64,000 nucleotides of DNA, from positions 1,054,001-1,118,000 of the forward strand of contig JAGI01000002.1 in NCBI GenBank assembly GCA_000526575.1, read 5' to 3'. Below the pieces are notes generated by a model, which was given only the letters and a program-made list of their open reading frames with translations, was not told the origin of the DNA and made no database searches. Made by a program: the position numbers and the translations under genes. Position 1 is the first letter of the stretch. Each line of letters starts with the position of its first letter. Shown here piece by piece: positions 1-64,000 of this stretch. The stretch comes from Clostridium sp. 12(A) (lineage in GTDB: Bacteria > Bacillota > Clostridia > Lachnospirales > Lachnospiraceae).

Positions 1-533
1 ATTTCATATTCAAACACGGTATCATGAAATCCCAAAAGCTCCACAGCGTCATCACCAGGAGTTGAATCTTCCGGCAAGATATAGATTCCGCTTTCTGGCG
101 CATCCGGATACATCTCGCTGGTGCCACCAAGCTCCTCGATGGAACACATCATTCCACAAGACTCAATTCCTCTTAATTTACCTTTTTTTATCTTAATTCC
201 GTCTTCCGGAAGGGTGCCGCCATCATGGCCTCCTGCCACCTTTCCTCCGTCTAAAACGACTGGAACTTTATCTCCAACCTTCACATTGGACGCTCCGGTT
301 ACGATCTGAACCGTCTCTGTACCTACATTTACCTGACAGACGATTAATTTATCTGCATCCGGATGGCGCTCGATGGATAAAATATGCCCAACTACGATTT
401 TCTCTAAGTTTTTGTCCAGACGTTCAAACCCTTCAACCTTGGTTCCGGTAAGTGTCATGGCATCTGTATAATCCTGAGGTGTCACATCCAGATCCGGAAC
501 GTATGCTTTAATCCATGATAATGGTGTATTCAT
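1..533 (-). CDS. pheT: Phenylalanyl-tRNA synthetase beta subunit, N-terminal part (runs off the window)
   Basis: Beta chain of the (alpha-beta)2 PheRS that charges tRNA-Phe. About 177 N-terminal residues are present; the frame stays open to base 1. It starts MNTPLSWIKAYVPDLDV, typical of bacterial PheT, and residues 40-150 form the EMAP/Arc1p-like tRNA-binding OB fold (GHILSIERHPDADKLIVC, then the LRGIESCGMMCS segment). The ATG at 531-533 lies 22 bases downstream of the pheS stop and is preceded by GGGAGAG, so pheS and pheT are one operon under the T-box leader. Confidence 0.96.
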   Translation of the reverse strand, partial: MNTPLSWIKAYVPDLDVTPQDYTDAMTLTGTKVEGFERLDKNLEKIVVGHILSIERHPDADKLIVCQVNVGTETVQIVTGASNVKVGDKVPVVLDGGKVAGGHDGGTLPEDGIKIKKGKLRGIESCGMMCSIEELGGTSEMYPDAPESGIYILPEDSTPGDDAVELLGFHDTVFEYE

Positions 534-555
534 TGATTTCTCTCCCTTTCTGTTC

Positions 556-1575
556 CTAGAACTGCTTTAAAAATCTGATATCATTTTCGTACAGCAATCT
601 CATATCATCAATCTCGTACTTTAAGAGGGCGATTCGCTCAAGTCCCATACCGAATGCGAAACCGGAGTACTCGTTGGGGTCAATGCCGCTCATGGAAAGA
701 ACATTTGGATGCACCATTCCACAGCCTAAGATCTCAATCCAGCCTGAGCCCTTACAGAAACGGCAACCGCTACCACCGCACTTAAAGCAGGTTACATCAA
801 CCTCAGCACTCGGTTCTGTAAATGGGAAATGATGGGGACGGAATTTTACCTTAGTCTCCGGTCCAAACAGCTCTTTCGCAAACTCTGCAAGAGTTCCTTT
901 TAAATCTGCAAATGTAATATTCTTATCGATGACAAGACCTTCGACCTGGTGGAAGGATGGGGAGTGGGTAGCATCTACTTCATCAGAGCGGAATACTCTA
1001 CCTGGTGCCAGCATACGGATAGGCATCTTTCCTTCCTCCATGGCACGAATCTGAACTGGTGAAGTCTGGCTTCTTAATAAAATGCTATCACTGATGTAAA
1101 AGGTATCCTGCTCATCTCTTGCGGGATGATTCTTAGGAATATTCAGCTTTTCGAAATTGTAGGAATCGTACTCAACTTCCGGTCCCTCCATGACCTCGTA
1201 TCCCATGCCTACGAAGATTCGTTCTACTTCTTCCAGTGCAATGGTGTTAGGATGGGAATGACCGACTTTACTCCGTTTTGCTGGAAGCGTAACGTCGATG
1301 ACCTCTTTTTTAAGCTGTTCCTCTCTCACCTTTTTTTGAAGAACCGCAATGGTTTCCTCTAACTTGCCTTCAATAACAGCGCGGGCATCATTAACAAGCT
1401 GACCTACCTTTGGCCTGTCTTCTGGAGCAATATCCTTCATACTTTTTAAAACGTTGGTCAGTTCACCCTTTTTTCCAAGGTAAGCAACTTTAATATCATT
1501 CAGCTTTTCCAACGCATCCGAAGCTTCTATCTGCTTTAATGCTTCCTGCTTGATCTTTTCTAATTGATCTCTCAT
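556..1575 (-). CDS. pheS: Phenylalanyl-tRNA synthetase alpha subunit
   Basis: Catalytic subunit of PheRS; forms Phe-AMP and charges tRNA-Phe. 339 residues, normal length. An N-terminal coiled-coil arm (residues about 1-90) is followed by the class II aaRS core: motif 2 region (RMLAPGRVFRSDEVDATHSPSFHQVEG) and motif 3 near the C terminus (GFAFGMGLERIALLKYEIDD). A CxxC..CxxC pair (CFKCGGSGCRFCKGSG) sits in the core. The open frame has an earlier ATG at 1581, but that is only three bases from GGAG; the ATG at 1575 has the usual 9-base spacing. First gene of the pheST operon. Confidence 0.97.
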   Translation of the reverse strand: MRDQLEKIKQEALKQIEASDALEKLNDIKVAYLGKKGELTNVLKSMKDIAPEDRPKVGQLVNDARAVIEGKLEETIAVLQKKVREEQLKKEVIDVTLPAKRSKVGHSHPNTIALEEVERIFVGMGYEVMEGPEVEYDSYNFEKLNIPKNHPARDEQDTFYISDSILLRSQTSPVQIRAMEEGKMPIRMLAPGRVFRSDEVDATHSPSFHQVEGLVIDKNITFADLKGTLAEFAKELFGPETKVKFRPHHFPFTEPSAEVDVTCFKCGGSGCRFCKGSGWIEILGCGMVHPNVLSMSGIDPNEYSGFAFGMGLERIALLKYEIDDMRLLYENDIRFLKQF

Positions 1576-1629
1576 GATCATGCTCTCCTTCTTTCCTCAT
1601 TGAATTTTGTTATAACCCGAAGGTCAAAC

Positions 1630-1916
1630 AACTAAAAAAAGCCCGCCCCTAAAAGGGACGAACTATATTCGCGGTACCACCCTAATTCCTGTGATTTTCA
1701 CAGGCTCTCGGAATACGTAACGTGTATCAAACGTCATAACCTACCCACCGGAACTTATAACTGTAAAAAGCACCGGATTCAGCCATGCTGCTTCGGTGAG
1801 AAATTCGATTTCTTATCTGAACTTAAAAGGGCTTACAGCCGGTGGCCCCTTCTCTCTGGAAGAAAATAAGTATCTACTGACACCATCATAGCATTTTCAT
1901 ATTTAACTTTATAGTT
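1630..1916 (-). promoter_or_regulatory. T-box riboswitch leader of pheST
   Basis: The RNA from this strand contains the T-box core AGGGTGGTACCGCG (1671-1684) directly before an intrinsic terminator, in front of pheS. T-box leaders bind the cognate uncharged tRNA through a specifier codon and antiterminate. Here tRNA-Phe is expected; a UUC triplet followed by A at 1819-1821 is a candidate specifier, though the stem I fold was not computed. The leader is about 285 nt, ordinary for the class. Confidence 0.93.
1634..1663 (-). terminator. T-box regulated terminator
   Basis: Hairpin GTTCGTCCC-TTTTA-GGGGCGGGC followed by seven U, overlapping the 3' half of the T-box element. The first arm is shared with the antiterminator, which is the usual T-box switch. 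Confidence 0.9.
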
Positions 1917-1922
1917 TCTATC

Positions 1923-1951
1923 ATTGTAATAACAGTAAGCTGAAATGTCAA
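1923..1951 (-). promoter_or_regulatory. Sigma-A promoter for the pheST leader
   Basis: TTGACA (1946-1951), 17-base spacer, TACAAT (1923-1928). Near-consensus; start of transcription expected near 1916. Confidence 0.85.
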
Positions 1952-1983
1952 GGACATTTTATCAGATTCCTGCATCTATATCA

Positions 1984-2009
1984 GCCTCCGGCACTTATAT
2001 ACCGGAGGC
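1984..2009 (-). terminator. Hairpin downstream of the chemoreceptor gene
   Basis: GCCTCCGG and CCGGAGGC flank a 10-base loop, nine bases after the chemoreceptor stop. The tail is not U-rich, so it may act as an RNA-end stabiliser or a weak terminator. Confidence 0.5.
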
Positions 2010-2018
2010 CAAGCATCA

Positions 2019-4091
2019 TTATTTTAATTTGAAACCGGACACAACTGTATTAAGTTCTTCTGCAATACGCTCCTGTTTCTGAGACATCTTTGACATATCC
2101 GTTACAACATCGTATGCTTTTTCAATGGTAGAAAGCACCATACTGCTGTTACCGGCTGTAGTCTGTACAGACTCTGAAACGTTCTGGATGGCATCGCGGA
2201 CTTCCTGCATAACCTGACTGATGTTTTCAGCCATTTCCGCTATCTCATTAGAAATCTCTTCTATGGATACAGCATCTCTTCCATACTGCTGCCCTACATC
2301 CACAAAGTTATTATAATCCGGAGTTACTGTATCCTTTAAGAATGTGAGCATGGACTCTGATCCATTTAACATCATGCCAAATGCTTTTTGTACCTCAGTA
2401 ATGGTTCCCTCAATTTCTTTTACGATTTCAGATGTATTCTTTGCAAGAGTTCCAATCTCTCTTGCTACAACAGCAAAACCTCTGCCCTGTTCTCCGGCTC
2501 TGACTGCCTCAATGGAAGCGTTTAAAGATAATAAATTAATCTGAGATGCGGTGTTGGAAATAACTCTTGCCATATCTCCAATCTTTTCCACTACCTTTGC
2601 ATTCTCTACTGCCATAAGAAGTTCTTCTTCTCTCTGCTTGGAGATTTCAGCAGCACTTTCATAAGCTTCACGGCTGTTCTTCTCGATCACCCGGGCACGT
2701 TCCATGATCTCTCCTGCCATTTTACTGCTCTTTCCGGTCTCTCCGGCAAGTACAGTGACAGAAGTATTCACCTCAGCCATGGAAGCGTTCAACTCCTCGG
2801 TTGCAGCACTGGAAGACATCATAGCTTTATCCACATCTCCCATATAGACCTTAACTTCGCTAAACTGCTGCAGAAGATCATTGGATACAGTATTCAACCG
2901 CACGCTAGAATCTGTGATACCGCCTGCCTGTTCAGAAATCTGTTCAATGACTGCTTTATTGCTGGTAAACATGTTATTAAGGGAACTGCTCATCTGGCCC
3001 AGTTCATCTTTGCTTTTTGATTTAAGTGGTTTTATGGTAAAATCACCTTCTGCAAGAGAGCCTGCAAACCGTTTTACTCTATTTAAACCAGAAGCAATTA
3101 CTGCAACCTGGAATAAGACAGCAAGAATACAGCAGATGATTGCAATTCCACTTACCTGCATAAGCTTAGCATTCAGTGCAACAATCGGCTGATCCAGTTC
3201 AGACTGAGGCATCTTAATCATAATAATCCAACCAATATCAGGTACCTTATCGTAATACAGGTTATAAGTCTCTTTCCCATCTACAAAGGTAACCTTGCCT
3301 TTGTCGCTGGAAATCATAGAATTGCCTGCCGCTGCGAGAGATCCATTCTCATCCTGAGAAATATTGACTCCTTTTGTTATCTTTTCCTGATCAGCTCCAC
3401 TTAAATAGACTCCGCTGGCGGAAGTCAGCATGGCAGTACCATTCTTTCCTACCTTAATGGACTGAATGAGCTCATTAATATCACTTAGCTGCATATCAAC
3501 GGTCACAGCACCAATAAATTTGCCGTTGGTATCATAAATAGGCGCCGTACAGGATGCCATAGACGTATTCAGTGTAGGATCAAAATAGGGATCTGTTATA
3601 ACCGGTTTTTTAATTCCGCTTTTTGCAAGCTTATAGTATTCCTGATTAAAATAGTCATAACTTGCATCGTTATACTCGTAGCTTAACTCTACCTTGTCCC
3701 CAGATTTATACCAATAAGGTCCCATATATTTCTGTTGGGCATCATATGTATTTGGTTCAAACCAGATACCGCTTCCAAGGATTAAATCGTTGCTCTGCAC
3801 AATCTTTGTGATAGCATCTCCATAGGTGTTAATCTCTGTTGTCTGATAGGAGGAACCCACCACCTGTGCAATGTTCATGGCAGTCGTTTCAACCATATTC
3901 AAATAATCATTAATGCTGTTGACATTTGCTTTCAGTTCAGACTGCATCGTAGAGTTGCTTTGCTCCGTAATCAGGTCCCGGCTTGTGGATTCACTGATTC
4001 TGGCTAACAACGCCAATGCTAAAACAACAACAGGTAAAATTCCAAGCAGCATCTTAATTCCGATGCTTCTTATTCCTATTTTTTTCTTCAT
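2019..4091 (-). CDS. Methyl-accepting chemotaxis protein with dCache sensor
   Basis: Transmembrane chemoreceptor that senses an extracellular ligand and controls CheA. 690 residues: TM1 about 11-28, a large periplasmic-side region about 35-295 of dCache_1 type (contains GSGIWFEPNTYD and the IYDTNGKFIGAVTVDMQLSDI strand), TM2 about 310-333, HAMP about 335-390, then the cytoplasmic signalling coiled coil with the conserved tip EAVRAGEQGRGFAVVAREIGTLA. ATG at 4091 follows GGGAGAG. It stands alone, with its own promoter and a leader of about 275 nt. The ligand cannot be read from the sequence; dCache domains often bind amino acids or other small metabolites. Confidence 0.93.
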   Translation of the reverse strand: MKKKIGIRSIGIKMLLGILPVVVLALALLARISESTSRDLITEQSNSTMQSELKANVNSINDYLNMVETTAMNIAQVVGSSYQTTEINTYGDAITKIVQSNDLILGSGIWFEPNTYDAQQKYMGPYWYKSGDKVELSYEYNDASYDYFNQEYYKLAKSGIKKPVITDPYFDPTLNTSMASCTAPIYDTNGKFIGAVTVDMQLSDINELIQSIKVGKNGTAMLTSASGVYLSGADQEKITKGVNISQDENGSLAAAGNSMISSDKGKVTFVDGKETYNLYYDKVPDIGWIIMIKMPQSELDQPIVALNAKLMQVSGIAIICCILAVLFQVAVIASGLNRVKRFAGSLAEGDFTIKPLKSKSKDELGQMSSSLNNMFTSNKAVIEQISEQAGGITDSSVRLNTVSNDLLQQFSEVKVYMGDVDKAMMSSSAATEELNASMAEVNTSVTVLAGETGKSSKMAGEIMERARVIEKNSREAYESAAEISKQREEELLMAVENAKVVEKIGDMARVISNTASQINLLSLNASIEAVRAGEQGRGFAVVAREIGTLAKNTSEIVKEIEGTITEVQKAFGMMLNGSESMLTFLKDTVTPDYNNFVDVGQQYGRDAVSIEEISNEIAEMAENISQVMQEVRDAIQNVSESVQTTAGNSSMVLSTIEKAYDVVTDMSKMSQKQERIAEELNTVVSGFKLK

Positions 4092-4246
4092 ACTTTTCTC
4101 TCCCGTGATTCGGTTTTTGGCTCTACCTTACAATTTTCGACATGATTTTCGAAAAAATAACACTTTGTTAAGGTAAAATTTTCGTTTGCATATTATCATA
4201 ACAATAACACTTCATTATGCTCCCCGTATAGAACTAGTAGAATTAG

Positions 4247-4360
4247 TTACATCTGCTTAAGATATTCCCAGCGGGTTACGCAGGCGTTACTATAAAAATC
4301 AATAACTTTATGTATATAACCTGCAACATCTCCTTTCTTGCGCCCGGTAAATGCATAATT
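4247..4360 (-). other. Protein-like stretch without a start codon in the chemoreceptor leader
   Basis: One minus-strand frame of 37 codons between two stops reads like real protein (ends YSNACVTRWEYLKQM) but has no ATG, GTG or TTG. It lies in the leader of the chemoreceptor mRNA. It could be the tail of a decayed gene, or a structured RNA whose sequence happens to translate well. AAAGGAG occurs inside it with no usable start behind it in this frame. No family was recognised. Confidence 0.35.
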
Positions 4361-4373
4361 TTAATCGTCATTC

Positions 4374-4402
4374 ATTATACTATTCGTATTCACAATATGC
4401 AA
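4374..4402 (-). promoter_or_regulatory. Promoter for the chemoreceptor leader
   Basis: TTGCAT (4397-4402), 17-base spacer, TATAAT (4374-4379). The 388-base gap between the chemoreceptor and the next gene holds this promoter, the protein-like remnant and little else that I can recognise. No sigma-D (motility) promoter motif was seen. Confidence 0.7.
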
Positions 4403-4479
4403 TATATTTATTTTACATACTTTAATCGTGTATTTTATCGATTATAATATCATACAATATATAGGGAGAGGTGAGAGAC

Positions 4480-4788
4480 ATGGAGCAGGATTATATAAAC
4501 AAACGAATAACTGAATTGAGGATAAAAAAGGGAGTAGCCGAACACAAGATGAGTATTGAATTAGGACACAGCAGAAGCTATATTCAAAGCATTTCCAGCG
4601 GCAGAAGTCTTCCTTCCATGACTGAATTCCTGGCAATCTGCGATTACCTGAGTGTTACTCCAAGGGATTTTTTTGATGACGATATTTCAAATCCCCCTCT
4701 GATCAGAGAAGCGGTGGATAAGCTTAAAACACTTTCAGACGGAGACCTTTTACTGATTCTTACCATGATCAACAGGCTACAGTCTTAA
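4480..4788 (+). CDS. Small XRE-family DNA-binding protein
   Basis: 102 residues; residues about 8-62 form a Cro/C1-type helix-turn-helix (KRITELRIKKGVAEHKMSIEL, then SRSYIQSISSGRSLPSMTEFL), followed by a short helical tail. Likely a transcriptional regulator or an antitoxin-like protein; the target is unknown. An in-frame GTG exists at 4471, but the ATG at 4480 has GGGAGAGG eight bases ahead and is preferred. It is convergent with the four-gene operon ending at 4793 and shares the terminator between them. Confidence 0.8.
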   Translation: MEQDYINKRITELRIKKGVAEHKMSIELGHSRSYIQSISSGRSLPSMTEFLAICDYLSVTPRDFFDDDISNPPLIREAVDKLKTLSDGDLLLILTMINRLQS

Positions 4789-4792
4789 ATAC

Positions 4793-4912
4793 TTATTTGG
4801 TAACCGAACTCCCCTGCTCATGCAGGGGTTTTTCATTTGTATAAATCCGTGCTCCCAAAATAAGACTAACTAAGACCAGTGCATTTCCCAGTAAAATATC
4901 AAGTAAACCCAT
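4793..4912 (-). CDS. 39-residue single-TM membrane peptide, unknown
   Basis: ATG at 4912 with AGAGGTG upstream; reads MGLLDILLGNALVLVSLI, then a short polar tail ending GSSVTK. One hydrophobic helix (residues about 3-20) and an RIYTNEK basic/polar edge make it a likely membrane peptide. It is the last of four co-directional genes starting at 6278, 43 bases after the third. The coding end runs through the terminator hairpin at 4811-4833. Could be a signalling, toxin-like or membrane-anchor peptide; no function is claimed. The ribosome site and the frame suggest it is real. Confidence 0.55.
   Translation of the reverse strand: MGLLDILLGNALVLVSLILGARIYTNEKPLHEQGSSVTK
4811..4833. terminator. Bidirectional terminator between XRE gene and the four-gene operon
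   Basis: CCCCTGC-TCAT-GCAGGGG followed by TTTTT on the plus strand; stops the XRE transcript, and the hairpin also lies at the end of the convergent operon. Confidence 0.85.
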
Positions 4913-4955
4913 AATACACCTCTTATTCTTTCTGTCAATCTTCCTTTTTGTTAGT

Positions 4956-5150
4956 TCAGACAAACGTCCGGTCTGACGTATTGGTGCCCGACGGCTTCAA
5001 CAGGTTGATGCTCCCGGTTACACAGCCCAAGTCAGGTACTGCTCCCAGTATACGCCCATATAATTCATCCGTGTCACCTCTGGAAAGCATCCCGCAAAAG
5101 TAACCGTATAAATCCTGAAAGTTTTGCTTTTTTTCTATTTTTCTATCCAT
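4956..5150 (-). CDS. 64-residue protein of unknown function
   Basis: The open frame extends upstream, but the ATG at 5150 has AGGAGG five bases before it and is the clear start (MDRKIEKKQNFQDLYGYF). The N-terminal half is a polar helix with a QNFQDLYGYFCGML segment. The C-terminal half is Gly/Ser/Thr-rich and ends NTSDRTFV, with a single Cys in DLGCVTG. No leader peptide motif or membrane segment. Third gene of the operon under the Agr-type operator at 6364-6393. Family not recognised; could be a small secreted or partner protein. Confidence 0.6.
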   Translation of the reverse strand: MDRKIEKKQNFQDLYGYFCGMLSRGDTDELYGRILGAVPDLGCVTGSINLLKPSGTNTSDRTFV

Positions 5151-5194
5151 ACAGCCTCCTGTGTATAGCATAAAAATAAGTCTCCTATTATAGG

Positions 5195-5785
5195 CTAACC
5201 GATTTCCATTTTCTTCTTGTCTCCATAAAGCACTACGCTTTTCCGAATAAGCGATAAGCAATTGGACCATGAGTTCCGTTTTTCAAAGGGGCAGTTAAAC
5301 ATAATCATAAGTAATCTCTCCCCAGCCGGGTATACGGTAAGAACATTATAGATGTTTTCATTTAGAGCACTGCTTATAAATTCCATCCATGCGCTGGGCG
5401 TCTCTTCTTTTGGTTCTGAGCCGGTATCCAGACATACACTCATTGGCTGGAACCGTTTTAAAACCCGATAAAATTCATGTATAACAGCTTCCAGCTGATC
5501 TTCCTTTACACTTTTATCTATCATGTTAAAGCAAAGATTAACGGATCCATCTTCATTAGTCTTAATAACTTCAGGCCGCTGTTCTGAAAAGTACTTTTTT
5601 TTGGCCATCTCCGGTGTCATATCCCGGAATGCACTGGGAATAGAAACTCCCAGCTCATTATTAAATAACATGGTCTCCTGAAACTGAATCAGCTCACCGT
5701 TCACATAGATCCCTGTTTCAATACTGGTAAAGCGGTTGATCCATTCAAGATGCCTGTCAGCCAGTACCTTTTCATCATCTAACAT
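5195..5785 (-). CDS. 196-residue protein of unknown function, possibly Mog1/PsbP/DcrB-like
   Basis: Good ribosome site (GGAGG, eight bases before ATG 5785). No signal peptide or membrane segment. The order of strands and motifs (IYVNGELIQFQETMLF, then GVSIPSAFRDMTPEMAKKKYF, a central long helix around residues 95-115, and a strand-rich C-terminal half ending in a KKKMEIG tail) reminds me of the Mog1/PsbP/DcrB fold, which includes secretion chaperones (DUF1795). That is a fold-level guess only. Second gene of the putative Agr-controlled operon; 22 bases after the first gene and 44 before the third. Confidence 0.65.
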   Translation of the reverse strand: MLDDEKVLADRHLEWINRFTSIETGIYVNGELIQFQETMLFNNELGVSIPSAFRDMTPEMAKKKYFSEQRPEVIKTNEDGSVNLCFNMIDKSVKEDQLEAVIHEFYRVLKRFQPMSVCLDTGSEPKEETPSAWMEFISSALNENIYNVLTVYPAGERLLMIMFNCPFEKRNSWSNCLSLIRKSVVLYGDKKKMEIG

Positions 5786-5807
5786 ATTTTTATCCTCCGT
5801 AAAGATT

Positions 5808-6278
5808 CTATCCCTCTTCCTTCAGCAGCTTCTTCTTTGTCTCCGTCTCACTTCTGGTTTCTGAGAAGATATCTAATTCTGATCTTTTTGCACAAATACC
5901 ATGTTCTTCTGCAGCAACGGAAGATTTAATCGTATTAAGAAAAAGTAGAATAAGCATTTCTATATTCAGCAATAGTTTTTTTACCATGTTACCTGATTTA
6001 TTTTTCTTTTGGTCCGTATTATAGGTAAACCGGGGTATGAGAACCAGATTTTCCTGTAAAATCTTGCACTTCACGTTCCTGGTATCCTGTGCAGCCAGGC
6101 TGTATAACATGTTCTGACTTTTTCGTATATAATAATATCGATTCCAAAAATAAAGATCCCCATAGTGAATATCTGTATCCAGCTGATACCGTTTTATTTT
6201 TTCTGTTCCATCATCTCTTCGAACATAACAGCTAGCTCTATATTGATAATAGCTTTCGTTTACCCTTTTTGTGCTCAC
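5808..6278 (-). CDS. 156-residue protein of unknown function with one hydrophobic helix
   Basis: Starts at GTG (6276-6278); AAAGGA lies ten bases upstream. Residues 1-95 are rich in Tyr, Arg and Lys (NESYYQYRASCYVRRDDG, YFWNRYYYIRKSQ) and look like a small mixed alpha/beta domain. Residues about 97-122 are hydrophobic (VKKLLLNIEMLILLFLNTI), and the tail is highly charged. It is the first gene behind the promoter and direct-repeat operator at 6328-6393. Family not recognised. A membrane-associated component is possible. Confidence 0.6.
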   Translation of the reverse strand: MSTKRVNESYYQYRASCYVRRDDGTEKIKRYQLDTDIHYGDLYFWNRYYYIRKSQNMLYSLAAQDTRNVKCKILQENLVLIPRFTYNTDQKKNKSGNMVKKLLLNIEMLILLFLNTIKSSVAAEEHGICAKRSELDIFSETRSETETKKKLLKEEG

Positions 6279-6327
6279 CTTCTAGTCATCCTTTCATTCC
6301 CCCGCTCTCTTTCTCATACATAATTAC

Positions 6328-6355
6328 ATTCTACATCTGGAGATTTTTTTTTCAA
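6328..6355 (-). promoter_or_regulatory. Promoter of the four-gene unknown operon
   Basis: TTGAAA (6350-6355), 16-base spacer, TAGAAT (6328-6333), about 50 bases before the GTG of the first gene. The -35 lies eight bases from the proximal operator repeat, as in the agrD promoter. Confidence 0.7.
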
Positions 6356-6363
6356 CACTAGTG

Positions 6364-6393
6364 CCAAAATTATACGCTTTCAGTTCCGAAATT
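6364..6393 (-). promoter_or_regulatory. Candidate AgrA (LytTR) operator upstream of the unknown operon
   Basis: Direct repeats AATTTCGG (6386-6393) and AATTTTGG (6364-6371), start-to-start 22 bases, immediately upstream of the -35. Paired direct repeats two helical turns apart are the known binding pattern of LytTR response regulators. The site matches the one before agrD in sequence, period and distance to the -35. Confidence 0.72.
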
Positions 6394-6475
6394 TGCATGG
6401 CTTTTAAAACACACTTACTATATAGGAAATCAAGAGAATAGGGGGTTTTGGCTTATTCACACGGCAATACAACAA

Positions 6476-6507
6476 ACAACCTCCAGAGCATATGCCCTGG
6501 AGGTTGT
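6476..6507 (-). terminator. Terminator after agrB
   Basis: ACAACCTCCAG and CTGGAGGTTGT around a ten-base loop, followed by TTTGTTGT, 24 bases beyond the agrB stop. Separates agrDB from the next promoter. Confidence 0.8.
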
Positions 6508-6530
6508 CCATTTTTAATACATGATACACA

Positions 6531-7112
6531 TCAATCACAAGCTTTTTTATTTTTAAACACCCCATAAACCAACATAAGAGACAAGATGACATGACTGATA
6601 GCAATCACAACGCCAGCTCTTAATCCAAAATACCAAAATGCTGCTCCGATAACAGCTTCAATTAACCATACTAATCTGCTTTTTTTTCGATAATATACTA
6701 TTTCAACTTCGTCCAAAGGCTTATTTATATCGGGGACAGGAGCATATTTGTATATTAATAATCCTGAAACCACAAAACACATTGGTACTATTATCGCGGC
6801 CAACTCCCCAGTCAACCCTTTTTCAACAAAACAGACAAGTAAGATTAAAATAGTAGAAACGATAGTACATACCCCATTTGTCCTGGCATGATAACCGCCG
6901 CAATATGACCTTAATGGAATATAACTGATAAGAAATACAGCTACCTGCATAGGTACCTTGAATGCAACGGCAACCAAAATAGCTATCATTATATTGACCG
7001 ACAGATTCAGCATTACTTCATAAGCATACTGATATAAAGAACTCTGTTCATTGGTTAAAATACTTCTACTAACCTGCCAACTAACAATACTTTCTGACAT
7101 TCTCTTAATCAT
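6531..7112 (-). CDS. agrB: AgrB-like autoinducer prepeptide endopeptidase
   Basis: Membrane cysteine protease that cuts the AgrD C-terminal tail and forms the thiolactone ring. 193 residues, usual length, with four to six membrane segments. The signature RSYCGGYHARTNGVC is present, with R68, H75 and C82 at the same seven-residue spacing as the essential R70/H77/C84 of staphylococcal AgrB (known from that family). The ATG overlaps the agrD stop (TAATG), so the two are translationally coupled. Terminated at 6476-6507. Confidence 0.93.
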   Translation of the reverse strand: MIKRMSESIVSWQVSRSILTNEQSSLYQYAYEVMLNLSVNIMIAILVAVAFKVPMQVAVFLISYIPLRSYCGGYHARTNGVCTIVSTILILLVCFVEKGLTGELAAIIVPMCFVVSGLLIYKYAPVPDINKPLDEVEIVYYRKKSRLVWLIEAVIGAAFWYFGLRAGVVIAISHVILSLMLVYGVFKNKKACD

Positions 7113-7273
7113 TAGAATTTCCTAAACATTTTTGCTTCATCTGGTACTTTAGGCTGATGGTGAGCAAACATACAAGTAACATTAAATGAATATAAAGCTA
7201 CAGCAAATGCAAAATAATTCATAACTTTAACTGGGGCAAACTTTCCTCTTACATTATTCATCAGCTTTTTCAT
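7112..7273 (-). CDS. agrD: AgrD-like cyclic autoinducer precursor peptide
   Basis: 53 residues, ATG at 7273 with AAAGGAG upstream. It has the three AgrD parts: a basic amphipathic N-terminal helix (MKKLMNNVRGKFAPVKVMNY and a hydrophobic stretch), the pheromone core, and an acidic/charged tail with HQPKVPDEAKMF. The tail aligns with DEPEVPKEL of Staphylococcus aureus AgrD, which places the cut after H38 and predicts a five-residue thiolactone ring C34-M-F-A-H38 with an exocyclic tail ending in T33. The tail length cannot be read. Stop overlaps the agrB start. Confidence 0.93.
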   Translation of the reverse strand: MKKLMNNVRGKFAPVKVMNYFAFAVALYSFNVTCMFAHHQPKVPDEAKMFRKF

Positions 7274-7299
7274 AACACAAACACTCCTTTTTTTCTTTG

Positions 7300-7328
7300 A
7301 TAATATACTATGAAAGTATTAATTTCAA
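7300..7328 (-). promoter_or_regulatory. Promoter of agrDB
   Basis: TTGAAA (7323-7328), 17-base spacer, TATTAT (7300-7305), 27 bases before agrD. It lies after the agrC stop, so agrDB can be transcribed apart from agrAC. Confidence 0.75.
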
Positions 7329-7336
7329 GTGATGTG

Positions 7337-7366
7337 CCAAAATTATACATGTTAGATTCCAAAATT
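7337..7366 (-). promoter_or_regulatory. Candidate AgrA (LytTR) operator upstream of agrD
   Basis: Two perfect AATTTTGG direct repeats (7359-7366 and 7337-7344), 22-base period, eight bases from the -35. Would give positive autoregulation of the pheromone, as in other Agr systems. The agrAC promoter region (9471-9548) shows no such pair. Confidence 0.75.
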
Positions 7367-7375
7367 TGCCAAATA

Positions 7376-8692
7376 CTAACTAAAGCATGATATAGTAAGT
7401 GTTGTTATAAACTTATTTTCTCTTTCTTCCAGGTTCAAAGAGCCTCCATATTTTTCTGCAAGCGAATTAACTATACCAATTCCTAATCCATGATGCTTTG
7501 GATCTGATTTTGTGGATAGTAGTCGATTCCCTTCTTTTAAAGCCATTATGGAATAACTGTTTTCTATATGTAGAACAAGAAAATAATTGGTACCCATGAA
7601 TAGCTTTACATCTACTAAACGATTTCCTTTATTACACTTTTCAGCAGCTTCGATCGCATTATCAATCAGGTTACCCATCATAGATATTAAATCTGCATCT
7701 GAAATAAAATCTATTTTAAGAAATTTCTCCACAAAAATTGATAACTCAACACTAACCTCTTTTGCTTTAATTACTCTTTCAGATAATATAGCATTTAATA
7801 CTGGGTTCCCATTATATATTACTATTTCAGTTTCTTTTTTAATGTTTCCCTTTAACTCATCAATAATGTTAATTATCTTTTCGTTATCTCCATTTAAAGC
7901 AAGCAATCTAAAACTGTTAAAATATGAATTAATGTCGTGCATATAACATTGATATCGTTCATTAATCTTTAAGATTTTCTGAAAGTGCTCATTCTCCATA
8001 TCTTGTTTAACTAAGGACAATTCAGCTATTTTAACTTTATTTAACACATCTTTGTACTTTTCAAGAACAATATAAATTGCAGCATTTGTAAAGAATAAAA
8101 GGAACGCACCAACACACATAAATATTTGCATGTACCGCTCTTTAGGAAAATCTAAATATATAAAGTTCACTGATATAATCAATGAAAATATTGGAACAAT
8201 AAGTAAATACCAAGCAAAACTATCATTATCACTTATTTCAAGTTTTCTTGTATACTTTTCTATATAAACCAGAAACATAAAACCAACGAAATATTCCACT
8301 AAAAGAAAATAGATACCTCCAGAAGTAAACCAAGGCGGCACATAAAAAGGTAGAATGTTCGTTAATAAACGATATAATATTTCAAAGGACACTTCTTTTC
8401 CGCAAGCAAAAATGGCATAAAATATAATCGTATATGCTACTGCATTCGTTAAAGATACCCTAAACATAAGTATTACATAAACGTAATAGATTATGGGTAC
8501 TGTCATTAAATTTAACCAGCTAAGACCAAGGCTATTTTCCAGAAACATCAATATAGTAAAAGTTATAGTCAAAACAATTGTAACTTTTGAAGTCCGCTTC
8601 TTTTTAAACATAGTACTAAAAAAGCGATATAACATATAAATATCAGCCGCACAGAAAAACAGTCTGCTAGCTGAAAACAAATCATTCTCCAT
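7376..8692 (-). CDS. agrC: AgrC-like sensor histidine kinase (GHKL type)
   Basis: Membrane receptor for the cyclic peptide. 438 residues: six or seven membrane segments in residues 1-210, a linker coil, the phosphoacceptor region ERYQCYMHDINSYF with H252, and a GHKL ATPase domain with the N box GNLIDNAIEAAEKC (N345) and G box KHHGLGIGIVNSLAEKYGG near residue 400. This is the HPK10-type architecture of AgrC and related kinases. Its ATG lies inside the end of agrA (11-base overlap), so agrA and agrC are coupled. Confidence 0.93.
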   Translation of the reverse strand: MENDLFSASRLFFCAADIYMLYRFFSTMFKKKRTSKVTIVLTITFTILMFLENSLGLSWLNLMTVPIIYYVYVILMFRVSLTNAVAYTIIFYAIFACGKEVSFEILYRLLTNILPFYVPPWFTSGGIYFLLVEYFVGFMFLVYIEKYTRKLEISDNDSFAWYLLIVPIFSLIISVNFIYLDFPKERYMQIFMCVGAFLLFFTNAAIYIVLEKYKDVLNKVKIAELSLVKQDMENEHFQKILKINERYQCYMHDINSYFNSFRLLALNGDNEKIINIIDELKGNIKKETEIVIYNGNPVLNAILSERVIKAKEVSVELSIFVEKFLKIDFISDADLISMMGNLIDNAIEAAEKCNKGNRLVDVKLFMGTNYFLVLHIENSYSIMALKEGNRLLSTKSDPKHHGLGIGIVNSLAEKYGGSLNLEERENKFITTLTISCFS

Positions 8693-9470
8693 TATATACG
8701 CCTTCCCTGTATTTTGATAGCATAAAGTCTTCTTTCAGCTTATTGAATTCCTGAGTTTTACTTCTAGCTATCTGAAATGTGTTGTCTATATCTTTTAACT
8801 TTAAAATTTTACTGGTACAGTAAACCAAATACTTCAAATTGACGATATAACTGTCATGAGGATAACCAAAACCATGATCTTTTAATATTTCATAGATCTT
8901 TTCTAATTTCTCCGGAATACGGATATCAGGTGTCTCACCCTTTTCATTGGGTTTTATACCATAGATACGATACGAACTTTCAGAAATATGTACTCTTGTA
9001 TTCTTCTTATATTTTTCAATGTACACAATATCATCTGCTCTTAAAAACAGCCTTTCCCTGTTCATATTCGCCGTAAGGAAAGGGGCCTGACCAAATTCAA
9101 TCATTTTGTCCAGAGCGTCCTTGATATACCGATCCATAATCTTCTCAGTCATATTTTTCATGATATAACGATATGGCTGTACTTCAAAGCTCCGTGGAGA
9201 TGGTTCTACGAAACCAGTGTAAAAGACAAGGATTACATTGTTATCCAGTTCTCTGATACGGATTGCAGTTTCCTCACCATCGATTCCTTTCATCTGAACA
9301 TCAAGGAATATGATGGAAAACCGGATGCCTTTTATGGCCTCCAAAAGCAACAGGCCACTGTCATATTCATGAATGCGAATCTTCTCCGCCTCCGGGATGT
9401 TTTTATCAATCCTCTCAGATAACCGTTGACGATCCTGCGCATTGTCATCACATATAGCAATTTCAAACAT
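8682..9470 (-). CDS. agrA: AgrA-like LytTR response regulator
   Basis: 262 residues: receiver domain with acidic pocket D8/D9 and phosphoacceptor D57 (IIFLDVQMKG), switch region VLVFYTGF, then a LytTR DNA-binding domain (residues about 145-250; LRADDIVYIEKYKKNTRVHI). LytTR proteins bind paired direct repeats and activate promoters. The open frame runs further upstream, but MFEIAICDDN is the canonical receiver start and AAGGGGAAG precedes it. Likely acts at the repeats at 7337-7366 and 6364-6393. Confidence 0.92.
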   Translation of the reverse strand: MFEIAICDDNAQDRQRLSERIDKNIPEAEKIRIHEYDSGLLLLEAIKGIRFSIIFLDVQMKGIDGEETAIRIRELDNNVILVFYTGFVEPSPRSFEVQPYRYIMKNMTEKIMDRYIKDALDKMIEFGQAPFLTANMNRERLFLRADDIVYIEKYKKNTRVHISESSYRIYGIKPNEKGETPDIRIPEKLEKIYEILKDHGFGYPHDSYIVNLKYLVYCTSKILKLKDIDNTFQIARSKTQEFNKLKEDFMLSKYREGVYNGE

Positions 9471-9548
9471 ATTTCTTCCCCTTTGTAAAAACATTTTATT
9501 TAATCTATCGGGAAAAATTTCCCTATTCATAAGAATAATATAAGAAAA

Positions 9549-9587
9549 GACGCCAAAAAGCAACATCATTACCCGCTTTTTGGCATC
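9549..9587 (-). terminator. Terminator of the ABC exporter operon
   Basis: GATGCCAAAAAGC and GCTTTTTGGCGTC around a 13-base loop, then TTTTCTT, 27 bases after the exporter stop. Confidence 0.85.
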
Positions 9588-9614
9588 TTTTCATTTTTTA
9601 TTACCTATTCTTTG

Positions 9615-11363
9615 TTATGACACAGCGAATTGGCTGTTGTAAAGCTGGGCATAAAAACCATTTTGAGATAGCAGGTCTTCATGGGTTCCCTGTTCAATGA
9701 TATGACCATCCTTCATGACTAAAATCACATCCGCTTCCCTGATGGTAGATAAACGGTGGGCAACGATAAAGCTGGTTCTTCCCTCCATCATTTTTGCAAA
9801 TGCCTTCTGAATCTTTATCTCAGTTCTTGTATCAATGGAGGAGGTCGCTTCATCAAGAATAAGCATAGGCGGAAGGCACAGCATGACCCTGGCAATGCAT
9901 AAAAGCTGCTTTTGTCCCTGAGATAAATTTCCACCATCTTCAGAGATCACAGTATCATATCCATTGGGCATACGCTCGATAAAACTGTGGGAATGAGCTT
10001 CCTTGGATGCCAGTATAATCTCTTCATCAGAGGCATCCGGTTTTCCATATGCAATATTTTCCCGAATAGTTCCTGATTTCAGCCAGGTTTCCTGAAGTAC
10101 CATGCCGTAGTTTGACCTCAGGCTTTCTCTGGTCAGGTGTCTGATATCCGTACCATCCACCTGAATGGAACCGGAATCTACATCGTAAAAACGCATGAGC
10201 AGATTAATAACGGTACTTTTACCACAGCCGGTAGGTCCTACAATGGCTACTCTCTGTCCTGGTTTCACCAGGAGATTCATATCCTGGATCAGAGTAACCT
10301 TAGGATTGTAAGAGAAATCAACGTGATTAAGATGTATCTCGCCAGTTGCATTGATAAGAACTTTTGCTTCCGGATCATCCGGCACCTGTGGTTTTTCATC
10401 AATCAGCTCAAATACTCTGGCTGCAGATGCCAGTGCATTCTGAAGCTCCGTGATAACTCCCGATATTTCATTGAATGGCTTTGTGTACTGATTGGCATAG
10501 TTTAAAAAGCTGGTCAGCTGTCCAACCGTCAAAAGACCGTTAATGGCGGCAAATGCACCGGATATTCCTACGCAGGCATAAACAAGACTGTTTACAAATC
10601 GAGTGGATGGATTGGTAATAGACGAGAAAAAGGTGGCTTTTAATCCCCATACCCGAAGTTCTTCATTAATGCTCTCAAACTTCTCCTGGGCTTCTTTTTC
10701 ATGTCCAAAGGCCTGAACTACCTTTTGATTTCCCATCATCTCCTCAACAAGAGAGGTAAGCTCCCCCCTGGTCCTTGACTGCATTTGAAACAGATGATAT
10801 GTTTTCTTGGCGATGAAGCTGGCCACGAATAGGGATACAGGAGTGACTAAAACTACAACTGCAGCAATGACAGGATTGATGTAGAACATAAAAATCAGCG
10901 TTCCAATTATGGTAAGGACACCGGTAAATAGCTGGGTAAATCCCATCAGCAGACCATCTGAGAACTGATCAATGTCCGCAATAATTCTGCTGATAATATC
11001 CCCATGAGAATGGGAATCTATATATTTGAGAGGTAGTATCTCCAGCTTATTAAATGCCTGAGTTCTAATGTCTTTGACAACCCGGTAAGTGATCCAGTTA
11101 TTGATATGGCTCATTAACCACTGGGCAATTGCGGTTAAGAGTATTACAATTCCCATCTGTTTAAGAATTACCCACATACCTTGAAAATCTACATCTCCAG
11201 CTCCAACAATACAGTCGATGGCACGACCGATAAGAATCGGAATGTAAAGAGTCAATAATACGGTAAGCAGGGCACAGAATAAAGAAGCTATGACGCCCCA
11301 TTTATACCGGCTGATGCAATCCAGCACACGTTTTATGGTAGAACCATGTTTTTTAATTCCCAT
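9615..11363 (-). CDS. ABC exporter half-transporter, second subunit
   Basis: 582 residues: six-helix ABC_membrane domain (about 20-320) fused to an ATPase with Walker A GPTGCGKST, Q-loop LQETW, signature LSQGQ, Walker B MLILDEATSSID and H-loop VAHRLST. All catalytic motifs are canonical. The open frame extends upstream, but GGAGG before the ATG at 11363 and the one-base gap to the previous stop fix the start. With its partner it forms a heterodimeric LmrCD/BmrCD-type drug or peptide exporter; the substrate cannot be inferred. Confidence 0.93.
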   Translation of the reverse strand: MGIKKHGSTIKRVLDCISRYKWGVIASLFCALLTVLLTLYIPILIGRAIDCIVGAGDVDFQGMWVILKQMGIVILLTAIAQWLMSHINNWITYRVVKDIRTQAFNKLEILPLKYIDSHSHGDIISRIIADIDQFSDGLLMGFTQLFTGVLTIIGTLIFMFYINPVIAAVVVLVTPVSLFVASFIAKKTYHLFQMQSRTRGELTSLVEEMMGNQKVVQAFGHEKEAQEKFESINEELRVWGLKATFFSSITNPSTRFVNSLVYACVGISGAFAAINGLLTVGQLTSFLNYANQYTKPFNEISGVITELQNALASAARVFELIDEKPQVPDDPEAKVLINATGEIHLNHVDFSYNPKVTLIQDMNLLVKPGQRVAIVGPTGCGKSTVINLLMRFYDVDSGSIQVDGTDIRHLTRESLRSNYGMVLQETWLKSGTIRENIAYGKPDASDEEIILASKEAHSHSFIERMPNGYDTVISEDGGNLSQGQKQLLCIARVMLCLPPMLILDEATSSIDTRTEIKIQKAFAKMMEGRTSFIVAHRLSTIREADVILVMKDGHIIEQGTHEDLLSQNGFYAQLYNSQFAVS

Positions 11364-11364
11364 A

Positions 11365-13095
11365 TTACTGCGCCTCCTTTTCTGATAACTGTGATAAGCA
11401 GATTTCACGGTAAACATCGCAGGAATCAAGTAGTTCTTTATGGGATCCAAAACCAGCCATAACTCCATCGTCAAGGACTACTATTTTATCCGCATTTTTT
11501 ATGGTTGCTGCACGCTGCGATACGATAAATACCGTCATATCCCTGGTACCCTCTTTTATTGCTTTCCTAAGCTTTGCATCCGTAGCAAAGTCCAGTGCTG
11601 ATGCACTGTCATCCATTATTAGAATCTGTGGACTTTTAACCAGTGCTCTGGCAATGGTAAGCCTTTGTCTTTGGCCCCCTGACAAATTTTTACCTCCAGC
11701 CTGAATCATGAAATCCAGACCTTCTCCCTTTTCTTCTACAAATTCTCTTGCCTGGGCAATGGTAAGGGCACGATATATCTCTTCATCCGTTGCATCTTTT
11801 TTGCCCCACTGCATATTTTCACGAATAGAGCCTTTAAACAGGACCGATTTCTGCGGAACAACACCCACCAGCTCTCTTAGCTGCCCCAGCGGATACTCTC
11901 TCACATCAGTTCCGCTGATTTTCACTTCTCCCTCCGAAACATCATAAAATCTTGGAATGAGATTCACTAAAGTCGTTTTTCCCGATCCAGTACCTCCGAT
12001 GATTCCAATGGTCTCACCCTTACCTGCCTGGAAGGAAATATGATTGAGTGCCGGTGCTTTGGCTCCCTCATAGGTAAAGTTCATGGAATTAAAGGAAACC
12101 ATAGCTTCTTCTGGCTTTTCTATTACATCTGTATGAACGGTCTCCACAATACCGGGCTTCTTATTAAATACGGCTGTTACACGGTTTGCACAGGCAAGTG
12201 CCTTTGAGATGGTAATAATGAGATTTGCCAGCTTAACAAGCTCTACCAAAATCTGAGACATGTAATTGACAAGAGCCACTACCTGTCCCTGGCTTATGAT
12301 GCCCTGCTCAACTTTGCCAGCTCCTGCGTGTATAAGAATAATAATAGCTATATTAATGATCACGTAAGTAAACGGGTTCATCAAAGCAGATATCTTTCCT
12401 ACATGGACCTGAAACTTCACAAACAGGCTGTTTTCCTCATCAAAGCGGCTGATTTCGTCCCTTTGCCGGTTAAAAGCTCTGATGACCCGGACACCCAGCA
12501 AATTTTCCCTTGCGGTGAGAAGAACCTGATCCAGCTGCTTTTGAACTTTTTTATAGAGGGGCATACTTAAATACATAATCCCGAATATGACCACCGATAA
12601 TATGGGTATGGTAATAACAAAAATCAAGGCTGCCTGAAAATTAATAGTAAATGCCATGACCATGGCACCAAATACTACAAAAGGCGATCGTAAGAATAAT
12701 CGGAGAAACATATTGATACCTGATTGAATCTGATTGGCATCACTGGTCATTCTTGTGATCAGAGTAGCGGTTCCAATGGTATCAATTTCACGATAAGAAA
12801 GCTTATTGATATGGGCAAATAAATCATTTCTTAATACCGTACCAAAGCCTGCTGCTGCCTTTGCAGCAAAATACTGGGCCGTTATGGAGCAAACAAGACC
12901 AATGATACCAAGCAGTACCAAAAGACCTCCCATTTTCAGAATGTAAGATGAATCCTGAGTCTTTATGCCCACATCAATGACTTTTGCCATGACCAAAGGC
13001 ACCAAGAGCTCAAAGCTTGCTTCCAGAAGCTTAAACAACGGCCCCAGAGTACTTTCCAGCTTATATTTTTTGAGATACTTCAGGAGTTCCTTCAT
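11365..13095 (-). CDS. ABC exporter half-transporter, first subunit
   Basis: 576 residues with an ABC_membrane domain (about 15-290) and ATPase domain: Walker A GGTGSGKTT, signature LSGGQ, Walker B ILIMDDSASALD. After Walker B the usual Glu is Asp (MDDS), and the switch His is replaced (FIVSQRAATI has Gln). This marks the degenerate-site subunit of a heterodimeric exporter, matched by the canonical second subunit. GGAGG precedes ATG 13095. Divergent from a LysR-type regulator through a shared palindromic promoter region. Confidence 0.93.
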   Translation of the reverse strand: MKELLKYLKKYKLESTLGPLFKLLEASFELLVPLVMAKVIDVGIKTQDSSYILKMGGLLVLLGIIGLVCSITAQYFAAKAAAGFGTVLRNDLFAHINKLSYREIDTIGTATLITRMTSDANQIQSGINMFLRLFLRSPFVVFGAMVMAFTINFQAALIFVITIPILSVVIFGIMYLSMPLYKKVQKQLDQVLLTARENLLGVRVIRAFNRQRDEISRFDEENSLFVKFQVHVGKISALMNPFTYVIINIAIIILIHAGAGKVEQGIISQGQVVALVNYMSQILVELVKLANLIITISKALACANRVTAVFNKKPGIVETVHTDVIEKPEEAMVSFNSMNFTYEGAKAPALNHISFQAGKGETIGIIGGTGSGKTTLVNLIPRFYDVSEGEVKISGTDVREYPLGQLRELVGVVPQKSVLFKGSIRENMQWGKKDATDEEIYRALTIAQAREFVEEKGEGLDFMIQAGGKNLSGGQRQRLTIARALVKSPQILIMDDSASALDFATDAKLRKAIKEGTRDMTVFIVSQRAATIKNADKIVVLDDGVMAGFGSHKELLDSCDVYREICLSQLSEKEAQ

Positions 13096-13142
13096 ATTAA
13101 ATCCTCCGCTTTTGAAAACTTATATTTTTTTGGAATACTATA

Positions 13143-13177
13143 TTGTATTATTATATCAGTTTGGTATAATAATACAA
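13143..13177. promoter_or_regulatory. Symmetric divergent promoters for ABC exporter and LysR gene
   Basis: Two arms of 13 bases, TTGTATTATTATA (13143-13155) and its exact complement (13165-13177), flank nine bases. Each arm supplies the -35 of one promoter (TTGTAT) and the -10 of the other (TATAAT), both with 16-base spacers, so two face-to-face promoters overlap completely. AATAC-N6-GTATT at 13134-13149 lies next to it and could be a regulator site. Confidence 0.7.
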
Positions 13178-13217
13178 GTACAAATAGTAATATATTATAA
13201 ATTAAAGGATGTGCCAA

Positions 13218-14102
13218 ATGTATCCACTTAATTCAAAACAGTTATATTATTTTATAACCATCGCTGAAACAGGAAGTTTTACCGATGCGGCAAAAAAACT
13301 GGGACTTTCCCAGCCACCACTTAGCAAGCAGATCATGCTTCTTGAAGAGGACCTTGGCATTAAACTGTTTGAACGTGGTTCAAGAAAGACAGAACTGACG
13401 GAAGCGGGAAGCTTTCTCTATTCCCGTGCAAAGGACATCCTTAATATGATGGAAGATGTTACGAAGGAACTAATGAATTTTCCTTCCTCTGCAAAGGGGA
13501 CTTTAAAATTGGGGACCATTTCATCCTCCGGAATTATATTGCAGGATTTTTTAAAGACTTTCTGCAGCTCTCATCCCAATGTGAGGTTTGAGATCACTGA
13601 GGGGAACACCTATGAATTAATGGAAAAAATGAGAAATGGAATCATTGAATGTGCCATTATCAGAACTCCCTTCCATTCGGAGGGCTTTGCATGCGAATAC
13701 GGGAAGAATGAACCGCTTATGGCAGCTGGAATCCCTGCCTTTTTCTCGGAAATTCCATCTGAAAAGATTAAATTAACAGATTTGTCCGGAAAGCCGCTTA
13801 TTTATTACCGCCGCTTTGATGCCATAATTTCCACGGCATTTCAAAATATTGGTGTAGAACCACACATCTTTTGCCGCAATGACGATGCAAGGACCTGCCT
13901 GCAATGGGCCGAATCCGGTTTTGGCATCGCTCTTGTGCCAAGGTCCATCTGTCAGGCGGAAAAGTTTTCTAACCTGGCACTTCGTGAAATTGACTCTCCG
14001 GATACGGTTACGAGAATTGCAGCTGTATATAAAAAAAATGGCTATGTCTCAAACATAGCCAGGGAATTTGTTACTTGCTTTGGCAAGGAGATTTCCAGTT
14101 AG
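13218..14102 (+). CDS. LysR-family transcriptional regulator
   Basis: 294 residues: N-terminal winged HTH (KQLYYFITIAETGSFTDAAK, LSQPPLSKQI) and a periplasmic-binding-like effector domain (about 90-290). ATG 13218 follows AAAGGA by eight bases. Because LysR proteins commonly act on the divergent neighbour, it probably controls the ABC exporter; the effector is unknown. Its stop overlaps the convergent radical SAM gene by four bases. Confidence 0.9.
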   Translation: MYPLNSKQLYYFITIAETGSFTDAAKKLGLSQPPLSKQIMLLEEDLGIKLFERGSRKTELTEAGSFLYSRAKDILNMMEDVTKELMNFPSSAKGTLKLGTISSSGIILQDFLKTFCSSHPNVRFEITEGNTYELMEKMRNGIIECAIIRTPFHSEGFACEYGKNEPLMAAGIPAFFSEIPSEKIKLTDLSGKPLIYYRRFDAIISTAFQNIGVEPHIFCRNDDARTCLQWAESGFGIALVPRSICQAEKFSNLALREIDSPDTVTRIAAVYKKNGYVSNIAREFVTCFGKEISS

Positions 14103-14992
14103 TCAAAAAGGCTTAGCTGGGTGATCTCGTAATTCTTTTTATAAGAATGAATGATATCAGGCATCTTATATAAAATACCAAACCGTTCGCACTCCTTTGT
14201 AAAAATAGCCCAGAGTTTTTTTACATGGGGGCTTGTACACCCATAGCTGTTTCCGTAACGCCTGATATAGCTGGCAACCAGGTCCTGTTCCGGAAACTGC
14301 TCCTTAATGCGATCAAAAAACCACTCCCGCTGATTGTTGCGAAGGGTTACACCAAAGGATGGATAGATGAAATTTGCCCCGGTCTCATGAGCCGCATTTA
14401 CAATGGATCGTATATTTTCTTCATTGTCTTCCAAAAACGGAAGGATGGGCATCATTAGAATTCCGGTAAAGATACCATTATTTCTTAAGGCCTCTATCAG
14501 CTCCAGGCGTTCAGAGGGCAGCGATACATGGGGCTCTATCTTCTTTGCCAGATGATTGTCCGTTGTGGTCACCGTGACTTTACAAATAACGGGAGAATGC
14601 TCCTTAATTCCTAAAAGCACGTCCATATCCCGTTTCAACAACGCACTTTTGGTTGCCACTGCTGCTCCGAAACCAAATGCATCAATTAATTCCAGGGCAT
14701 GCCTCGTAAGCTCTGATTCCTGTTCAAAAGGATTATAAGGGTCGCTCATAGCACCGGTACCAACGACCCCCTTTTTTACCTTTCGTCTCAATTCGTCCCG
14801 TATAATCCGAAGGGCATCTTCTTTCACCCGAACCTTGTCAAACTGGTCGATTCCGTAGCAATCAGACCGGCTGTCGCAATAGATACAGCCATGACAACAG
14901 CCTCTGTAAATATTCATATTGTAATCGATTCCAAACCAATCTGCGCTGCTCTTGGTTTTCGTCACGATTGTTTTTGCAGGAACGTATTCCAT
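14099..14992 (-). CDS. SPL-family radical SAM protein
   Basis: 297 residues. The cluster motif CCHGCIYC (Cx3Cx2C) sits near residue 35 after NMNIYRG, followed by GAMSDPYNPFE and GVTLRNNQREWFFDR. These are hallmarks of the spore-photoproduct-lyase-like radical SAM group (COG1533), whose reactions are mostly unassigned. It lacks the length of true SplB. ATG 14992 has GAGAGG eight bases upstream; an in-frame upstream ATG at 15031 has no ribosome site. Single gene. Confidence 0.85.
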   Translation of the reverse strand: MEYVPAKTIVTKTKSSADWFGIDYNMNIYRGCCHGCIYCDSRSDCYGIDQFDKVRVKEDALRIIRDELRRKVKKGVVGTGAMSDPYNPFEQESELTRHALELIDAFGFGAAVATKSALLKRDMDVLLGIKEHSPVICKVTVTTTDNHLAKKIEPHVSLPSERLELIEALRNNGIFTGILMMPILPFLEDNEENIRSIVNAAHETGANFIYPSFGVTLRNNQREWFFDRIKEQFPEQDLVASYIRRYGNSYGCTSPHVKKLWAIFTKECERFGILYKMPDIIHSYKKNYEITQLSLFD

Positions 14993-15106
14993 GAGTTTTT
15001 CCTCTCTCTGATCATAAAAAACATATTTCATTCATTCTATAAGTACAGGCATCTTTTGTCAATTCCATGAATTAAAATCCTTTGAAATACTTTAAAAAGA
15101 GGTGCC

Positions 15107-15135
15107 TTGATATTTTTTTTGTCCCATGCTAATAT
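15107..15135 (+). promoter_or_regulatory. Promoter of the BrkB-like gene
   Basis: TTGATA (15107-15112), 17-base spacer, TAATAT (15130-15135), 46 bases before the ATG. Confidence 0.65.
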
Positions 15136-15181
15136 GCTTATACAAGTAACTCTGATACGGGTTTCTTTGAAAGGAGATTTT

Positions 15182-16018
15182 ATGGTTCGTTTTCTTTTGC
15201 GCTGTAAGGAAATAAATGATAAATATAACAGAGATGAAATGACCGTGTACGCTGCCCAGGCTTCCTTCTTTTCCATCATCGCTGCATTTCCCTTTTTAAT
15301 GCTTTTACTAGCCTTGGTTCAGTTCATACCTCCCATTACAAAAGCCAATCTCCTGCAGCTGGTGATTACCGTGGTACCAAACACACTGGAAATGAACAGC
15401 GTAATTGTAAATGTAATTGATGATTTATATACCGCCACTCCGGTAGCTGTACTTTCTGTCTCAGCTTTAGCCGCCTTATGGTCATCATCCCGGGGAATGT
15501 TAAGCATTGAAAAAGGGCTAAACCGGGTGTTTGGACAGCAGAAAAAAAGAGGATATCTTATGACCCGTATTATATGCACTGGATATACCATTGTATTTAT
15601 GATTATCTGCATCTTATCCCTGGTACTCTTGGTGCTTGGTAATTCCATTCAAAATTTTCTATACCGTCACTTTCCCGTAATTGGCGAGATCACTCAATAT
15701 ATTATCACCTTCCGGTCCATGCTGATTCTTATTCTGACCGTATGCTTTGCGCTGGTCTATACCTATGTACCGTCTAAAAAACAACATTTTTTAAGACAGT
15801 TCCCTGGAGCGGTTTTTTCCACTGTAGGCTGGATATCGTTCTCATTTATTTTTTCTATCTATTTCAATAATTTCGGAAACTTTTCCGTAACATATGGAGG
15901 ACTTACAGCGATTGTACTTTTAATGCTGTGGCTTTATACTTGTATATGCATTCTCTTCTTTGGTGCAGAAATAAATTATTTTTATTCGGAGTATCGGGAA
16001 GGCAAAAAAAATGCGTAA
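15182..16018 (+). CDS. YihY/BrkB-family inner membrane protein
   Basis: 278 residues with about six membrane helices. Motifs of the family are present: AQASFFSIIAAFPFLMLLLA near the N terminus, ALWSSSRGMLSIEKGLNRVFG in the middle, PGAVFSTVGWISFSFIFSIYF and GGLTAIVLLMLWLYTCICILFFGAEINY near the end. The family (once called ribonuclease BN in error) has no settled biochemical role. AAAGGAG lies before ATG 15182. Convergent with cysK. Confidence 0.88.
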   Translation: MVRFLLRCKEINDKYNRDEMTVYAAQASFFSIIAAFPFLMLLLALVQFIPPITKANLLQLVITVVPNTLEMNSVIVNVIDDLYTATPVAVLSVSALAALWSSSRGMLSIEKGLNRVFGQQKKRGYLMTRIICTGYTIVFMIICILSLVLLVLGNSIQNFLYRHFPVIGEITQYIITFRSMLILILTVCFALVYTYVPSKKQHFLRQFPGAVFSTVGWISFSFIFSIYFNNFGNFSVTYGGLTAIVLLMLWLYTCICILFFGAEINYFYSEYREGKKNA

Positions 16019-16020
16019 GA

Positions 16021-16054
16021 AAAACCAGGGTCGAACAACCGCCACCCTGGTTTT
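16021..16054. terminator. Bidirectional terminator between brkB-like gene and cysK
   Basis: AAAACCAGGGT and ACCCTGGTTTT with a 12-base loop; U-rich on both strands. Confidence 0.88.
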
Positions 16055-16071
16055 AATTTTGCTCGATTCAA

Positions 16072-17001
16072 TTAACTGAATAGAGGCGTTGATAAGTACC
16101 GGTCACCTGTATCAGGTAATATCACAACGATTCTCTTTCCTGCATTCTCAGGCTGCTTTGCCAGTCTGGCAGCTGCCCATACCGCAGCTGCAGAGGAGAT
16201 TCCCACCAGGATTCCCTCCATCTTAGCAATATCTTTTCCAGTCGCATAGGCATCTGAATTTTCCACAGTTATAATCTCATCATAAATCTCTGTATTTAAT
16301 ATAGAAGGAACGAATCCTGCCCCGATTCCCTGAATGCCGTGAGGACCTGGATTACCGCCGGAAAGCACTGGAGATCCTGCTGGCTCAACTCCCACGATTC
16401 TAATCTCTGGATTCTGGCTCTTTAAATATTCTCCGGCTCCCGTTATGGTTCCGCCAGTCCCAATACCAGCAACAAAAATGTCCACCTTACCATCGGTATC
16501 CCGCCAGATCTCCGGGCCAGTTGTTTCCCGATGGGCTTTGACATTGGACTGATTGTCAAACTGCCCCAGTATCACAGAGTTTGGAATTTCTTTTTGTAAT
16601 TCCTCTGCTTTTGCAATGGCACCCTTCATTCCCTTGGTTCCTTCTGTCAGTACAATTTCTGCACCGTATGCTTTTAATAAATTTCTTCGCTCTACGCTCA
16701 TCGTCTCAGGCATGGTTAGGATGGCACGATAGCCTTTAGCAGCCGCAATGCTTGCGATTCCAATTCCGGTATTGCCTGATGTGGGTTCGATGATCGTTGC
16801 TCCTGGCTTTAAAATTCCATTCTTCTCAGCATCATCAATCATAAAGAAAGCCGCCCGGTCTTTGACGCTGCCGGCAGGATTAAAATACTCCAGCTTAGCA
16901 AGTAAGACCGCCGAAAGCTCATAATTCTTTTGGAAATTACAAAATTCAACCAATGGAGTGTTACCGATTAGTTCCAATGCACTTTTTTTAATATTTTCCA
17001 T
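16072..17001 (-). CDS. cysK: O-acetylserine sulfhydrylase (cysteine synthase)
   Basis: PLP enzyme joining O-acetylserine and sulfide to make cysteine. 309 residues. The PLP lysine is in NPAGSVKDRAA, the substrate loop is PTSGNTGIGIA, the phosphate-binding glycine loop is GIGTGGTITGAG, and the C-terminal PDTGDRYLST motif is present. GGAGGGGG precedes ATG 17001. It follows the M32 carboxypeptidase gene by 38 bases on the same strand and may share its transcript. No T-box or S-box leader was seen. Confidence 0.95.
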   Translation of the reverse strand: MENIKKSALELIGNTPLVEFCNFQKNYELSAVLLAKLEYFNPAGSVKDRAAFFMIDDAEKNGILKPGATIIEPTSGNTGIGIASIAAAKGYRAILTMPETMSVERRNLLKAYGAEIVLTEGTKGMKGAIAKAEELQKEIPNSVILGQFDNQSNVKAHRETTGPEIWRDTDGKVDIFVAGIGTGGTITGAGEYLKSQNPEIRIVGVEPAGSPVLSGGNPGPHGIQGIGAGFVPSILNTEIYDEIITVENSDAYATGKDIAKMEGILVGISSAAAVWAAARLAKQPENAGKRIVVILPDTGDRYLSTPLFS

Positions 17002-17039
17002 GATATCCCCCTCCTTTTTAATACCTGACTGATAAGAAC

Positions 17040-18536
17040 TTATGACAGTTCGTACAGCTTGCTGTATTTTTCCTTCAGATACCGTATGAAATATTCAGGA
17101 TTAAAGTCTTCCCCTGTTACATCCTTTAAAATCTCACGGCTGGTTTTCATCTTACCGAACTGGTGTACGTTCTCCTTCAAATAATTGCGGATTACATCTA
17201 TCCTCTCAGTTCTAAGTAATTCATCAAAATCCATTTCCTTTAGCATATGGTAGTAAAGCTGTGCACCAAACGCATTTCCCAGGGCATAAGATGGGAAATA
17301 TCCGAACATTCCCTGAGACCAATGGATGTCCTGAAGAATTCCTTCGGATGGATTTTCCGGTCTGACGCCTAAATATTCCTCGTATTTATCCGCCCATAAC
17401 TCTGGAAGCTTCTCTAAATCAATATCCTCTTCCACAATCATCTTTTCAATTTCATAACGAATCATAATATGGAGACTATAGGTAAGCTCGTCAGCCTCTG
17501 TACGGATAAAGCTTGGCTCTACTTTGTTAATCGCTTCCACGAACTGCTCAAGCGGAATCTTTTTCAGTTTATCCGGGTATAACTCTACCAGCTTTCCATA
17601 GATTGGCTCCCAGAACGCTTCCTTCCGGCCGATGATGTTTTCAAAGAATCTGGACTGGGATTCATGGACTCCCATAGAGGTTCCCTGTCCTACCGGCGTC
17701 TGGGTGATATCATCTCTGATTCCCAGCTCATAAAGGCCATGGCCGGCTTCATGAATCACAGAGAACATGGAACTGTCCATCTTATCATGATAGCTGGTAG
17801 TAATTCTTACATCGTGGTTGTGAAGGTTTGTGGTAAATGGATGGGCGCTTTCAGACAGAACCCCCTTATGAAAATCAAATCCAACATATTCAGCAAGAAA
17901 TTCTGCCATCTCCTTCTGTTTCTCTACTGGATATCCACCAACCAGGAAGGAGTTATCAATTTCTTTTCCATTTTCTTTAATTTCTTTTAAAAGGGGTACA
18001 ATTCCTTCTTTCAGCTGACTGAAGAATTCATCAAGAAGCTCTGAATTAAAATCTTTCTCATGTTCATTCAGCATTACATCATAAAGCTTCTGATCATCTT
18101 TTTTACGATAGGAAGCAAATTTCTTTTTAAAGGAAATGACTTTTTCAAGGGTAGGTGCAAAGGAATCAAAATCTTCGCTTTTTTTGGCTTTTGTCCAGAC
18201 TCTGACTGCATCTGCCACCAGCTGAGCGTTCTCCCTGTATTCCTCAGAGGGAACACAGATCAAATCCTCTCTTGCTTCTCTCGCTCCTTTTACAATCGCC
18301 TGCTCCACATCGGAAAGGCCCTCTTCTTTTTCACAGGCTTCAATGGCTTTTCCCATCTCATCCCCTGTGATGATACGATAATATTCTTCGGATAATACAC
18401 CAATCACACGATTGGTATAAGAACCGGCATCTTCCGGTGCCAAAGTTTCATTATCCCACTCAAAAAGCACAAGTGCTGTTTGTAAAGCCATGGTTCTCTC
18501 CAAGAGAGAGGTTAACACTTCATACGTTTTTTTCAT
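17040..18536 (-). CDS. M32-family metallocarboxypeptidase
   Basis: 498 residues, usual for the thermostable carboxypeptidase 1 family, which removes C-terminal residues from peptides in the cytoplasm. The zinc motif HEAGH is in FSVIHEAGHGLYELG, with the family motifs HPFTTNLHNHDVRITT, GVHESQSRFFENIIGR and SYALGNAFGAQ. ATG 18536 with GGAGAAC eight bases upstream is preferred over an in-frame ATG at 18554. Likely peptide salvage. Confidence 0.93.
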   Translation of the reverse strand: MKKTYEVLTSLLERTMALQTALVLFEWDNETLAPEDAGSYTNRVIGVLSEEYYRIITGDEMGKAIEACEKEEGLSDVEQAIVKGAREAREDLICVPSEEYRENAQLVADAVRVWTKAKKSEDFDSFAPTLEKVISFKKKFASYRKKDDQKLYDVMLNEHEKDFNSELLDEFFSQLKEGIVPLLKEIKENGKEIDNSFLVGGYPVEKQKEMAEFLAEYVGFDFHKGVLSESAHPFTTNLHNHDVRITTSYHDKMDSSMFSVIHEAGHGLYELGIRDDITQTPVGQGTSMGVHESQSRFFENIIGRKEAFWEPIYGKLVELYPDKLKKIPLEQFVEAINKVEPSFIRTEADELTYSLHIMIRYEIEKMIVEEDIDLEKLPELWADKYEEYLGVRPENPSEGILQDIHWSQGMFGYFPSYALGNAFGAQLYYHMLKEMDFDELLRTERIDVIRNYLKENVHQFGKMKTSREILKDVTGEDFNPEYFIRYLKEKYSKLYELS

Positions 18537-18616
18537 AATTACGTTCTCCTTCATAAATATAAGGCATATTCTTTATGAGTGTGTCCAAAGGGTCAGAAAA
18601 AATACTTTTTTGGATT

Positions 18617-19693
18617 TTACATTCCTGTTCCAAAAATGGAAGCCTCTTTAATATCAAGCTTTGCCAGCCACTGACGGACCTTATCTTCTTCATAGGAATC
18701 GGAAGAAAATGAGGCAAGGGAAAGCTCAATGGGAATGTCGGTTTTCATCGTTGCCAAAGCTTTTGACATGAGAGCCGCCTTTTCCCCGCATAATTCTTCC
18801 TCGCTGGTCTTTGTAAGAGCTTTATATGGAGAGCGTGAAATTCCCAGCTCATTTTTCCAAAAATCCTGTAATTCTTTTAGACGCTTTTTATCTTCTTCCA
18901 CTTCATGAATCGCCCGGTAAATTTCCTCTACCGTTCCATATTCGCGTAGAAGCAGGGGAGCTGCACTGCTGACACCTTTCACTCCGGGAATATTATCCGA
19001 TGAATCTCCCTGAATGCCTTTTAAATCCGCAATCTGCTCCGGTCTCACTCCTTCTTCGTAGTAGACAGTATCAGACGTATATTCAAATACCTTCTCCGGA
19101 AGATTTACATCCTCTTTTTTTATGCCATAGAAGGAATAATACTTTTTATAAAGTTCATCTGCTTTTTCCTGGCGTGACTGCACCATCCAGGCACGGACAT
19201 TGTGTTCGTCATTCACCAGCTGAAGGTAATCGTGGTCCTTTGTAAGTACGACCATCGGGATCTCTTCCCTGAATTTCATGACCAGGCTTCCGGCATAATC
19301 ATCTGCTTCATACCGGTCGCAGCAAAGTACCTGAAACCCCACCTCCCGAAGAATCTGTTCCATCAGCGCAAATTGATGTTTCAGTGGCTCTGGTGTCACG
19401 CCTCTTGTTCCTTTGTATTCTGAATACATCTCCCTGCGGAAGGTATCCCTGGTTTTATCAAATACAAAAGCGATATGGTCCGGCTGCTGTTTTTTCATCA
19501 GAGAGACTATCATCTTAAGCATACCAAAAATGGCGTTGGTATAAGTGCCATCTTTCGCATGAAGGATCTTATCATAATGTCTCTGCTTTTCTTCTTCTGT
19601 CTTTGCAAACATGATTTCTCTTGGCAAGACCGCATAATAGCAGGTAGACAGCATGGAAGAGCCGTCAATTACCACAAATTTTCTTTCTGACAT
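18617..19693 (-). CDS. 5'-3' exonuclease (PolA N-terminal type)
   Basis: 358 residues, a stand-alone flap/5'-3' exonuclease. Metal-ligand motifs are visible: VIDGSSML at the N terminus, FVFDKTRDTFR, YEADDYAGSLV, LTKDHDYLQLV, and the helix-3-turn-helix GIQGDSSDNIPGVKGV. It probably removes RNA primers or flaps. Last of three closely packed genes (macrodomain, 77-residue protein, exonuclease; gaps 24 and 34 bases). GGAG lies before ATG 19693; the upstream in-frame ATG at 19705 is less well placed. Confidence 0.88.
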   Translation of the reverse strand: MSERKFVVIDGSSMLSTCYYAVLPREIMFAKTEEEKQRHYDKILHAKDGTYTNAIFGMLKMIVSLMKKQQPDHIAFVFDKTRDTFRREMYSEYKGTRGVTPEPLKHQFALMEQILREVGFQVLCCDRYEADDYAGSLVMKFREEIPMVVLTKDHDYLQLVNDEHNVRAWMVQSRQEKADELYKKYYSFYGIKKEDVNLPEKVFEYTSDTVYYEEGVRPEQIADLKGIQGDSSDNIPGVKGVSSAAPLLLREYGTVEEIYRAIHEVEEDKKRLKELQDFWKNELGISRSPYKALTKTSEEELCGEKAALMSKALATMKTDIPIELSLASFSSDSYEEDKVRQWLAKLDIKEASIFGTGM

Positions 19694-19727
19694 GTAATTC
19701 TCCATTCTTTCCTGATGTTATTTATGA

Positions 19728-19961
19728 TCAGGTAAAATATTGCTGTAAATCTGTTTCACTTCTGGCACCCAGACGCTTCATGATTTCCTTTCGCTCCTGA
19801 CCAGACAGTCCCTTCCAAAGCTTTTGCACACGAGGGTCTGTAAAACCAATATAGGGAACTCCATTCACATCACATTCGTAGGATGATAAGTAATGATTGA
19901 GCGCACTCCACTCTACGTAAAAGGTATTAATGCTGCGGCTCAAAGAGCTTACTTTTGCCAT
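19728..19961 (-). CDS. 77-residue protein of unknown function
   Basis: MAKVSSLSRSINTFYVEWSA start, GGAGG before ATG 19961. Soluble and helical, with CDVNGVPYIGFTDPRVQKLW in the middle and a C-terminal LGARSETDLQQYF helix. Sits between a macrodomain protein and a 5'-3' exonuclease in one likely operon, so a link with nucleic acid or ADP-ribose metabolism is possible. No family recognised. Confidence 0.7.
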   Translation of the reverse strand: MAKVSSLSRSINTFYVEWSALNHYLSSYECDVNGVPYIGFTDPRVQKLWKGLSGQERKEIMKRLGARSETDLQQYFT

Positions 19962-19985
19962 GTTCTTTCCTCCCGGATAAAACCT

Positions 19986-20483
19986 TTATTTCACTGTTTC
20001 ATGATTCCAAATCTGAACTTCACCTTCATAGCCTTCAAAGACCTGCTCCAGGATCCCTTTCACTGTTTCCCAGTCGCCTCCGGCATTGCCGCAGCCAATC
20101 TTATATGGAAACGCTACTTTCTCCTGCTTCTTTCTTACGTCCAGGAAATCACGAATCTCCTGAAACGCTTTTTCCAGAGCTTTATAATCCGTATAGAGGC
20201 CGTTTTTCCCATAATCATCCTGTCCATAAAGATTGGCAATGAGAAACCACCGGTCATCTTTTTCCACCAGCTGAGCCGAAACCCGGCCAAGAAGCTCCGC
20301 GGTTCTTCCTCCCGCCTGCTCCTGCCACTGTTTTGTTAATATCTTATAAGTTTTCTCTACCTCTGGAAACAATTTTTTTATCTGCCCATTCAGTCCTTTT
20401 TCGAATACCCCCCGACAATTTACCTGATGGCAGATCACATCTGCATCAGAAGTAAAAATATCTCCTTCGTAGTACTTTATCAT
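19986..20483 (-). CDS. Macrodomain (ADP-ribose-binding) protein
   Basis: 165 residues, a single macrodomain. ICHQVNCRGVFEKGLNGQIK matches the ADP-ribose-binding loop 1, and FPYKIGCGNAGGDWETV matches the loop 2 pattern of the ALC1/TARG1/Poa1p-like branch, which removes ADP-ribose from proteins or hydrolyses ADP-ribose-1''-phosphate. The specific reaction cannot be told. ATG 20483 follows GGAGGG. A TATAAT lies 40 bases upstream (20523-20528). First gene of the three-gene operon. Confidence 0.87.
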   Translation of the reverse strand: MIKYYEGDIFTSDADVICHQVNCRGVFEKGLNGQIKKLFPEVEKTYKILTKQWQEQAGGRTAELLGRVSAQLVEKDDRWFLIANLYGQDDYGKNGLYTDYKALEKAFQEIRDFLDVRKKQEKVAFPYKIGCGNAGGDWETVKGILEQVFEGYEGEVQIWNHETVK

Positions 20484-20594
20484 TCTTTTCCCTCCAAACA
20501 ATGAGATCCAATATCCAGTAACATTATACCCTGATTTTCCAGTTATTCATAGTCTTATCAGAAAGTTTTAATATATAATTTTCCGTAAAAGAGA

Positions 20595-20623
20595 TTGAAC
20601 TATAGGTCAATACGTTCTATAAT
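20595..20623 (+). promoter_or_regulatory. Promoter of the CheW-CZB gene
   Basis: TTGAAC (20595-20600), 17-base spacer, TATAAT (20618-20623). Confidence 0.8.
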
Positions 20624-20666
20624 GAAGAAGTATAAATACAAAAGAAAAAGGTAAGGTGCTATTAAA

Positions 20667-21488
20667 ATGGAAAATGAGATCAAATGTCCATACATCATAT
20701 TTAAACTATCCGGGTCTCTTTACTGTATTGACAGCAGATATGTATCTACAATTGTACAGCTTCCAGAGTACAATACGATTCCTGCTGCACCCGCCAATGT
20801 AACCGGCATGTTCAAATACAGAGACCAGGTCATCCAGATGCTGGATTTGCGAATCACCTTTGGGATGAAATCCATTTTCAGCGAATACAGTGAATTCGAA
20901 CAGATGATTGATGCAAGAAAACAGGATCATATCAACTGGGTTCGTGAATTTGAGCGCTACATAACAGAAGGCGGTGTATTTACGCTTGCCAAAGACTCCC
21001 ATCAATGCGCTCTTGGCAGATGGTACGACCGTTTTTCTACAGATAACCAATCCGTAATGTCTCATCTTCATAAGATGGAAGATCCTCATGAAAAGCTTCA
21101 CCATTCCGCGTTTGAAGCAGAAGACTGCATGAAAAACCTTGACGGTGAAGAACTTAAGCTTCAATTGGATCAAATTTTAAAGATGGCAAAAGAAACTTAC
21201 ATGCCTGAGATCTTAACACTATTGGATCAATCAAAGGAAGTATTCCGATCTTCCCTTTTTAAAGAGATGGTTCTTATTCTCGACAACACCAGCTGGGGAA
21301 TCGTAGTGGATGAAATTGTAGCAGTTGAGGATCTTGAGATTATTGCAGACAGAAAGCAGGATCCAATGATTAACCGCTCCTCTTTTATTAACAATGTTAT
21401 GGAAAGCAGCAAACGGGAAGGGCTGATTTTCGAACTGAGTACCAAGAGTCTCATTACGAAGTTAGAAGAACTGGAAACAACGTTTTAA
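20667..21488 (+). CDS. CheW-like protein with a CZB zinc-binding domain inserted
   Basis: 273 residues. Residues about 8-68 and 200-270 are the two parts of a CheW fold (FKLSGSLYCIDSRYVSTIVQLP, then YRDQVIQMLDLRITFG; later LILDNTSWGIVVDEIVAVEDL). Between them, residues about 80-185 match a chemoreceptor zinc-binding domain: DHINW (H88), HQCALGRWY (C114), DPHEKLHH (H141, H145). CheW couples receptors to CheA, and CZB domains sense zinc or hypochlorite redox state through the Zn-Cys site. This would make an adaptor whose coupling responds to zinc or oxidants. Own promoter, single gene. Confidence 0.85.
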   Translation: MENEIKCPYIIFKLSGSLYCIDSRYVSTIVQLPEYNTIPAAPANVTGMFKYRDQVIQMLDLRITFGMKSIFSEYSEFEQMIDARKQDHINWVREFERYITEGGVFTLAKDSHQCALGRWYDRFSTDNQSVMSHLHKMEDPHEKLHHSAFEAEDCMKNLDGEELKLQLDQILKMAKETYMPEILTLLDQSKEVFRSSLFKEMVLILDNTSWGIVVDEIVAVEDLEIIADRKQDPMINRSSFINNVMESSKREGLIFELSTKSLITKLEELETTF

Positions 21489-21509
21489 TGTGATATCTCT
21501 TATATATTT

Positions 21510-21552
21510 GCAAAGAGCCGAAAAAGTCATAACGACTTCTCCGGCTCTTTGC
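21510..21552. terminator. Terminator between the CheW-CZB gene and the Nudix gene
   Basis: GCAAAGAGCCG and CGGCTCTTTGC, with an inner AAGTC/GACTT stem; no long U tail. Placed between convergent genes. Confidence 0.7.
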
Positions 21553-21559
21553 ATTCCGT

Positions 21560-22012
21560 TCAGAAATATTTTTTATTGCCCCAAAGGTTACTCTTCTTCA
21601 GATCCAGATATTCATTATAAGCCTTCTCCAGAATCTGCTTTTCATTGGAAAATTTCAGAAGATGATACGCTTCATGGAACTTGTAATATCCCGAATCAAT
21701 AAAGTATTCTTCCCGCTGTGGTTTACTGTAATAGCTGTCGGCCATCATCAGATACCAGTGTACATCCTTCTCCACCATATCCTGGGGTGTGTTAAAAGAG
21801 TACTGGCTCTTGCCGATGTACTTGATAATAGACGCACTGACCCCTGTCTCTTCTTTCACTTCACGGAGCGCTGTCTCTTTATACTCTTCACCCGCTTCTA
21901 CTGTTCCCTTTGGCAAAACCCAACCTTCATACTTGTTTTTGTAATTCTTATATAAAACCAGAATTTTACCTCGAAAAATAACCACACCGCCACAACTCGT
22001 TGCTTCTATCAT
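21560..22012 (-). CDS. Nudix hydrolase
   Basis: 150 residues. The Nudix box is complete (G-x5-E-x7-REVKEETGV, in the segment starting GTVEAGEEYKETAL). Family members hydrolyse nucleoside diphosphates linked to another moiety; the substrate is unknown. ATG 22012 with GGAGG eight bases upstream is chosen over the longer frame from 22072. Promoter at 22084-22112. Confidence 0.88.
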   Translation of the reverse strand: MIEATSCGGVVIFRGKILVLYKNYKNKYEGWVLPKGTVEAGEEYKETALREVKEETGVSASIIKYIGKSQYSFNTPQDMVEKDVHWYLMMADSYYSKPQREEYFIDSGYYKFHEAYHLLKFSNEKQILEKAYNEYLDLKKSNLWGNKKYF

Positions 22013-22083
22013 TGCAATTCCTCCAGAGTGAACCGGATATTTATAACAAACTCCGATTTTGGTGTGTCTCACAGACTGGCTAT

Positions 22084-22112
22084 AGTATACCTCTTTTTCA
22101 CCTCTTATGCAA
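22084..22112 (-). promoter_or_regulatory. Promoter of the Nudix gene
   Basis: TTGCAT (22107-22112), 17-base spacer, TATACT (22084-22089). Confidence 0.75.
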
Positions 22113-22148
22113 GTCTGTAATCTTCAAAACCATATATCATATCTTGCA

Positions 22149-23573
22149 TCATCTGGAAAAATATAAGTCAAAAAGAGCTCTGGCGATGGGTGCAGCTGCC
22201 TGTCCGCCGGAACCGCCTTCCTCTACAATTACGCTTACAACTACTTTCGGGTGCTCCACGGGTGCAAATCCGATGAACCACGCGTGTGTCTCTTTCGCTT
22301 TTTCAAATTCTGCAGAACCTGTTTTTCCTGCTACCGTATAGTTTTTGGTACGAAGGGCAGAGCCGGTTCCGTCTGTCACCACGGTCTGCATATATTCGGT
22401 CAACGCCGCCGATTCCTCTGCGGTCATTAAATTTCCGTAGGACTGAGGCATGAACTTCTTTACAACATCTCCTCCCACGCTTTCTACGCGGTCAATCAAA
22501 TAGGGCTTCATAAGCGTACCACCGTTTGCTATGGCGGCGGTCATCATGGCATTATGAATGGGAGTGATCTGAGTCTGCCCCTGACCAATGGATGTCTGAA
22601 GAATCTGCCAGGTCTCAGCTCCGCTTTCCATAGAATAAGAGCTTTTACTGTAGGGAATGGACAGAGGCAGTTCTTTATTAAACAATAGCTGTTCCGAGGT
22701 ATTCTTTAAGCTATTTAAATTCAGGGAAAGACCCAGGTTTGAAAAAGCACCGTTACAGGAATTGGCAAATGCCTGAATCAGATTCTGGTGTCCATGTGCT
22801 GTTCCATGGTAACACTTAATGGAATAATCTCCATTTTTATATACCCCGTTACAATCAAAGGTATAATCTCCGTAGTTAGATGGATTTTCCCTCATATATT
22901 CCAGAGCTGTCACCACCTTAAAGGTAGAACCAGGTGGATACAGACCCTGTGTAGCTCGGTTTAACAGCTGACCTGAGGTATTCTCTTCCGCTACCAGATG
23001 ATTCCAGTCTGCAAGCAGTGTATTGGGATTATAATCCGGCTTTGATACCATGGCAAGAATCTTTCCTGTGTCCGGCTCCATGACGACCACAGCTCCGTTT
23101 CTCTTACCCAGCGCATCATAAGCAGCCTTCTGGATATCCAGATCAAGGGTAGTTACTACATTATCCCCCTTGTTCTTCACAGAAGACAATTCATTAAAGA
23201 CCTGTTCCAGCATATTAACATGGCTGGTTAACAGGTAAAAGTTAGAAAGAGCCTCAAGTCCCGTCTTTCCATTGGTGGAGTATCCCACAACATGAGAAAA
23301 GAGAGAATCATAAGGATAAAATCTGGATTCATTGCCTTCCCCATCTACATTGGTCTGGGCCAGTACCCTTCCATCACTGCTTCGTATCTCACCTCTGACC
23401 ACCCGATCAGCAAAGCTGTCAAGTCTTGCATTATAGGAATTGTTGATTACAGCATCGCTTTTTGCAAAAAGAAAGTAACCATAATAAGCGGAAAGCCCTG
23501 CAAACAGGAGAACAATTCCATAGGTGAGTATGAGCATATGACGATTTGCTTTTGGATTTGGATTACTCTTCAT
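22149..23573 (-). CDS. Penicillin-binding protein, class B transpeptidase
   Basis: 474 residues: one N-terminal membrane helix (about 17-37), a short dimerisation region, and a transpeptidase domain with SxxK (GSTFKVV), SxN (SCNGAF) and KTG (GKTGSAE). It cross-links peptidoglycan as partner of an FtsW/RodA glycosyltransferase, which is encoded just upstream and overlaps it by 11 bases. It lacks the long N-terminal pedestal of classic PBP2/FtsI and resembles the PbpA/SpoVD-short type. ATG 23573 (MKSNPNPKANRHML) is preferred to 23588. Confidence 0.92.
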   Translation of the reverse strand: MKSNPNPKANRHMLILTYGIVLLFAGLSAYYGYFLFAKSDAVINNSYNARLDSFADRVVRGEIRSSDGRVLAQTNVDGEGNESRFYPYDSLFSHVVGYSTNGKTGLEALSNFYLLTSHVNMLEQVFNELSSVKNKGDNVVTTLDLDIQKAAYDALGKRNGAVVVMEPDTGKILAMVSKPDYNPNTLLADWNHLVAEENTSGQLLNRATQGLYPPGSTFKVVTALEYMRENPSNYGDYTFDCNGVYKNGDYSIKCYHGTAHGHQNLIQAFANSCNGAFSNLGLSLNLNSLKNTSEQLLFNKELPLSIPYSKSSYSMESGAETWQILQTSIGQGQTQITPIHNAMMTAAIANGGTLMKPYLIDRVESVGGDVVKKFMPQSYGNLMTAEESAALTEYMQTVVTDGTGSALRTKNYTVAGKTGSAEFEKAKETHAWFIGFAPVEHPKVVVSVIVEEGGSGGQAAAPIARALFDLYFSR

Positions 23574-24882
23574 CTTCTTCCTCTTCATTGCGTTTCAAAA
23601 TATAAAGTCCCTGGATGATACCAAAGATAATAAATGTACTTAAAATGGAGCTTCCTCCATAGCTTACAAGGGGCAGCGTCACTCCTGTGGAGGGGATAAA
23701 CTTTGTCACTCCGCCCACAGTCAAAAACACCTGAAAAATATAGATCGTTCCCAGTCCAAATGCAATCAGCTTATAAAACACCGCCTGCATCTTACTGGCA
23801 ATCATCATAAACTGTAAAAAGCATCCAAGACAGATCAACAGGATGCATAAGGCAAATACAGCTCCCAGTTCTTCGGATATGGCAGAGAAAATAAAATCCT
23901 TTTCCACTACAGGAATTTTTCTTGGCATTCCCCGATAAAGCCCCATACCGAACCAGCCACCGGTTCCAATAGCAAAAAGGGACTGGGTAATCTGATAACC
24001 TTTTCCCGCTATGTCAGACCAGGGATTCAGCCATGCCATGACCCTTGTCCGAACATGGCCAAATATTTGATAAGCCAATAGGGATGCCACAGAACCGCCT
24101 CCGACTCCTGCCAGAAGATAGAGCCATTTGCCAGTGGCAACAAAAAGCATGAAAACATATGCCACAAAGAAAATCAGGGCACTTCCCAGATCCTTTGAAA
24201 TAACAAGAATCAAAACATGAATAGAGGCTACTGCTGACACAATCATCACGGTCTTAAAATCTGTAGACCGGTAAAACATAGTGGCAATAAAAAATACATA
24301 GCTTATTTTTACAAACTCTGAGGGCTGAATAGAAAAGTCGCCCACCCCAAGAGATAGCTGGGCTCCAAAGCTGCTGGTCCCTGCGATGCATACAATTCCC
24401 AGAAGAATAATTCCTCCGATGCCGTAAATCCATGGAATCCTGCTTAGCTGCCATACCCGGTCGATGACAAATGGTATGATCCAGGTGATCACAGCTGCCG
24501 CCACGACAATTACAAACTGCTTCATCGCCCGGTCAAAGGAAAGCCTTGTGAGCATGATAAAGCCCACAGCCAGAAGCATGCACATATTGTTTACCAAAAG
24601 CCTGGATACATTTCTGTAAAACAACCGATACAAAAATAGATATAGCAAAAAGAACAAAACCTGAGCCAGATAAAATACCAGTATTCTCTCGTCCTTTGTT
24701 TCAAACCAAGTGATAACATAAGCCAGCAAATGAATCAGAAACATGGAGAAATTCTGGCGCCTGCAGATTTTCTTTTTTTTGCGTTCGTCCTTTGCGGAAA
24801 AAATATGAAAGTTTAAAAATGTATACAGTGCGATCAATAGTATCATCAGATATCTTGACACATCGATTATTAGATTAATCAT
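23563..24882 (-). CDS. FtsW/RodA/SpoVE-family peptidoglycan glycosyltransferase
   Basis: 439 residues with about ten membrane helices (SEDS family). Family motifs visible: GVGDFSIQPSEFVKISYVFF, the catalytic-loop SKDLGSALIFFVAYVFMLF, ISEELGAVFAL and PSTGVTLPLVSYGGSSILSTF. Polymerises lipid II together with the class B PBP that follows. The N-terminal about 60 residues form extra membrane segments. The cell division gene zapA lies in the same gene run, which suggests septal or general wall growth, but FtsW, RodA and SpoVE cannot be separated by eye. Confidence 0.93.
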   Translation of the reverse strand: MINLIIDVSRYLMILLIALYTFLNFHIFSAKDERKKKKICRRQNFSMFLIHLLAYVITWFETKDERILVFYLAQVLFFLLYLFLYRLFYRNVSRLLVNNMCMLLAVGFIMLTRLSFDRAMKQFVIVVAAAVITWIIPFVIDRVWQLSRIPWIYGIGGIILLGIVCIAGTSSFGAQLSLGVGDFSIQPSEFVKISYVFFIATMFYRSTDFKTVMIVSAVASIHVLILVISKDLGSALIFFVAYVFMLFVATGKWLYLLAGVGGGSVASLLAYQIFGHVRTRVMAWLNPWSDIAGKGYQITQSLFAIGTGGWFGMGLYRGMPRKIPVVEKDFIFSAISEELGAVFALCILLICLGCFLQFMMIASKMQAVFYKLIAFGLGTIYIFQVFLTVGGVTKFIPSTGVTLPLVSYGGSSILSTFIIFGIIQGLYILKRNEEEEDEE

Positions 24883-24889
24883 ATATCAC

Positions 24890-27070
24890 CTACTCTACGC
24901 CGCGCTTAAAATGACCTCGTGTAAATTCTTCAAAAGGAAGTTCTCGTTTCTCACCCTGATAAAATTCTCCCAAATAATACTGGATCACTGCTTTTGTCTG
25001 CTCCTTATCCTCGGTTGTAAACTGAAGTCTCAAAGAGGACGGAGCCAGTGACTTAATTCCCTCGTCAAAGCCATGGAGAGATACTGGAGCGGAATTATAA
25101 ATCGTATTATAGCAGAAGGTACAATGGTTTCTAACGGGAAATTCTTTTCCCATACGATCCTTCATCATAAGAACTCCTGGAATTTTATCACATTGCTCCA
25201 CACCCTGATGGATACACTGTGCCGTTACCATCATGGGTAATCGCCCGTATACCAGAAGTTCTCCCGGAACACTTAGCTTTCCCAGTTCCCGGTTGTTTAA
25301 TTCTACCGGCCAGGTAAGCTCATCGGCTCCTAAATCCGAATACAACTCCTGAGCCCGGCTGTTCATCCCATACATACCAAAATCAAAAATCAGCTTTCCG
25401 CCCATGTCTTTTTGCTTTAAATATGCGACCTCTTCCAGGGAACGGATGAGAAAACCGTCAAAAGAAGCCTCTTTAAGCTCTTTTTTATACTTATCTAAGA
25501 ACTGCTCTGCTCTTGTCCTGAAAATATGAGGCATAGTAAGCATGCATTCTTTCCCGTTCTTATGACACAGCTCCACATAAGACTTCCAGCGTTCTGGTTC
25601 AAACTCCGCAGCATCGATATAGATGCGGCTTACCCGCAAACTATTGACAGCGGTTTCCAGACAATCCGGTCGTTCCAGGGATACTGTCAGCTTACAATCT
25701 TCTCCTGACTTAAGATCAGCCTTCGTTGTTCCTTCTTGTTTTACAGCCTCTTTCCGGTCTTCCCTTCTATACTGGCTTAATATCGCTTTTTCTATCTCCT
25801 CAAGACCTCTTCTTCGAAGATCATTTAAGGACTGAACAGGAAGAAAGCAATTTCCTGTCACATGAATCTCAAGGTTCTCAAAATAAAAAGGCGTATTTCC
25901 TGTCTTATCAAGCTGTTTTTTTATCTTTTCCTCTGTCATCGGCTGATTCTGTGCCTTTTGAACCAAATCACCAGTAACCGTAACTTCATGTCCGCAGGCT
26001 TCCAGTAAAAGACATGCAGCCTGTCCTTCTTCTAAAAAGGCCTGTCCATGAACCGCTTCTTTGACCTGCTTTTCCACATAATTTTCATCCAGGAAATCAA
26101 ACAATGCCTGATTGCCTTCCCGGAAGGACGGTTTTTCTTTCCATACCACCATGTCCCTTCCATTATGCTTTTTGTAATATCCATCAGTCTGGCCGCCCCG
26201 GTCAAATAAGTCCAAAAGCGCCTTACGGTCTTCCTCTTTGATGTGGTAGCCTTCCCGTCCCTGGCTCAAATACAGGTCTGTATATTTACGGTAAATGCTT
26301 ACGACTCCAGCTGTATACCTGGGGCTCTTCATTCTGCCTTCAATTTTCATGGAATAAACACCCGCTTCAATCATATCCGGAATAATATCGAGGGTGCTTA
26401 AATCCTTAAGGCTTAAAACATAACGATCTTCTTTTTTTCCAATGACCTTTCCGTCTTTTTTTACCTCATAAGGCAGACGACAGGTCTGGGCGCATCTTCC
26501 TCTGTTGCCGCTTCGCCCACCAATTAAACTGCTGAAAAGACATTGCCCCGAGTAGCAGTAGCAAAGAGCCCCATGAACAAAGCTTTCAATCTCAACATCC
26601 ACATTGTCATGAATCTGTTTGATTTCCCGCAGAGATATCTCCCTGGCAGTGACCACTCTCTCGGCTCCCAAATCTTTTAAGATACCGGCGCCATATGCTC
26701 CTGTAGTGCTCATCTGTGTACTTGCATGAATGGCCAAATCCGGGAAATTCTCTTTAATAAAAGAAAATACCCCCATATCCTGAACAATCGCAGCATCAAG
26801 TCCCTGTCTGTAATAAGGAAGAAGATAATCAAATAAATCTCCCATCTCCTGTTCCTTCATGAGTGTATTGACCGTTAGATAGAGCTTTCTTCCGTGAAGA
26901 TGCACATAGTCTATTGCCTCTAATAGCTTGTCCTCTTCCGGATTCTGTGCAAACGCTCTCGCTCCAAACCGGCTTCCCCCCATATATACAGCATCAGCCC
27001 CTGCTGCAACTGCTGCTTTCATGCTTTCAAACGATCCTGCCGGAGCTAGGATCTCAACTGCTTTTTTCAC
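24890..27070 (-). CDS. U32-family peptidase-like RNA hydroxylation protein (large form)
   Basis: 726 residues with the N-terminal U32 domain (EILAPAGSFESMKAAVAAGADAVYMGG; HGALCYCYSGQCLFSSLIGGRSGNRG with the Cys ligands of an iron-sulfur cluster) and the middle/C-terminal DUF3656 region, ending with HCTFCYNTIYNSAPVSL. Large U32 proteins related to RlhA hydroxylate C2501 of 23S rRNA in E. coli and smaller ones (TrhP) modify tRNA; the name peptidase is historical. Starts at GTG (27070); the nearby ATG is out of frame and stops at once. Between zapA and ftsW, probably one transcript. Confidence 0.88.
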   Translation of the reverse strand: MKKAVEILAPAGSFESMKAAVAAGADAVYMGGSRFGARAFAQNPEEDKLLEAIDYVHLHGRKLYLTVNTLMKEQEMGDLFDYLLPYYRQGLDAAIVQDMGVFSFIKENFPDLAIHASTQMSTTGAYGAGILKDLGAERVVTAREISLREIKQIHDNVDVEIESFVHGALCYCYSGQCLFSSLIGGRSGNRGRCAQTCRLPYEVKKDGKVIGKKEDRYVLSLKDLSTLDIIPDMIEAGVYSMKIEGRMKSPRYTAGVVSIYRKYTDLYLSQGREGYHIKEEDRKALLDLFDRGGQTDGYYKKHNGRDMVVWKEKPSFREGNQALFDFLDENYVEKQVKEAVHGQAFLEEGQAACLLLEACGHEVTVTGDLVQKAQNQPMTEEKIKKQLDKTGNTPFYFENLEIHVTGNCFLPVQSLNDLRRRGLEEIEKAILSQYRREDRKEAVKQEGTTKADLKSGEDCKLTVSLERPDCLETAVNSLRVSRIYIDAAEFEPERWKSYVELCHKNGKECMLTMPHIFRTRAEQFLDKYKKELKEASFDGFLIRSLEEVAYLKQKDMGGKLIFDFGMYGMNSRAQELYSDLGADELTWPVELNNRELGKLSVPGELLVYGRLPMMVTAQCIHQGVEQCDKIPGVLMMKDRMGKEFPVRNHCTFCYNTIYNSAPVSLHGFDEGIKSLAPSSLRLQFTTEDKEQTKAVIQYYLGEFYQGEKRELPFEEFTRGHFKRGVE

Positions 27071-27101
27071 ATATGCCTCCTGTTTGCCTCTATTGATGAA
27101 A

Positions 27102-27138
27102 GAGAGGATGTCATGGCAGCGCCATAAAACATCCCCTC
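27102..27138 (-). terminator. Hairpin between zapA and the U32 gene
   Basis: GAGGGGATGT and ACATCCTCTC with a further CATGGC/GCCAT stem inside; followed by TTTCATC. May partly terminate zapA transcripts or process the mRNA. Confidence 0.45.
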
Positions 27139-27142
27139 GTAA

Positions 27143-27490
27143 TTATTCCTTCTTTGCCCCTGAAAGTTCGTGCTTTGCTGCTTCAAGCTTCATCTGAGTC
27201 GCCACCAGCTCATGCTTTAAGCTGTAGGTCTCCTTCTCCATCTCTGCCTTTTGCTGTTCCAGTCTGGCAATCTGCTCTCTGGCTTTAAAATAATCATCTG
27301 CCATATTAAGCTCTATCATGACATTCTGGTACTCTGCACTTTGCTTTGTAAATCCCTCCTGGCGTTTTAACGTCAGGATCATCTCATTGATATAGCTTGC
27401 CAGGCGCTGAATGTATCCCTCTTCTTCACTTCCGGCTAATGTATATATTTTGCCATCTATTAAAACTTCTGTATTGTGTTTGGAATCCAT
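27143..27490 (-). CDS. zapA: Cell division protein ZapA
   Basis: 115 residues. N-terminal ZapA domain (TEVLIDGKIYTLAGSEEEGY, IQRLASYINEMI) followed by a long coiled coil (about 55-110). ZapA binds FtsZ and promotes Z-ring assembly. Normal length. AGGAG precedes ATG 27490. It leads the zapA-U32-ftsW-PBP gene run. Confidence 0.88.
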   Translation of the reverse strand: MDSKHNTEVLIDGKIYTLAGSEEEGYIQRLASYINEMILTLKRQEGFTKQSAEYQNVMIELNMADDYFKAREQIARLEQQKAEMEKETYSLKHELVATQMKLEAAKHELSGAKKE

Positions 27491-27571
27491 GTTTTTTCTC
27501 CTGTTATCATTTGCTCTTTCTTTACTATATCACACTTTATAAAGTTAGGAAAGTTCTAAAATTCAGGCAGG

Positions 27572-28570
27572 TCATGGTTCCAGAGAGATTCCAAGATGCG
27601 CATAAGCCCGTTCCGTTGCTACCCGTCCCCTTGAGGTACGGTTTAAAAACCCATTCATTAAAAGGTAGGGTTCGTATACATCTTCCAGCGTGCCTGCATC
27701 TTCTCCTAAAGCCGCTGCAAGTGTATCAAGGCCCACCGGGCCTCCTGAAAACTTCTCAATCATTGTGGTCAAGATGGCTCGGTCATTGTAATCCAGTCCA
27801 AACTTATCCACATCCAGAATATCAAGGGCAAAATCAGCCACCTCTTTGGTAATCACACCATCATACTTTACCTGGGCAAAATCCCGAACCCTCTTTAGAA
27901 GGCGGTTTGCAAGTCTGGGAGTTCCTCTGGAACGCTTGGCGATCTCCGCTGCTCCCTCTTCCTCGATCTCAACATTAAGAACTCTGGCAGAACGGCAGAC
28001 AATGACCTTTAGCTCCTGAGGTGAATAAAACTCCAGCTTTTGAACCACTCCGAATCGGTCCCTAAGCGGTGCTGTTAAAAGCCCGGCTCTCGTCGTTGCT
28101 CCTACCAGAGTAAACCTTGGCAGATCCAGTCTTATGGATCTCGCTGCGGAATCTTTTCCCAGCATGATATCAATGGCAAAATCCTCCATAGCAGGGTATA
28201 ACACCTCTTCCACCTGCCGGTTCAGCCGGTGAATCTCATCTACGAACAGCACATCGCCTTCCTGTAGATTATTTAAAATAGCTGCAATCTCTCCTGGCTT
28301 TTCAATGGCAGGACCTGAGGTGACCTTCATATTGACCCCCATCTCATTGGCAATGATGCCGGATAGAGTGGTCTTACCAAGACCAGGAGGGCCGTAGAAT
28401 AACACGTGATCCAAGGATTCCCCTCTGGCTTTAGCGGCCTCAATATATACTTTCAGATTGTTTCGGATTTTTTCCTGCCCAATATATTCATTCAGACTCC
28501 CAGGCCTTAGGTTCGGCTCGATCTGCTTGTCTTCTTCCGTTATCTCTGTGGTTATAATTCTTCGTTCCAT
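27572..28570 (-). CDS. ruvB: Holliday junction branch migration ATPase RuvB
   Basis: 332 residues. Walker [11 protein letters not shown], Walker [11 protein letters not shown], sensor 1 GATTRAGLL, and the C-terminal winged helix ([36 protein letters not shown]). Motor that drives branch migration with RuvA. 20 bases after ruvA, in the usual ruvAB order. Confidence 0.97.
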
Positions 28571-28590
28571 CTTATACTTTACCCGCCATT

Positions 28591-29196
28591 TTATAGAAAA
28601 GCCAAATGTTTTAAGGATGCCTTAAGCACATCTTCTGCTGTCATGGATTCTGTTAGTTCCACTTTTTTCACGGCCCGTCCGGCTTCCGAAGCCGTATAGC
28701 CAAGGGCCGTAAGGGCTTCTATGGCTTCTCCAGCCACTCCGCCAAGGGATGCAGAATCATTCACGGTTTCAGCAAACACCGGTAACACATCTGCCATATC
28801 CACCTTGTCCTTTAAATCAAGGATAATTCTCTGAGCCGTCTTCGCTCCCACACCTGGTGCCTTGGAAATCGCCTTGGCATCTCCGCACACAATGGCTCTT
28901 CTTAAATCATCAGGAGACAGTGCTGAGAGTACTCCTAAGGCTCCCTTAGGCCCGATTCCGTTGACGCTTATGAGCTGTTTGAACATCTGCAGATCCTGGC
29001 GGCTTAAAAAGCCGTATAAGCACATCGCATCCTCTCTTACCTGAAAATATGTATAAAGCTTAACTTCTTTGCCGATTCCAGGTAGTTTTTGAAGTACGGA
29101 TACTGGAACGTGTACTTCGTAGCCCATGTTCCCGCATTCTATCACTACCGTATCCTCAAACAACTCCACAAGCGGTCCTTTTACATAAGATATCAA
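28591..29196 (-). CDS. ruvA: Holliday junction DNA helicase subunit RuvA
   Basis: 201 residues, normal RuvA length, if it starts at the TTG 29194-29196 (reads [19 protein letters not shown], the family start); GGAG lies ten bases upstream. The longer open frame to 29319 has no ribosome site. OB fold at the N terminus, two HhH motifs ([15 protein letters not shown] and [13 protein letters not shown]), and the C-terminal domain that binds RuvB. No SOS box was seen upstream. Confidence 0.95.
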
Positions 29197-29242
29197 ATCT
29201 GTCTGTCTCCTTTTGGCTCCTGTATTCGTAATTAATGTTTTT

Positions 29243-29271
29243 ATCATAGCATAAGGTCTGTTGTTATGCAA
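29243..29271 (-). promoter_or_regulatory. Promoter of ruvAB
   Basis: TTGCAT (29266-29271), 17-base spacer, TATGAT (29243-29248). Confidence 0.72.
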
Positions 29272-29301
29272 GGGTATCATCGAACAAATATTCTGTTTTC
29301 G

Positions 29302-29330
29302 TTGACGGACAGGCGGCATTCCGCTATAAT
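29302..29330 (+). promoter_or_regulatory. Promoter of the YprB-like nuclease gene
   Basis: TTGACG (29302-29307), 17-base spacer, TATAAT (29325-29330). Back to back with the ruvA promoter, 30 bases between the two -35 boxes. Confidence 0.8.
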
Positions 29331-29358
29331 ATTGGTGAAAGAAAGGACGGCATCATTT

Positions 29359-30453
29359 ATGATTACCCTACATAAAACCATAGAATTTCAGGAGACTTAT
29401 CCGCTTGAGAGAATCGGCAGGAAAGAGGAGCTTCTGTTCTTTGATATAGAAACAACCGGTTTTTCCGGAGAATACTCCACCCTATATTTGATTGGCTGCG
29501 TCTATTATGAGAAAGGCTGCTGGAATTTAGTTCAGTGGTTCGCTGATACTCTGGAAGCGGAGCAGGAGCTCCTTCACACCTTTTTTGAGTTTTTAAAAGG
29601 CTTTTCCAAAGTGATTCATTTTAATGGAGATGGCTTCGATCTGCCATATCTGTTAAAGCGCTGCCGAGCCTACGGACTGCCATATGATTTTTCTCACGTA
29701 GACAGCTTTGATATTTATAGGAAGATACGCCCTTACCGGGAACTCCTTGGGCTGTCCAGCATGAAGCAAAAAGCAATCGAAGCTTTTTTAAAGATTCAGC
29801 GAGACGACCTTTATTCCGGGGGACAGCTGATTGAGGTATACAAAGATTATTTAATGACCCATGAATCATTTTTATTTGATCTGCTGATTCTTCATAATGA
29901 GGATGATTTAAAGGGAATGCCCCTGATTCTTCCTATATTAAGCTATCCGGATTTTCTGGAACATGAATTTCATCTGGAGAACCAGGAGCTTATCAGCCAG
30001 CCGGATATCTTTGGGCGGGAGCATAAGTCTCTTAAACTGGTCTGTAAAAATGGTTTTTCTGTACCAACAGGCTTTTCGAAATCCAACTCTGTATTCAGCC
30101 TGGAGGCAGAAGGAGAACTACTAAGTATTACCGTGGACTTATTTGAAGGAGAACTAAAGTACTTTTATCCGGATTATAAAAATTACTATTATCTGATTTA
30201 CGAGGACAAAGCCATACATAAAAGTGTTGCTGAGTACGTTGATAAAGAGGCCAGAAAAAAGGCAACTGCCAAAACCTGTTATACCCGCCAGACCGGTCTT
30301 TATCTTCCTCAATTTTCGCCCTTATGGTCCCCATGTCTTCAGATGGAGCACAAAGATAAGATTACCTACGTTCCTTTCCACATAAATCTGCTTCAGGAAG
30401 AACAAAAGTCCAGACTTTATATCAGCCACGTATTAGATGCTCTTGGCCGGTAG
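29359..30453 (+). CDS. YprB-like ribonuclease H-fold 3'-5' exonuclease
   Basis: 364 residues. DEDD-type exonuclease motifs in the YprB domain: ELLFFDIETTGFSG (motif I), VIHFNGDGFDLPYLLKRC (motif II), and HNEDDLKGM (motif III). The C-terminal third has no recognised domain. Close relatives are annotated as ribonuclease H-like proteins of unknown substrate. ATG 29359 is the first Met at the domain start; the longer frame overlaps the promoter. Its gene ends one base from the convergent AraC gene. Confidence 0.82.
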   Translation: MITLHKTIEFQETYPLERIGRKEELLFFDIETTGFSGEYSTLYLIGCVYYEKGCWNLVQWFADTLEAEQELLHTFFEFLKGFSKVIHFNGDGFDLPYLLKRCRAYGLPYDFSHVDSFDIYRKIRPYRELLGLSSMKQKAIEAFLKIQRDDLYSGGQLIEVYKDYLMTHESFLFDLLILHNEDDLKGMPLILPILSYPDFLEHEFHLENQELISQPDIFGREHKSLKLVCKNGFSVPTGFSKSNSVFSLEAEGELLSITVDLFEGELKYFYPDYKNYYYLIYEDKAIHKSVAEYVDKEARKKATAKTCYTRQTGLYLPQFSPLWSPCLQMEHKDKITYVPFHINLLQEEQKSRLYISHVLDALGR

Positions 30454-30454
30454 A

Positions 30455-31264
30455 TTATATCATCCCCTGCATGCTTCTATAAGCTCTTGGTGCAACGCCT
30501 TTTATCTTTTTAAATGCATCTCCAAAGTAATTTCCATCTCCAAATCCGCATTCCACAGCAATCTCTGTGATGGATTTGGAGGTGTTCAAAAGGAGTTCCG
30601 AAGCCTCCCGAATTCTGATATTTGTTAAATATTCCTTGTATCCAAACCCAGTGACTGCCTTGAATTTCCTGGAGAAATAAGCGGGACTCATATGGATTCT
30701 GTCTGCCACCTCTTCCAGCGTGATCTGGCTGGAATAATGATTGTAAATATATTCTGCCGCTTCTTCGATGGCTTTCTCTGCTACTCCAAGCTTCACTGGC
30801 TCCGGTTTCGTCTCCTGGCATCTTGATAAGAAAACAAGGAATTCGTACAGGTAATTATGCATCATAAAACCGGAATACCCATCCTGACCTGCCGCCTCGT
30901 ACTCCATTTTCTTAATTAGTTCTTCTGCAAAGCCTTGTCTTCCTGCCGGTATGGAGACCTTGGAACTTCGAAACACATAATCCGTCAATTCATCCCCACA
31001 TTGTTTTATAAAAGGCTCTAAGTATTCTCTGTCAAAGCTTAACGTAATCCGTTCATTGACTGGACTGGAATAATGAGTCGTCCGGTGGATTTCCCCTGGA
31101 GCTATCAGTATCAGATCCCCAGGCTCAATGTAATAGAGTGTATGATTGATAATAATTCTACAATGTCCCGATACCAGATAGAACAGTTCATAACCTGGGT
31201 GCCAGTGACTGGCAGCCATATTAAATTCAAAGGAACGCTTTGTCCTGCTAATAATAAATTCCAT
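30455..31264 (-). CDS. AraC-family transcriptional regulator with cupin sensor
   Basis: 269 residues: N-terminal cupin (HWHPGYELFYLVSGHCRIIIN, DLILIAPGEIHRTTHYSS) and C-terminal double HTH (ITLEEVADRIHMSPAYFSRKFKAVTG and ITEIAVECGFGDGNYFGDAFKKIKG). Usually senses sugars or related metabolites; the target operon is not adjacent, so the effector is unknown. A long inverted repeat lies 50 bases upstream. Confidence 0.9.
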   Translation of the reverse strand: MEFIISRTKRSFEFNMAASHWHPGYELFYLVSGHCRIIINHTLYYIEPGDLILIAPGEIHRTTHYSSPVNERITLSFDREYLEPFIKQCGDELTDYVFRSSKVSIPAGRQGFAEELIKKMEYEAAGQDGYSGFMMHNYLYEFLVFLSRCQETKPEPVKLGVAEKAIEEAAEYIYNHYSSQITLEEVADRIHMSPAYFSRKFKAVTGFGYKEYLTNIRIREASELLLNTSKSITEIAVECGFGDGNYFGDAFKKIKGVAPRAYRSMQGMI

Positions 31265-31313
31265 ATTCCTTTATGCTCCTGTTAAACAACCTTTCCATTG
31301 TGTAAATGAACAA

Positions 31314-31348
31314 ATTATCTGTAGAATCTATGGATTCTGACAGATAAT
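31314..31348. repeat. Inverted repeat upstream of the AraC gene
   Basis: ATTATCTGTAGAATC (31314-31328) faces GATTCTGACAGATAAT (31333-31348) across four bases; one extra base in the right arm. No U tail. May be an operator for the AraC regulator or an RNA hairpin. The rest of 31265-31464 holds only a TATAAT (31375-31380) with a poor -35. Confidence 0.6.
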
Positions 31349-31464
31349 TCGTAGTTTTACTTCTTAAATTACGTTATAATATAGAGGAAAAGAAGTTATG
31401 ATTATGACTGTAAGCACTCTTTCTCTTTCCTCTTGCAGCATGCTCCATACCTTCTTTTTTCCTG

Positions 31465-32010
31465 CTAATACGTTCCCTTTTTTAACAGTGCTCTCATATA
31501 AGAAAAGGCTTTTTCTTCCCCTTCCTCTTTTAGCATAAAAAGAATGGTCTCAAGAAGCTTATCTGTTTCAGGGTGAATGACGGTGTAGGGTTTTGTCAGC
31601 ATATAATAATCCCAGGCTGCTCCGTTTGTATAGTTCTTTCCTTTGTAAGTTTTGCAGGCAGCAATCCGGTCCATCACCATTTCAATGACATACTTTAGGG
31701 GCATCTTATGGCCTACCAGTCCTTTGGAGGGATCACTGGAAAAATCAATCCAATATTCGTCGTGATGTTTATTGCGTCCCTTATGGTGAAGCCATGCTTC
31801 GGAATATCCTTTTTCCTCTCGTTCCGCCGCATTGGGACTTCGGTTTCCCTGATAATATTTTACTCCTGCAAAGAATTCCTGCGGGCTGTATTTGGATAAA
31901 TCATGAAGAAGTCCCTGCTTGAATAGTCCTACGCGAAAGCAGTTTTTCATGACTCTTATTTTATGCGAAGTTATGGTACAAAAATGTCCCCAAAAATTAC
32001 TCATTTTCAT
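31465..32010 (-). CDS. DUF5662-family protein
   Basis: 181 residues. The conserved features of this uncharacterised family are visible: HKIRVMKNCFRVGLFKQGLLHDLSKYSPQEF, GYSEAWLHHKGRNKHHDEYW and VIEMVMDRIAACKTYKGKNY. The HDLSKYS and LHHKGRNKHH histidines suggest an HD-like metal site. Divergent from the cold-shock gene. Confidence 0.82.
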   Translation of the reverse strand: MKMSNFWGHFCTITSHKIRVMKNCFRVGLFKQGLLHDLSKYSPQEFFAGVKYYQGNRSPNAAEREEKGYSEAWLHHKGRNKHHDEYWIDFSSDPSKGLVGHKMPLKYVIEMVMDRIAACKTYKGKNYTNGAAWDYYMLTKPYTVIHPETDKLLETILFMLKEEGEEKAFSYMRALLKKGTY

Positions 32011-32134
32011 TGTCTTTCCCTCTCATCCTATGTCGCAATCTTTCCCCATTTTACCACAATTTTCAACGCTTTTTCTACTTATTTTTACCCTAATTTTATT
32101 TTTGAGATTTCTTGTTTTTTAAGGTGGAAAATGT

Positions 32135-32163
32135 TTGACACTTTCCCCGTTTTATGCTATTCT
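32135..32163 (+). promoter_or_regulatory. Promoter of the cold-shock gene
   Basis: TTGACA (32135-32140), 17-base spacer, TATTCT (32158-32163). Leaves a leader of about 55 nt, shorter than the E. coli cspA thermosensor leader. Confidence 0.8.
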
Positions 32164-32223
32164 TAGGGAAGTTACAGATATCCTGTAGCAGTACAATTTT
32201 TAATTCATTTTGGAGGTATCATA

Positions 32224-32421
32224 GTGAAAGGTACAGTTAAGTGGTTTAATAACCAAAAAGGTTACGGATTCATTTCCGACGAACAGGGTAACGATGTTTT
32301 TGTTCATTACTCAGGTCTTAGCATGGATGGCTTCAAGTCTTTAGAAGAAGGCGCCGCTGTTGAGTTTGATGTAGTTGACGGAGCGAAAGGGCCACAGGCT
32401 ACTAACGTTATCAAATTATAA
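32224..32421 (+). CDS. Cold-shock protein, CspA family
   Basis: 65 residues, an OB fold with RNP1 KGYGFIS and RNP2 DVFVHYS. Single-stranded nucleic-acid chaperone. Begins with GTG at 32224; GGAGG lies seven bases upstream. Stand-alone gene with its own promoter and terminator. Confidence 0.96.
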
Positions 32422-32492
32422 TCATTGACTCATCAGTGTACCTTTTTTCAACATAAAGGAAGAAGTTATATTGTTTCGCATGATTACGACTA

Positions 32493-32519
32493 GAGCCATC
32501 CTTACGGATGGCTCTTTTT
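32493..32519 (+). terminator. Terminator of the cold-shock gene
   Basis: GAGCCATCC-TTAC-GGATGGCTC followed by TTTTT. Confidence 0.92.
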
Positions 32520-32544
32520 GTTGCTCCCCATCTTGAGGGAGCAT

Positions 32545-33426
32545 TTATCTGGTCGCTTTTTCGTACAGATCCTTTAAATCTTCCACTGTAAATTCATAGT
32601 TCTTATTGCAGAAATGGCAATTCACATCGATATTCTTTCCATCATCAATCATTTCCTGAAGCTCTTTTCTTCCAATGCTGATCAAAGCCTTTTCTACTCT
32701 TGATTTATCACAGTTACAATGGAATCTCGTGGGAATCCGTTCCATGATATCCAAACCAAACTCTCCTAAAATGTGCTCTAAAATCATCTCCGGAGTTTGC
32801 CCTTCATCAAGAAGAGTGGTAATGGAAGTGATTTCACCAAGCTTCTTTTCAAGATTGTCTATCATCTCATCAGATGCTCCGGGAAGAAGCTGAATAATAA
32901 AGCCTCCTGCCTGTCTTACTGTATTTTCCTTATTCATCAGGACTCCCAAGGCAACAGAAGACGGAGTCTGCTCAGAGGTTGCATAATAATAAGTAAGATC
33001 CTCAGCAATCTCTCCTCCTACCAGTATGGTCTGTCCCAAATACGGCTCTTTTAAGCCAATGTCCTTAATAACACTAAGTACACCTTCTCCTACAGCGCCT
33101 CCTACGTCAAGCTTTCCTGCCTGATTTGGCGGTAACATGACATCCGGATTAAACACATAGCCTTTTACATTTCCTTTGGAATCAGTTGTGACGGTAAGTC
33201 CCTCGATAGGACCGCTTCCCTGAATCTTTATTGTCAGGATATCGTCTTCCCCTTTCATCATGATTCCCATCATGCTTCCGGCTGTCAAAAGTCTTCCCAA
33301 AGCAGCTGTCGCCACGGGACTTGTATTGTGAGCTTTTCTTGCCTCTTCCACCATCTCTCTGGTCGTTGCTGCAAATGCACGGATCTGATGATCTCCTGCC
33401 GTCGCTCTTACTATATAATCAGACAT
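32545..33426 (-). CDS. hslO: Redox-regulated chaperone Hsp33
   Basis: 293 residues. The C-terminal redox switch has the four Cys ligands FHCNCDK and NCHFCNK (CxC...CxxC). The N-terminal domain shows RATAGDHQIRAFAATTREMVEEA and GRLLTAGSMMG. Activated by oxidative unfolding to hold client proteins. ATG 33426 is one base after the methyltransferase stop, with AAAGGAG before it, so the two are coupled. Confidence 0.95.
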   Translation of the reverse strand: MSDYIVRATAGDHQIRAFAATTREMVEEARKAHNTSPVATAALGRLLTAGSMMGIMMKGEDDILTIKIQGSGPIEGLTVTTDSKGNVKGYVFNPDVMLPPNQAGKLDVGGAVGEGVLSVIKDIGLKEPYLGQTILVGGEIAEDLTYYYATSEQTPSSVALGVLMNKENTVRQAGGFIIQLLPGASDEMIDNLEKKLGEITSITTLLDEGQTPEMILEHILGEFGLDIMERIPTRFHCNCDKSRVEKALISIGRKELQEMIDDGKNIDVNCHFCNKNYEFTVEDLKDLYEKATR

Positions 33427-33427
33427 A

Positions 33428-34186
33428 TTATATCTCCTTTCCATGTTCCCTTGCTACAATATAAATCCGTTCACTGTTTTCCTTTACTGGCATTCTGGTA
33501 AAGGCATCGTAAGCTTCCAAAAATTCCATACCGGAATCCTTAATTGCCTGTTTGATCTCATCCATGGTATAAGCTCTCTGGTAATGATATTCTGTATGCT
33601 TCCGGTATAAATCGTCCTCCTGCCTGATAAACAGAGAAAGCCCATATTCGTTGATTCCGGTTTCCTTATCATAGAAATTATCCCAGATAAAGCTGCATTC
33701 CTCCCGGTCCTCTGCAATCGTAGAGTCTCCCATAAGCGCTTCATATTTATATACTGTATTCAGATCAAAAACAAAGATCCCGCCAGGATCAAGATAATTA
33801 TTTACCAGCTTGAATACCTGGGTCAATTCCTCCTGCTCCAGGATATAATTCATGCAGTCGCAAATGCTTATCACTGCCCGAACCGTACCGTAAAGCTCGA
33901 ATTCCCTCATATCCTGCATAAGATATAGAATATCGTTTCCAGACTCTGCCCTTTTATCCATGGCGATCTGCAGCATGTCCTCAGAGCTGTCAACACCAAT
34001 CATATCATAGCCACGCTCTGATAAAAGCTCGGTGAGGCTTCCGGTTCCACAGCCTAAATCCAGAACAAGTCCGTCATTGATTCCATAATCTTTTAATAGT
34101 CCGGCAACGTATTCACACCAGTCTTTGTAGGGAATGTTATCCATAAACAGATCATAAACCTCTGCAAACCCTTCGTAAGCTTCCAT
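33428..34186 (-). CDS. Class I SAM-dependent methyltransferase
   Basis: 252 residues. Motif I is VLDLGCGTGSLTELLSERG, with post-I GVDSSEDMLQIAMDK and a later IFVFDLNTVYKYE strand. The start AYEGFAEVYDLFMDNIPYKDWCEYV is typical of a widespread Firmicute family of unknown substrate found next to hslO. GGGAAAGGAA precedes the ATG. Confidence 0.88.
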   Translation of the reverse strand: MEAYEGFAEVYDLFMDNIPYKDWCEYVAGLLKDYGINDGLVLDLGCGTGSLTELLSERGYDMIGVDSSEDMLQIAMDKRAESGNDILYLMQDMREFELYGTVRAVISICDCMNYILEQEELTQVFKLVNNYLDPGGIFVFDLNTVYKYEALMGDSTIAEDREECSFIWDNFYDKETGINEYGLSLFIRQEDDLYRKHTEYHYQRAYTMDEIKQAIKDSGMEFLEAYDAFTRMPVKENSERIYIVAREHGKEI

Positions 34187-34225
34187 ATAATGGTTCCTTT
34201 CCCAAGTGATTCCTTTAAAAACAAA

Positions 34226-34252
34226 GCAGGTAGCCCCTTTTGAGGTACCTGC
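34226..34252 (-). terminator. Terminator of the SEC-C gene
   Basis: GCAGGTA and TACCTGC around a 13-base loop, followed by TTTGTTTTT. Confidence 0.8.
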
Positions 34253-34294
34253 CTAACTGTCTCTTATTTTCTGCTTTCGTTGAAACGGCCGTTA

Positions 34295-34804
34295 TTACTG
34301 GTTAGCTCCGCAGCACTTTTTATACTTCTTGCCGCTTCCGCAAGGACATGGATCGTTTCTTCCGATTTTTGCTCCCTTAACAATGGTTCCGGAAGCTTTC
34401 TGCTTCTTATAGAGTTCTTTTTTCTTTTCTTCTGTCAGTATAGTTTCCCACTGAGGAAGATTATACAGCCATTCTGCCTTTGCCTCTACCATATTGTAAT
34501 AAAGCTTTTCAGAATCAATCTCGATCTTGACTACAGTCTTTTCATCCATGGTCTCAATTGGATTTTCATAGCCTTTTAAGCTGTCGTTGATTCCATCTAA
34601 AAATCCGGTGATTGTCTGAACATTGGTTCCGTATCTTTTTGCAAGATTCTCAACGCTTTCTTCAATCACTTCCTCTGGTTTTGAAAGTATATGCTCATAG
34701 ATTCCTTTTTCGATCACGAAATACTCGGTCCATAATTCTTCTTTGCCTTTATCATCCAGCCCTTCACCATAAGCCAGATTTCTCCAATTTTCTAAAATAG
34801 TCAT
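34295..34804 (-). CDS. SEC-C motif zinc-binding protein
   Basis: 169 residues. The C-terminal 22 residues are a SEC-C zinc motif ([18 protein letters not shown]), the same tail that lets SecA bind SecB and ribosomes. Residues about 1-130 are helical and acidic with no recognised domain ([26 protein letters not shown]). Role unknown; a ribosome or chaperone link is possible. AAAGGA lies ten bases before the ATG. Confidence 0.83.
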
Positions 34805-34860
34805 GACTAAACCATCCTTTTATCTCTTTATCTCTTATTTCTGGTAACTCTCCATCAAAC

Positions 34861-34889
34861 AGTATATAACATCTTTGTCGATTTTGCAA
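34861..34889 (-). promoter_or_regulatory. Promoter of the SEC-C gene
   Basis: TTGCAA (34884-34889), 17-base spacer, TATACT (34861-34866). The 387-base gap 34805-35191 holds this promoter, the terminator at 34935-34974 and repeat copy 1. Confidence 0.75.
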
Positions 34890-34934
34890 GCTGTCCAATG
34901 ATTGTTTTCCAAGGGCAGGTGTAAGGAGATAAAA

Positions 34935-34974
34935 AATACCCCGCCTGCAACGCCTTTGCTGCAAATGGGGTATT
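34935..34974 (-). terminator. Terminator attached to dispersed repeat copy 1
   Basis: AATACCCC and GGGGTATT enclose a TGCA-paired inner stem, followed by six U on the minus strand. Would stop transcripts from the DUF2442 side. Confidence 0.75.
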
Positions 34975-35039
34975 AAAAAGGGGAGGATAAGTATATTCCT
35001 CTTAAAAACTCTGAGAAGCCCGTAAATACTACGTTTTTT
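34972..35039. repeat. Dispersed repeat, copy 1 (modules A and B)
   Basis: Module A (23 bases, 34972-34994, core AAAAAGGGGAGGATAAGTAT) and module B (27 bases, 35013-35039, core GAGAAGCCCGTAAATACTAC). Module A is identical and module B differs at two positions from copy 2 at 36781-36840, but the module order is swapped. The two copies bracket a small accessory gene cluster. Confidence 0.8.
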
Positions 35040-35191
35040 ATGATGGGGCAACAGCTGAGCAACATACTTCTTTTATCTTTCCCATAATTGTACCTTTTAT
35101 TCATATTAGAATTACCAAATATGCTATCAATAATTTTAATTGGAGGCAGTTCATAACTCAACAGGGTTTACACTCTTTGTTTTTATAACCT

Positions 35192-35476
35192 TTATGCGAT
35201 TAAGTGATTAATGGATTCCAGTTCATAAAGTGTGAACGGGTCAAGGTCTATGCATTCACATGGGTTCCTATCCCCTGATAAATCCCATGCAAGAGTATCA
35301 TTTAATACAGTACATGTGTCTTTGAACGTTTGTATATCTTGCAGAGGTCTAAAAACATCACCTTGTAGAATACTTGTTGCATCGTATTCAACGATCTTCC
35401 CATTATCAAAAAATACTTGTACATGATAGTTGTCTAGTGGTATTACTTGTACAACTACCGGGAAGTAATCTTGCAT
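35192..35476 (-). CDS. DUF2442-family protein
   Basis: 94 residues: VVQVIPLDNYHVQVFFDNGKIVEYDATSIL and a conserved LAWDLSGDRNPCECIDLDPFTLYE end. The family is uncharacterised and is often encoded next to DUF4160, as here (11 bases after it). AGGAGGTGG precedes the ATG. May act as the DNA-binding or antitoxin-like half of a small two-gene module. Confidence 0.85.
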   Translation of the reverse strand: MQDYFPVVVQVIPLDNYHVQVFFDNGKIVEYDATSILQGDVFRPLQDIQTFKDTCTVLNDTLAWDLSGDRNPCECIDLDPFTLYELESINHLIA

Positions 35477-35487
35477 ATTCCCACCTC

Positions 35488-35748
35488 CTATATTAATGGA
35501 TTGATTCTATTTAGCGGTTTTTGGTCTTTTGTAAGTTCCCAGTTTTGCATTAATTCATCTTGATGAATGGTACACCACGCAAGGATTAATCTTAATTGTT
35601 TATTGGGAAATGAACCTTTTATAACTTGTATATTAATAATGTCAACCAATGCTTTATGCTCATTGTATTCTGCATGAAAATGTGGTGGCATATGGTCGTT
35701 GTAGTACATGGTTATGCGTATACCATAGAATAATGATATTTCAGGCAT
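35488..35748 (-). CDS. DUF4160-family protein
   Basis: 86 residues. Family signature MPEISLFYGIRITMYYNDHMPP followed by HFHAEYNEHKA and a KQLRLILAWCTIHQDELMQNW helix. Often paired with DUF2442 in accessory DNA, sometimes called a putative toxin-antitoxin pair; not experimentally settled to my knowledge. The HFHAEY histidines could be catalytic or bind metal. Own promoter. Confidence 0.85.
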   Translation of the reverse strand: MPEISLFYGIRITMYYNDHMPPHFHAEYNEHKALVDIINIQVIKGSFPNKQLRLILAWCTIHQDELMQNWELTKDQKPLNRINPLI

Positions 35749-35771
35749 TCTTTATCACCGTCCTTTTTGAT

Positions 35772-35801
35772 ATTATAACATAAGCAGGAAGTGATATGCA
35801 A
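35772..35801 (-). promoter_or_regulatory. Promoter of the DUF4160-DUF2442 pair
   Basis: TTGCAT (35796-35801), 18-base spacer, TATAAT (35772-35777). Confidence 0.6.
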
Positions 35802-35919
35802 GATTGTATATAGCCTATTCAATTATCAATGAGCCAATATTCTTTAAGACATATGAGAGGGCGACTCTTATATTCCCTATCTTTTATGAACTGAAAGAGC
35901 AATTTAATCTCTATAAATA

Positions 35920-36156
35920 TCATGAGCATAAAACCTCTTTTATTCGATTATCATAAGGATTCAACGGCATACTGCATACTAGCTCTTCTGCTCTTATGGC
36001 TCGGTTATATAATTTTAGGGCATTCTCTACGGTTAACTCTATACCATGGTAATAATACAAAGTTGCTTGCGTATGCGTAACAACATATTCTATCAGCAAC
36101 CTTGCATCCTGATTTTCAAATAATACTTCATTTAAATTATTTCTAGTAATCATCAT
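35920..36156 (-). CDS. 78-residue unknown protein under LexA-like boxes
   Basis: Starts with tandem ATGs (36156 and 36153); GGAG lies eight bases before the first. All-helical appearance: ITRNNLNEVLFENQDARLLIEY, then ALKLYNRAIRAEELVC and NRIKEVLCS. No family recognised. Its promoter overlaps one LexA-like box and a second perfect box lies 20 bases before the gene, with a terminator-like hairpin in between. DNA-damage control is therefore plausible, and a toxin or phage-derived function would fit. Confidence 0.6.
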   Translation of the reverse strand: MMITRNNLNEVLFENQDARLLIEYVVTHTQATLYYYHGIELTVENALKLYNRAIRAEELVCSMPLNPYDNRIKEVLCS

Positions 36157-36178
36157 ATGCTTAGTCTCCTTTCTTTTA

Positions 36179-36190
36179 GAACGTATGTTC
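36179..36190. promoter_or_regulatory. LexA-type SOS box, proximal
   Basis: GAACGTATGTTC, a perfect GAAC-N4-GTTC palindrome extended to AGAAC/GTTCT, matching the Gram-positive LexA (DinR) site pattern. 23 bases upstream of the 78-residue gene. Confidence 0.65.
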
Positions 36191-36204
36191 TTTGTGTGGT
36201 TAAA

Positions 36205-36235
36205 ATTAAAACCACAAACATAGCGTGGTTTTAAT
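36205..36235 (-). terminator. Hairpin in the leader of the 78-residue gene
   Basis: ATTAAAACCAC and GTGGTTTTAAT around nine bases, followed by TTTTAACC in the minus direction. Sits between promoter and gene, so it may attenuate transcription. Confidence 0.5.
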
Positions 36236-36279
36236 CCGGTATCACGATTAAGATATTTTGCTTCCTACTGATGTTATTA

Positions 36280-36318
36280 ATTATATCATAACCTAACTCA
36301 AAATGCAAACATATGTTC
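36280..36318 (-). promoter_or_regulatory. Promoter with overlapping LexA-like box
   Basis: TTGCAT (36303-36308), 17-base spacer, TATAAT (36280-36285). GAACATATGTTT (36307-36318), one base from a perfect SOS palindrome, overlaps the -35. Confidence 0.6.
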
Positions 36319-36392
36319 TGTTTTATTCTTGATTTTAAATAAGCCAGAAACATAAAATATGCTTCCAGCTTATCATAGTCTGTATCTATTTA

Positions 36393-36623
36393 TTATTTAC
36401 CTTTATTTGCAATCAGCACCTTTAACTCAGAAATTGAAATATTATTCTCTTCAAGTACATTTGACAATTCATTTAATTCATGTAGTTTTAGTTTTTCTTC
36501 TAATTCCTTACATCTTACTTCAAGTGTTTTAATAGCATTTTTATGGCTCTGTATTTCTTCTTTTGTCTTAACGAGTTCCTCATTGAGCTTTTCTGTTGGT
36601 GTCTTACGAACTCCTCTTGCCAT
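36393..36623 (-). CDS. Small coiled-coil protein of mobile-element type
   Basis: 76 residues, almost entirely a charged coiled coil (KLNEELVKTKEEIQSHKNAI onwards) after a basic ARGVRKTPTE start and before an ENNISISELKVLIANKGK tail. Proteins of this shape are common in conjugative elements and are sometimes mislabelled FliJ. AAGGAGG precedes the ATG. No functional claim. Located next to repeat copy 2. Confidence 0.7.
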   Translation of the reverse strand: MARGVRKTPTEKLNEELVKTKEEIQSHKNAIKTLEVRCKELEEKLKLHELNELSNVLEENNISISELKVLIANKGK

Positions 36624-36771
36624 TGTTTGCTGCCTCCTTAATATAATTTATGTATGTTCTATTATAAGTACAATTTAAATATATCAAACATGTAATTAAA
36701 AATCAAGAAGCGACATCGTTAATGTAAGTTATTTTTTATCCGGGCAACACCTTTCCATAGAAACAGAAAAT

Positions 36772-36817
36772 AAAAAACGAGAGAAGCCCGTAAACACTAG
36801 GTTTTTTGACTTCTCTC
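36772..36817 (-). terminator. Terminator of the minus-strand pseudoprotease gene, within repeat copy 2
   Basis: GAGAGAAG and CTTCTCTC enclose module B of the repeat; followed by GTTTTTT on the minus strand. About 115 bases after the gene stop. Confidence 0.75.
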
Positions 36818-36840
36818 ATTAAAAAGGGGAGGATAAGTAT
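36781..36840. repeat. Dispersed repeat, copy 2 (modules B and A)
   Basis: Module B (36781-36807) then module A (36818-36840), same orientation as copy 1 but opposite order. The 310-base gap 36624-36933 holds this repeat and its terminator, plus AT-rich DNA in which I see nothing else. Confidence 0.8.
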
Positions 36841-36933
36841 TCACTCATCTTTGGTATATTTTTATTATTGTCCATTTCTGAAATATTATTCAAATAAATA
36901 TAAACTTTTATGGTATGTCCTTAATTTACATTT

Positions 36934-38610
36934 TCAAATATTGGTGAGCCCCTCAAACAAGCGGTTTACCTCTATCTGTCCGTAACCCCAGATATTATTG
37001 GGATAGGTAAATGCACTGTTTCGCTGGGCCCCACGGATAATAAGCCGGTTTACATCATTTCCTGTGATATTGGTATAATTCCCTCTGGGTACTGCCCATT
37101 CAAAGACCATGGCAACGATTCCTGCTGCATGAGCTGCTGCACAGCCGCTTCCGGTTATAGTACCGTAACTATTTCCAGGAACTGCGCATGTAAGCTGAAA
37201 TCCTGGTGCAGATATGTCTGGTTTTACATATCCTGTTCTTGTAAATCCTCTTCCCGATTCTGGCAAAATGCTGTCATTGAATTGATTGTAAGCAGTTACT
37301 GTCAAAGGGTATGTCGCATTTCCTGGAGAGGTGATTGTAGTATCCGGATTCGAATTGACAAAAAAGGTCTCTTCTGAGATTAAGTCGCCGGACGGAAGCC
37401 ATGCGTGAAAGGAAAAAGCTTCGTTATCCAGATTTTCCACACGTATATTCCAGATTCCCTGAATGGGGTTTTGAAAACGCATTAGTATGAGCTGATCTCC
37501 TGTTTCTTCCTCAAATATATAGTTATTGATCCATACACCGCTTTGACTGTTAGGAAAAATAAATTCTCTGCACTCTCCCAAAGACGGGAGCACCACTCCG
37601 GTCGTTTCCTGATTGGGCGAGGTTATCTGAACAGAAAGCCTTGCAGGAGCAAAAGGCCATAACTCAATGGCAAACAGCTTATCGCTTTCTGTTACACTTA
37701 ACTCAAATGCATCGTTAAAAGGTTCCGTGGTTGTATTCTTAAAATAATGTCTGCGCTTATTGGCTTCATTTCCAGTTGTTATGGTGATCCCAGTCTGCGG
37801 CTGCTGTGCCAGGAAGTTTGTATAATAGCTGGTAGCACCTCTTCCATCATGGCTTGACTGATTTGTTCCCATTGCAATGCAAATTGCCACTGGCCGGTTC
37901 AGCCGGATGGCAACGGAAATCACATAATTTATGCCAATAATCAAATCTGATTCCTGATAGCATTCGGCATCTTCCGGTACAAAAAAGATTCTTTTCAAAT
38001 TATTCTTTGCAGGCTTTAGCTTCACAATCAGCAGCTCTGCTTCTGGCACAACGCCGCTAAAGGATTGATCCTGATTTGGCTTTCCCGCTATTACACTGGC
38101 AATTGCAGTTCCATGTCCATTGTTATCAACAGAAGGAACAATAGATAAGGGGTCTTCTGACCTGAGCGCTACATTAATATGTTCTCTGGTATATTCAGTC
38201 CCATAGGTAAAGCCCTCCGGAGGCGGTCCCTCCTGAATGGTCTGATCCCACAAGGAAATAATGCGGGTGGTTCCGTCATTATACAAAAATGATTGATGCC
38301 GATAATCAATCCCTGTGTCAATGACTGCAACAAGAATTCCTCTTCCAAATAGAGCGAGATAAGGATTCCTCTGAACCGTTCCAACTCCGGATTTTTCCAA
38401 ACTGATGGTTGAGCTTAAGGTAAGTACAGAAGGAAATGCATTGTATGGGTAGGTACCTAAGTTACAGGGATTCTGGGAATCAACAGGAATATGTGCCAGA
38501 GAATGCCTCAAATTCATGTTTGTAATATTGTCCCCGGTGTCATAGTATGGAATCATAACATTACTGATAATCAGATCATAATAGTTTTCATCCACTATTT
38601 TTTGCATCAT
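36934..38610 (-). CDS. Subtilisin-family (S8) pseudoprotease, Csp-like
   Basis: 558 residues, no signal peptide. The S8 catalytic frame is recognisable: Asp98 in VAVIDTGIDYRH, His166 in NNGHGTAIASVIAG, oxyanion Asn281 in TTGNEAN. The Ser motif, normally GTSxAAP, reads TGSGCAAAHAAG, so Gly489 stands where the nucleophile should be. Residues about 290-430 form an insertion before the Ser region, as the jelly-roll does in clostridial Csp spore-germination proteases. C. difficile CspA and CspC are known pseudoproteases with a germinant-signalling role. An inactive, signalling or scaffold role is inferred. Tandem ATGs at 38610 and 38607. Confidence 0.85.
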   Translation of the reverse strand: MMQKIVDENYYDLIISNVMIPYYDTGDNITNMNLRHSLAHIPVDSQNPCNLGTYPYNAFPSVLTLSSTISLEKSGVGTVQRNPYLALFGRGILVAVIDTGIDYRHQSFLYNDGTTRIISLWDQTIQEGPPPEGFTYGTEYTREHINVALRSEDPLSIVPSVDNNGHGTAIASVIAGKPNQDQSFSGVVPEAELLIVKLKPAKNNLKRIFFVPEDAECYQESDLIIGINYVISVAIRLNRPVAICIAMGTNQSSHDGRGATSYYTNFLAQQPQTGITITTGNEANKRRHYFKNTTTEPFNDAFELSVTESDKLFAIELWPFAPARLSVQITSPNQETTGVVLPSLGECREFIFPNSQSGVWINNYIFEEETGDQLILMRFQNPIQGIWNIRVENLDNEAFSFHAWLPSGDLISEETFFVNSNPDTTITSPGNATYPLTVTAYNQFNDSILPESGRGFTRTGYVKPDISAPGFQLTCAVPGNSYGTITGSGCAAAHAAGIVAMVFEWAVPRGNYTNITGNDVNRLIIRGAQRNSAFTYPNNIWGYGQIEVNRLFEGLTNI

Positions 38611-38636
38611 CAGGCCTCCCGTCTGCCACTATGGCA

Positions 38637-38655
38637 CATATGATATATTTTATGC
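38637..38655. promoter_or_regulatory. Left arm of a 19-bp inverted repeat in the divergent pseudoprotease promoter region
   Basis: CATATGATATATTTTATGC, exact reverse complement of 38729-38747. A smaller palindrome TGCCA-CTA-TGGCA (38624-38636) adjoins it. Confidence 0.75.
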
Positions 38656-38728
38656 AGACCAGTATCTATTATGAATGCAAGAATATGGTGACAGCCTGGA
38701 AAACATTAATCATATCGGAATACACACA

Positions 38729-38747
38729 GCATAAAATATATCATATG
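38729..38747. promoter_or_regulatory. Right arm of the 19-bp inverted repeat
   Basis: GCATAAAATATATCATATG. Each arm lies 26-31 bases from its gene's start, so each probably carries the promoter or operator of one gene, copied in mirror image. Confidence 0.75.
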
Positions 38748-38777
38748 CTTAGAAGAAAGATGCGGGGGGCTGAAGCT

Positions 38778-40454
38778 ATGAGTAAAATATTGGATAACAA
38801 TTACTATGATTTAGCTATTAGTAATACTTTGATTCCAGACTTTAGAAGCGGCGATAATATCACATGGCTGAATGATGAATTTTCTCTGCTTCATGTCAGC
38901 AAAAGTGACAAGCAGCCCTGTGATCTGGGAGAATATCCATACTCTCTGTTTTCTGCCCTTTTTACCCCTACTTCCGTCATTGATTCTGCTCCCCAGGTCA
39001 TCTGTAACACTCAGCAGACTGAGCACTTTACATTACTTGGTCAGGGCATTTTGATTGGTCTTGTTGATACTGGTATCGACTACCAGCATCCTGCCTTTCG
39101 AAACAAAGATAAGACGACCCGAATCATATCCATCTGGGATCAGACTCATCAGGATGGGGTAGTTCCGGATGGCTTTACTTTTGGAACAGAATATTCAAAA
39201 GTCTTACTTAATAATGCCCTTCTCTCTGCAGACCCTAAGATTTTGGCCCCCACGACCGATGAGAACGGGCATGGAACTGCCATTGCAAGTATTGTAGCCG
39301 GCTCCCCTACGGAAGACCGTTCTTTTTCAGGAATCGTTCCAAATTCAGAACTAATTGTTGTTAAGTTAAAGGAAGCCAAACAGAATCTTAAAATGATATT
39401 TTCCGTACCTGAGGATAAGCTGTGCTACCAGGAATCCGATATTATATTGGGTGTCAGATATCTGATTTCCGTAGCTCAAAGGCTAAAGCGCCCTCTTGTC
39501 ATCTGCATTGCTCTCGGAAGCAATCAGGGAAGTCACGATGGACGGGGAATTTTAAGCCTTTACCTGGAAAGCATTGTCCGTATCCCAGATATCAGTGTTG
39601 CTATTTCCGCGGGAAATGAAGGTAACAGCAACAGGCATTATTTTGGTACCAGCATGTATCCTCCTTACACAAAGGATTTTCAATTAAATGTAGGAGCCCA
39701 GGATCGGATGTTTTCTATGGAAATCTGGCCCAATCTTCCCGGACGTCTTGCCATTGAAGTCTCTTCACCTGATAGAGAGACCATTTCCCTGGTTCATCCT
39801 TCTTTTTATACCTGTGAGAAATTTACATTTAAATCCAGCACCAGTGTGGTCTGGATTAACAATATGGCATTTGAAAGAGGAACCGGCGATCAGCTTATAT
39901 TACTCCGCTTTGCGGACCCTCTCCCCGGAATCTGGTACATACATGTCCAAAGCACCGATAATGAACCCTTTTCCATTCATTCCTGGCTGCCTTCCGGGGA
40001 TTTGATTTCTAATGACACATTTTTTCTCTTCCCCAATCCTGATACCACCATAACCGCCCCAGGAAATGCATGGCATCCTCTTACGGTAACGGCTTATAAC
40101 CAGTTAAGCGGAAATATTCTTAATGAATCCAGCAGAGGATATACCAGAAGCGGTTTGGTCAAGCCCGATGTGGCAGCCCCAGGTTACCAGATTTCCTGCG
40201 CACTGCCAGGAGGATCCTACGGAACTCTTACCGGTACCGGCGCTGCTGCTGCCTATGCTGCAGGCTCCCTGGCTATGATTTTTGAATGGACCCAGGGAAA
40301 AGGAAACTTTACTTATGTTACAGGAGAGCAGGCAAGCCTTATGCTCATCAGAACTGCAAGCCGGAATCCTGCCTACAGCTACCCCAACAACATCTGGGGA
40401 TATGGCACCATTGATGTATTTAAGCTTTTGTCCCGTCTTTCAGATGATATGTAA
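38778..40454 (+). CDS. Subtilisin-family (S8) pseudoprotease, Csp-like, divergent partner
   Basis: 558 residues from ATG 38778, the same length as its divergent neighbour and clearly paralogous (SKILDNNYYDLAISNTLIP versus QKIVDENYYDLIISNVMIP). Asp97 (GLVDTGIDYQH), His165 (NGHGTAIASIVAG) and Asn280 (SAGNEGN) are kept, but the Ser motif is TGTGAAAAYAAG, so Gly488 replaces the nucleophile. The upstream open frame (from 38631) runs through the promoter repeats and is not used. Expected to be folded but unable to cut peptides by the serine mechanism. Shared ancestry with Csp germination proteins is an inference. Confidence 0.85.
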   Translation: MSKILDNNYYDLAISNTLIPDFRSGDNITWLNDEFSLLHVSKSDKQPCDLGEYPYSLFSALFTPTSVIDSAPQVICNTQQTEHFTLLGQGILIGLVDTGIDYQHPAFRNKDKTTRIISIWDQTHQDGVVPDGFTFGTEYSKVLLNNALLSADPKILAPTTDENGHGTAIASIVAGSPTEDRSFSGIVPNSELIVVKLKEAKQNLKMIFSVPEDKLCYQESDIILGVRYLISVAQRLKRPLVICIALGSNQGSHDGRGILSLYLESIVRIPDISVAISAGNEGNSNRHYFGTSMYPPYTKDFQLNVGAQDRMFSMEIWPNLPGRLAIEVSSPDRETISLVHPSFYTCEKFTFKSSTSVVWINNMAFERGTGDQLILLRFADPLPGIWYIHVQSTDNEPFSIHSWLPSGDLISNDTFFLFPNPDTTITAPGNAWHPLTVTAYNQLSGNILNESSRGYTRSGLVKPDVAAPGYQISCALPGGSYGTLTGTGAAAAYAAGSLAMIFEWTQGKGNFTYVTGEQASLMLIRTASRNPAYSYPNNIWGYGTIDVFKLLSRLSDDM

Positions 40455-40479
40455 TAGTAACCATCTATTTAAGTCAATA

Positions 40480-40518
40480 AAAAAAGATGATTTTCATAAT
40501 GGAAGTCATCTTTTTTTT
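40480..40518. terminator. Bidirectional terminator between pseudoprotease and mscL
   Basis: GATGATTTTC-ATAAT-GGAAGTCATC (two G-U pairs), flanked by A and T runs, so functional in both directions. Confidence 0.85.
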
Positions 40519-40528
40519 GCGTCTCATA

Positions 40529-41104
40529 TTAACTCTGACCGGAGCTTTCACTTGATTCTTCAAGCTGACTGGTACAGTACGGGCACCGGATTGCATTGAT
40601 ATGGATCTTTTTATAACAGTAAGAACACTGCTTCTCCTCTGATGATGGGTCAGAAACAGAGTTAGATGTGGTTGACGAGGAAGAGGTTGAAGTTGACTGA
40701 CTTCCTCCGGATTTCCCTTTCATCTTAAGCGCCACCGCCTGTTGGGCTTTTCCCCTTAAGGAATTGATGGACTTAACCATAAAGAAAATCACAACTGCCA
40801 TAATCAGGAAATTAATGACAGAGGTTATAAAAGCACCATATGCAATGACAGGTCCCTGAGCACCTGCTGCCTCCAGTGTTGAAACGTCGGCTCCATTTGC
40901 CGGAGTATAAAGAAGCAGGAACTTATTGGTAAAGTCCACTCCTCCAGTAATCACACCAATTAACGGCGAAATAATATCCCTGACCAGAGAGGTTACTATG
41001 GACTGGAAAGCAGCACCAATAATAACACCCACAGCCAGATCCACCACATTGCCGCGTAAAATAAAGTCCTTAAACTCATTTACCATAGATTTTTTATCGC
41101 TCAT
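40529..41104 (-). CDS. mscL: Large-conductance mechanosensitive channel with C-terminal zinc ribbon
   Basis: 191 residues, longer than the usual 130-150. The MscL core is clear: [29 protein letters not shown]1, the periplasmic loop, TM2 ([20 protein letters not shown]). After a Ser-rich linker, the last 40 residues carry a CSYC...CPYC zinc ribbon. MscL opens under membrane tension to release solutes; the ribbon presumably sits in the cytoplasm below the pore. GNAT gene lies upstream with a hairpin between. Confidence 0.93.
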
Positions 41105-41132
41105 ATCCTTGACTCCTCTCTCAGAATCTCAA

Positions 41133-41160
41133 ACAGCCTTTCCTGCAAAAACAAGGCTGT
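41133..41160. terminator. Hairpin between GNAT and mscL genes
   Basis: ACAGCCTT and AAGGCTGT around 12 bases; U-rich on the plus side (CTTTTTC), TTGAG on the minus side. Confidence 0.5.
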
Positions 41161-41232
41161 CTTTTTCTATCATGCTTAGTCCCAGAATAAATTATTCATG
41201 ATGAAACCCTGATTTTTCCAACGCTTCGATTT

Positions 41233-41643
41233 TTATTTGCTTTTCCTCATAATGATACATCTCTCTTCGAATCCAAGACTCTTCCAAAAGCCCTGTCCTC
41301 TCTGATTCCAGCAGAAAACATCAAGATCCATGGTTTCTGTATTTAGTTCCTCTAAAAGCTGTTGAAATGCAGTCGTACCAAGATGCTTTCTTCTCATATC
41401 CTTACAGATAAAGAAATGAGAAAGATAATAGGGCGTTGTCTGTGTCTTTACCAAAGCATATCCGGAAACTTCACCATCCATCATGAAAAAGAACGCTTTT
41501 GATCCCTGCTCCATGGAAAGCCTTAACCGTTCTTCCAAAATCTCCATTGCAGGTATGTTATCATTGTTCTCATCCTCATAAAGCTCTTTGTTCAGCTTTG
41601 CCAGAACTGGTATATCATCAAACGTACATGCGGTCAGCTCCAT
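41233..41643 (-). CDS. GNAT-family N-acetyltransferase
   Basis: 136 residues. The acetyl-CoA-binding motif is degenerate but placed right (SHFFICKDMRRKHLGTTAFQQL, Q/RxxGxA-like), followed by the MDLDVFCWNQRGQGFWKSLGF strand-helix ending typical of GNATs. Acceptor unknown. AGGAGG precedes ATG 41643; the longer frame to 41712 lacks a ribosome site. Confidence 0.82.
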   Translation of the reverse strand: MELTACTFDDIPVLAKLNKELYEDENNDNIPAMEILEERLRLSMEQGSKAFFFMMDGEVSGYALVKTQTTPYYLSHFFICKDMRRKHLGTTAFQQLLEELNTETMDLDVFCWNQRGQGFWKSLGFEERCIIMRKSK

Positions 41644-41752
41644 ATTATTTCCTCCTATACTGTCTGTGAAAATCCCTGTGTGAAATACAATTATTTTAAC
41701 GGTTCCTGGCAAATTATGTCAATAGATTTTCAGGACTTTATTTTCCCTTCTA

Positions 41753-42646
41753 TCAGCTTTTTATCACATTTTCTGCGTGATTTCCTATCCATTCCCTGGC
41801 AAAGGCAGAAAAGCATCGAATGGTGGGATGAAGTATTTTTCTGGATGAAATACAAAAATATATGACACGGTGAACTTTAGGATCAAGAATTCTTCTGATA
41901 TAGCCTTCTGTGCCATAGGAATCAAGAACCAGCTTTGGCAAAATGCTTATGCCGCATCCACCGGACACCATGGCAATGGCCGCCTGGTCACTTAAAAACC
42001 CATTATGCTCCATCAGCTTTCCCTTTGCCTGCCTTAATATCTTTCCAACCAGATAGCTGGTCCCCTCACTGGGAACCACAAAGGTCTCACCCTTTAATAA
42101 TTGAGGCGTAATGGTTTCATACTGTCTTAAGGGATGGTCCGGAGACATAATTACATAGTAAGGGTCCTCAACCAATGGAATCTCATTCTCCTTTCCGTTT
42201 GATTCTGCTGTAATGGCGCAGTCTATGACATCCTTGGAGAACCAGTCCTTCATGATTTCATAATTGATCGCATCGTTCATATACAGTTCTACAAAAGGAT
42301 ACTGTTTTCTAAATTCCATGATAATCTGTGGCATCCATTTTACTGCCACACTTGTGATGACTCCTATCCGGATTCTGCCGTGATGGATTTTCTCTTCTCC
42401 TGCCATAATCCTTATGGCTTCCTCCTTCTCTGTAAGCTCCTTTGCCAGTGGATAGATTCGCTCCCCCTCCTCCGTAAGGGACACTCCGCTTCTTCCCCTG
42501 TATAAAAGCTTGATTCCCAGTTCCTCTTCCATGGAAGAGATCATGTGGCTGGCGGCTGTCTGTGAGTAGCTTAACTGAGCGGCTGCCTTTGATAAATTAC
42601 CGGTTTCAACCGCACGCACGAATAACATATATTTATTAACATCCAT
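41753..42646 (-). CDS. LysR-family transcriptional regulator
   Basis: 297 residues: HTH MLFVRAVETGNLSKAAAQLSY, SQTAASHMISSMEEELG; effector domain about 90-290. Divergent from the ketopantoate-reductase-like gene, so it probably controls that gene and itself through the repeats at 42700-42756. Confidence 0.9.
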   Translation of the reverse strand: MDVNKYMLFVRAVETGNLSKAAAQLSYSQTAASHMISSMEEELGIKLLYRGRSGVSLTEEGERIYPLAKELTEKEEAIRIMAGEEKIHHGRIRIGVITSVAVKWMPQIIMEFRKQYPFVELYMNDAINYEIMKDWFSKDVIDCAITAESNGKENEIPLVEDPYYVIMSPDHPLRQYETITPQLLKGETFVVPSEGTSYLVGKILRQAKGKLMEHNGFLSDQAAIAMVSGGCGISILPKLVLDSYGTEGYIRRILDPKVHRVIYFCISSRKILHPTIRCFSAFAREWIGNHAENVIKS

Positions 42647-42699
42647 TTTTTCACCCTCTTTATCTTAGCTGCTATGGTCATATTATACATGAAATTTAC

Positions 42700-42756
42700 T
42701 CATGATACCATTGAAGATTTAGTATTATATATCGTTAATTATTCATGATACTATTG
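42700..42756. promoter_or_regulatory. Direct repeats in the LysR/reductase divergent region
   Basis: TCATGATACCATTG (42700-42713) and TCATGATACTATTG (42743-42756), 43 bases apart, about four helical turns. Candidate LysR sites. A TTGAAG (42711-42716) could be the -35 of the reductase gene. Confidence 0.55.
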
Positions 42757-42789
42757 GTTAGTATTTTAATCAAGAGCCGGAGGGACTAA

Positions 42790-43719
42790 ATGAAAATTGC
42801 AATTCTTGGGGCCGGCGCTATGGGAAGCCTTTATGCCAGCTATCTTGCCCCTATTCATGATGTTACATTATTAGACAGTTATAAACCGCAGGTTGATAAG
42901 ATAAATTCTGACGGAATTACAAAGATCGGAAAAGACCAGTCTGAGACCAGCTTTTCCGTAAAGGCGGTCTTAAGTGGTACAGATATTGGATTTCAGGACC
43001 TTTTAATTGTCTTTGTAAAGGGAATCCATACATACGATGCCATGAAAGAAAATACGGGGCTCTTAGGACCCCACACCATTGTTATGACACTGCAAAACGG
43101 AGCAGGCAATAACCGGGATATTGCTCAGTTCGTTCCAAAGGAACGGATTATCGTAGGAACCAGCAGCCATAACAGTGTTTCCATGGGACTTGGTAAGTTT
43201 TACCATTCCGGATGCGGCCCCACAAATATCGGCCCTGACTTTCCCTCTGAATCTTCCCTAAGAGATGTAAAAAAAGTTGCCGCTGCCTTAGAGGAAAGCG
43301 GCCTGAACGTAAATATTATGGAAGATATCCAAAAAGTGTTATGGCAAAAGCTTATGGTCAATTGCGGAATCAATGCACTGAGCACCTTGATGCAGTGCCG
43401 GATCGGAGAAATTTATACCAATTCACATCTTTGGGATTTGTGTAAGAAAATTGTTTACGAATGCGTGATGGTCGCAGAAGCAGACGGCACCTATTTTGAC
43501 CGCAGAGATGCCCTTAAAATCGTCCAGAGCGTATGTGAAAATGATGCCGAAGGATATGCAAGCATGTATCAGGACCGCCAGAATAAACGAATCACAGAAA
43601 TTGACCGGATTAATGGAGTCGTTGCAAAGCTTGGAGATGAATACAGCATCAATACTCCATGCAACCATATGCTGGTAACTCAGATTCACGGTATGGAAGT
43701 GATGTATTCCAATCAATAA
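42790..43719 (+). CDS. Ketopantoate reductase-family NADPH oxidoreductase (PanE/ApbA-like)
   Basis: 309 residues. N-terminal Rossmann motif GAGAMGSLYASYLA, catalytic-region LMVNCGINALSTLMQCRIGEI, and the C-terminal ApbA domain. True PanE reduces 2-dehydropantoate in pantothenate synthesis; many family members reduce other 2-oxo acids. No panB, panC or panD nearby and a private LysR regulator, so the substrate is open. Start just after GCCGGAGGG. Confidence 0.85.
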   Translation: MKIAILGAGAMGSLYASYLAPIHDVTLLDSYKPQVDKINSDGITKIGKDQSETSFSVKAVLSGTDIGFQDLLIVFVKGIHTYDAMKENTGLLGPHTIVMTLQNGAGNNRDIAQFVPKERIIVGTSSHNSVSMGLGKFYHSGCGPTNIGPDFPSESSLRDVKKVAAALEESGLNVNIMEDIQKVLWQKLMVNCGINALSTLMQCRIGEIYTNSHLWDLCKKIVYECVMVAEADGTYFDRRDALKIVQSVCENDAEGYASMYQDRQNKRITEIDRINGVVAKLGDEYSINTPCNHMLVTQIHGMEVMYSNQ

Positions 43720-43739
43720 GAGCATTTCTATAAAAACAG

Positions 43740-43767
43740 GCCGGAGCTCACTCCCAGTGGCTCCGGC
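43740..43767. terminator. Terminator between the reductase and CDGSH genes
   Basis: GCCGGAGC and GCTCCGGC around 12 bases, then TTATGTATT. Confidence 0.75.
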
Positions 43768-43791
43768 TTATGTATTACTTATTGTTTTTTC

Positions 43792-44031
43792 TTATAGAGA
43801 ATGGTGGGCTCCATCACAAAATGGTGGATACTTGGTCATCTTACATCCGCATAGATGGACAGTCTCTGTCTTTTCAGCGGTAAATGGAAGCGGGCTAAAA
43901 TCAGTCCCCTGATGAGATCCATCGCAGAACGGCTGACTTCCACTTCTTCCACAGGAACACCAATAATATGTTTTGCCTTCTTCTACATCTACAGAATAAG
44001 GAAATTTCTGTGCAATCACTGGTTCACTCAT
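43792..44031 (-). CDS. CDGSH iron-sulfur protein with two motifs
   Basis: 79 residues with two CDGSH-type [2Fe-2S] motifs: CSCGRSGSQPFCDGSH and CGCKMTKYPPFCDGAH. Each gives three Cys and one His ligand, as in mitoNEET-like proteins. A small redox or cluster-transfer protein in the cytoplasm. Single gene; AGGAG-type site upstream. Confidence 0.9.
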   Translation of the reverse strand: MSEPVIAQKFPYSVDVEEGKTYYWCSCGRSGSQPFCDGSHQGTDFSPLPFTAEKTETVHLCGCKMTKYPPFCDGAHHSL

Positions 44032-44103
44032 TGTAATTATCTCCTTTCATTTTCTGCATCCAGTGTACACCTCTTGATAAAAAAAATCAATTATTTTCCA
44101 TCC

Positions 44104-44475
44104 TCATTCTTTTCCCAGGAGAAAGCTGATAATAAGTATGATAAATACGGTTGCAGTAATTGCGGCATACATATAATCCTTTTCTTTTACAAATGTTATA
44201 ATTGATACTCCCACCCTTAAAACCGGAGTAAGGATCAGGAGAAATAATCCGCTTAATATGACAGCATAGGGTTTTAAAGTCTCCAGTCCCCGGAGAATTT
44301 CAGCCACTGAGGTAGGAAAGCTTTCCCCCGGATATCCACTGTTTCCTGTCACTAGAAACAGCATCAGGCCAAGGCAAGTGATTGCTCCGCTTAAGGCAAC
44401 TCCAGCTCTTAATGTCTTACTGATTACAATTTCCGTATCTTCAATTCCATTCTTATTTCCTGCATTCTTACTCAT
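44104..44475 (-). CDS. DUF1634 membrane protein
   Basis: 123 residues, three membrane helices; ISKTLRAGVALSGAITCLGL and LTPVLRVGVSIITFVKEKDYMYA are family features. DUF1634 proteins are regularly encoded with TauE/SafE exporters. Its ATG overlaps the TauE stop by four bases. Likely an accessory subunit. Confidence 0.87.
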   Translation of the reverse strand: MSKNAGNKNGIEDTEIVISKTLRAGVALSGAITCLGLMLFLVTGNSGYPGESFPTSVAEILRGLETLKPYAVILSGLFLLILTPVLRVGVSIITFVKEKDYMYAAITATVFIILIISFLLGKE

Positions 44476-45305
44476 AGTCTTATGCCTTTCATGATCATCT
44501 CAATGGATACATACAGTAAAACCGGAATAAAGACCAGCCGCAGGGTCGTGCTTTTCAGCCTTTGCATAAGCTTCGTTCCCACTGCTGCACCCAGAAGAAC
44601 TCCAAGCGCAACCGGTGCCGCGATCTTAGGATCAATATTTCCTCTGGTCAAATATATCCCGGCACTGGCGGCGGCTGTCACTCCTATCATAAAATTACTG
44701 GTTGCTGTGGATACCTTCATGGGCAGCTTCATAAAGGAATCCATTGCCATCACTTTAAAGATTCCGCTTCCAATTCCCAAAAGCCCTGATATCACACCGG
44801 CAGCATACATCATGCCAAAACCACCGTAAACTCCGGTCACATGATAATCCACCTGCCGGGAAAGGGCCCTGTCCCAATAGCTCCCATTTAGTTTCAGCTT
44901 ATCCGCCAGCGGATTGACGGGAAATTCCTGTGGAAGCTCCTGATTTCTCTTTTTGAACATATTCCCTGCCGAATACAGCAAAAGGAATCCAAAGATTAAG
45001 TATAAGTACCTGGTACTGACTACCCCTGCAAGAAATGCCCCGGTCAGCGCTCCTATGGTAGTTGCAATCTCCAGAAACATCCCTGCACGTACATTGGTAA
45101 TCTTATCCTTTAAGTAAGCAATGGCAGAGCCGCTGGAAGTTGCGATTACGGATACAATGCTTGCCCCAATGGCATACTTGATATCAATGCCGAGCAAAAG
45201 CGTAAGGGCCGGAGTAATGATGATACCTCCTCCCAGCCCCAAAAGAGAACCTATAAAGCCTGCAAATACTGATACGAGCAATATTATTACTGTTATGGAA
45301 ATCAT
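44472..45305 (-). CDS. TauE/SafE-family sulfite or organic anion exporter
   Basis: 277 residues, about eight membrane helices. Typical repeats with FIGSLLGLGGGIIITPALTLLLG and VISGLLGIGSGIFKVMAMD. The family exports sulfite, sulfoacetate or other anions; the substrate here is unknown. Third partner is the GntR regulator 15 bases upstream: GntR-TauE-DUF1634 looks like one self-regulated operon. Confidence 0.88.
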   Translation of the reverse strand: MISITVIILLVSVFAGFIGSLLGLGGGIIITPALTLLLGIDIKYAIGASIVSVIATSSGSAIAYLKDKITNVRAGMFLEIATTIGALTGAFLAGVVSTRYLYLIFGFLLLYSAGNMFKKRNQELPQEFPVNPLADKLKLNGSYWDRALSRQVDYHVTGVYGGFGMMYAAGVISGLLGIGSGIFKVMAMDSFMKLPMKVSTATSNFMIGVTAAASAGIYLTRGNIDPKIAAPVALGVLLGAAVGTKLMQRLKSTTLRLVFIPVLLYVSIEMIMKGIRL

Positions 45306-45320
45306 GATCTGGCCACCTTT

Positions 45321-46040
45321 TTATCTTAATTGTAAGTCCACTGAAAATGTAAATTTATCGCTTCTAATGACAGATACACGAAACTCAATGGGTCTGCCCT
45401 TCCTGTCATAAGTAATCCGCTTAATTAAAAACGCAGACAGCCCTTCCTGCACCTCTAAAAGTTCTGAGATTGCCGGATCGGTGATACAGGTCTCAAGATA
45501 TTCCTTTGCTCTTTGTATCCCATGTCCATAAGTATGTTCCAGCAAATCATAAATTGAAAGTCGTTCCACATCATAGGACTCAATGTCAGGGACAAGATCT
45601 GCTGGCAGATAAGAATTTTCAATGATGACTGGCACTCCATCCATCCTACGGATACGGGTGATCTGCTTTATGTGCTGGTCACCCGAAAGTACAAGTGCCC
45701 TCTGTGCCTCAACATCGTGGCTCTCCTTAATTCCTAACAGCACGGAATCTTTATCAAGTTCCTCATGATCTCTTCCAAAGCTGTAAAACTTAAACAGGCT
45801 CTGTTCAATCTTTGGGTGATTTACATAGGAACCTTTTCCTTTTTCTGTTGCAATAAGACCCTCGCTCTGAAGTTTTTTTACCGCATTCCTTACCGTTGCC
45901 CTGGTCACCCCAAATTCCTTCACCAGTTCATTTTCTGAAGGAATAGGCTCCCCTGGAAGATACTCCTTTATAAGGATCCTTTCCCGAAGTTTCTGATATA
46001 TCTGGATATAATAAGGAAAGCCGCTGTCTTTTTCAACCAT
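45321..46040 (-). CDS. GntR/HutC-family regulator with UTRA domain
   Basis: 239 residues: winged HTH about 5-75 (YYIQIYQKLRERILIKEYLPG, VTRATVRNAVKKLQSEGLI) and UTRA effector domain about 95-235. Ligands of this family are often sugars, amino acids or related small molecules. A palindrome between its -10 and start indicates autorepression. First gene of the exporter operon. Confidence 0.92.
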   Translation of the reverse strand: MVEKDSGFPYYIQIYQKLRERILIKEYLPGEPIPSENELVKEFGVTRATVRNAVKKLQSEGLIATEKGKGSYVNHPKIEQSLFKFYSFGRDHEELDKDSVLLGIKESHDVEAQRALVLSGDQHIKQITRIRRMDGVPVIIENSYLPADLVPDIESYDVERLSIYDLLEHTYGHGIQRAKEYLETCITDPAISELLEVQEGLSAFLIKRITYDRKGRPIEFRVSVIRSDKFTFSVDLQLR

Positions 46041-46056
46041 GATTTACCTCCTGTTT

Positions 46057-46101
46057 ACTTGTGTATACAAGTAATTATAGCACGGGATTTTCTCCCGTCA
46101 A
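46057..46101 (-). promoter_or_regulatory. Promoter and GntR operator
   Basis: TTGACG (46096-46101), 16-base spacer, TATAAT (46074-46079), then the palindrome ACTTGTATACACAAGT (46057-46072) right after the -10. Its TTGTATACA core resembles HutC/TreR-type sites. Confidence 0.75.
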
Positions 46102-46123
46102 GAGCTTTTAGCAAATTTCTTTG

Positions 46124-46522
46124 TTATGGTTGAAAGGATCCTATTTCAATAACATTTCCCTCAGGATCAGCAATGTAGCAGGTGCGCTGCCCCCAAGGTT
46201 CTGTTGCAGGCTCCATTACCGGAATTGCTCCCTTTTTCGTTACCTCCGAAAATGCCAGATCAACTGCTGCATAATTTTCAACTCCAAGAGCAATTTCATA
46301 ATGACCATTGATTTTATCTGCATAATCAAAAGTTTTACCAGTCATAGTTTCAAAATCTTTTCTGCCGTACAATAAAAACAAGGTACCATCCTTTTCAAGA
46401 TATACATTACTGGTATCTTCCTCTTCCTTTATCTCAAACCCCAGTACATCCCTGTAAAATCGAATCATAGTTCCCATATCTTTTACGAAGATTCCAAATC
46501 CTTCCAGCTTTAGTTTCATCAT
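46124..46522 (-). CDS. VOC-superfamily (glyoxalase-like) protein
   Basis: 132 residues, two beta-alpha-beta-beta-beta modules: FGIFVKDMGTMIRFYRDVLGF at the start, EIALGVENYAAVDLAFSEV in the middle and CYIADPEGNVIEIGSF at the end. Metal-dependent lyase or dioxygenase-like or binding protein; reaction unknown. Tandem ATGs at 46522 and 46519 behind GGAGG. Confidence 0.87.
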   Translation of the reverse strand: MMKLKLEGFGIFVKDMGTMIRFYRDVLGFEIKEEEDTSNVYLEKDGTLFLLYGRKDFETMTGKTFDYADKINGHYEIALGVENYAAVDLAFSEVTKKGAIPVMEPATEPWGQRTCYIADPEGNVIEIGSFQP

Positions 46523-46664
46523 TTCTTCCTCCTTTTTTGTTTTGTTCCTTTGTAAAACCCATGATACGATATTAATCAGGACAACTGTATGTCATGTTAT
46601 CCTAAGCGCGTCATATACATTCTGTCCGGCAAGGCCTTTTTTATGTACCGTTACCTATCCTTAT

Positions 46665-46690
46665 AAAAAAGAGACGCCCTAAGACGTCTC
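46665..46690 (-). terminator. Terminator of the rubredoxin-domain gene
   Basis: GAGACG and CGTCTC around eight bases followed by six U, ten bases after the stop. Confidence 0.87.
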
Positions 46691-46700
46691 TTTGCTGTAA

Positions 46701-47033
46701 TTAATACTTTCCTAACTTCATATGTCCGGCAAGCTCTGTTTTACATCTCTGCTTGATTACCCATGCTTCATCCTTTGCCTGAGTGAATGCAGATACGCAT
46801 TTAGGATCAAGATTATCCTCGATTCCTTCCTTACTCAATGCAATAATTTTTTCTGCCAATGTAATGACTTCCATATGGATGGCATTGGTGCGGTCAGAAC
46901 GGTAGATTTTTTCTGCATCTTCCTCGCTGATCAGTTCAAACTTGTCTGCTCCTACCATACATTTAGGACATTTCTCCGGAGCAGTTTCTCCTTCATAAAC
47001 ATAGCCGCATACTGTACATCTGAATAACTTCAT
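46701..47033 (-). CDS. Rubredoxin-domain protein (rubrerythrin-tail type)
   Basis: 110 residues. N-terminal rubredoxin knuckles [22 protein letters not shown] bind one iron; the short spacing is that of the rubrerythrin C-terminal domain rather than classic rubredoxin. Residues about 45-110 are helical and contain [22 protein letters not shown] low-potential electron carrier, probably in oxygen or peroxide defence. GGAGG lies nine bases before ATG 47033. A perfect palindrome lies in its leader. Confidence 0.82.
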
Positions 47034-47057
47034 AAAAACATGCCTCCTTAATTGAAA

Positions 47058-47084
47058 AATATTGATCATCTTACGATCAATATT
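47058..47084. promoter_or_regulatory. Palindrome in the leader of the rubredoxin-domain gene
   Basis: AATATTGATC and GATCAATATT, perfect 10-base arms with a 7-base spacer, 24 bases before the ATG and downstream of TTGACA (near 47107-47112). Probably an operator. Confidence 0.6.
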
Positions 47085-47158
47085 AGTATTACTTACAATG
47101 GGACATTTGTCAATCTCTGGAATGTATTATTTTCTAGAATCTTTATTTCCTTCAGTTT

Positions 47159-47200
47159 GGAGCATTAGGATTCCTGACGGTATTACAGTCATAATGCTCC
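47159..47200 (-). terminator. Hairpin at the end of the maltodextrin gene cluster
   Basis: GGAGCATTA and TAATGCTCC with an inner TGAC/GTCA stem; begins inside the last codons of the glucosidase gene. No U tail. Confidence 0.45.
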
Positions 47201-48862
47201 TAGTTTATAGAGTCTGCATTCATAAGGCTGCAGGGTAATTGAGTCCCTTTCCGTTTCCTTGTAATTGCCGATTATTATCTGACTTCCAGATAATGTATAG
47301 GGAACCTCCAGGTCACTCTTTTCTTCCGATAAATTGCAGGCAATTAAGTATCCTTCTCCTTCATATTTCCTGGTGTACGCATAAATACTTTCACTTTCCT
47401 CCATGAGTAAAGTATAGGTCCCGTAGTGTAATGCAGGAATTTCTTTTCTGACACGAATTATTTTCTTGTAGAAGTTTAATATTGAATCCTCATCCTGAAG
47501 CTGAGCCTGCACATTTAACCAAGTGTGATTTTGATTTACTTTCAACCATGGGGTACCTTCACTGAATCCGCCGTTTGACGTATCATCCCACTGAATCGGT
47601 GTTCTGGAATTATCCCTAGTTGTATTCTTAAGAATCTGAAAGGAGTCCTCTGGACTCATTCCCTTTTTTATCCTTTCCTGATAACGGATTAAAGAGGGTT
47701 TATCCCGAAAATCCGACGGAGACTCATAATCTGCATTTGTCATACCGATTTCTTGTCCCTGATAGATGAAGGCTATTCCTTTTTGCATAAAATACATTAA
47801 TGACAGACACTTGCCACTTTCTGTAAAGTAACGGTCAGGGGAGCCGAACCTGCTGATACTTCTGACCAAATCATGATTTTCCATTACTAGACCAACATTT
47901 CCCACATCCTGGGTTGCCTGCTGCCATTTGGTCAACGCTTTTTTAAGCTTAATTAACGAGATTTTTCCAGACTTCGTCTCTAAATTCCATAAGTTCAAAT
48001 GATCGAATTGGAACAATGAATCAAAGACCCCCTTCCCCTGGGAGATCCATTCCTTGACCTCTTCTATGCGAACCCCATTGGCTTCTGCTACGGTGAAAAT
48101 ATCGTATTTTGCAAAGGTATTTTCTTTTAATTCCCTCAATAAATCTAAGATTCCCGGCTGGTTCATATGCTTATCAAAAGAAGAAACATACTTTTCTCCA
48201 TTGAGGTTTGGCATATCCGTCAAATCCGGCTTATGGATGTGGGTAATGGCGTCCACACGAAAGCCATCAATGCCCTTATCCAGCCACCAACAAATCATAT
48301 CATATACAGCTTTTTTAACGCCGCTGTTCTCCCAGTTAATATCAGGCATAGTTCTGCCAAACGTATGTAAAAAATACTGTTTTGTGTTTTCATCGTATTC
48401 CCATGCAGAACCTCCAAAGATGCTCTCCCAGTTACTCGGTTCCGCCCCGTTCCTGGAGTCCCGCCAAATATACCAATCCCTCTTATGGCTATCTTTTGAG
48501 CTTCTAGACTCGACGAACCACGAATGTGTTGAGGATGTATGATTTACCACTAAATCTAAAATTACCCGTATCCCATGGTTGTGGGCTTTTTCCAAGAGCT
48601 CGTCAAAATCCTTCATCGTGCCGTATTCTCTTTGAATATCCTGATAATCACTGATATCATAGCCATTGTCATCGTTGGGCGATGGGTAGATCGGGCAGAT
48701 CCAGATTAAGTCGATCCCCAGCTCCGCAAGATAGGATAATCTTCTTATAATCCCCTGTAAATCACCAATCCCATCCCCATTGCTATCCTGAAAACTTCTG
48801 GGATAAATCTGATAAGCTACTGCCCTTTCCCACCAGGCATGGGTTTGTGTCATGTTTTTCAT
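47189..48862 (-). CDS. GH13 alpha-glucosidase / oligo-1,6-glucosidase
   Basis: 557 residues, single GH13 catalytic barrel plus C-terminal beta domain. Conserved regions: DLVVNHTS (I), GFRVDAITH with nucleophile Asp (II), VAEANG with acid/base Glu (III), MENHDLVRS with Asp (IV). Hydrolyses alpha-1,4 or alpha-1,6 ends of short maltodextrins in the cytoplasm. The residue after the region II Asp is Ala and the sequence after it (ITH) varies between alpha-1,4 and alpha-1,6 types, so linkage preference is not assigned. GGAGG six bases before ATG 48862. Last gene of the cluster. Confidence 0.9.
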   Translation of the reverse strand: MKNMTQTHAWWERAVAYQIYPRSFQDSNGDGIGDLQGIIRRLSYLAELGIDLIWICPIYPSPNDDNGYDISDYQDIQREYGTMKDFDELLEKAHNHGIRVILDLVVNHTSSTHSWFVESRSSKDSHKRDWYIWRDSRNGAEPSNWESIFGGSAWEYDENTKQYFLHTFGRTMPDINWENSGVKKAVYDMICWWLDKGIDGFRVDAITHIHKPDLTDMPNLNGEKYVSSFDKHMNQPGILDLLRELKENTFAKYDIFTVAEANGVRIEEVKEWISQGKGVFDSLFQFDHLNLWNLETKSGKISLIKLKKALTKWQQATQDVGNVGLVMENHDLVRSISRFGSPDRYFTESGKCLSLMYFMQKGIAFIYQGQEIGMTNADYESPSDFRDKPSLIRYQERIKKGMSPEDSFQILKNTTRDNSRTPIQWDDTSNGGFSEGTPWLKVNQNHTWLNVQAQLQDEDSILNFYKKIIRVRKEIPALHYGTYTLLMEESESIYAYTRKYEGEGYLIACNLSEEKSDLEVPYTLSGSQIIIGNYKETERDSITLQPYECRLYKLGAL

Positions 48863-48911
48863 AAAAGCCTCCAGTCTGTCAAAGCATTGATAACTTTATG
48901 TCCTGTTCTTC

Positions 48912-50531
48912 TTATGCCAAAAGATACATAATTCCTTCATATGGCCTCAGTAAATTCTCCTGAGGCTCATTATAGTTAGACAATTCCCATGCCTTTTCAC
49001 CATTTAGCTCATAAGGCAGCTCATAAGATACCCTTTTTCCATAGAAGTTACATATCACCACAAGTTTATACTGGCCCAGTGTCCTGGTATATGCAAAAAT
49101 ATTTTCATCTTCCGGAAAGAGCAACTCAAAATCACCATAAACAACTACGTCGTTTTCTCTTCTCAAACGAATCAGTTTCTTGTAATGGGTAAAAACAGAG
49201 TTTTCATCATTTACCTGATTTTTTGCATTAATATTCTTATAATTGGGATTTACCGCAATCCACGGTGTCCCCGCACTAAAACCTCCGTTTAATTCATCCG
49301 ACCACTGCATAGGCGTTCTTGCATTGTCTCTACCCCTCGCATAGATGGATTCCATAATCTCTTCATGAGAATATCCCTGATTCAGACGTTGCAGGTACAT
49401 ATTGAGGGTTTCAATATCCTTATAATCAGAGATATCAGAAAATCTAACATTAGTCATACCCAGTTCTTCTCCCTGGTAGATATAAGGCGTCCCCTTCATA
49501 CCATGTAAGAGCGTTGCCAGCATCTTGGCGCTCTCTACTCTGTATTCTTGATCGTTCCCCCACCTGGATACAATTCTTGGAAGGTCATGATTATTCCAGA
49601 ATAAGCTGTTCCAGCCATTGTTATCAAAGCAGGTCTGCCACTTACTTAATACCCGCTTTAAATCCACTAAATCAAGCACTTTCAAATCCCATTTATCCTT
49701 GCCCGGAATCTGATCCAGCGATATATGTTCAAATTGAAATACCATACTGAGCTCACTGCCGTCAGAATTGGAATACTGTTTCGCTATCTCCGGCGTTGCC
49801 CCCCAGCACTCACCAACGGTTAATAAATCTTTATTACCAAAAGTGTTCAGGTTCATTTCTTTTATATAAGGATGAAGCATTGGACCGTTGTTCGTGATTT
49901 TTTTGTCTACCTCTTTTCCGATCAGCTCAATCACATCCATTCGAAAGCCGCCAATGCCTTTCTCAATCCAAAAATTCATAAATTCATATACTTCTTGTCT
50001 GACCTTTGGATTCTCCCAGTTTAAGTCGGGCTGCTTCTTACTGAACAGATGCAAGTAATATTGACCGGTAATTTCATCCCATTCCCATGCACTGCCGGAG
50101 AACGCTGAACCTAAATCATTGGGCTCTTTACCGTCAACTGCGTCTCTCCAGATATAATAACCTCTATAAGGATTGTCCTTGGACTTTCTGGATTCCATAA
50201 ACCATTGATGCTCATCGGAGGTATGGTTAGCCACTAAATCCATAATAATCTTGATATTTTTCTGATTTGCCTTATCCAAAAGCTCCTCCATATCCTTAAG
50301 TGTACCAAATTCTTCCATAATCCTTCTATAGTCGCTGATATCATAACCGTTGTCAACATTGGGAGAACGAAACACCGGGCTAAGCCAGATAACATCTATG
50401 CCCAAGTCGGAGAGATAATCCAACTTTTCAATCACTCCCCTTAAGTCACCGATTCCATCCCCATTGGAATCATAAAAACTTCTGGGGTATATTTGATATA
50501 CTACCGAACGATGCCACCATTTTTTATTCAT
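48912..50531 (-). CDS. GH13 alpha-glucosidase / oligo-1,6-glucosidase, second copy
   Basis: 539 residues from ATG 50531 (NKKWWHRSVVYQIYPRSF, the canonical start). GH13 regions: DLVANHTS, GFRMDVIEL, TVGECWG, WNNHDLPRI. The GFRMDVI and NNHDLPR forms are typical of oligo-1,6-glucosidase and dextran glucosidase. An alternative ATG at 50552 overlaps the preceding stop (TAATG) and would add seven residues by coupling. Diverged paralogue of the next gene; two enzymes probably split linkage or chain-length tasks. Confidence 0.9.
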   Translation of the reverse strand: MNKKWWHRSVVYQIYPRSFYDSNGDGIGDLRGVIEKLDYLSDLGIDVIWLSPVFRSPNVDNGYDISDYRRIMEEFGTLKDMEELLDKANQKNIKIIMDLVANHTSDEHQWFMESRKSKDNPYRGYYIWRDAVDGKEPNDLGSAFSGSAWEWDEITGQYYLHLFSKKQPDLNWENPKVRQEVYEFMNFWIEKGIGGFRMDVIELIGKEVDKKITNNGPMLHPYIKEMNLNTFGNKDLLTVGECWGATPEIAKQYSNSDGSELSMVFQFEHISLDQIPGKDKWDLKVLDLVDLKRVLSKWQTCFDNNGWNSLFWNNHDLPRIVSRWGNDQEYRVESAKMLATLLHGMKGTPYIYQGEELGMTNVRFSDISDYKDIETLNMYLQRLNQGYSHEEIMESIYARGRDNARTPMQWSDELNGGFSAGTPWIAVNPNYKNINAKNQVNDENSVFTHYKKLIRLRRENDVVVYGDFELLFPEDENIFAYTRTLGQYKLVVICNFYGKRVSYELPYELNGEKAWELSNYNEPQENLLRPYEGIMYLLA

Positions 50532-50551
50532 ACCAAACACCACACCTTTCA

Positions 50552-52540
50552 TTATGTACCAGGACTTTGTAGAAGTGGCTGCTCCTGGCTTTCTTTCTGT
50601 TCCAGTTTAACAAATACACGAAGCAGTTCACTTACGCTCCATGCCTGTGCAAAACACCCTTGTGAAACCGTAGGATTATCACCATCATAGATTTCTGCAA
50701 TCTGTCCAATACACCCTTCTCTCATACAAGCCTCTAAGACAGATAACTGTTCCTTTACTTTGATGCGTGCTTTCTCGCCGTAATCGTTAACCTTTAAGTA
50801 TGCCAGATAATATGCGCCCAGAGGGAATGCCCAAACCGTTCCCTGGTGATATGCCATATCCCGGTTAAAAAGAGAACCTCCATAATGAGCCTTAAAATCC
50901 TTATCAAACTTGCTTAGGCTTCTTAATCCATAAGGGGTATAGAGTGTTTCATACACTTTATTGACCACTTTGATTTCCGATTCACGATCAAGTATAGAAA
51001 AGGGCTGTGACACTGCCCATATCTGATTACAACGAATCTGATCATCCGCTGCTTCGCCTGACACCAAATCCTTTAAGCAATGCTCTTTCTCATTCCAGAA
51101 CTTTTCCTGAAAGCTCTTCCGCACCAAATCAGAAAGTTCCTTATATGATCTCTCTGGCATTTTTAAAAGCCTTGCAAAATAACCCATGATCTTTAAATCA
51201 TTAAACCAATAGGCATTAATTTCCACCGGCTTCCCGTGTCTAGGTGTAGGAAGGATATCGCCAAAACGAACATCCATCCAGGTTACCTGCTCTAATCCGC
51301 TGCCTGCCATGATTAAGCCATCATAATCCATCTTGATATGGTAATCAGTTCCCCTCTGATACCATTCAATGATGTCTTCCATAACGGGATATGCTTCTTT
51401 TACGAATTTCAAATCATTACTTACCAGATAATATTCGTATACTGCGCCGATGAACAAAAGGGAGGCATCTACCGTATTATATAAGGGGTCATGTCCTCCT
51501 TCCGGAAACATATTCGGCATCAGCCCCTTATTCTCATAATGCATAAAAGTATAAAAAATACTTTTGGCTTCCTCAAAACGCCTGGTAGCAATACAACAGC
51601 CAATCATGGAAATCATTGTATCCCTGCCCCAATCTGCAAAGAAGGGATATCCTGCCATTAACGTTTTCCCTCTTGTAGAATCACGTTCCACCAGGAATTG
51701 ATCCGCACTTTTTACCAGATGTTTTGCCAACTCATCTTTCACACCAGATTGTGTAATTAGAAGCTTCTGCCGCTCTTCTTCCTGACTAAAATAATCTGAT
51801 ATTTCTTTTTTTTCATTAATAGGTTCTGTACTATAAATAAGATTCAACACTCCGTCAGATCCAGGGCTGACGGAAATTGTAATGCTGTGATTATGTGCCG
51901 AAACACCGATTGCCTCCCTCCCGTCTCGTGCATCATAGCCAAAGTATAAATCTTTTTCATATTTTGTCCCATGTTCTGTCAAACTGCCATTGGTTTTACA
52001 ATATAACATCAACCCATTACTTTTAATCACGTTATCCTTGATTTCGAATTCCTGATTGCTATTTAAGGTTTCTCCCTTGGATACAAATTGCATATGGGGT
52101 GTAACTGTTAAAATCACTTCAGTGTCCATGTAATTTGTCATCTCGTATTGCAGCACTACAGAATTTTCTCTATGTACCAAAACTAATTGCTTTTTAATCT
52201 CAACACCTTTCACTTGATAAATCCAGATGGGATAATCTTCAAAACTGAATTGATTTAAATAGCGGTAACCTGTCTGATTTTTTGTATGATCAACAAATTC
52301 CTGGCTGGATATATTATACTCTTTATTACATACCGAAAGTTGTTCTTCCATTCGTGTGATCATGTGATATCTATGATTTGGAGCTACCATGCAAGCCATT
52401 AGTAAAGCATGATCATTTCTGGTGTTAGAACCAATTCCAGATAGCGAGGAATACCCCCCAAAACCATTGGTAAGTAAATAAGAATTCTCCTGTCCTTTAT
52501 CCATGGTCTTCCAATCATACTTTCCGTAAATAAATTTCAT
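50552..52540 (-). CDS. Glycogen debranching enzyme (amylo-alpha-1,6-glucosidase, GH133-like)
   Basis: 662 residues. N-terminal GDE_N-type beta domain (ENSYLLTNGFGGYSSLSGIGSNTRNDHALL) and an (alpha/alpha)6 C-terminal domain with ERDSTRGKTLMAGYPFFADWGRDTMISM, AVYEYYLVSND and AYHQGTVWAFPLGAYYLAYL. Removes alpha-1,6 branches after phosphorylase has trimmed chains. Fits the glgP-malQ gene set. The stop overlaps the next gene's upstream ATG. Confidence 0.9.
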   Translation of the reverse strand: MKFIYGKYDWKTMDKGQENSYLLTNGFGGYSSLSGIGSNTRNDHALLMACMVAPNHRYHMITRMEEQLSVCNKEYNISSQEFVDHTKNQTGYRYLNQFSFEDYPIWIYQVKGVEIKKQLVLVHRENSVVLQYEMTNYMDTEVILTVTPHMQFVSKGETLNSNQEFEIKDNVIKSNGLMLYCKTNGSLTEHGTKYEKDLYFGYDARDGREAIGVSAHNHSITISVSPGSDGVLNLIYSTEPINEKKEISDYFSQEEERQKLLITQSGVKDELAKHLVKSADQFLVERDSTRGKTLMAGYPFFADWGRDTMISMIGCCIATRRFEEAKSIFYTFMHYENKGLMPNMFPEGGHDPLYNTVDASLLFIGAVYEYYLVSNDLKFVKEAYPVMEDIIEWYQRGTDYHIKMDYDGLIMAGSGLEQVTWMDVRFGDILPTPRHGKPVEINAYWFNDLKIMGYFARLLKMPERSYKELSDLVRKSFQEKFWNEKEHCLKDLVSGEAADDQIRCNQIWAVSQPFSILDRESEIKVVNKVYETLYTPYGLRSLSKFDKDFKAHYGGSLFNRDMAYHQGTVWAFPLGAYYLAYLKVNDYGEKARIKVKEQLSVLEACMREGCIGQIAEIYDGDNPTVSQGCFAQAWSVSELLRVFVKLEQKESQEQPLLQSPGT

Positions 52541-52580
52541 TTTGTCCTCCAGTTCATTTTAATGTTTTTGCCGTTCATAT

Positions 52581-53453
52581 TTATCCCTTGACAGCACCTG
52601 ATACTCCCTCTACATAGAATTTTTGTGAAAACAAAAAGATAAATGCAATTGGAATTGAGATTAATACACAGCCTGCAAAAAACTGAGTATAATAATATTC
52701 CACAAATTCTTTCTCCAGCATGGTCCATAAGCCAATCGCAATGGTGTAATACTGTCTGTCCTGTCCCAATATTACTTTGGCAAAAATATAGTCAACCCAT
52801 GGTCCCATAAAAGAGGTTAAAAGTGTTGTAACAATAACCGGTCTGGATAGAGGAATTGTAATTTTACGAAATACCTCCCACTTAGTTGCACCATCAATAA
52901 AGGCAGCTTCATCAATAGTTTTTGGAATGGTATCAAAAAAACCCTTAACAACCAGATATCCCAGTCCCGAACTGCCTGAATATACCATAACCAGAGCAAC
53001 TAACTTCATAGGACCTGACTCTAAAAATCCAAATCCCTTTAATATATAGTAAACTGCATACATTGACATGAAACCCGGAAACATACCAAGTATTAAGGCA
53101 ATATTCATCATATTTTTACGCATTTTGAATCTTAGTCTGGATGTTACATAAGCAACACATAAAACAAAAAATGTGGATAATAAGCAAGAACATATTGCTA
53201 CGATTAATGTGTTGAAAAACCATCTTTCATAGTTTAAATTGCTTGCCGAATCAAATAATTTTTTATAATTATTCAGTGTATATCCTCTTGGGAATATATA
53301 ACTCTTATAGGATCCTCCTTCTGCACGAAAAGAGGTCAGGATAACAAAAAAAATCGGCAGTACCCATATAAATCCCAGAATTCCCAAAAACACATGAACA
53401 ATAGTATTTTGAATGAATCGTCTTCTTTTTAATGATTTTGTTTTTCTCTTCAT
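52581..53453 (-). CDS. malG: Maltodextrin ABC transporter permease, MalG-like
   Basis: 290 residues, six membrane helices. BPD_transp_1 domain with the EAA loop EAAFIDGATKWEVFRKITIPLSRPV, which contacts the ATPase. Ends with SQKFYVEGVSGAVKG, the common MalG tail. The ATG overlaps the malF stop (TAATG). No ATPase gene is in the window; a shared MsmK/MalK-type ATPase elsewhere is expected. Confidence 0.92.
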   Translation of the reverse strand: MKRKTKSLKRRRFIQNTIVHVFLGILGFIWVLPIFFVILTSFRAEGGSYKSYIFPRGYTLNNYKKLFDSASNLNYERWFFNTLIVAICSCLLSTFFVLCVAYVTSRLRFKMRKNMMNIALILGMFPGFMSMYAVYYILKGFGFLESGPMKLVALVMVYSGSSGLGYLVVKGFFDTIPKTIDEAAFIDGATKWEVFRKITIPLSRPVIVTTLLTSFMGPWVDYIFAKVILGQDRQYYTIAIGLWTMLEKEFVEYYYTQFFAGCVLISIPIAFIFLFSQKFYVEGVSGAVKG

Positions 53454-54847
53454 TATTGGAACGCCTCCTCATCTTTATAGGAACCTGTGTGGCGATAAGT
53501 TAATAAAGATAATATTGCCAGTATCATAAAGACTACAATGCCGATAACAGCACCTAAATTGTAATCTTTATTCGTAATGGTCAATTTATATAACCAGGTT
53601 ACTAGCAGATCTGTCTTACCAGCATAATAGTATTCCAGTGATTCTGGTCCGCCACCTGATAATAAAAAGATTACGTTAAAATTATTAATATTTCCGACAA
53701 AGGAGGTAATTAAATATGGTGTTGTGATAAACAGCATATAGGGTAATGTTATTTTGAAAAATGAGACAATTGCATTGGCACCATCCACCTTTGCAGCCTC
53801 ATATAAATCTTTGGGTATATTTTGCAAAATACCAGTTGTCGTTAACATGGAAAACGGGACACCGATCCAGACATTAATACAGATAATTGTAATCTTAGCC
53901 AGTGTCGAATCAGTAAAAAACGGAATTGCCTCTGTCGGTCCAATGATACCGATATTACGCAGCATTGCATTCACCGGACCGTTTGTATTGAAGATTGTTC
54001 TCATGGTAAGTAGCGATACAAACTGAGGCACTGCGATAGACATGATAAAGATAAATCTCCAAAACTTTTTATATCTGGTACCTTCCCGATTGATTACAAT
54101 TGCTAACAACATTCCAAAAATGTAACAGGAAAATGTAGCACATACTGCCCATATAATAGTCCAGTTAAGTACCGGCCAGAATGTGCCAGATAATGAACCG
54201 TTTTGGGCAAACATTGCTGAAAAGTTTTTAATCCCAACCCAGTCGAAGAGATTTCCCGGTGTCTGATGGTTTTTATCGTAGTTCGTAAATGCAATTAATA
54301 TCATAAAAACAAGGGGAACAATCGTGAAACATAAGATACCTGATATCGGCAAAAACAAAAGGGATTTATGTAGGTTTTGCTCCTTCAAAGATGCCAAATC
54401 ATCTTTGAAGGAGGGAATTGCTTTGCCGTATTCTATTTTTTTCTGTGTTATATAAGCACTTTTTATAGATGTCATTGCAAAAATCACAAAACCAAGAGTC
54501 AGAAATATTGTTACAACACCATAAAGCAGACATAACATGGAATTATCCCCTGGTACATATTCATAAATCTGCTTCGCTTCATTAAAAACCTCTGCCTGAA
54601 CACTGGTTCCTAATGTTATAAAGTCTGCAATGGAATTGAAACCAACTGTGCTCATATAATAAATATAAACAATTTCTACAAAAAACATAAGCAAGCCACG
54701 AATCATTTGTTTATGCACTAAATTACCTAAACCAAATATTAGGGCGGATAATTTTGTTATCCCATTTCCTTGAATAAAAGAAGCAATTCCCCCTATATCA
54801 CGAAGCGATGTATTAATATTTGACTTCTTTACCTTTTTGCGAGCCAT
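53453..54847 (-). CDS. malF: Maltodextrin ABC transporter permease, MalF-like
   Basis: 464 residues with about eight membrane helices and an N-terminal extension (first 60 residues basic, then TM). EAA loop: LYEAAKVDGANAIVSFFKITLPYM. Preceded by a long insertion between the first helices. Pairs with the MalG-like permease. Substrate by context: maltodextrins. Confidence 0.9.
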   Translation of the reverse strand: MARKKVKKSNINTSLRDIGGIASFIQGNGITKLSALIFGLGNLVHKQMIRGLLMFFVEIVYIYYMSTVGFNSIADFITLGTSVQAEVFNEAKQIYEYVPGDNSMLCLLYGVVTIFLTLGFVIFAMTSIKSAYITQKKIEYGKAIPSFKDDLASLKEQNLHKSLLFLPISGILCFTIVPLVFMILIAFTNYDKNHQTPGNLFDWVGIKNFSAMFAQNGSLSGTFWPVLNWTIIWAVCATFSCYIFGMLLAIVINREGTRYKKFWRFIFIMSIAVPQFVSLLTMRTIFNTNGPVNAMLRNIGIIGPTEAIPFFTDSTLAKITIICINVWIGVPFSMLTTTGILQNIPKDLYEAAKVDGANAIVSFFKITLPYMLFITTPYLITSFVGNINNFNVIFLLSGGGPESLEYYYAGKTDLLVTWLYKLTITNKDYNLGAVIGIVVFMILAILSLLTYRHTGSYKDEEAFQ

Positions 54848-54893
54848 GATCCAATCCTCTCTAAACTATCCATGAATTTCTGTCAATAGTTTT

Positions 54894-56174
54894 TTATTCT
54901 ACCTTTAATGTAGCTACAAATGTATCTAATTTTTTCTGTACATTCTCTTTGTTTAGCTCACCAGTTTTAATTTCAGTTGCAATGCCAACCGCATTAGACC
55001 AGTATTTTGAGGTAAATTCTACGGATGTAGGCTGCATAACAGATGCTGTGTTCACTTCGTCTACGATAACCTTTGCCACTTCATCCGCCTGTAATTCTTC
55101 AGATTGTCCAGCCTTAAGATTGGTAGGTACCTGACCATTTTTTTCAAATCGTTCTAACTGCATCTCTTCACTCCCGAGATAAGCTGCAAATGCTACTGCT
55201 ACAGCAGGATTTTTTGACTGAGAGTTAACACCAATTGCTTTGGAACCATAGAAGCCTTTTAACTGATAATTCTTTCCGTCTGGATTGAAAGTTGGGATAA
55301 CTGCCAAACCTAAATCATCGCCTAAAGCCTCCTTATAAAGATTATAGTTCCAGGATCCGTCAAACCAAGCACCGATTCTGTGGTCTGCTGTTAATTCGGA
55401 CAAAGAAACATCATCTGCAAATGCTGTTTTAGGGTTATTTATTAAGTCAATCAAGTAATTTGTTACAGCAACACCAGTCAGATTATTCCAGTTAGCGCCA
55501 GCTGCAAAATCGGTCTGGCTTTCACCATAGATTGTTAAGCCTGCTCCGTAGTACCAGGCGCCTAATTTCCATCCGCCAGCAGGGTCAAAGCAGAAATTAT
55601 AGACTTTATCGCCTGTATCTTTCGCCATAATGCCTTCAACGGATTTTATGTCTTCTGCATTTAACAACGATTTATCATAATACATAATGAATGTGTTATG
55701 AGTAAAAGGAATCCCATAGATTGCATCGTCTTTTGTTACTGTTTTTACAACAGATTCACCCATTGTGGACCTAACCATTTCTTCTGTGCTTCCGCCAAGT
55801 CTCGCAATAGCTCCTGCATTGATTAACTCATTTAACTGGTCACTTGCAAAGAAGAAGACATCACCGGCGGCTGATACATCCTTTAATATTTCATCTTTTA
55901 AAGTATCTTCCCCTTGTGTTTCAACATTAAATGTAATATTCCACTCAGGATGTAATGCTTGAAAAGATTTTGTCATAGAATCCAGGGTTCCTGTTTGAAT
56001 TTGATTTTCGGGGGCCCAAATTTTTAATGTTACAGGTTCTGCTTCTCCCGTTTTGGTTGTGTCTGACTTCATAGGTCCCGGAGTTGTACCATTGCTTGTA
56101 ACATTATTACTGCAGGCAGAAGAAGATACTACCATTGCAGCGACCATAAGTAAGGCAAAAAAACTTCTCTTCAT
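54894..56174 (-). CDS. malE: Maltodextrin-binding lipoprotein, MalE-like
   Basis: 426 residues. Lipoprotein signal: MKRSFFALLMVAAMVVSSSA with Cys21 (SSAC lipobox), then a Thr-rich linker and an extracellular solute-binding domain of family 1 (VTLKIWAPENQIQTG, KSFQALHPEWNITF, GIPFTHNTFIMYYDKSLL). Captures maltodextrins and delivers them to MalFG. GGGGAGG precedes the ATG. The 109-base gap to glgP may hold a separate promoter, but I could not fix one. Confidence 0.92.
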   Translation of the reverse strand: MKRSFFALLMVAAMVVSSSACSNNVTSNGTTPGPMKSDTTKTGEAEPVTLKIWAPENQIQTGTLDSMTKSFQALHPEWNITFNVETQGEDTLKDEILKDVSAAGDVFFFASDQLNELINAGAIARLGGSTEEMVRSTMGESVVKTVTKDDAIYGIPFTHNTFIMYYDKSLLNAEDIKSVEGIMAKDTGDKVYNFCFDPAGGWKLGAWYYGAGLTIYGESQTDFAAGANWNNLTGVAVTNYLIDLINNPKTAFADDVSLSELTADHRIGAWFDGSWNYNLYKEALGDDLGLAVIPTFNPDGKNYQLKGFYGSKAIGVNSQSKNPAVAVAFAAYLGSEEMQLERFEKNGQVPTNLKAGQSEELQADEVAKVIVDEVNTASVMQPTSVEFTSKYWSNAVGIATEIKTGELNKENVQKKLDTFVATLKVE

Positions 56175-56283
56175 AAAATACCTCCCCTTAATAAATAATT
56201 TTGATTTTCATCATTCATAGTTTATATCATAAATCAACAGTTTTCTTCATTGATTCACAACCAATATCATTAAATTATAAAGC

Positions 56284-58533
56284 TTATAACTTCCAAATGT
56301 CCTGATTATAGCCCCTGATTGTTCTATCGGAGGAGAAATATCCAGCGCGGCTGATGTTTTCCAACATCATTTTTGACCATTTGACACTGTCTTCATAATC
56401 TTCAATGATTTCTTCCTTTTTCGAGATGTATTCTCTCAAATCCAGTAAGGACATGAACCAATCCTTTGAAATAAATTCATGATGCAAACGTTCCAGATTC
56501 TCTTTCCTGCCGACCTGCATCAGGGTATCGCTTACAATAAAGTCAACCAGTTTATGAATCAATGCATCATTTTCATAAAAATCCTTTGATACATAATCTT
56601 GTTTATCGTAATGGGCAATGACCTCTTCACTGGATTTTCCAAAGATATAAATATTATCTTCCCCCACCAAATCTGCGATTTCTACATTGGCACCATCCAT
56701 TGTTCCCAGGGTAATTGCTCCGTTTAACATGAACTTCATATTCCCCGTACCGCTGGCTTCCTTGGAGGCCAAAGATATCTGTTCCGATATCTCGCATGCA
56801 GGAATCAGCTTTTCTGCTAACGTAACATTGTAGTTTTCAACCATGACTACGTTTAGATAAGGATTTACTTCCGGATCCTTAGAAATCAAGTCCTGCAAAC
56901 ATAAAATCAGATGAATAATATCTTTGGCTATGATATAAGCAGGAGCTGCTTTTGCACCAAATATGATTGTAATCGGTGTTTTTGGCTTATTGCCCTTTTT
57001 GATCTCCAAATATTTATAAATAACATACAATGCATTCATTTGCTGTCTTTTATATTCATGTAAACGCTTAATTTGAATATCAAAGATGGAGTTCTCATTA
57101 ATCGGAATTCCCTGTGTCTGCATTAAGTATTCTTTTAGTACCTTCTTGTTCTCATTTTTTATCTGAAGCAGTGTATTTAATACTTTGCTGTCTTCTCTAA
57201 ACGCCAACAGCTTCTCCAATTGTCCTGCATCCTTTTTAAATCCGTCACCAATCAATTCGCTGATATAGGAGGTCAATGGATAATTGCAATGCATGAGCCA
57301 GCGCCTGAACGTAATACCATTGGTTTTGTTATTGAATTTCTGTGGATATATTTTATAAAAATTATTGAGTTCATTTTCTTTTAAGATTTCCGTGTGCAGG
57401 GCTGCAACGCCATTTACACTAAAACCGTAATGGATATCGATGTGAGCCATGTGCACGCACTCCTCTTTGTCGATGATATATACGGACGGATCATCAAATT
57501 TACTTCTGACCCTTTGATCCAGTACTTCAATAATCGGAAGCAGATGAGGCACTACTTTCTCTAAATATCTAATCGGCCATTTTTCCAAGGCCTCTGCTAA
57601 GATTGTATGATTGGTGTAAGCGCAGGTCTTCGAAACAATCTCAATTGCTTCCTCCATATCAATTCCCTTTTGTATCAGTAAACGGATCAGTTCAGGAATA
57701 ATCATGGTGGGATGGGTATCATTGATTTGAATTACCGCATATTCGTTTAAATCCTTTAATGAACTTCCTTTCTTCTCACATTCTTCAATAATCATCTGCG
57801 CTCCATTGCTTACCATAAAGTATTGTTGGTAGATTCTGAGCAATTCTCCTTTCTCATCACTGTCATCCGGGTATAAAAACAGAGTGAGATTTCGCCTGAT
57901 ATCCTCTTTGTCAAAGGAAATCCCAGCCCCTACTATAGATTCATCCACTGTATCAAGGTCAAACAGATGAAGGTGATTGGTACGATTCTCGTAACCAGTT
58001 ACTGCAATATCATACAGCGTTGAAGTGACTGAAAAATCTTTGAAGGGAACCGTATAAGAAATGTCTCTCTTCGTTAACCAACTATGTTTGGTAATCCATG
58101 GATTGGTGGTTTCTTTTTGCAGATTCTCTTTAAATAACTGGCGGAATAACCCTAAGTGGTAATTCAAACCGATACCGTCACCGTTTAATCCCAGACTGGC
58201 AATGGAATCCAGAAAACAAGCTGCTAATCTTCCCAAGCCACCGTTTCCCAAAGACGGTTCTAGCTCTACATTTTCGATTTCTGTAATTGATTTACCATTC
58301 TGAGCCAACTCCTCTCTTACCTCATCGTAAATTCCCAAGTTGATCAGGTTATTGGATAATAACTTACCAATCAAAAATTCAGCAGATATGTAGTAAACCT
58401 TCTTCTTACTCTCTTTCCCTTTTTTTTCATTTGCCATGCTTTTTGTCATTTCCAAAAGTGCCATGTAGATTTCTTCATTGCTGCATTCTTGAAGCTTTTT
58501 CCCGTATTGATCTTGTACTGATTTTCCTAACAT
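56284..58533 (-). CDS. glgP: Glycogen/maltodextrin phosphorylase
   Basis: 749 residues, slightly short for the family (about 800) but with the complete core. PLP lysine motif [25 protein letters not shown], substrate region [19 protein letters not shown] and [17 protein letters not shown]. Releases glucose-1-phosphate from alpha-1,4 chains. Start is uncertain: ATG 58533 ([17 protein letters not shown]) is taken; GTG 58554 and ATG 58545 are in frame but poorly spaced. Downstream of malQ. Confidence 0.93.
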
Positions 58534-58644
58534 TCTAACTACCATACCTTTCACTAATACTTGCCAGACTCCAGCTGCAAGTACAAAATTAGGTGCTCTA
58601 TTTCTTACTCACACCGTTCCTTACTTCCTAAGCAGCAAATACGC

Positions 58645-60097
58645 TTACCGATTACTGTTTTGAATCAGCTCTTTGATGTTACTAATTTCCTGTTTGAACT
58701 CGTCATAGCTTTTTAACTTCCATTCCCAATTAGGGGAACCCAGTGTACCCGGCGTATTGATTCTTCCTTTGTTCCCTAAGTCAATCACATCCTGCATGGG
58801 AACAATGGCGATGTCTGCAATACTGTCAAGGGTCAATTTAAGAAAGCTCTTTGAAATGGCCTTATTCTTATAACCAAGCTTTTCTAGTGCTTTTCTGATC
58901 GCAGCCTGTGTTTCTTTCACCTGTGAATCATACCAGCCACGAATTGTTTGATTATCATGACTTCCTGTATAGATCACCATATTACTTACATCTTCAAAGT
59001 CATTGTTGTCTTCCATCGGGTCAAATGTAAACTGTACAATTTTCATTCCCTTTAGCTGATAATGATTCTTTAATGCATGAACCTCTTTCCTTAAATTCCC
59101 CAAATCTTCTGCAATGATTTCGAGCCGGGGAAATTTTTCTTTAATCAAATCCAACACTTCATATCCAGGTGCCTCAGCCCAATTTCCTTCAACTGCAGTA
59201 TCGCAGGCGGCAGGAATCATCCAATAGGTATCAAATGCCCTGAAATGATCAATTCGGAGGTAATTAAACAGTTTACTGTTATATGCAATACGATCAATCC
59301 AAAAGCTGTAGTTGGTTTCCTTTAAGTACTCCCAATCATAAATCGGATTCCCCCATCTTTGCCCTGTTTCACTAAAGTAATCCGGTGGTACCCCTGCGAT
59401 AAATACAGGCCTTCCATCTGAATCCAATAAGAAGCATTTTTGATTCATCCATACATCCAAAGAATCGATTCCTACATAAAAACGGAATATCTCCCATAAT
59501 CTTGATGCCGTGATTGTTGGCATAGCCCTTTAATTTCATCCATTGTTTATAGAATTGGTACTGCACAAACATCTCATAATTAATTTCATTGCTGTAAACA
59601 GAGATATCATACTTCTTATCTTTGATCCATTCTTTTTGTTCCAGGCTCCATTCATTCCAGCATCTTAGGTGATTCTGCTTCTTTAAGGTAAGAAATACTG
59701 CATATAAGTACACCCATTCCTGAGCGGCAAAATCCTTATACTCTTTCATCGGTACGAAGTGATCAAATGCCTCCCTTAAATAAAGACCTTTGAATGCCCT
59801 TACCTTTTCATAATCCACACAAGAGCTGTGCTCCATAAACTTGGGCGGTTCTTTCTTTAGTAATCCTTCTAAAAACAACTCTTCCAAGCTGATATAAATC
59901 TCATCCCCCGCAAAGGAAGAGTAGGGCTGATAGGGCGAATTACCATACCCCAAGGGATTTAACGGCAGTATCTGCCATATATGAAATCCACTTTTTTCTA
60001 ATAAATCTATTAATTCATAACTATACTTGCCCATATCCCCAACTCCATGATCGGATGGCAGTGACGATAAAGGCAAAAGCATTCCTGCTTCTCTCAT
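58645..60097 (-). pseudogene. malQ: 4-alpha-glucanotransferase, broken by a single-base frameshift
   Basis: Amylomaltase that rearranges maltodextrins for phosphorylase. The start (MREAGMLLPLSSLPSDHGVG, AGGAG upstream of ATG 60097) through GIKIMGDIPF is in one frame. The rest, YVGIDSLDVWMNQKCFLLD onwards, is in another. The two join exactly if one T is removed from the five-T run (A-run 59478-59482 on the plus strand), giving an enzyme of about 483 residues. Catalytic residues (LRIDHFRAFD, IIAEDLG, GSHDNQT) lie after the shift, so the first-frame product would be inactive. Either a true mutation, a slippage site, or a sequencing error in a homopolymer. Confidence 0.88.
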
Positions 60098-60177
60098 ATA
60101 ACAGATTCTCCTTTTTCTACTTTTTTTGCATATAGATTCCTTTTGGTTGTAAAATACAATGTGGTTGCAATCCATTC

Positions 60178-60234
60178 GGAAAACGGTTTCCGTACTTTTA
60201 AAAAAATTATATGGATATTATCCTTATTTTTGAA
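60178..60234 (-). promoter_or_regulatory. malQ promoter and LacI-type operator
   Basis: TTCAAA (60229-60234), 17-base spacer, TATAAT (60206-60211), then the palindrome GGAAAACGGTTTCC (60178-60191) about 15 bases after the -10. The same 14-mer occurs in the lacI-type gene promoter. Confidence 0.78.
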
Positions 60235-61219
60235 TAACATCCATATAGTTAATTTTACATACCTCATAGGGTATCAGAACATGTCTTCCTGTTTCTCCAT
60301 TAAGCAATTTCTTGAGTTCATCAAAAGCCTGCTTAGACTTCCTGTTAAAATCCTGTTTCACTGTATTCATCGCAATTTGGGTATATCCCATTAATCGAAT
60401 GCCATCAAAACCGCATACGGGACGGAATAAATCCATCTCTGTCAATGCAAACACCGCACCGATGGCCATTAAGTCTGATGCACATACAACCACATTAATC
60501 TTGGAAGCATACTTTTGTGTAATCTTTCTTGCTTTATATTCATTAAAATCACCGTACTCTATAATAAGTTCAAAATGATACTCTTTCTGCAGCCTTTTCA
60601 TGGCCTCTAACCTTCGGTCCGTTATGTATCCGCCTGCACCGCCTGCAATATAAAGTACGTTATTAATATAGTCATTCTCATCAAAAGTTTTCTTTGCTAC
60701 ATCATACTGCGCCTGAAAGTGGTCGATAGATACAGATGAAGTTCTTGCATTGGTGATTGGAGAATCAACTAAAACACAAAAAAACTCTTGCTTCTCAATA
60801 ATCTTATATATGTTCTTATTCTCTATAGATAAATTATATATAATTAAACAATTAATTCTTTGGGATTTCAAAAAATTAGTAACCTCTTTCCAGTCCATCT
60901 CTTCAAACTGAGAACTAAAAAATGTCACCACTTCTATACGGTATTCTTTTGCTTTTTCAAAAGCTCCTGTTAAGTGCTGCATATTGATTTCTTCTACAAA
61001 CTGGCTATTATGCCGAATATCAACAATCAGTCCCACTCGGTTAAATTCCTTTTTAGAAAGGGATATGGCAATTGAGTTCGGCACATATCCTAACTCTTCA
61101 ACAGCTTTCTCCACCTTTAATCTGGTCTCTTCGCTCACCAGAGAATAATTATTTAAAACCTTAGATACTGTAGATTTTGCTACTCCCGCCTTTTTCGCCA
61201 CATCGTTTATAGATACCAT
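60224..61219 (-). CDS. LacI-family transcriptional regulator of the maltodextrin genes
   Basis: 331 residues: HTH SINDVAKKAGVAKSTVSKVLNN and a sugar-binding PBP1 domain (residues about 60-330). ATG 61219 is preceded by GGGAGG; an upstream in-frame start has no site. The identical palindrome GGAAAACGGTTTCC in its own promoter and in the malQ promoter makes it the likely repressor of the cluster (MalR-like), relieved by a maltodextrin-derived sugar. Effector inferred from context only. Confidence 0.93.
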   Translation of the reverse strand: MVSINDVAKKAGVAKSTVSKVLNNYSLVSEETRLKVEKAVEELGYVPNSIAISLSKKEFNRVGLIVDIRHNSQFVEEINMQHLTGAFEKAKEYRIEVVTFFSSQFEEMDWKEVTNFLKSQRINCLIIYNLSIENKNIYKIIEKQEFFCVLVDSPITNARTSSVSIDHFQAQYDVAKKTFDENDYINNVLYIAGGAGGYITDRRLEAMKRLQKEYHFELIIEYGDFNEYKARKITQKYASKINVVVCASDLMAIGAVFALTEMDLFRPVCGFDGIRLMGYTQIAMNTVKQDFNRKSKQAFDELKKLLNGETGRHVLIPYEVCKINYMDVIQK

Positions 61220-61234
61220 CAAATTGCCTCCCAC

Positions 61235-61285
61235 GGAAAACGGTTTCCTTTTTCTTAATATACAATTATTTATTCTTCTTGTCAA
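61235..61285 (-). promoter_or_regulatory. lacI-type gene promoter and operator
   Basis: TTGACA (61280-61285), 17-base spacer, TATATT (61257-61262), palindrome GGAAAACGGTTTCC (61235-61248) directly after the -10. Supports autoregulation. Confidence 0.82.
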
Positions 61286-61322
61286 TGCCTTTTTTGATAT
61301 TGTTCATCTCGCTTCTTTTGGT

Positions 61323-61334
61323 CCCCCCCCCCCC
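61323..61334. repeat. Poly-C tract (12 bases)
   Basis: Run of 12 C (G on the other strand) about 38 bases upstream of the lacI-type -35 and about 150 bases before the polymerase gene. Length may vary; no gene is crossed. Confidence 0.8.
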
Positions 61335-61434
61335 TTCTTTCTGACCATACGGTTCTATGAAAGCAAATATGGCACTAACTTCGACATGGATGAAAGTTGT
61401 TTCTTTATTTTTTCTATAATTTTCCTCTATTATT

Positions 61435-61448
61435 CGAACATATATTCG
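61435..61448 (+). promoter_or_regulatory. LexA-type SOS box of the Y-family polymerase gene
   Basis: CGAACATATATTCG, lengthened to TTCGAA-N6-TTCGAA (61433-61450). It lies just before a TATAAT (61451-61456), where repressor binding would block the promoter. One half (ATTC) deviates from the GAAC-N4-GTTC consensus. Confidence 0.65.
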
Positions 61449-61474
61449 AATATAATAAAAACAGAGGTGGTCAT

Positions 61475-62737
61475 ATGGATAATGTAATCTTTCACATTGA
61501 TGTAAATTCCGCATTTTTAAGCTGGGAGGCCGTGTACCGGCTTCATCATCTTGGCGGAACGCTGGATTTGCGGGAAATCCCATCCGCGGTCTGCGGAGAC
61601 ACAGAAAAAAGACACGGCATCATTCTGGCAAAAAGCATACCAGCGAAAAAATATAATATTAAAACCGGGGAGGCAGTCTGGGAGGCACTTAGAAAATGTC
61701 CTGACCTCACTATGGTTCCTCCTAATTATAACCTGTATCAAAAATCCTCAGAAGCCTTTCTTCTTCTTTTGAAGCAGTACTCTCCCATGGTGGAACAGTA
61801 CTCCATTGATGAGGCCTTTGTTGATATGACTGGCACGGATTCCTTGTTTGGAACACCGGAGGAAGCTGCTGAGAATATGAAGGAACGGATTTACAGAGAA
61901 TTGGGATTTACCGTAAACATCGGGGTTTCCAACAACAAAATTCTGGCTAAGATGGCATCGGATTTTAAAAAGCCTTATCGGGTGCATACACTATGGAAGG
62001 ATGAAATCCAGACTAAGATGTGGCCTTTATCCGTGTCAGAACTGTTTTTCGTTGGCCGGGCTACCTTTTCAAAGCTTCACAATCTGGGAATCAAGACCAT
62101 TGGAGAGCTGGCTCAGACAGACCCCACCATCCTTAAAAATCATTTCGGCAAGCATGGAGAGGTTATCTGGTCCTTTGCCAATGGGATCGACTTTTCCGCC
62201 GTGGAACCAGCCCCTCCTCCTAACAAGGGATACGGAAACAGCACTACCATTTCCTTTGATGTCACCGATTCCAATACGGCTAAATTAGTCCTTTTATCTC
62301 TGGCAGAAACCTTATCCGCAAGGCTGAGAGAGGATGGGGTGAAAATTGGCGTTGTATCCGTAGGAATTAAAAATTACAACTTTGAATACCTGGGACACCA
62401 GAAGACCCTTTCTGCCCCCACCAATATAACAAAGGAAATTTTTGAAGCTTCCTGCCAGATCTTTGATGAAATGTGGGATAAGGTCCCCATACGCCACTTA
62501 GGCATTCACACCAGCCGGGTGACCAGCGAATCCAACCGCCAGCTAAACATATTTGATACAACGGATTATGAAAAGCTGGAACGGCTGGACAAAGCCATTG
62601 ACGAGATCAGAAAACGCTTCGGCTCAGACAGCATCAAAAGAGCCAGTTTCGTGCAGACCAGATCGATTGACCACATGAGCGGAGGAATCAGCCGGGAAAA
62701 AAGAACCGTGAATTATAACAATGAAATTATTATGTAA
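61475..62737 (+). CDS. Y-family DNA polymerase (DinB/UmuC-like)
   Basis: 420 residues. Catalytic acids in FHIDVNSAFLSWEA and QYSIDEAFVDMTG; little-finger region about 240-350; near the C terminus RQLNIFDTTDYEKLERLDKA, whose QLNIF is a beta-clamp binding motif. The shape and tail match the UvrX/YqjW-type translesion polymerases of Firmicutes. SOS-like box upstream. AGAGGTGG before ATG 61475. Forms an operon with the next gene (12-base gap). Confidence 0.92.
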   Translation: MDNVIFHIDVNSAFLSWEAVYRLHHLGGTLDLREIPSAVCGDTEKRHGIILAKSIPAKKYNIKTGEAVWEALRKCPDLTMVPPNYNLYQKSSEAFLLLLKQYSPMVEQYSIDEAFVDMTGTDSLFGTPEEAAENMKERIYRELGFTVNIGVSNNKILAKMASDFKKPYRVHTLWKDEIQTKMWPLSVSELFFVGRATFSKLHNLGIKTIGELAQTDPTILKNHFGKHGEVIWSFANGIDFSAVEPAPPPNKGYGNSTTISFDVTDSNTAKLVLLSLAETLSARLREDGVKIGVVSVGIKNYNFEYLGHQKTLSAPTNITKEIFEASCQIFDEMWDKVPIRHLGIHTSRVTSESNRQLNIFDTTDYEKLERLDKAIDEIRKRFGSDSIKRASFVQTRSIDHMSGGISREKRTVNYNNEIIM

Positions 62738-62749
62738 GAGGTCAGATAT

Positions 62750-63061
62750 ATGGGTAAATTCGGGATCGGAACCAATGTAAAAAATATTGACAGCGGTGCA
62801 GTTCGGGGAAAGCTGTATCACATTGCCTGCAAAGCATGGTTTACTTCTACTTGCAGCCCTATCCCCTTAAGCTTTAAATTCGAAGGTGAGGACGGAATGA
62901 TACAAACAGTCTCTTCTTTAAATATCAAGTGTACCGAAGATAAAAATTATTCCGGCATTCCATCAAAGGAATACGATTGTGAAGCCATAATCGGGGGTAT
63001 CTTATGCAGATTTAAACTGATTTTTTATATGGAAGCCTGCAAATGGGTCATGGTAATTTAG
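62750..63061 (+). CDS. 103-residue protein of unknown function in the polymerase operon
   Basis: AGAGGTC lies before the ATG, 12 bases after the polymerase stop. No signal or membrane segment. Beta-rich with Cys in ACKAWFTSTCSPIPLSF, NIKCTEDKNYSG and DCEAIIGGILCRF. UvrX operons of Bacillus carry small YolD-like partners; this one does not look like YolD to me. Function unknown; co-regulation with the polymerase suggests a role in damage tolerance. Confidence 0.7.
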   Translation: MGKFGIGTNVKNIDSGAVRGKLYHIACKAWFTSTCSPIPLSFKFEGEDGMIQTVSSLNIKCTEDKNYSGIPSKEYDCEAIIGGILCRFKLIFYMEACKWVMVI

Positions 63062-63075
63062 CCCCTGTAAGAAAT

Positions 63076-63119
63076 CAGCCCCTTGAACCTGGAATTTCCC
63101 AGGTCCAAAGGGCTGTCCT
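63076..63119. terminator. Terminator between polymerase operon and holin gene
   Basis: CAGCCCCTTGAACCTGG pairs with CCAGGTCCAAAGGGCTG (one mismatch), followed by TCCTTTT on the plus strand; also usable by the convergent holin gene. Confidence 0.83.
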
Positions 63120-63127
63120 TTTAAATA

Positions 63128-63331
63128 CTATACTTTTAACTCCGGCAGTCCCGCAATGGATGTGAGCAGGGACATAATACCGGCAAGGGCGGCTGTGGAG
63201 CCCACCAAAGCCCAGTCAACGCCTGACATCAACGCGGTTGTTCCAATGGCGGCTACGGCTGTCTGAGCCATTGTTTTAATCGCCCGGATTCCCGCAGCCC
63301 TGATCCATCTCTTCCAATATTCCTTGTCCAT
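63128..63331 (-). CDS. r1t-type phage holin
   Basis: 67 residues, two hydrophobic segments (IKTMAQTAVAAIGTTALMSG and STAALAGIMSLLTSIAGLPEL) behind a basic DKEYWKRWIRAAGIRA start; this matches the small holins of phage r1t type. Normally makes membrane lesions for endolysin release. No endolysin or phage genes are near, so it is either a domesticated single gene or a prophage remnant. AAGGAGGACAAG before the ATG. Confidence 0.8.
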   Translation of the reverse strand: MDKEYWKRWIRAAGIRAIKTMAQTAVAAIGTTALMSGVDWALVGSTAALAGIMSLLTSIAGLPELKV

Positions 63332-63426
63332 TTACTTGTCCTCCTTCTCTATAGATATTTTATGCTCTAATATAAAATATGCCATAGCTCAGGGGAGTAG
63401 CACCTGGGAATGATTAAAATGTCTGA

Positions 63427-64000
63427 TTATTTATGCTCTTTCCATTGACATTCTGTAAAAGCAATTTCAGTAAAGACGGCTTTAAAGGTTGAATGCTCCG
63501 GACTGCATGCGTAGATACCCAGCTGGATCTCGTTATCACCTTCAAACAGATGGGCAATGCGCATCTGTTTATAATTCACTCCATCGTAGGAATTCTCAAT
63601 GCAAAAATCCTGTTTTCTCCTGCTTAGCCGATAATACATGTACTTCTGAGATGCAGGAATATCTGTCGTCGCCCAATCGGAATATCCCAGATTTGTAACA
63701 ACGCTTCCCAATCGTTGAAATGTTTCGTTCTCATATTCAATGGAAGCCTTAATCCAGCTCTCACTGTTTTGATATACAATGACACCACATTGGTCAAATC
63801 GGTGCCTGCTGTCAAATTCAGTTCTCACTAGGAATGAAAAATACTGCTCACTGGTTTTTATCAATAATGCTGGTGCATTATCATTTTGAAAACCATAATA
63901 CGTTCTTTGCCAGAAATCAGTTCCTGGCTCCGTATCAATTAAAATTTCAGTCTCCTTAATTGTGTAGTTCTTTGGCTCATTAATCCAAAACAGAGCTTCT
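63427..64000 (-). CDS. DUF1349 (concanavalin-like) protein, C-terminal part
   Basis: The frame is open from the window edge through 191 codons, so the gene is cut off at base 64000. WINEPKNYTIKETEILIDTE, DFWQRTYYGFQNDNAPALL, FDSRHRFDQCGVIVYQNSES and YRLSRRKQDFCIENSYDGVN are characteristic of DUF1349, a jelly-roll family related to concanavalin-like lectins and seen with carbohydrate metabolism. An internal TTG at 63864 is not the start. Confidence 0.82.
   Translation of the reverse strand, partial: EALFWINEPKNYTIKETEILIDTEPGTDFWQRTYYGFQNDNAPALLIKTSEQYFSFLVRTEFDSRHRFDQCGVIVYQNSESWIKASIEYENETFQRLGSVVTNLGYSDWATTDIPASQKYMYYRLSRRKQDFCIENSYDGVNYKQMRIAHLFEGDNEIQLGIYACSPEHSTFKAVFTEIAFTECQWKEHK

Follow-up and report, generated by a model that had tools for sequence, protein, structure and literature searches.

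What is the function of an operon that lies directly beside an agr locus and starts from a promoter resembling that of agrD? The question arises in a 64,000-nt stretch of the Clostridium sp. 12(A) genome (the whole stretch analysed, here called the window), in which AgrB, AgrD, a GHKL-type AgrC and a LytTR-type AgrA are all encoded in a single cluster, i.e., an Agr quorum-sensing locus. The first-pass annotation described the neighboring genes as a dedicated LytTR output operon whose four proteins could not be placed in any family. From the comparisons below, we consider it probable that the operon is switched by Agr and serves as an accessory module of an Hcp/VgrG/PAAR injection system in Gram-positives. 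Features are collected in Table 1.

Table 1. Features of the agr locus and the adjacent operon.
Feature	Position in window	Strand	Basis or remark
ORF4, 39 aa, doubtful	4793..4912	minus	overlaps terminator of facing gene
ORF3, 64 aa, small conserved protein	4956..5150	minus	homologous loci and dN/dS
ORF2, 196 aa, VgrG/PAAR/Rhs island family member	5195..5785	minus	profile similarity and gene linkage
ORF1, 156 aa, GTG start	5808..6278	minus	conserved N-terminal part of about 90 aa, one hydrophobic stretch, short tail
Operon promoter, TTGAAA-16-TAGAAT, 8 nt past second box	6328..6355	minus	sequence
Paired LytTR-type boxes 5' of ORF1, 22-nt period	6364..6393	minus	kept at 14/14 homologous loci
AgrB	6531..7112	minus	PF04647, E=1e-36
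AgrD, predicted peptide core around Cys34 (C-M-F-A)	7112..7273	minus	TIGR04223, E=1e-7
agrD promoter, TTGAAA-17-TATTAT	7300..7328	minus	sequence
Paired LytTR-type boxes 5' of agrD	7337..7366	minus	sequence and conservation
AgrC-type GHKL sensor kinase	7376..8692	minus	PF14501, E=3e-22
AgrA-type response regulator with LytTR domain	8682..9470	minus	PF00072 and PF04397

The boxes of the operon promoter read AATTTCGG-N14-AATTTTGG and are followed by the 8-nt segment CACTAGTG, TTGAAA (6355-6350) and TAGAAT (6333-6328). Upstream of agrD, the arrangement is AATTTTGG-N14-AATTTTGG, then CACATCAC (8 nt), TTGAAA from 7328 and TATTAT ending at 7300. The AATTTYGG-type paired repeats with TTGAAA that had been claimed for both promoters are present, and no other exact site exists in the 4.6-Mb genome, in which the reversed pattern is absent; the exact pattern occurs twice in the window and not once in 100 dinucleotide shuffles. 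Both boxes and the 8-nt distance before TTG recur at all 14 homologous loci (28 of 28 boxes), which bears out the eight-base spacing of the first-pass annotation. The triplet CAC, proposed as a fixed part of the design, varies between species. At locus L041, AgrB and AgrC are fragmented. By its sequence, the box pair qualifies as a LytTR/Agr-type promoter element common to agrD and the putative output operon.

Conservation within the operon is limited to ORF1-ORF3. The four reading frames reported earlier all exist, and the fourth is doubtful as a gene, given its poor conservation and the overlap of its end with the terminator stem (4811-4828) of the facing gene. Beyond the same species (L187), an ORF4-like start was found only at L033 and L045, with different lengths and ends, and the 92-aa ORF of L045 matches ORF4 in its first 19 residues only (47%). 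Values of dN/dS were 0.09-0.19 for ORF1, 0.03-0.17 for ORF2 and 0.06-0.22 for ORF3, with dS computable in 14 of 18 pairs and several dS values above 1, and the three genes look to be under selection. Within the searches made, every occurrence of ORF1 is beside agr; a match in G083 was rejected because of six stops in frame and ribosomal-protein neighbors.

For ORF2, a family could be assigned. Alignment of the profile of its orthologues with that of the island paralogues (hhalign) gave a probability of 99.9, which places ORF2 in a family of VgrG/PAAR/Rhs islands. A VgrG-like cluster member is found in all 20 examined islands that carry distant ORF2 relatives, and on a Paenibacillus plasmid a gene of the family adjoins genes for a 'phage baseplate assembly protein V' and a DUF4280 protein. 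ORF2 is likely to act as a spike or effector adaptor. The Mog1/DcrB (DUF1795) identity suggested earlier found no support in Pfam, NCBIfam, PHROGs or PDB sequences. Proteins of 206-220 aa in cluster k58, provisionally labelled DcrB-like, showed no BLAST similarity to ORF2 and were counted only as VgrG neighbors.

The first-pass annotation held that homologues occurring mainly without agr would speak against its reading, and here the picture is divided. All 13 near-full-length ORF2 orthologues adjoin agr, as do the ORF1 homologues that the searches found, and G001 has only an ORF2 fragment; of the 20 islands with distant relatives, none has an agr gene within the stretch examined and four have a box. 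The second island with an ORF2 relative in the organism's own genome (L046) has no box. This distribution also bears on the idea that ORF1-ORF3 are not injection parts and instead regulate the Agr or machine circuit by feedback or anti-activation. They are small, lie behind the same box type as agrDB, and one has a hydrophobic stretch, but the ORF2 family also occurs in VgrG/PAAR islands lacking a neighboring agr, which makes this explanation very unlikely.

The connection of ORF1 with an injection machine comes from two relatives, G014 and G006, which have a divergent agr. In both, a row on one strand reads agrACDB, ORF1 homologue, vWA, 727-aa protein, Hcp, Hcp, DnaJ, so that the machine operon begins with a gene whose 89-aa product is homologous to the N-terminal part of ORF1. 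With ORF2 in the VgrG-island family and this ORF1 homologue at the head of a machine operon, the statement that none of the proteins can be assigned to a family is not supported. Matched boxes precede agrD and the ORF1 homologue in G014 and G006, and the sole further box in each lies upstream of a DUF4280/PAAR effector. A second agr lineage therefore shows the same circuit design, with a divergent AgrA accompanied by a divergent box. G015 has two boxes of this second type; it is not clear that either precedes a gene, and the proteins listed for this genome included nothing closely related to the second AgrA.

Compared with G014 and G006, machine genes are missing between ORF1 and ORF2 in the window, and this, together with the fragment in G001 and the truncated look of ORF4, could mean that the operon is decaying, having stayed behind when the machine operon was relocated away from agr. 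We give this hardly any credence, as dN/dS of ORF1-ORF3 stays under 0.23 in all 14 pairs for which it was computed and the promoter boxes are intact at every homologous locus.

The machine row comprises genes for vWA, a 722-727-aa protein, two Hcp-like proteins, FHA-like, PP2C and DnaJ-like proteins. In the organism's own genome, a box with one mismatch lies upstream of such a row, in the order regulator, kinase, vWA, 722-aa protein, Hcp, Hcp and, further on, VgrG, Imm11 and DUF4280-Ntox44. The VgrG spike is represented there by separate proteins matching Phage_GPD (46.5 bits) and Phage_base_V (26.7 bits), both over the cut-off, and the PAAR-like tip by DUF4280 (E=4e-21). Matches of the relatives' VgrG-like proteins to TIGR01646 are below the cut-off, and so is the weak match of the two tandem Hcp-like genes to TssD (E 0.003-0.025); the Hcp-like proteins matched no tube structure in the PDB. 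For the 722-727-aa core protein there was no Pfam or credible PDB match, and no sheath was identified by sequence; a similarity of the core profile to viral NS1 in the PDB (E 0.004 and 0.011 over 37-43 residues) was judged to be chance. A search of the own genome for a TssC/VipB sheath gave a sub-threshold match elsewhere and nothing over the cut-off, and neither the TssJLM membrane complex nor ClpV was matched among the machine proteins scanned. Of the 170 genera sampled in the order, 12 have the core gene, and the core protein was not found in plasmids or phages. Among 20 regions from other genera, five (4 genomes, 3 genera) have agr-type genes directly 5' of the vWA and core genes, and four of these five include AgrB.

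How widely the box is used was seen from a scan of 25 genomes of the genus, mostly Lacrimispora. Near-matches numbered 131, against 9 for the reversed pattern, and occurred in 18 genomes. Boxes are present in all 17 genomes with this agr locus and absent from seven of the eight without it (Fisher p=1.7e-5, relatedness uncorrected), and all seven boxless genomes lack the locus, where lacking it refers to orthologues of this particular locus, since AgrA-like and AgrB-like proteins of other kinds are present in 25 of 25 genomes. In the loci examined, 114 box sites (96 distinct segments) were compared: TTGA stands at the -35 position in 96 of the 114, and a same-strand ORF starts within 30-400 nt of the box in 110. 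Downstream genes have no visible machine link at 55 of these sites, e.g., the cellulases in G001. Because the box also precedes machine, cargo and numerous other operons, 'dedicated' is too narrow a term for the operon, while its description as an output beside its own agr agrees with the box conservation, the tracking of agr by box presence and the shared design in the divergent lineage.

On the other hand, the regulator that binds the box might be the 240-aa LytTR protein encoded in the machine row, alone or together with AgrA, with only indirect Agr input. This regulator is the first gene behind the box in many genomes, and its case gains weight because a homologue of at least 57% identity tracks boxes in 18 of 18 genomes, including G011, a box genome in which no AgrA orthologue was found (assembly 67% complete). 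Homologues of 49-52% identity, however, exist in four of the seven boxless genomes (G002, G006, G009 and G014; absent from the other three), the agrD promoter itself carries the box at each of the 14 loci, and the divergent AgrA is paired with a box of its own type, so that we regard control by this regulator as rather unlikely.

A further explanation, in line with the first-pass annotation, accepts the Agr output and takes the operon to encode a secreted or membrane effector that acts independently of the machine, ORF2 having been co-opted from the island family. Consistent with this, the window has no machine core gene next to the operon, ORF1 and ORF3 match no known island gene by hhalign, and the operon has no VgrG-like gene. 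Yet such a gene lies within the homologous operon at six sister loci, and both the ORF1 homologue heading the machine operon in G014 and G006 and the use of one box by the machine and some of its cargo argue for a machine role, which leaves an independent effector unlikely. The reading of the operon as a LytTR/Agr-type output in the first-pass annotation is supported, and one of its suggestions, a competition-related function, is probable.

In the favored model of an accessory module, the operon (6278-4956, three conserved genes and a doubtful fourth) would be an output of the Agr system next to it. Once the cells are dense enough, AgrC would be activated by the AgrD peptide, and AgrA, acting on the paired boxes just 5' of the -35 element, would switch on agrDB and the operon together. 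The same box elsewhere would act on the large machine operon and on further cargo islands. The module would serve a phage-tail-like toxin injection system of Gram-positives built from Hcp-like proteins, VgrG-like spikes and DUF4280/PAAR tips, with Rhs and PAAR-toxin effectors for putative secretion and killing. ORF2 would most likely be an adaptor or chaperone that helps to load a spike or effector, and ORF1, with a relative at the head of the machine operon in two species, may be an accessory protein, cytosolic or membrane-bound.

Parts of this arrangement resemble known systems. The agr locus of Staphylococcus aureus, with promoters P2 and P3, has the same AgrB, AgrD, AgrC (GHKL) and AgrA (LytTR), and its output is RNAIII, whereas here the neighboring output is an operon that codes for proteins of an injection-machine family; the repeat sequence differs as well. 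T6SS and orphan VgrG-adaptor modules share Hcp-like, VgrG-like and PAAR-like proteins, Rhs effectors, FHA-like and PP2C proteins and an adaptor-like gene beside vgrG, but here the host is Gram-positive and the genome has no TssC/VipB match over the cut-off. The VgrG-like spike is also common to eCIS/PVC, of which a PVC metallopeptidase and a CDC48-type ATPase are markers (PMC3482391); neither is named among the machine proteins scanned. Two studies report that Firmicutes have DUF4280 proteins and VgrG-like ones (Phage_GPD, Phage_base_V) and suspect a Gram-positive phage-like translocation system from PAAR_H2/DUF4280 next to Phage_GPD (PMC8651086, PMC5349215), and the former found neither T6SS nor eCIS genes in the vicinity (PMC8651086). 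VgrG-like and DUF4280 proteins are common to that system and ours, which has toxin domains and, in contrast to that finding, a conserved gene row and an attached quorum-sensing regulator. A literature search, with thin coverage of subscription journals and preprints outside its range, found no description of such a machine or of its Agr link.

The locus points to a candidate row of core genes and a possible on-signal of a suspected Gram-positive weapon, in relatives of named Lacrimispora strains, and the apparent Agr switch of injection genes makes this suspected, undescribed weapon testable. A wider view could equally be right or wrong: Agr would recur as the controller of a Gram-positive Hcp/VgrG/PAAR machine that has not been described before, and the operon in the window would be an Agr-locked module for spike or effector loading, which would restrict arming of the machine to dense populations and perhaps to cells that share a peptide type. 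Agr is best known for control of secreted virulence factors. If the proposed link is true, Agr would also control a toxin-injection weapon, and adding a synthetic peptide would give a direct means of inducing and observing it.

The first-pass annotation described a common box, a paired LytTR-type repeat at a fixed eight-base distance from TTGAAA, in the promoters of agrD and of an operon of four reading frames (ORF1 to ORF4; 156, 196, 64 and 39 residues). The shared design and spacing are present on the minus strand, and the four frames exist in the window sequence. These two promoters hold the only exact box matches in the whole 4.6-Mb genome, where the reversed pattern gave none; 100 shuffles of the window produced no match to the box pattern.

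Promoters in the window and gene rows of the suspected phage-tail-like injection system in the same genome (G000) and in two compared genomes (G014, G006)
Feature	Position	Strand	Details
Operon promoter	6393-6328	-	AATTTCGG-N14-AATTTTGG, 8 bases, TTGAAA, 16 bases, TAGAAT
agrD promoter	7366-7300	-	AATTTTGG-N14-AATTTTGG, 8 bases, TTGAAA, 17 bases, TATTAT
Machine-like gene row	G000:C2:1857290-1892292 (L176, L175, L095)	one strand	box with one mismatch upstream
G000 row, start			AgrA-like LytTR regulator, AgrC-like kinase, vWA, 722-aa protein, two Hcp-like
G000 row, next			184-aa protein, FHA-like (just under cut-off), PP2C, TPR protein
G000 row, next			four proteins without Pfam match (824, 429, 231, 258 aa), 220-aa protein
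G000 row, end			two VgrG-like, pentapeptide-repeat protein, Imm11, DUF4280-Ntox44 protein
G014/G006 row, after 89-aa ORF1 homologue, in order			vWA-type (610 aa), 727-aa protein, two Hcp-like
G014/G006 row, next			DnaJ-like, 184-aa protein, FHA-like; in G006, two extra genes after DnaJ-like

Among 61 genomes, 24 of them from the genus (own included), ORF2 orthologues that are nearly full-length and at least 60% identical were found in 13 of the 24, own counted. Of 12 ORF2-bearing loci in named genomes, six carry the name Lacrimispora, and the others are from [Clostridium] aerotolerans (one), Clostridium sp. (two) and metagenome bins (three). The homologous loci number 14, the window and L033-L045. 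In each, the ORF1 operon is preceded by agrD, agrB and all or part of agrC and faced from the opposite side by an XRE-type gene; agrC is cut by the contig end in L036 and L037, agrB and agrC are fragmented in L041, and unrelated genes interrupt the agrB-ORF1 interval in L037 and L040. At every one of the 14 loci agrD and ORF1 each have a box, none with more than two mismatches, and TTG lies exactly eight bases past each of the 28 boxes. The dN/dS ratios were 0.09-0.19 for ORF1, 0.03-0.17 for ORF2 and 0.06-0.22 for ORF3 (14 of 18 pairs had computable dS, several above 1). The doubtful ORF4 is conserved within the same species and has a different end in the closest relative, L033; it contains the hairpin that terminates the facing XRE gene (window 4811-4828). 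In G001 (L045:8574-9729) ORF2 is down to a 51-residue fragment, 3' of which lies a 92-aa protein resembling ORF4 in its first 19 residues. Between window 6531-8692 and L033:5549-7705, from near-identical relatives, AgrA (95%), ORF1 (96%) and ORF2 (98%) are kept, and AgrB (66%), AgrD (51%) and AgrC (63%) have diverged, which looks like an exchange of the peptide specificity group. AgrD cores differ (C-M-F-A, C-F-Y-F, C-A-W-A, C-F-W-A and others).

With two mismatches allowed, the pattern of the box occurs at 131 places in 18 of the 25 genus genomes (reversed pattern, 9). We analysed 114 of these sites (96 distinct segments); 15 lay outside the loci taken in and two failed a stricter rule. TTGA occupies the -35 position at 96 of the 114, and a same-strand ORF starts 30-400 nt from the box at 110. 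The box is an element found across the genus. All 17 genomes with an orthologue of the window agr locus have boxes, the assignment resting on AgrA (identity 74% or higher) in 15, on a partial AgrA (77%) in G005, and on AgrB plus AgrC in G019, whose contig ends there. Boxes are absent from seven of the eight genomes without such an orthologue; the eighth, G011, which has them, is 67% complete (Fisher p = 1.7e-5, uncorrected for shared ancestry). More distant AgrA-like and AgrB-like proteins are present in all 25.

A divergent agr locus is found in G014 and G006 (identity 31% for AgrA and AgrC, 40% for AgrD, 39% for AgrB). There agrACDB is continued, without a change of strand, by an ORF1 homologue of 89 aa, 38% identical over residues 1-84 (E 4e-15 when five loci were searched), and by the gene row in the table, whose protein types were assigned by similarity to scanned relatives. 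The promoters of agrD and the ORF1 homologue carry a second-type box, ACCAAATTTGG...ACCAAATTCGG and ACCAAATTCGG...ACCAGATTCAG; its period is 21 nt, and TTGATT or TTGTAT follows, here too, after eight bases. Searching nine genomes at up to three mismatches gave three sites each in G014 and G006, before agrD, the ORF1-machine operon and a DUF4280 effector (in G006 with a phage-lysozyme match just under cut-off), two in G015 (L253, L256), neither before a clear same-strand gene, and none in the remaining six. No close AgrA of either type is listed for G015. Two agr lineages thus show one circuit design, each with a box of its own.

The box may instead be read by the 240-aa LytTR regulator of the machine row, which 22 of the 25 genomes encode (E 1e-40 or better): it reaches 57% identity or more in all 18 box genomes, G011 included, and among the boxless genomes it stands at 49-52% in four and is missing from three. 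Against this protein as the sole reader, however, agrD itself is boxed at 14 of 14 loci, and the divergent AgrA pairs with a divergent box. Sequence comparison establishes how the box is built, that it is conserved and tracks agr, and which families the genes belong to. In the mechanism that we propose, AgrA would bind the boxes and activate, ORF2 would help load a spike or effector, and ORF1 and ORF3 would be accessory. AgrA binding to two direct repeats has been described (PMC4227749).

The Mog1/DcrB-like candidate proposed earlier among the four proteins found no sequence support. The ORF2-orthologue profile aligned with that of distant relatives (19-33% identity) at an hhalign probability of 99.9. 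A VgrG-like protein was near these relatives at all 20 places examined, with DUF4280 (PAAR-like), Rhs or Imm11-like genes at many, a box at just four, and an agr gene in none of the examined stretches. Two of these islands (L054, L056) extend the machine rows of G006 and G014, themselves beginning at agr. The operon of six sister loci (L036, L038-L042) includes, between ORF2 and ORF3, a VgrG-like gene of 358 aa. Paenibacillus polymyxa plasmid p-YT9A (L252:11134-20292) carries an ORF2-family/VgrG/DUF4280/nuclease module, the neighbours of its ORF2 homologue being annotated as 'phage baseplate assembly protein V', DUF4280 and GH-E nuclease.

Strand and spacing suggest that the machine row of the own genome is a single operon; about 4 kb past it is the gene for a protein of 2431 aa that matches Phage_GPD, Rhs and Tox-SHH. 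Of the 25 genus genomes, 21 encode the core protein (722-727 aa). Among 387 genomes from 170 genera sampled in the order, it was matched at E 0.001 or better in 25 genomes and 12 genera, a few matches being partial or weak. Among 20 other-genus regions upstream of the vWA and core genes, several cut by contig ends, five (4 genomes, 3 genera) have agr-type genes directly upstream, with AgrB recognised in four. For a sheath, there was no VipB family match over cut-off and no sequence match to solved structures, and the Hcp-like matches fall below the curated cut-off; the machine, which seems to work in the manner of a T6SS, is therefore not filed as one. A possible phage-like translocation system of Gram-positives has already been raised (PMC5349215, 2016), and firmicutes have been listed as T6SS carriers, with MOG1/PspB-like partners in a table (PMC3482391). 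Our literature searches found no description of the machine or of Agr control over it.

Behind the 114 boxes lie agrDB (15), the ORF1 operon (14), a row containing vWA, 722-aa or Hcp-like genes (13), VgrG-type cargo islands (10; L126 counted solely by its c4-family gene), a LytTR regulator with other genes or a contig end behind it (7), and other genes (55). In the own genome, a one-mismatch box precedes genes for two proteins, one of 220 aa whose start is signal-like and one of 62 aa (L096:2501-3665). Imperfect boxes lie upstream of a 246-251-aa protein family (L103, L107, L113, L133, L159, L161, L165, L168, L172), with MerR-type and UbiD-type genes downstream in most of these loci; its one scanned member (L168) has no Pfam match. 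Boxes also precede small DUF3592-like membrane proteins (L102, L112, L124, L126, L157; one scanned, under cut-off), a kind found in the VgrG island L048 as well and possibly orphan immunity genes. GH9, GH48 and GH10 enzymes and pectate lyases are among the 55 other targets, so the box regulon is wider than the machine. In G001 (L138, L139), Agr-type boxes stand upstream of GH9 and GH48 cellulases and a GH10 enzyme, which suggests that the plant-polymer enzymes of this genome are under density control.
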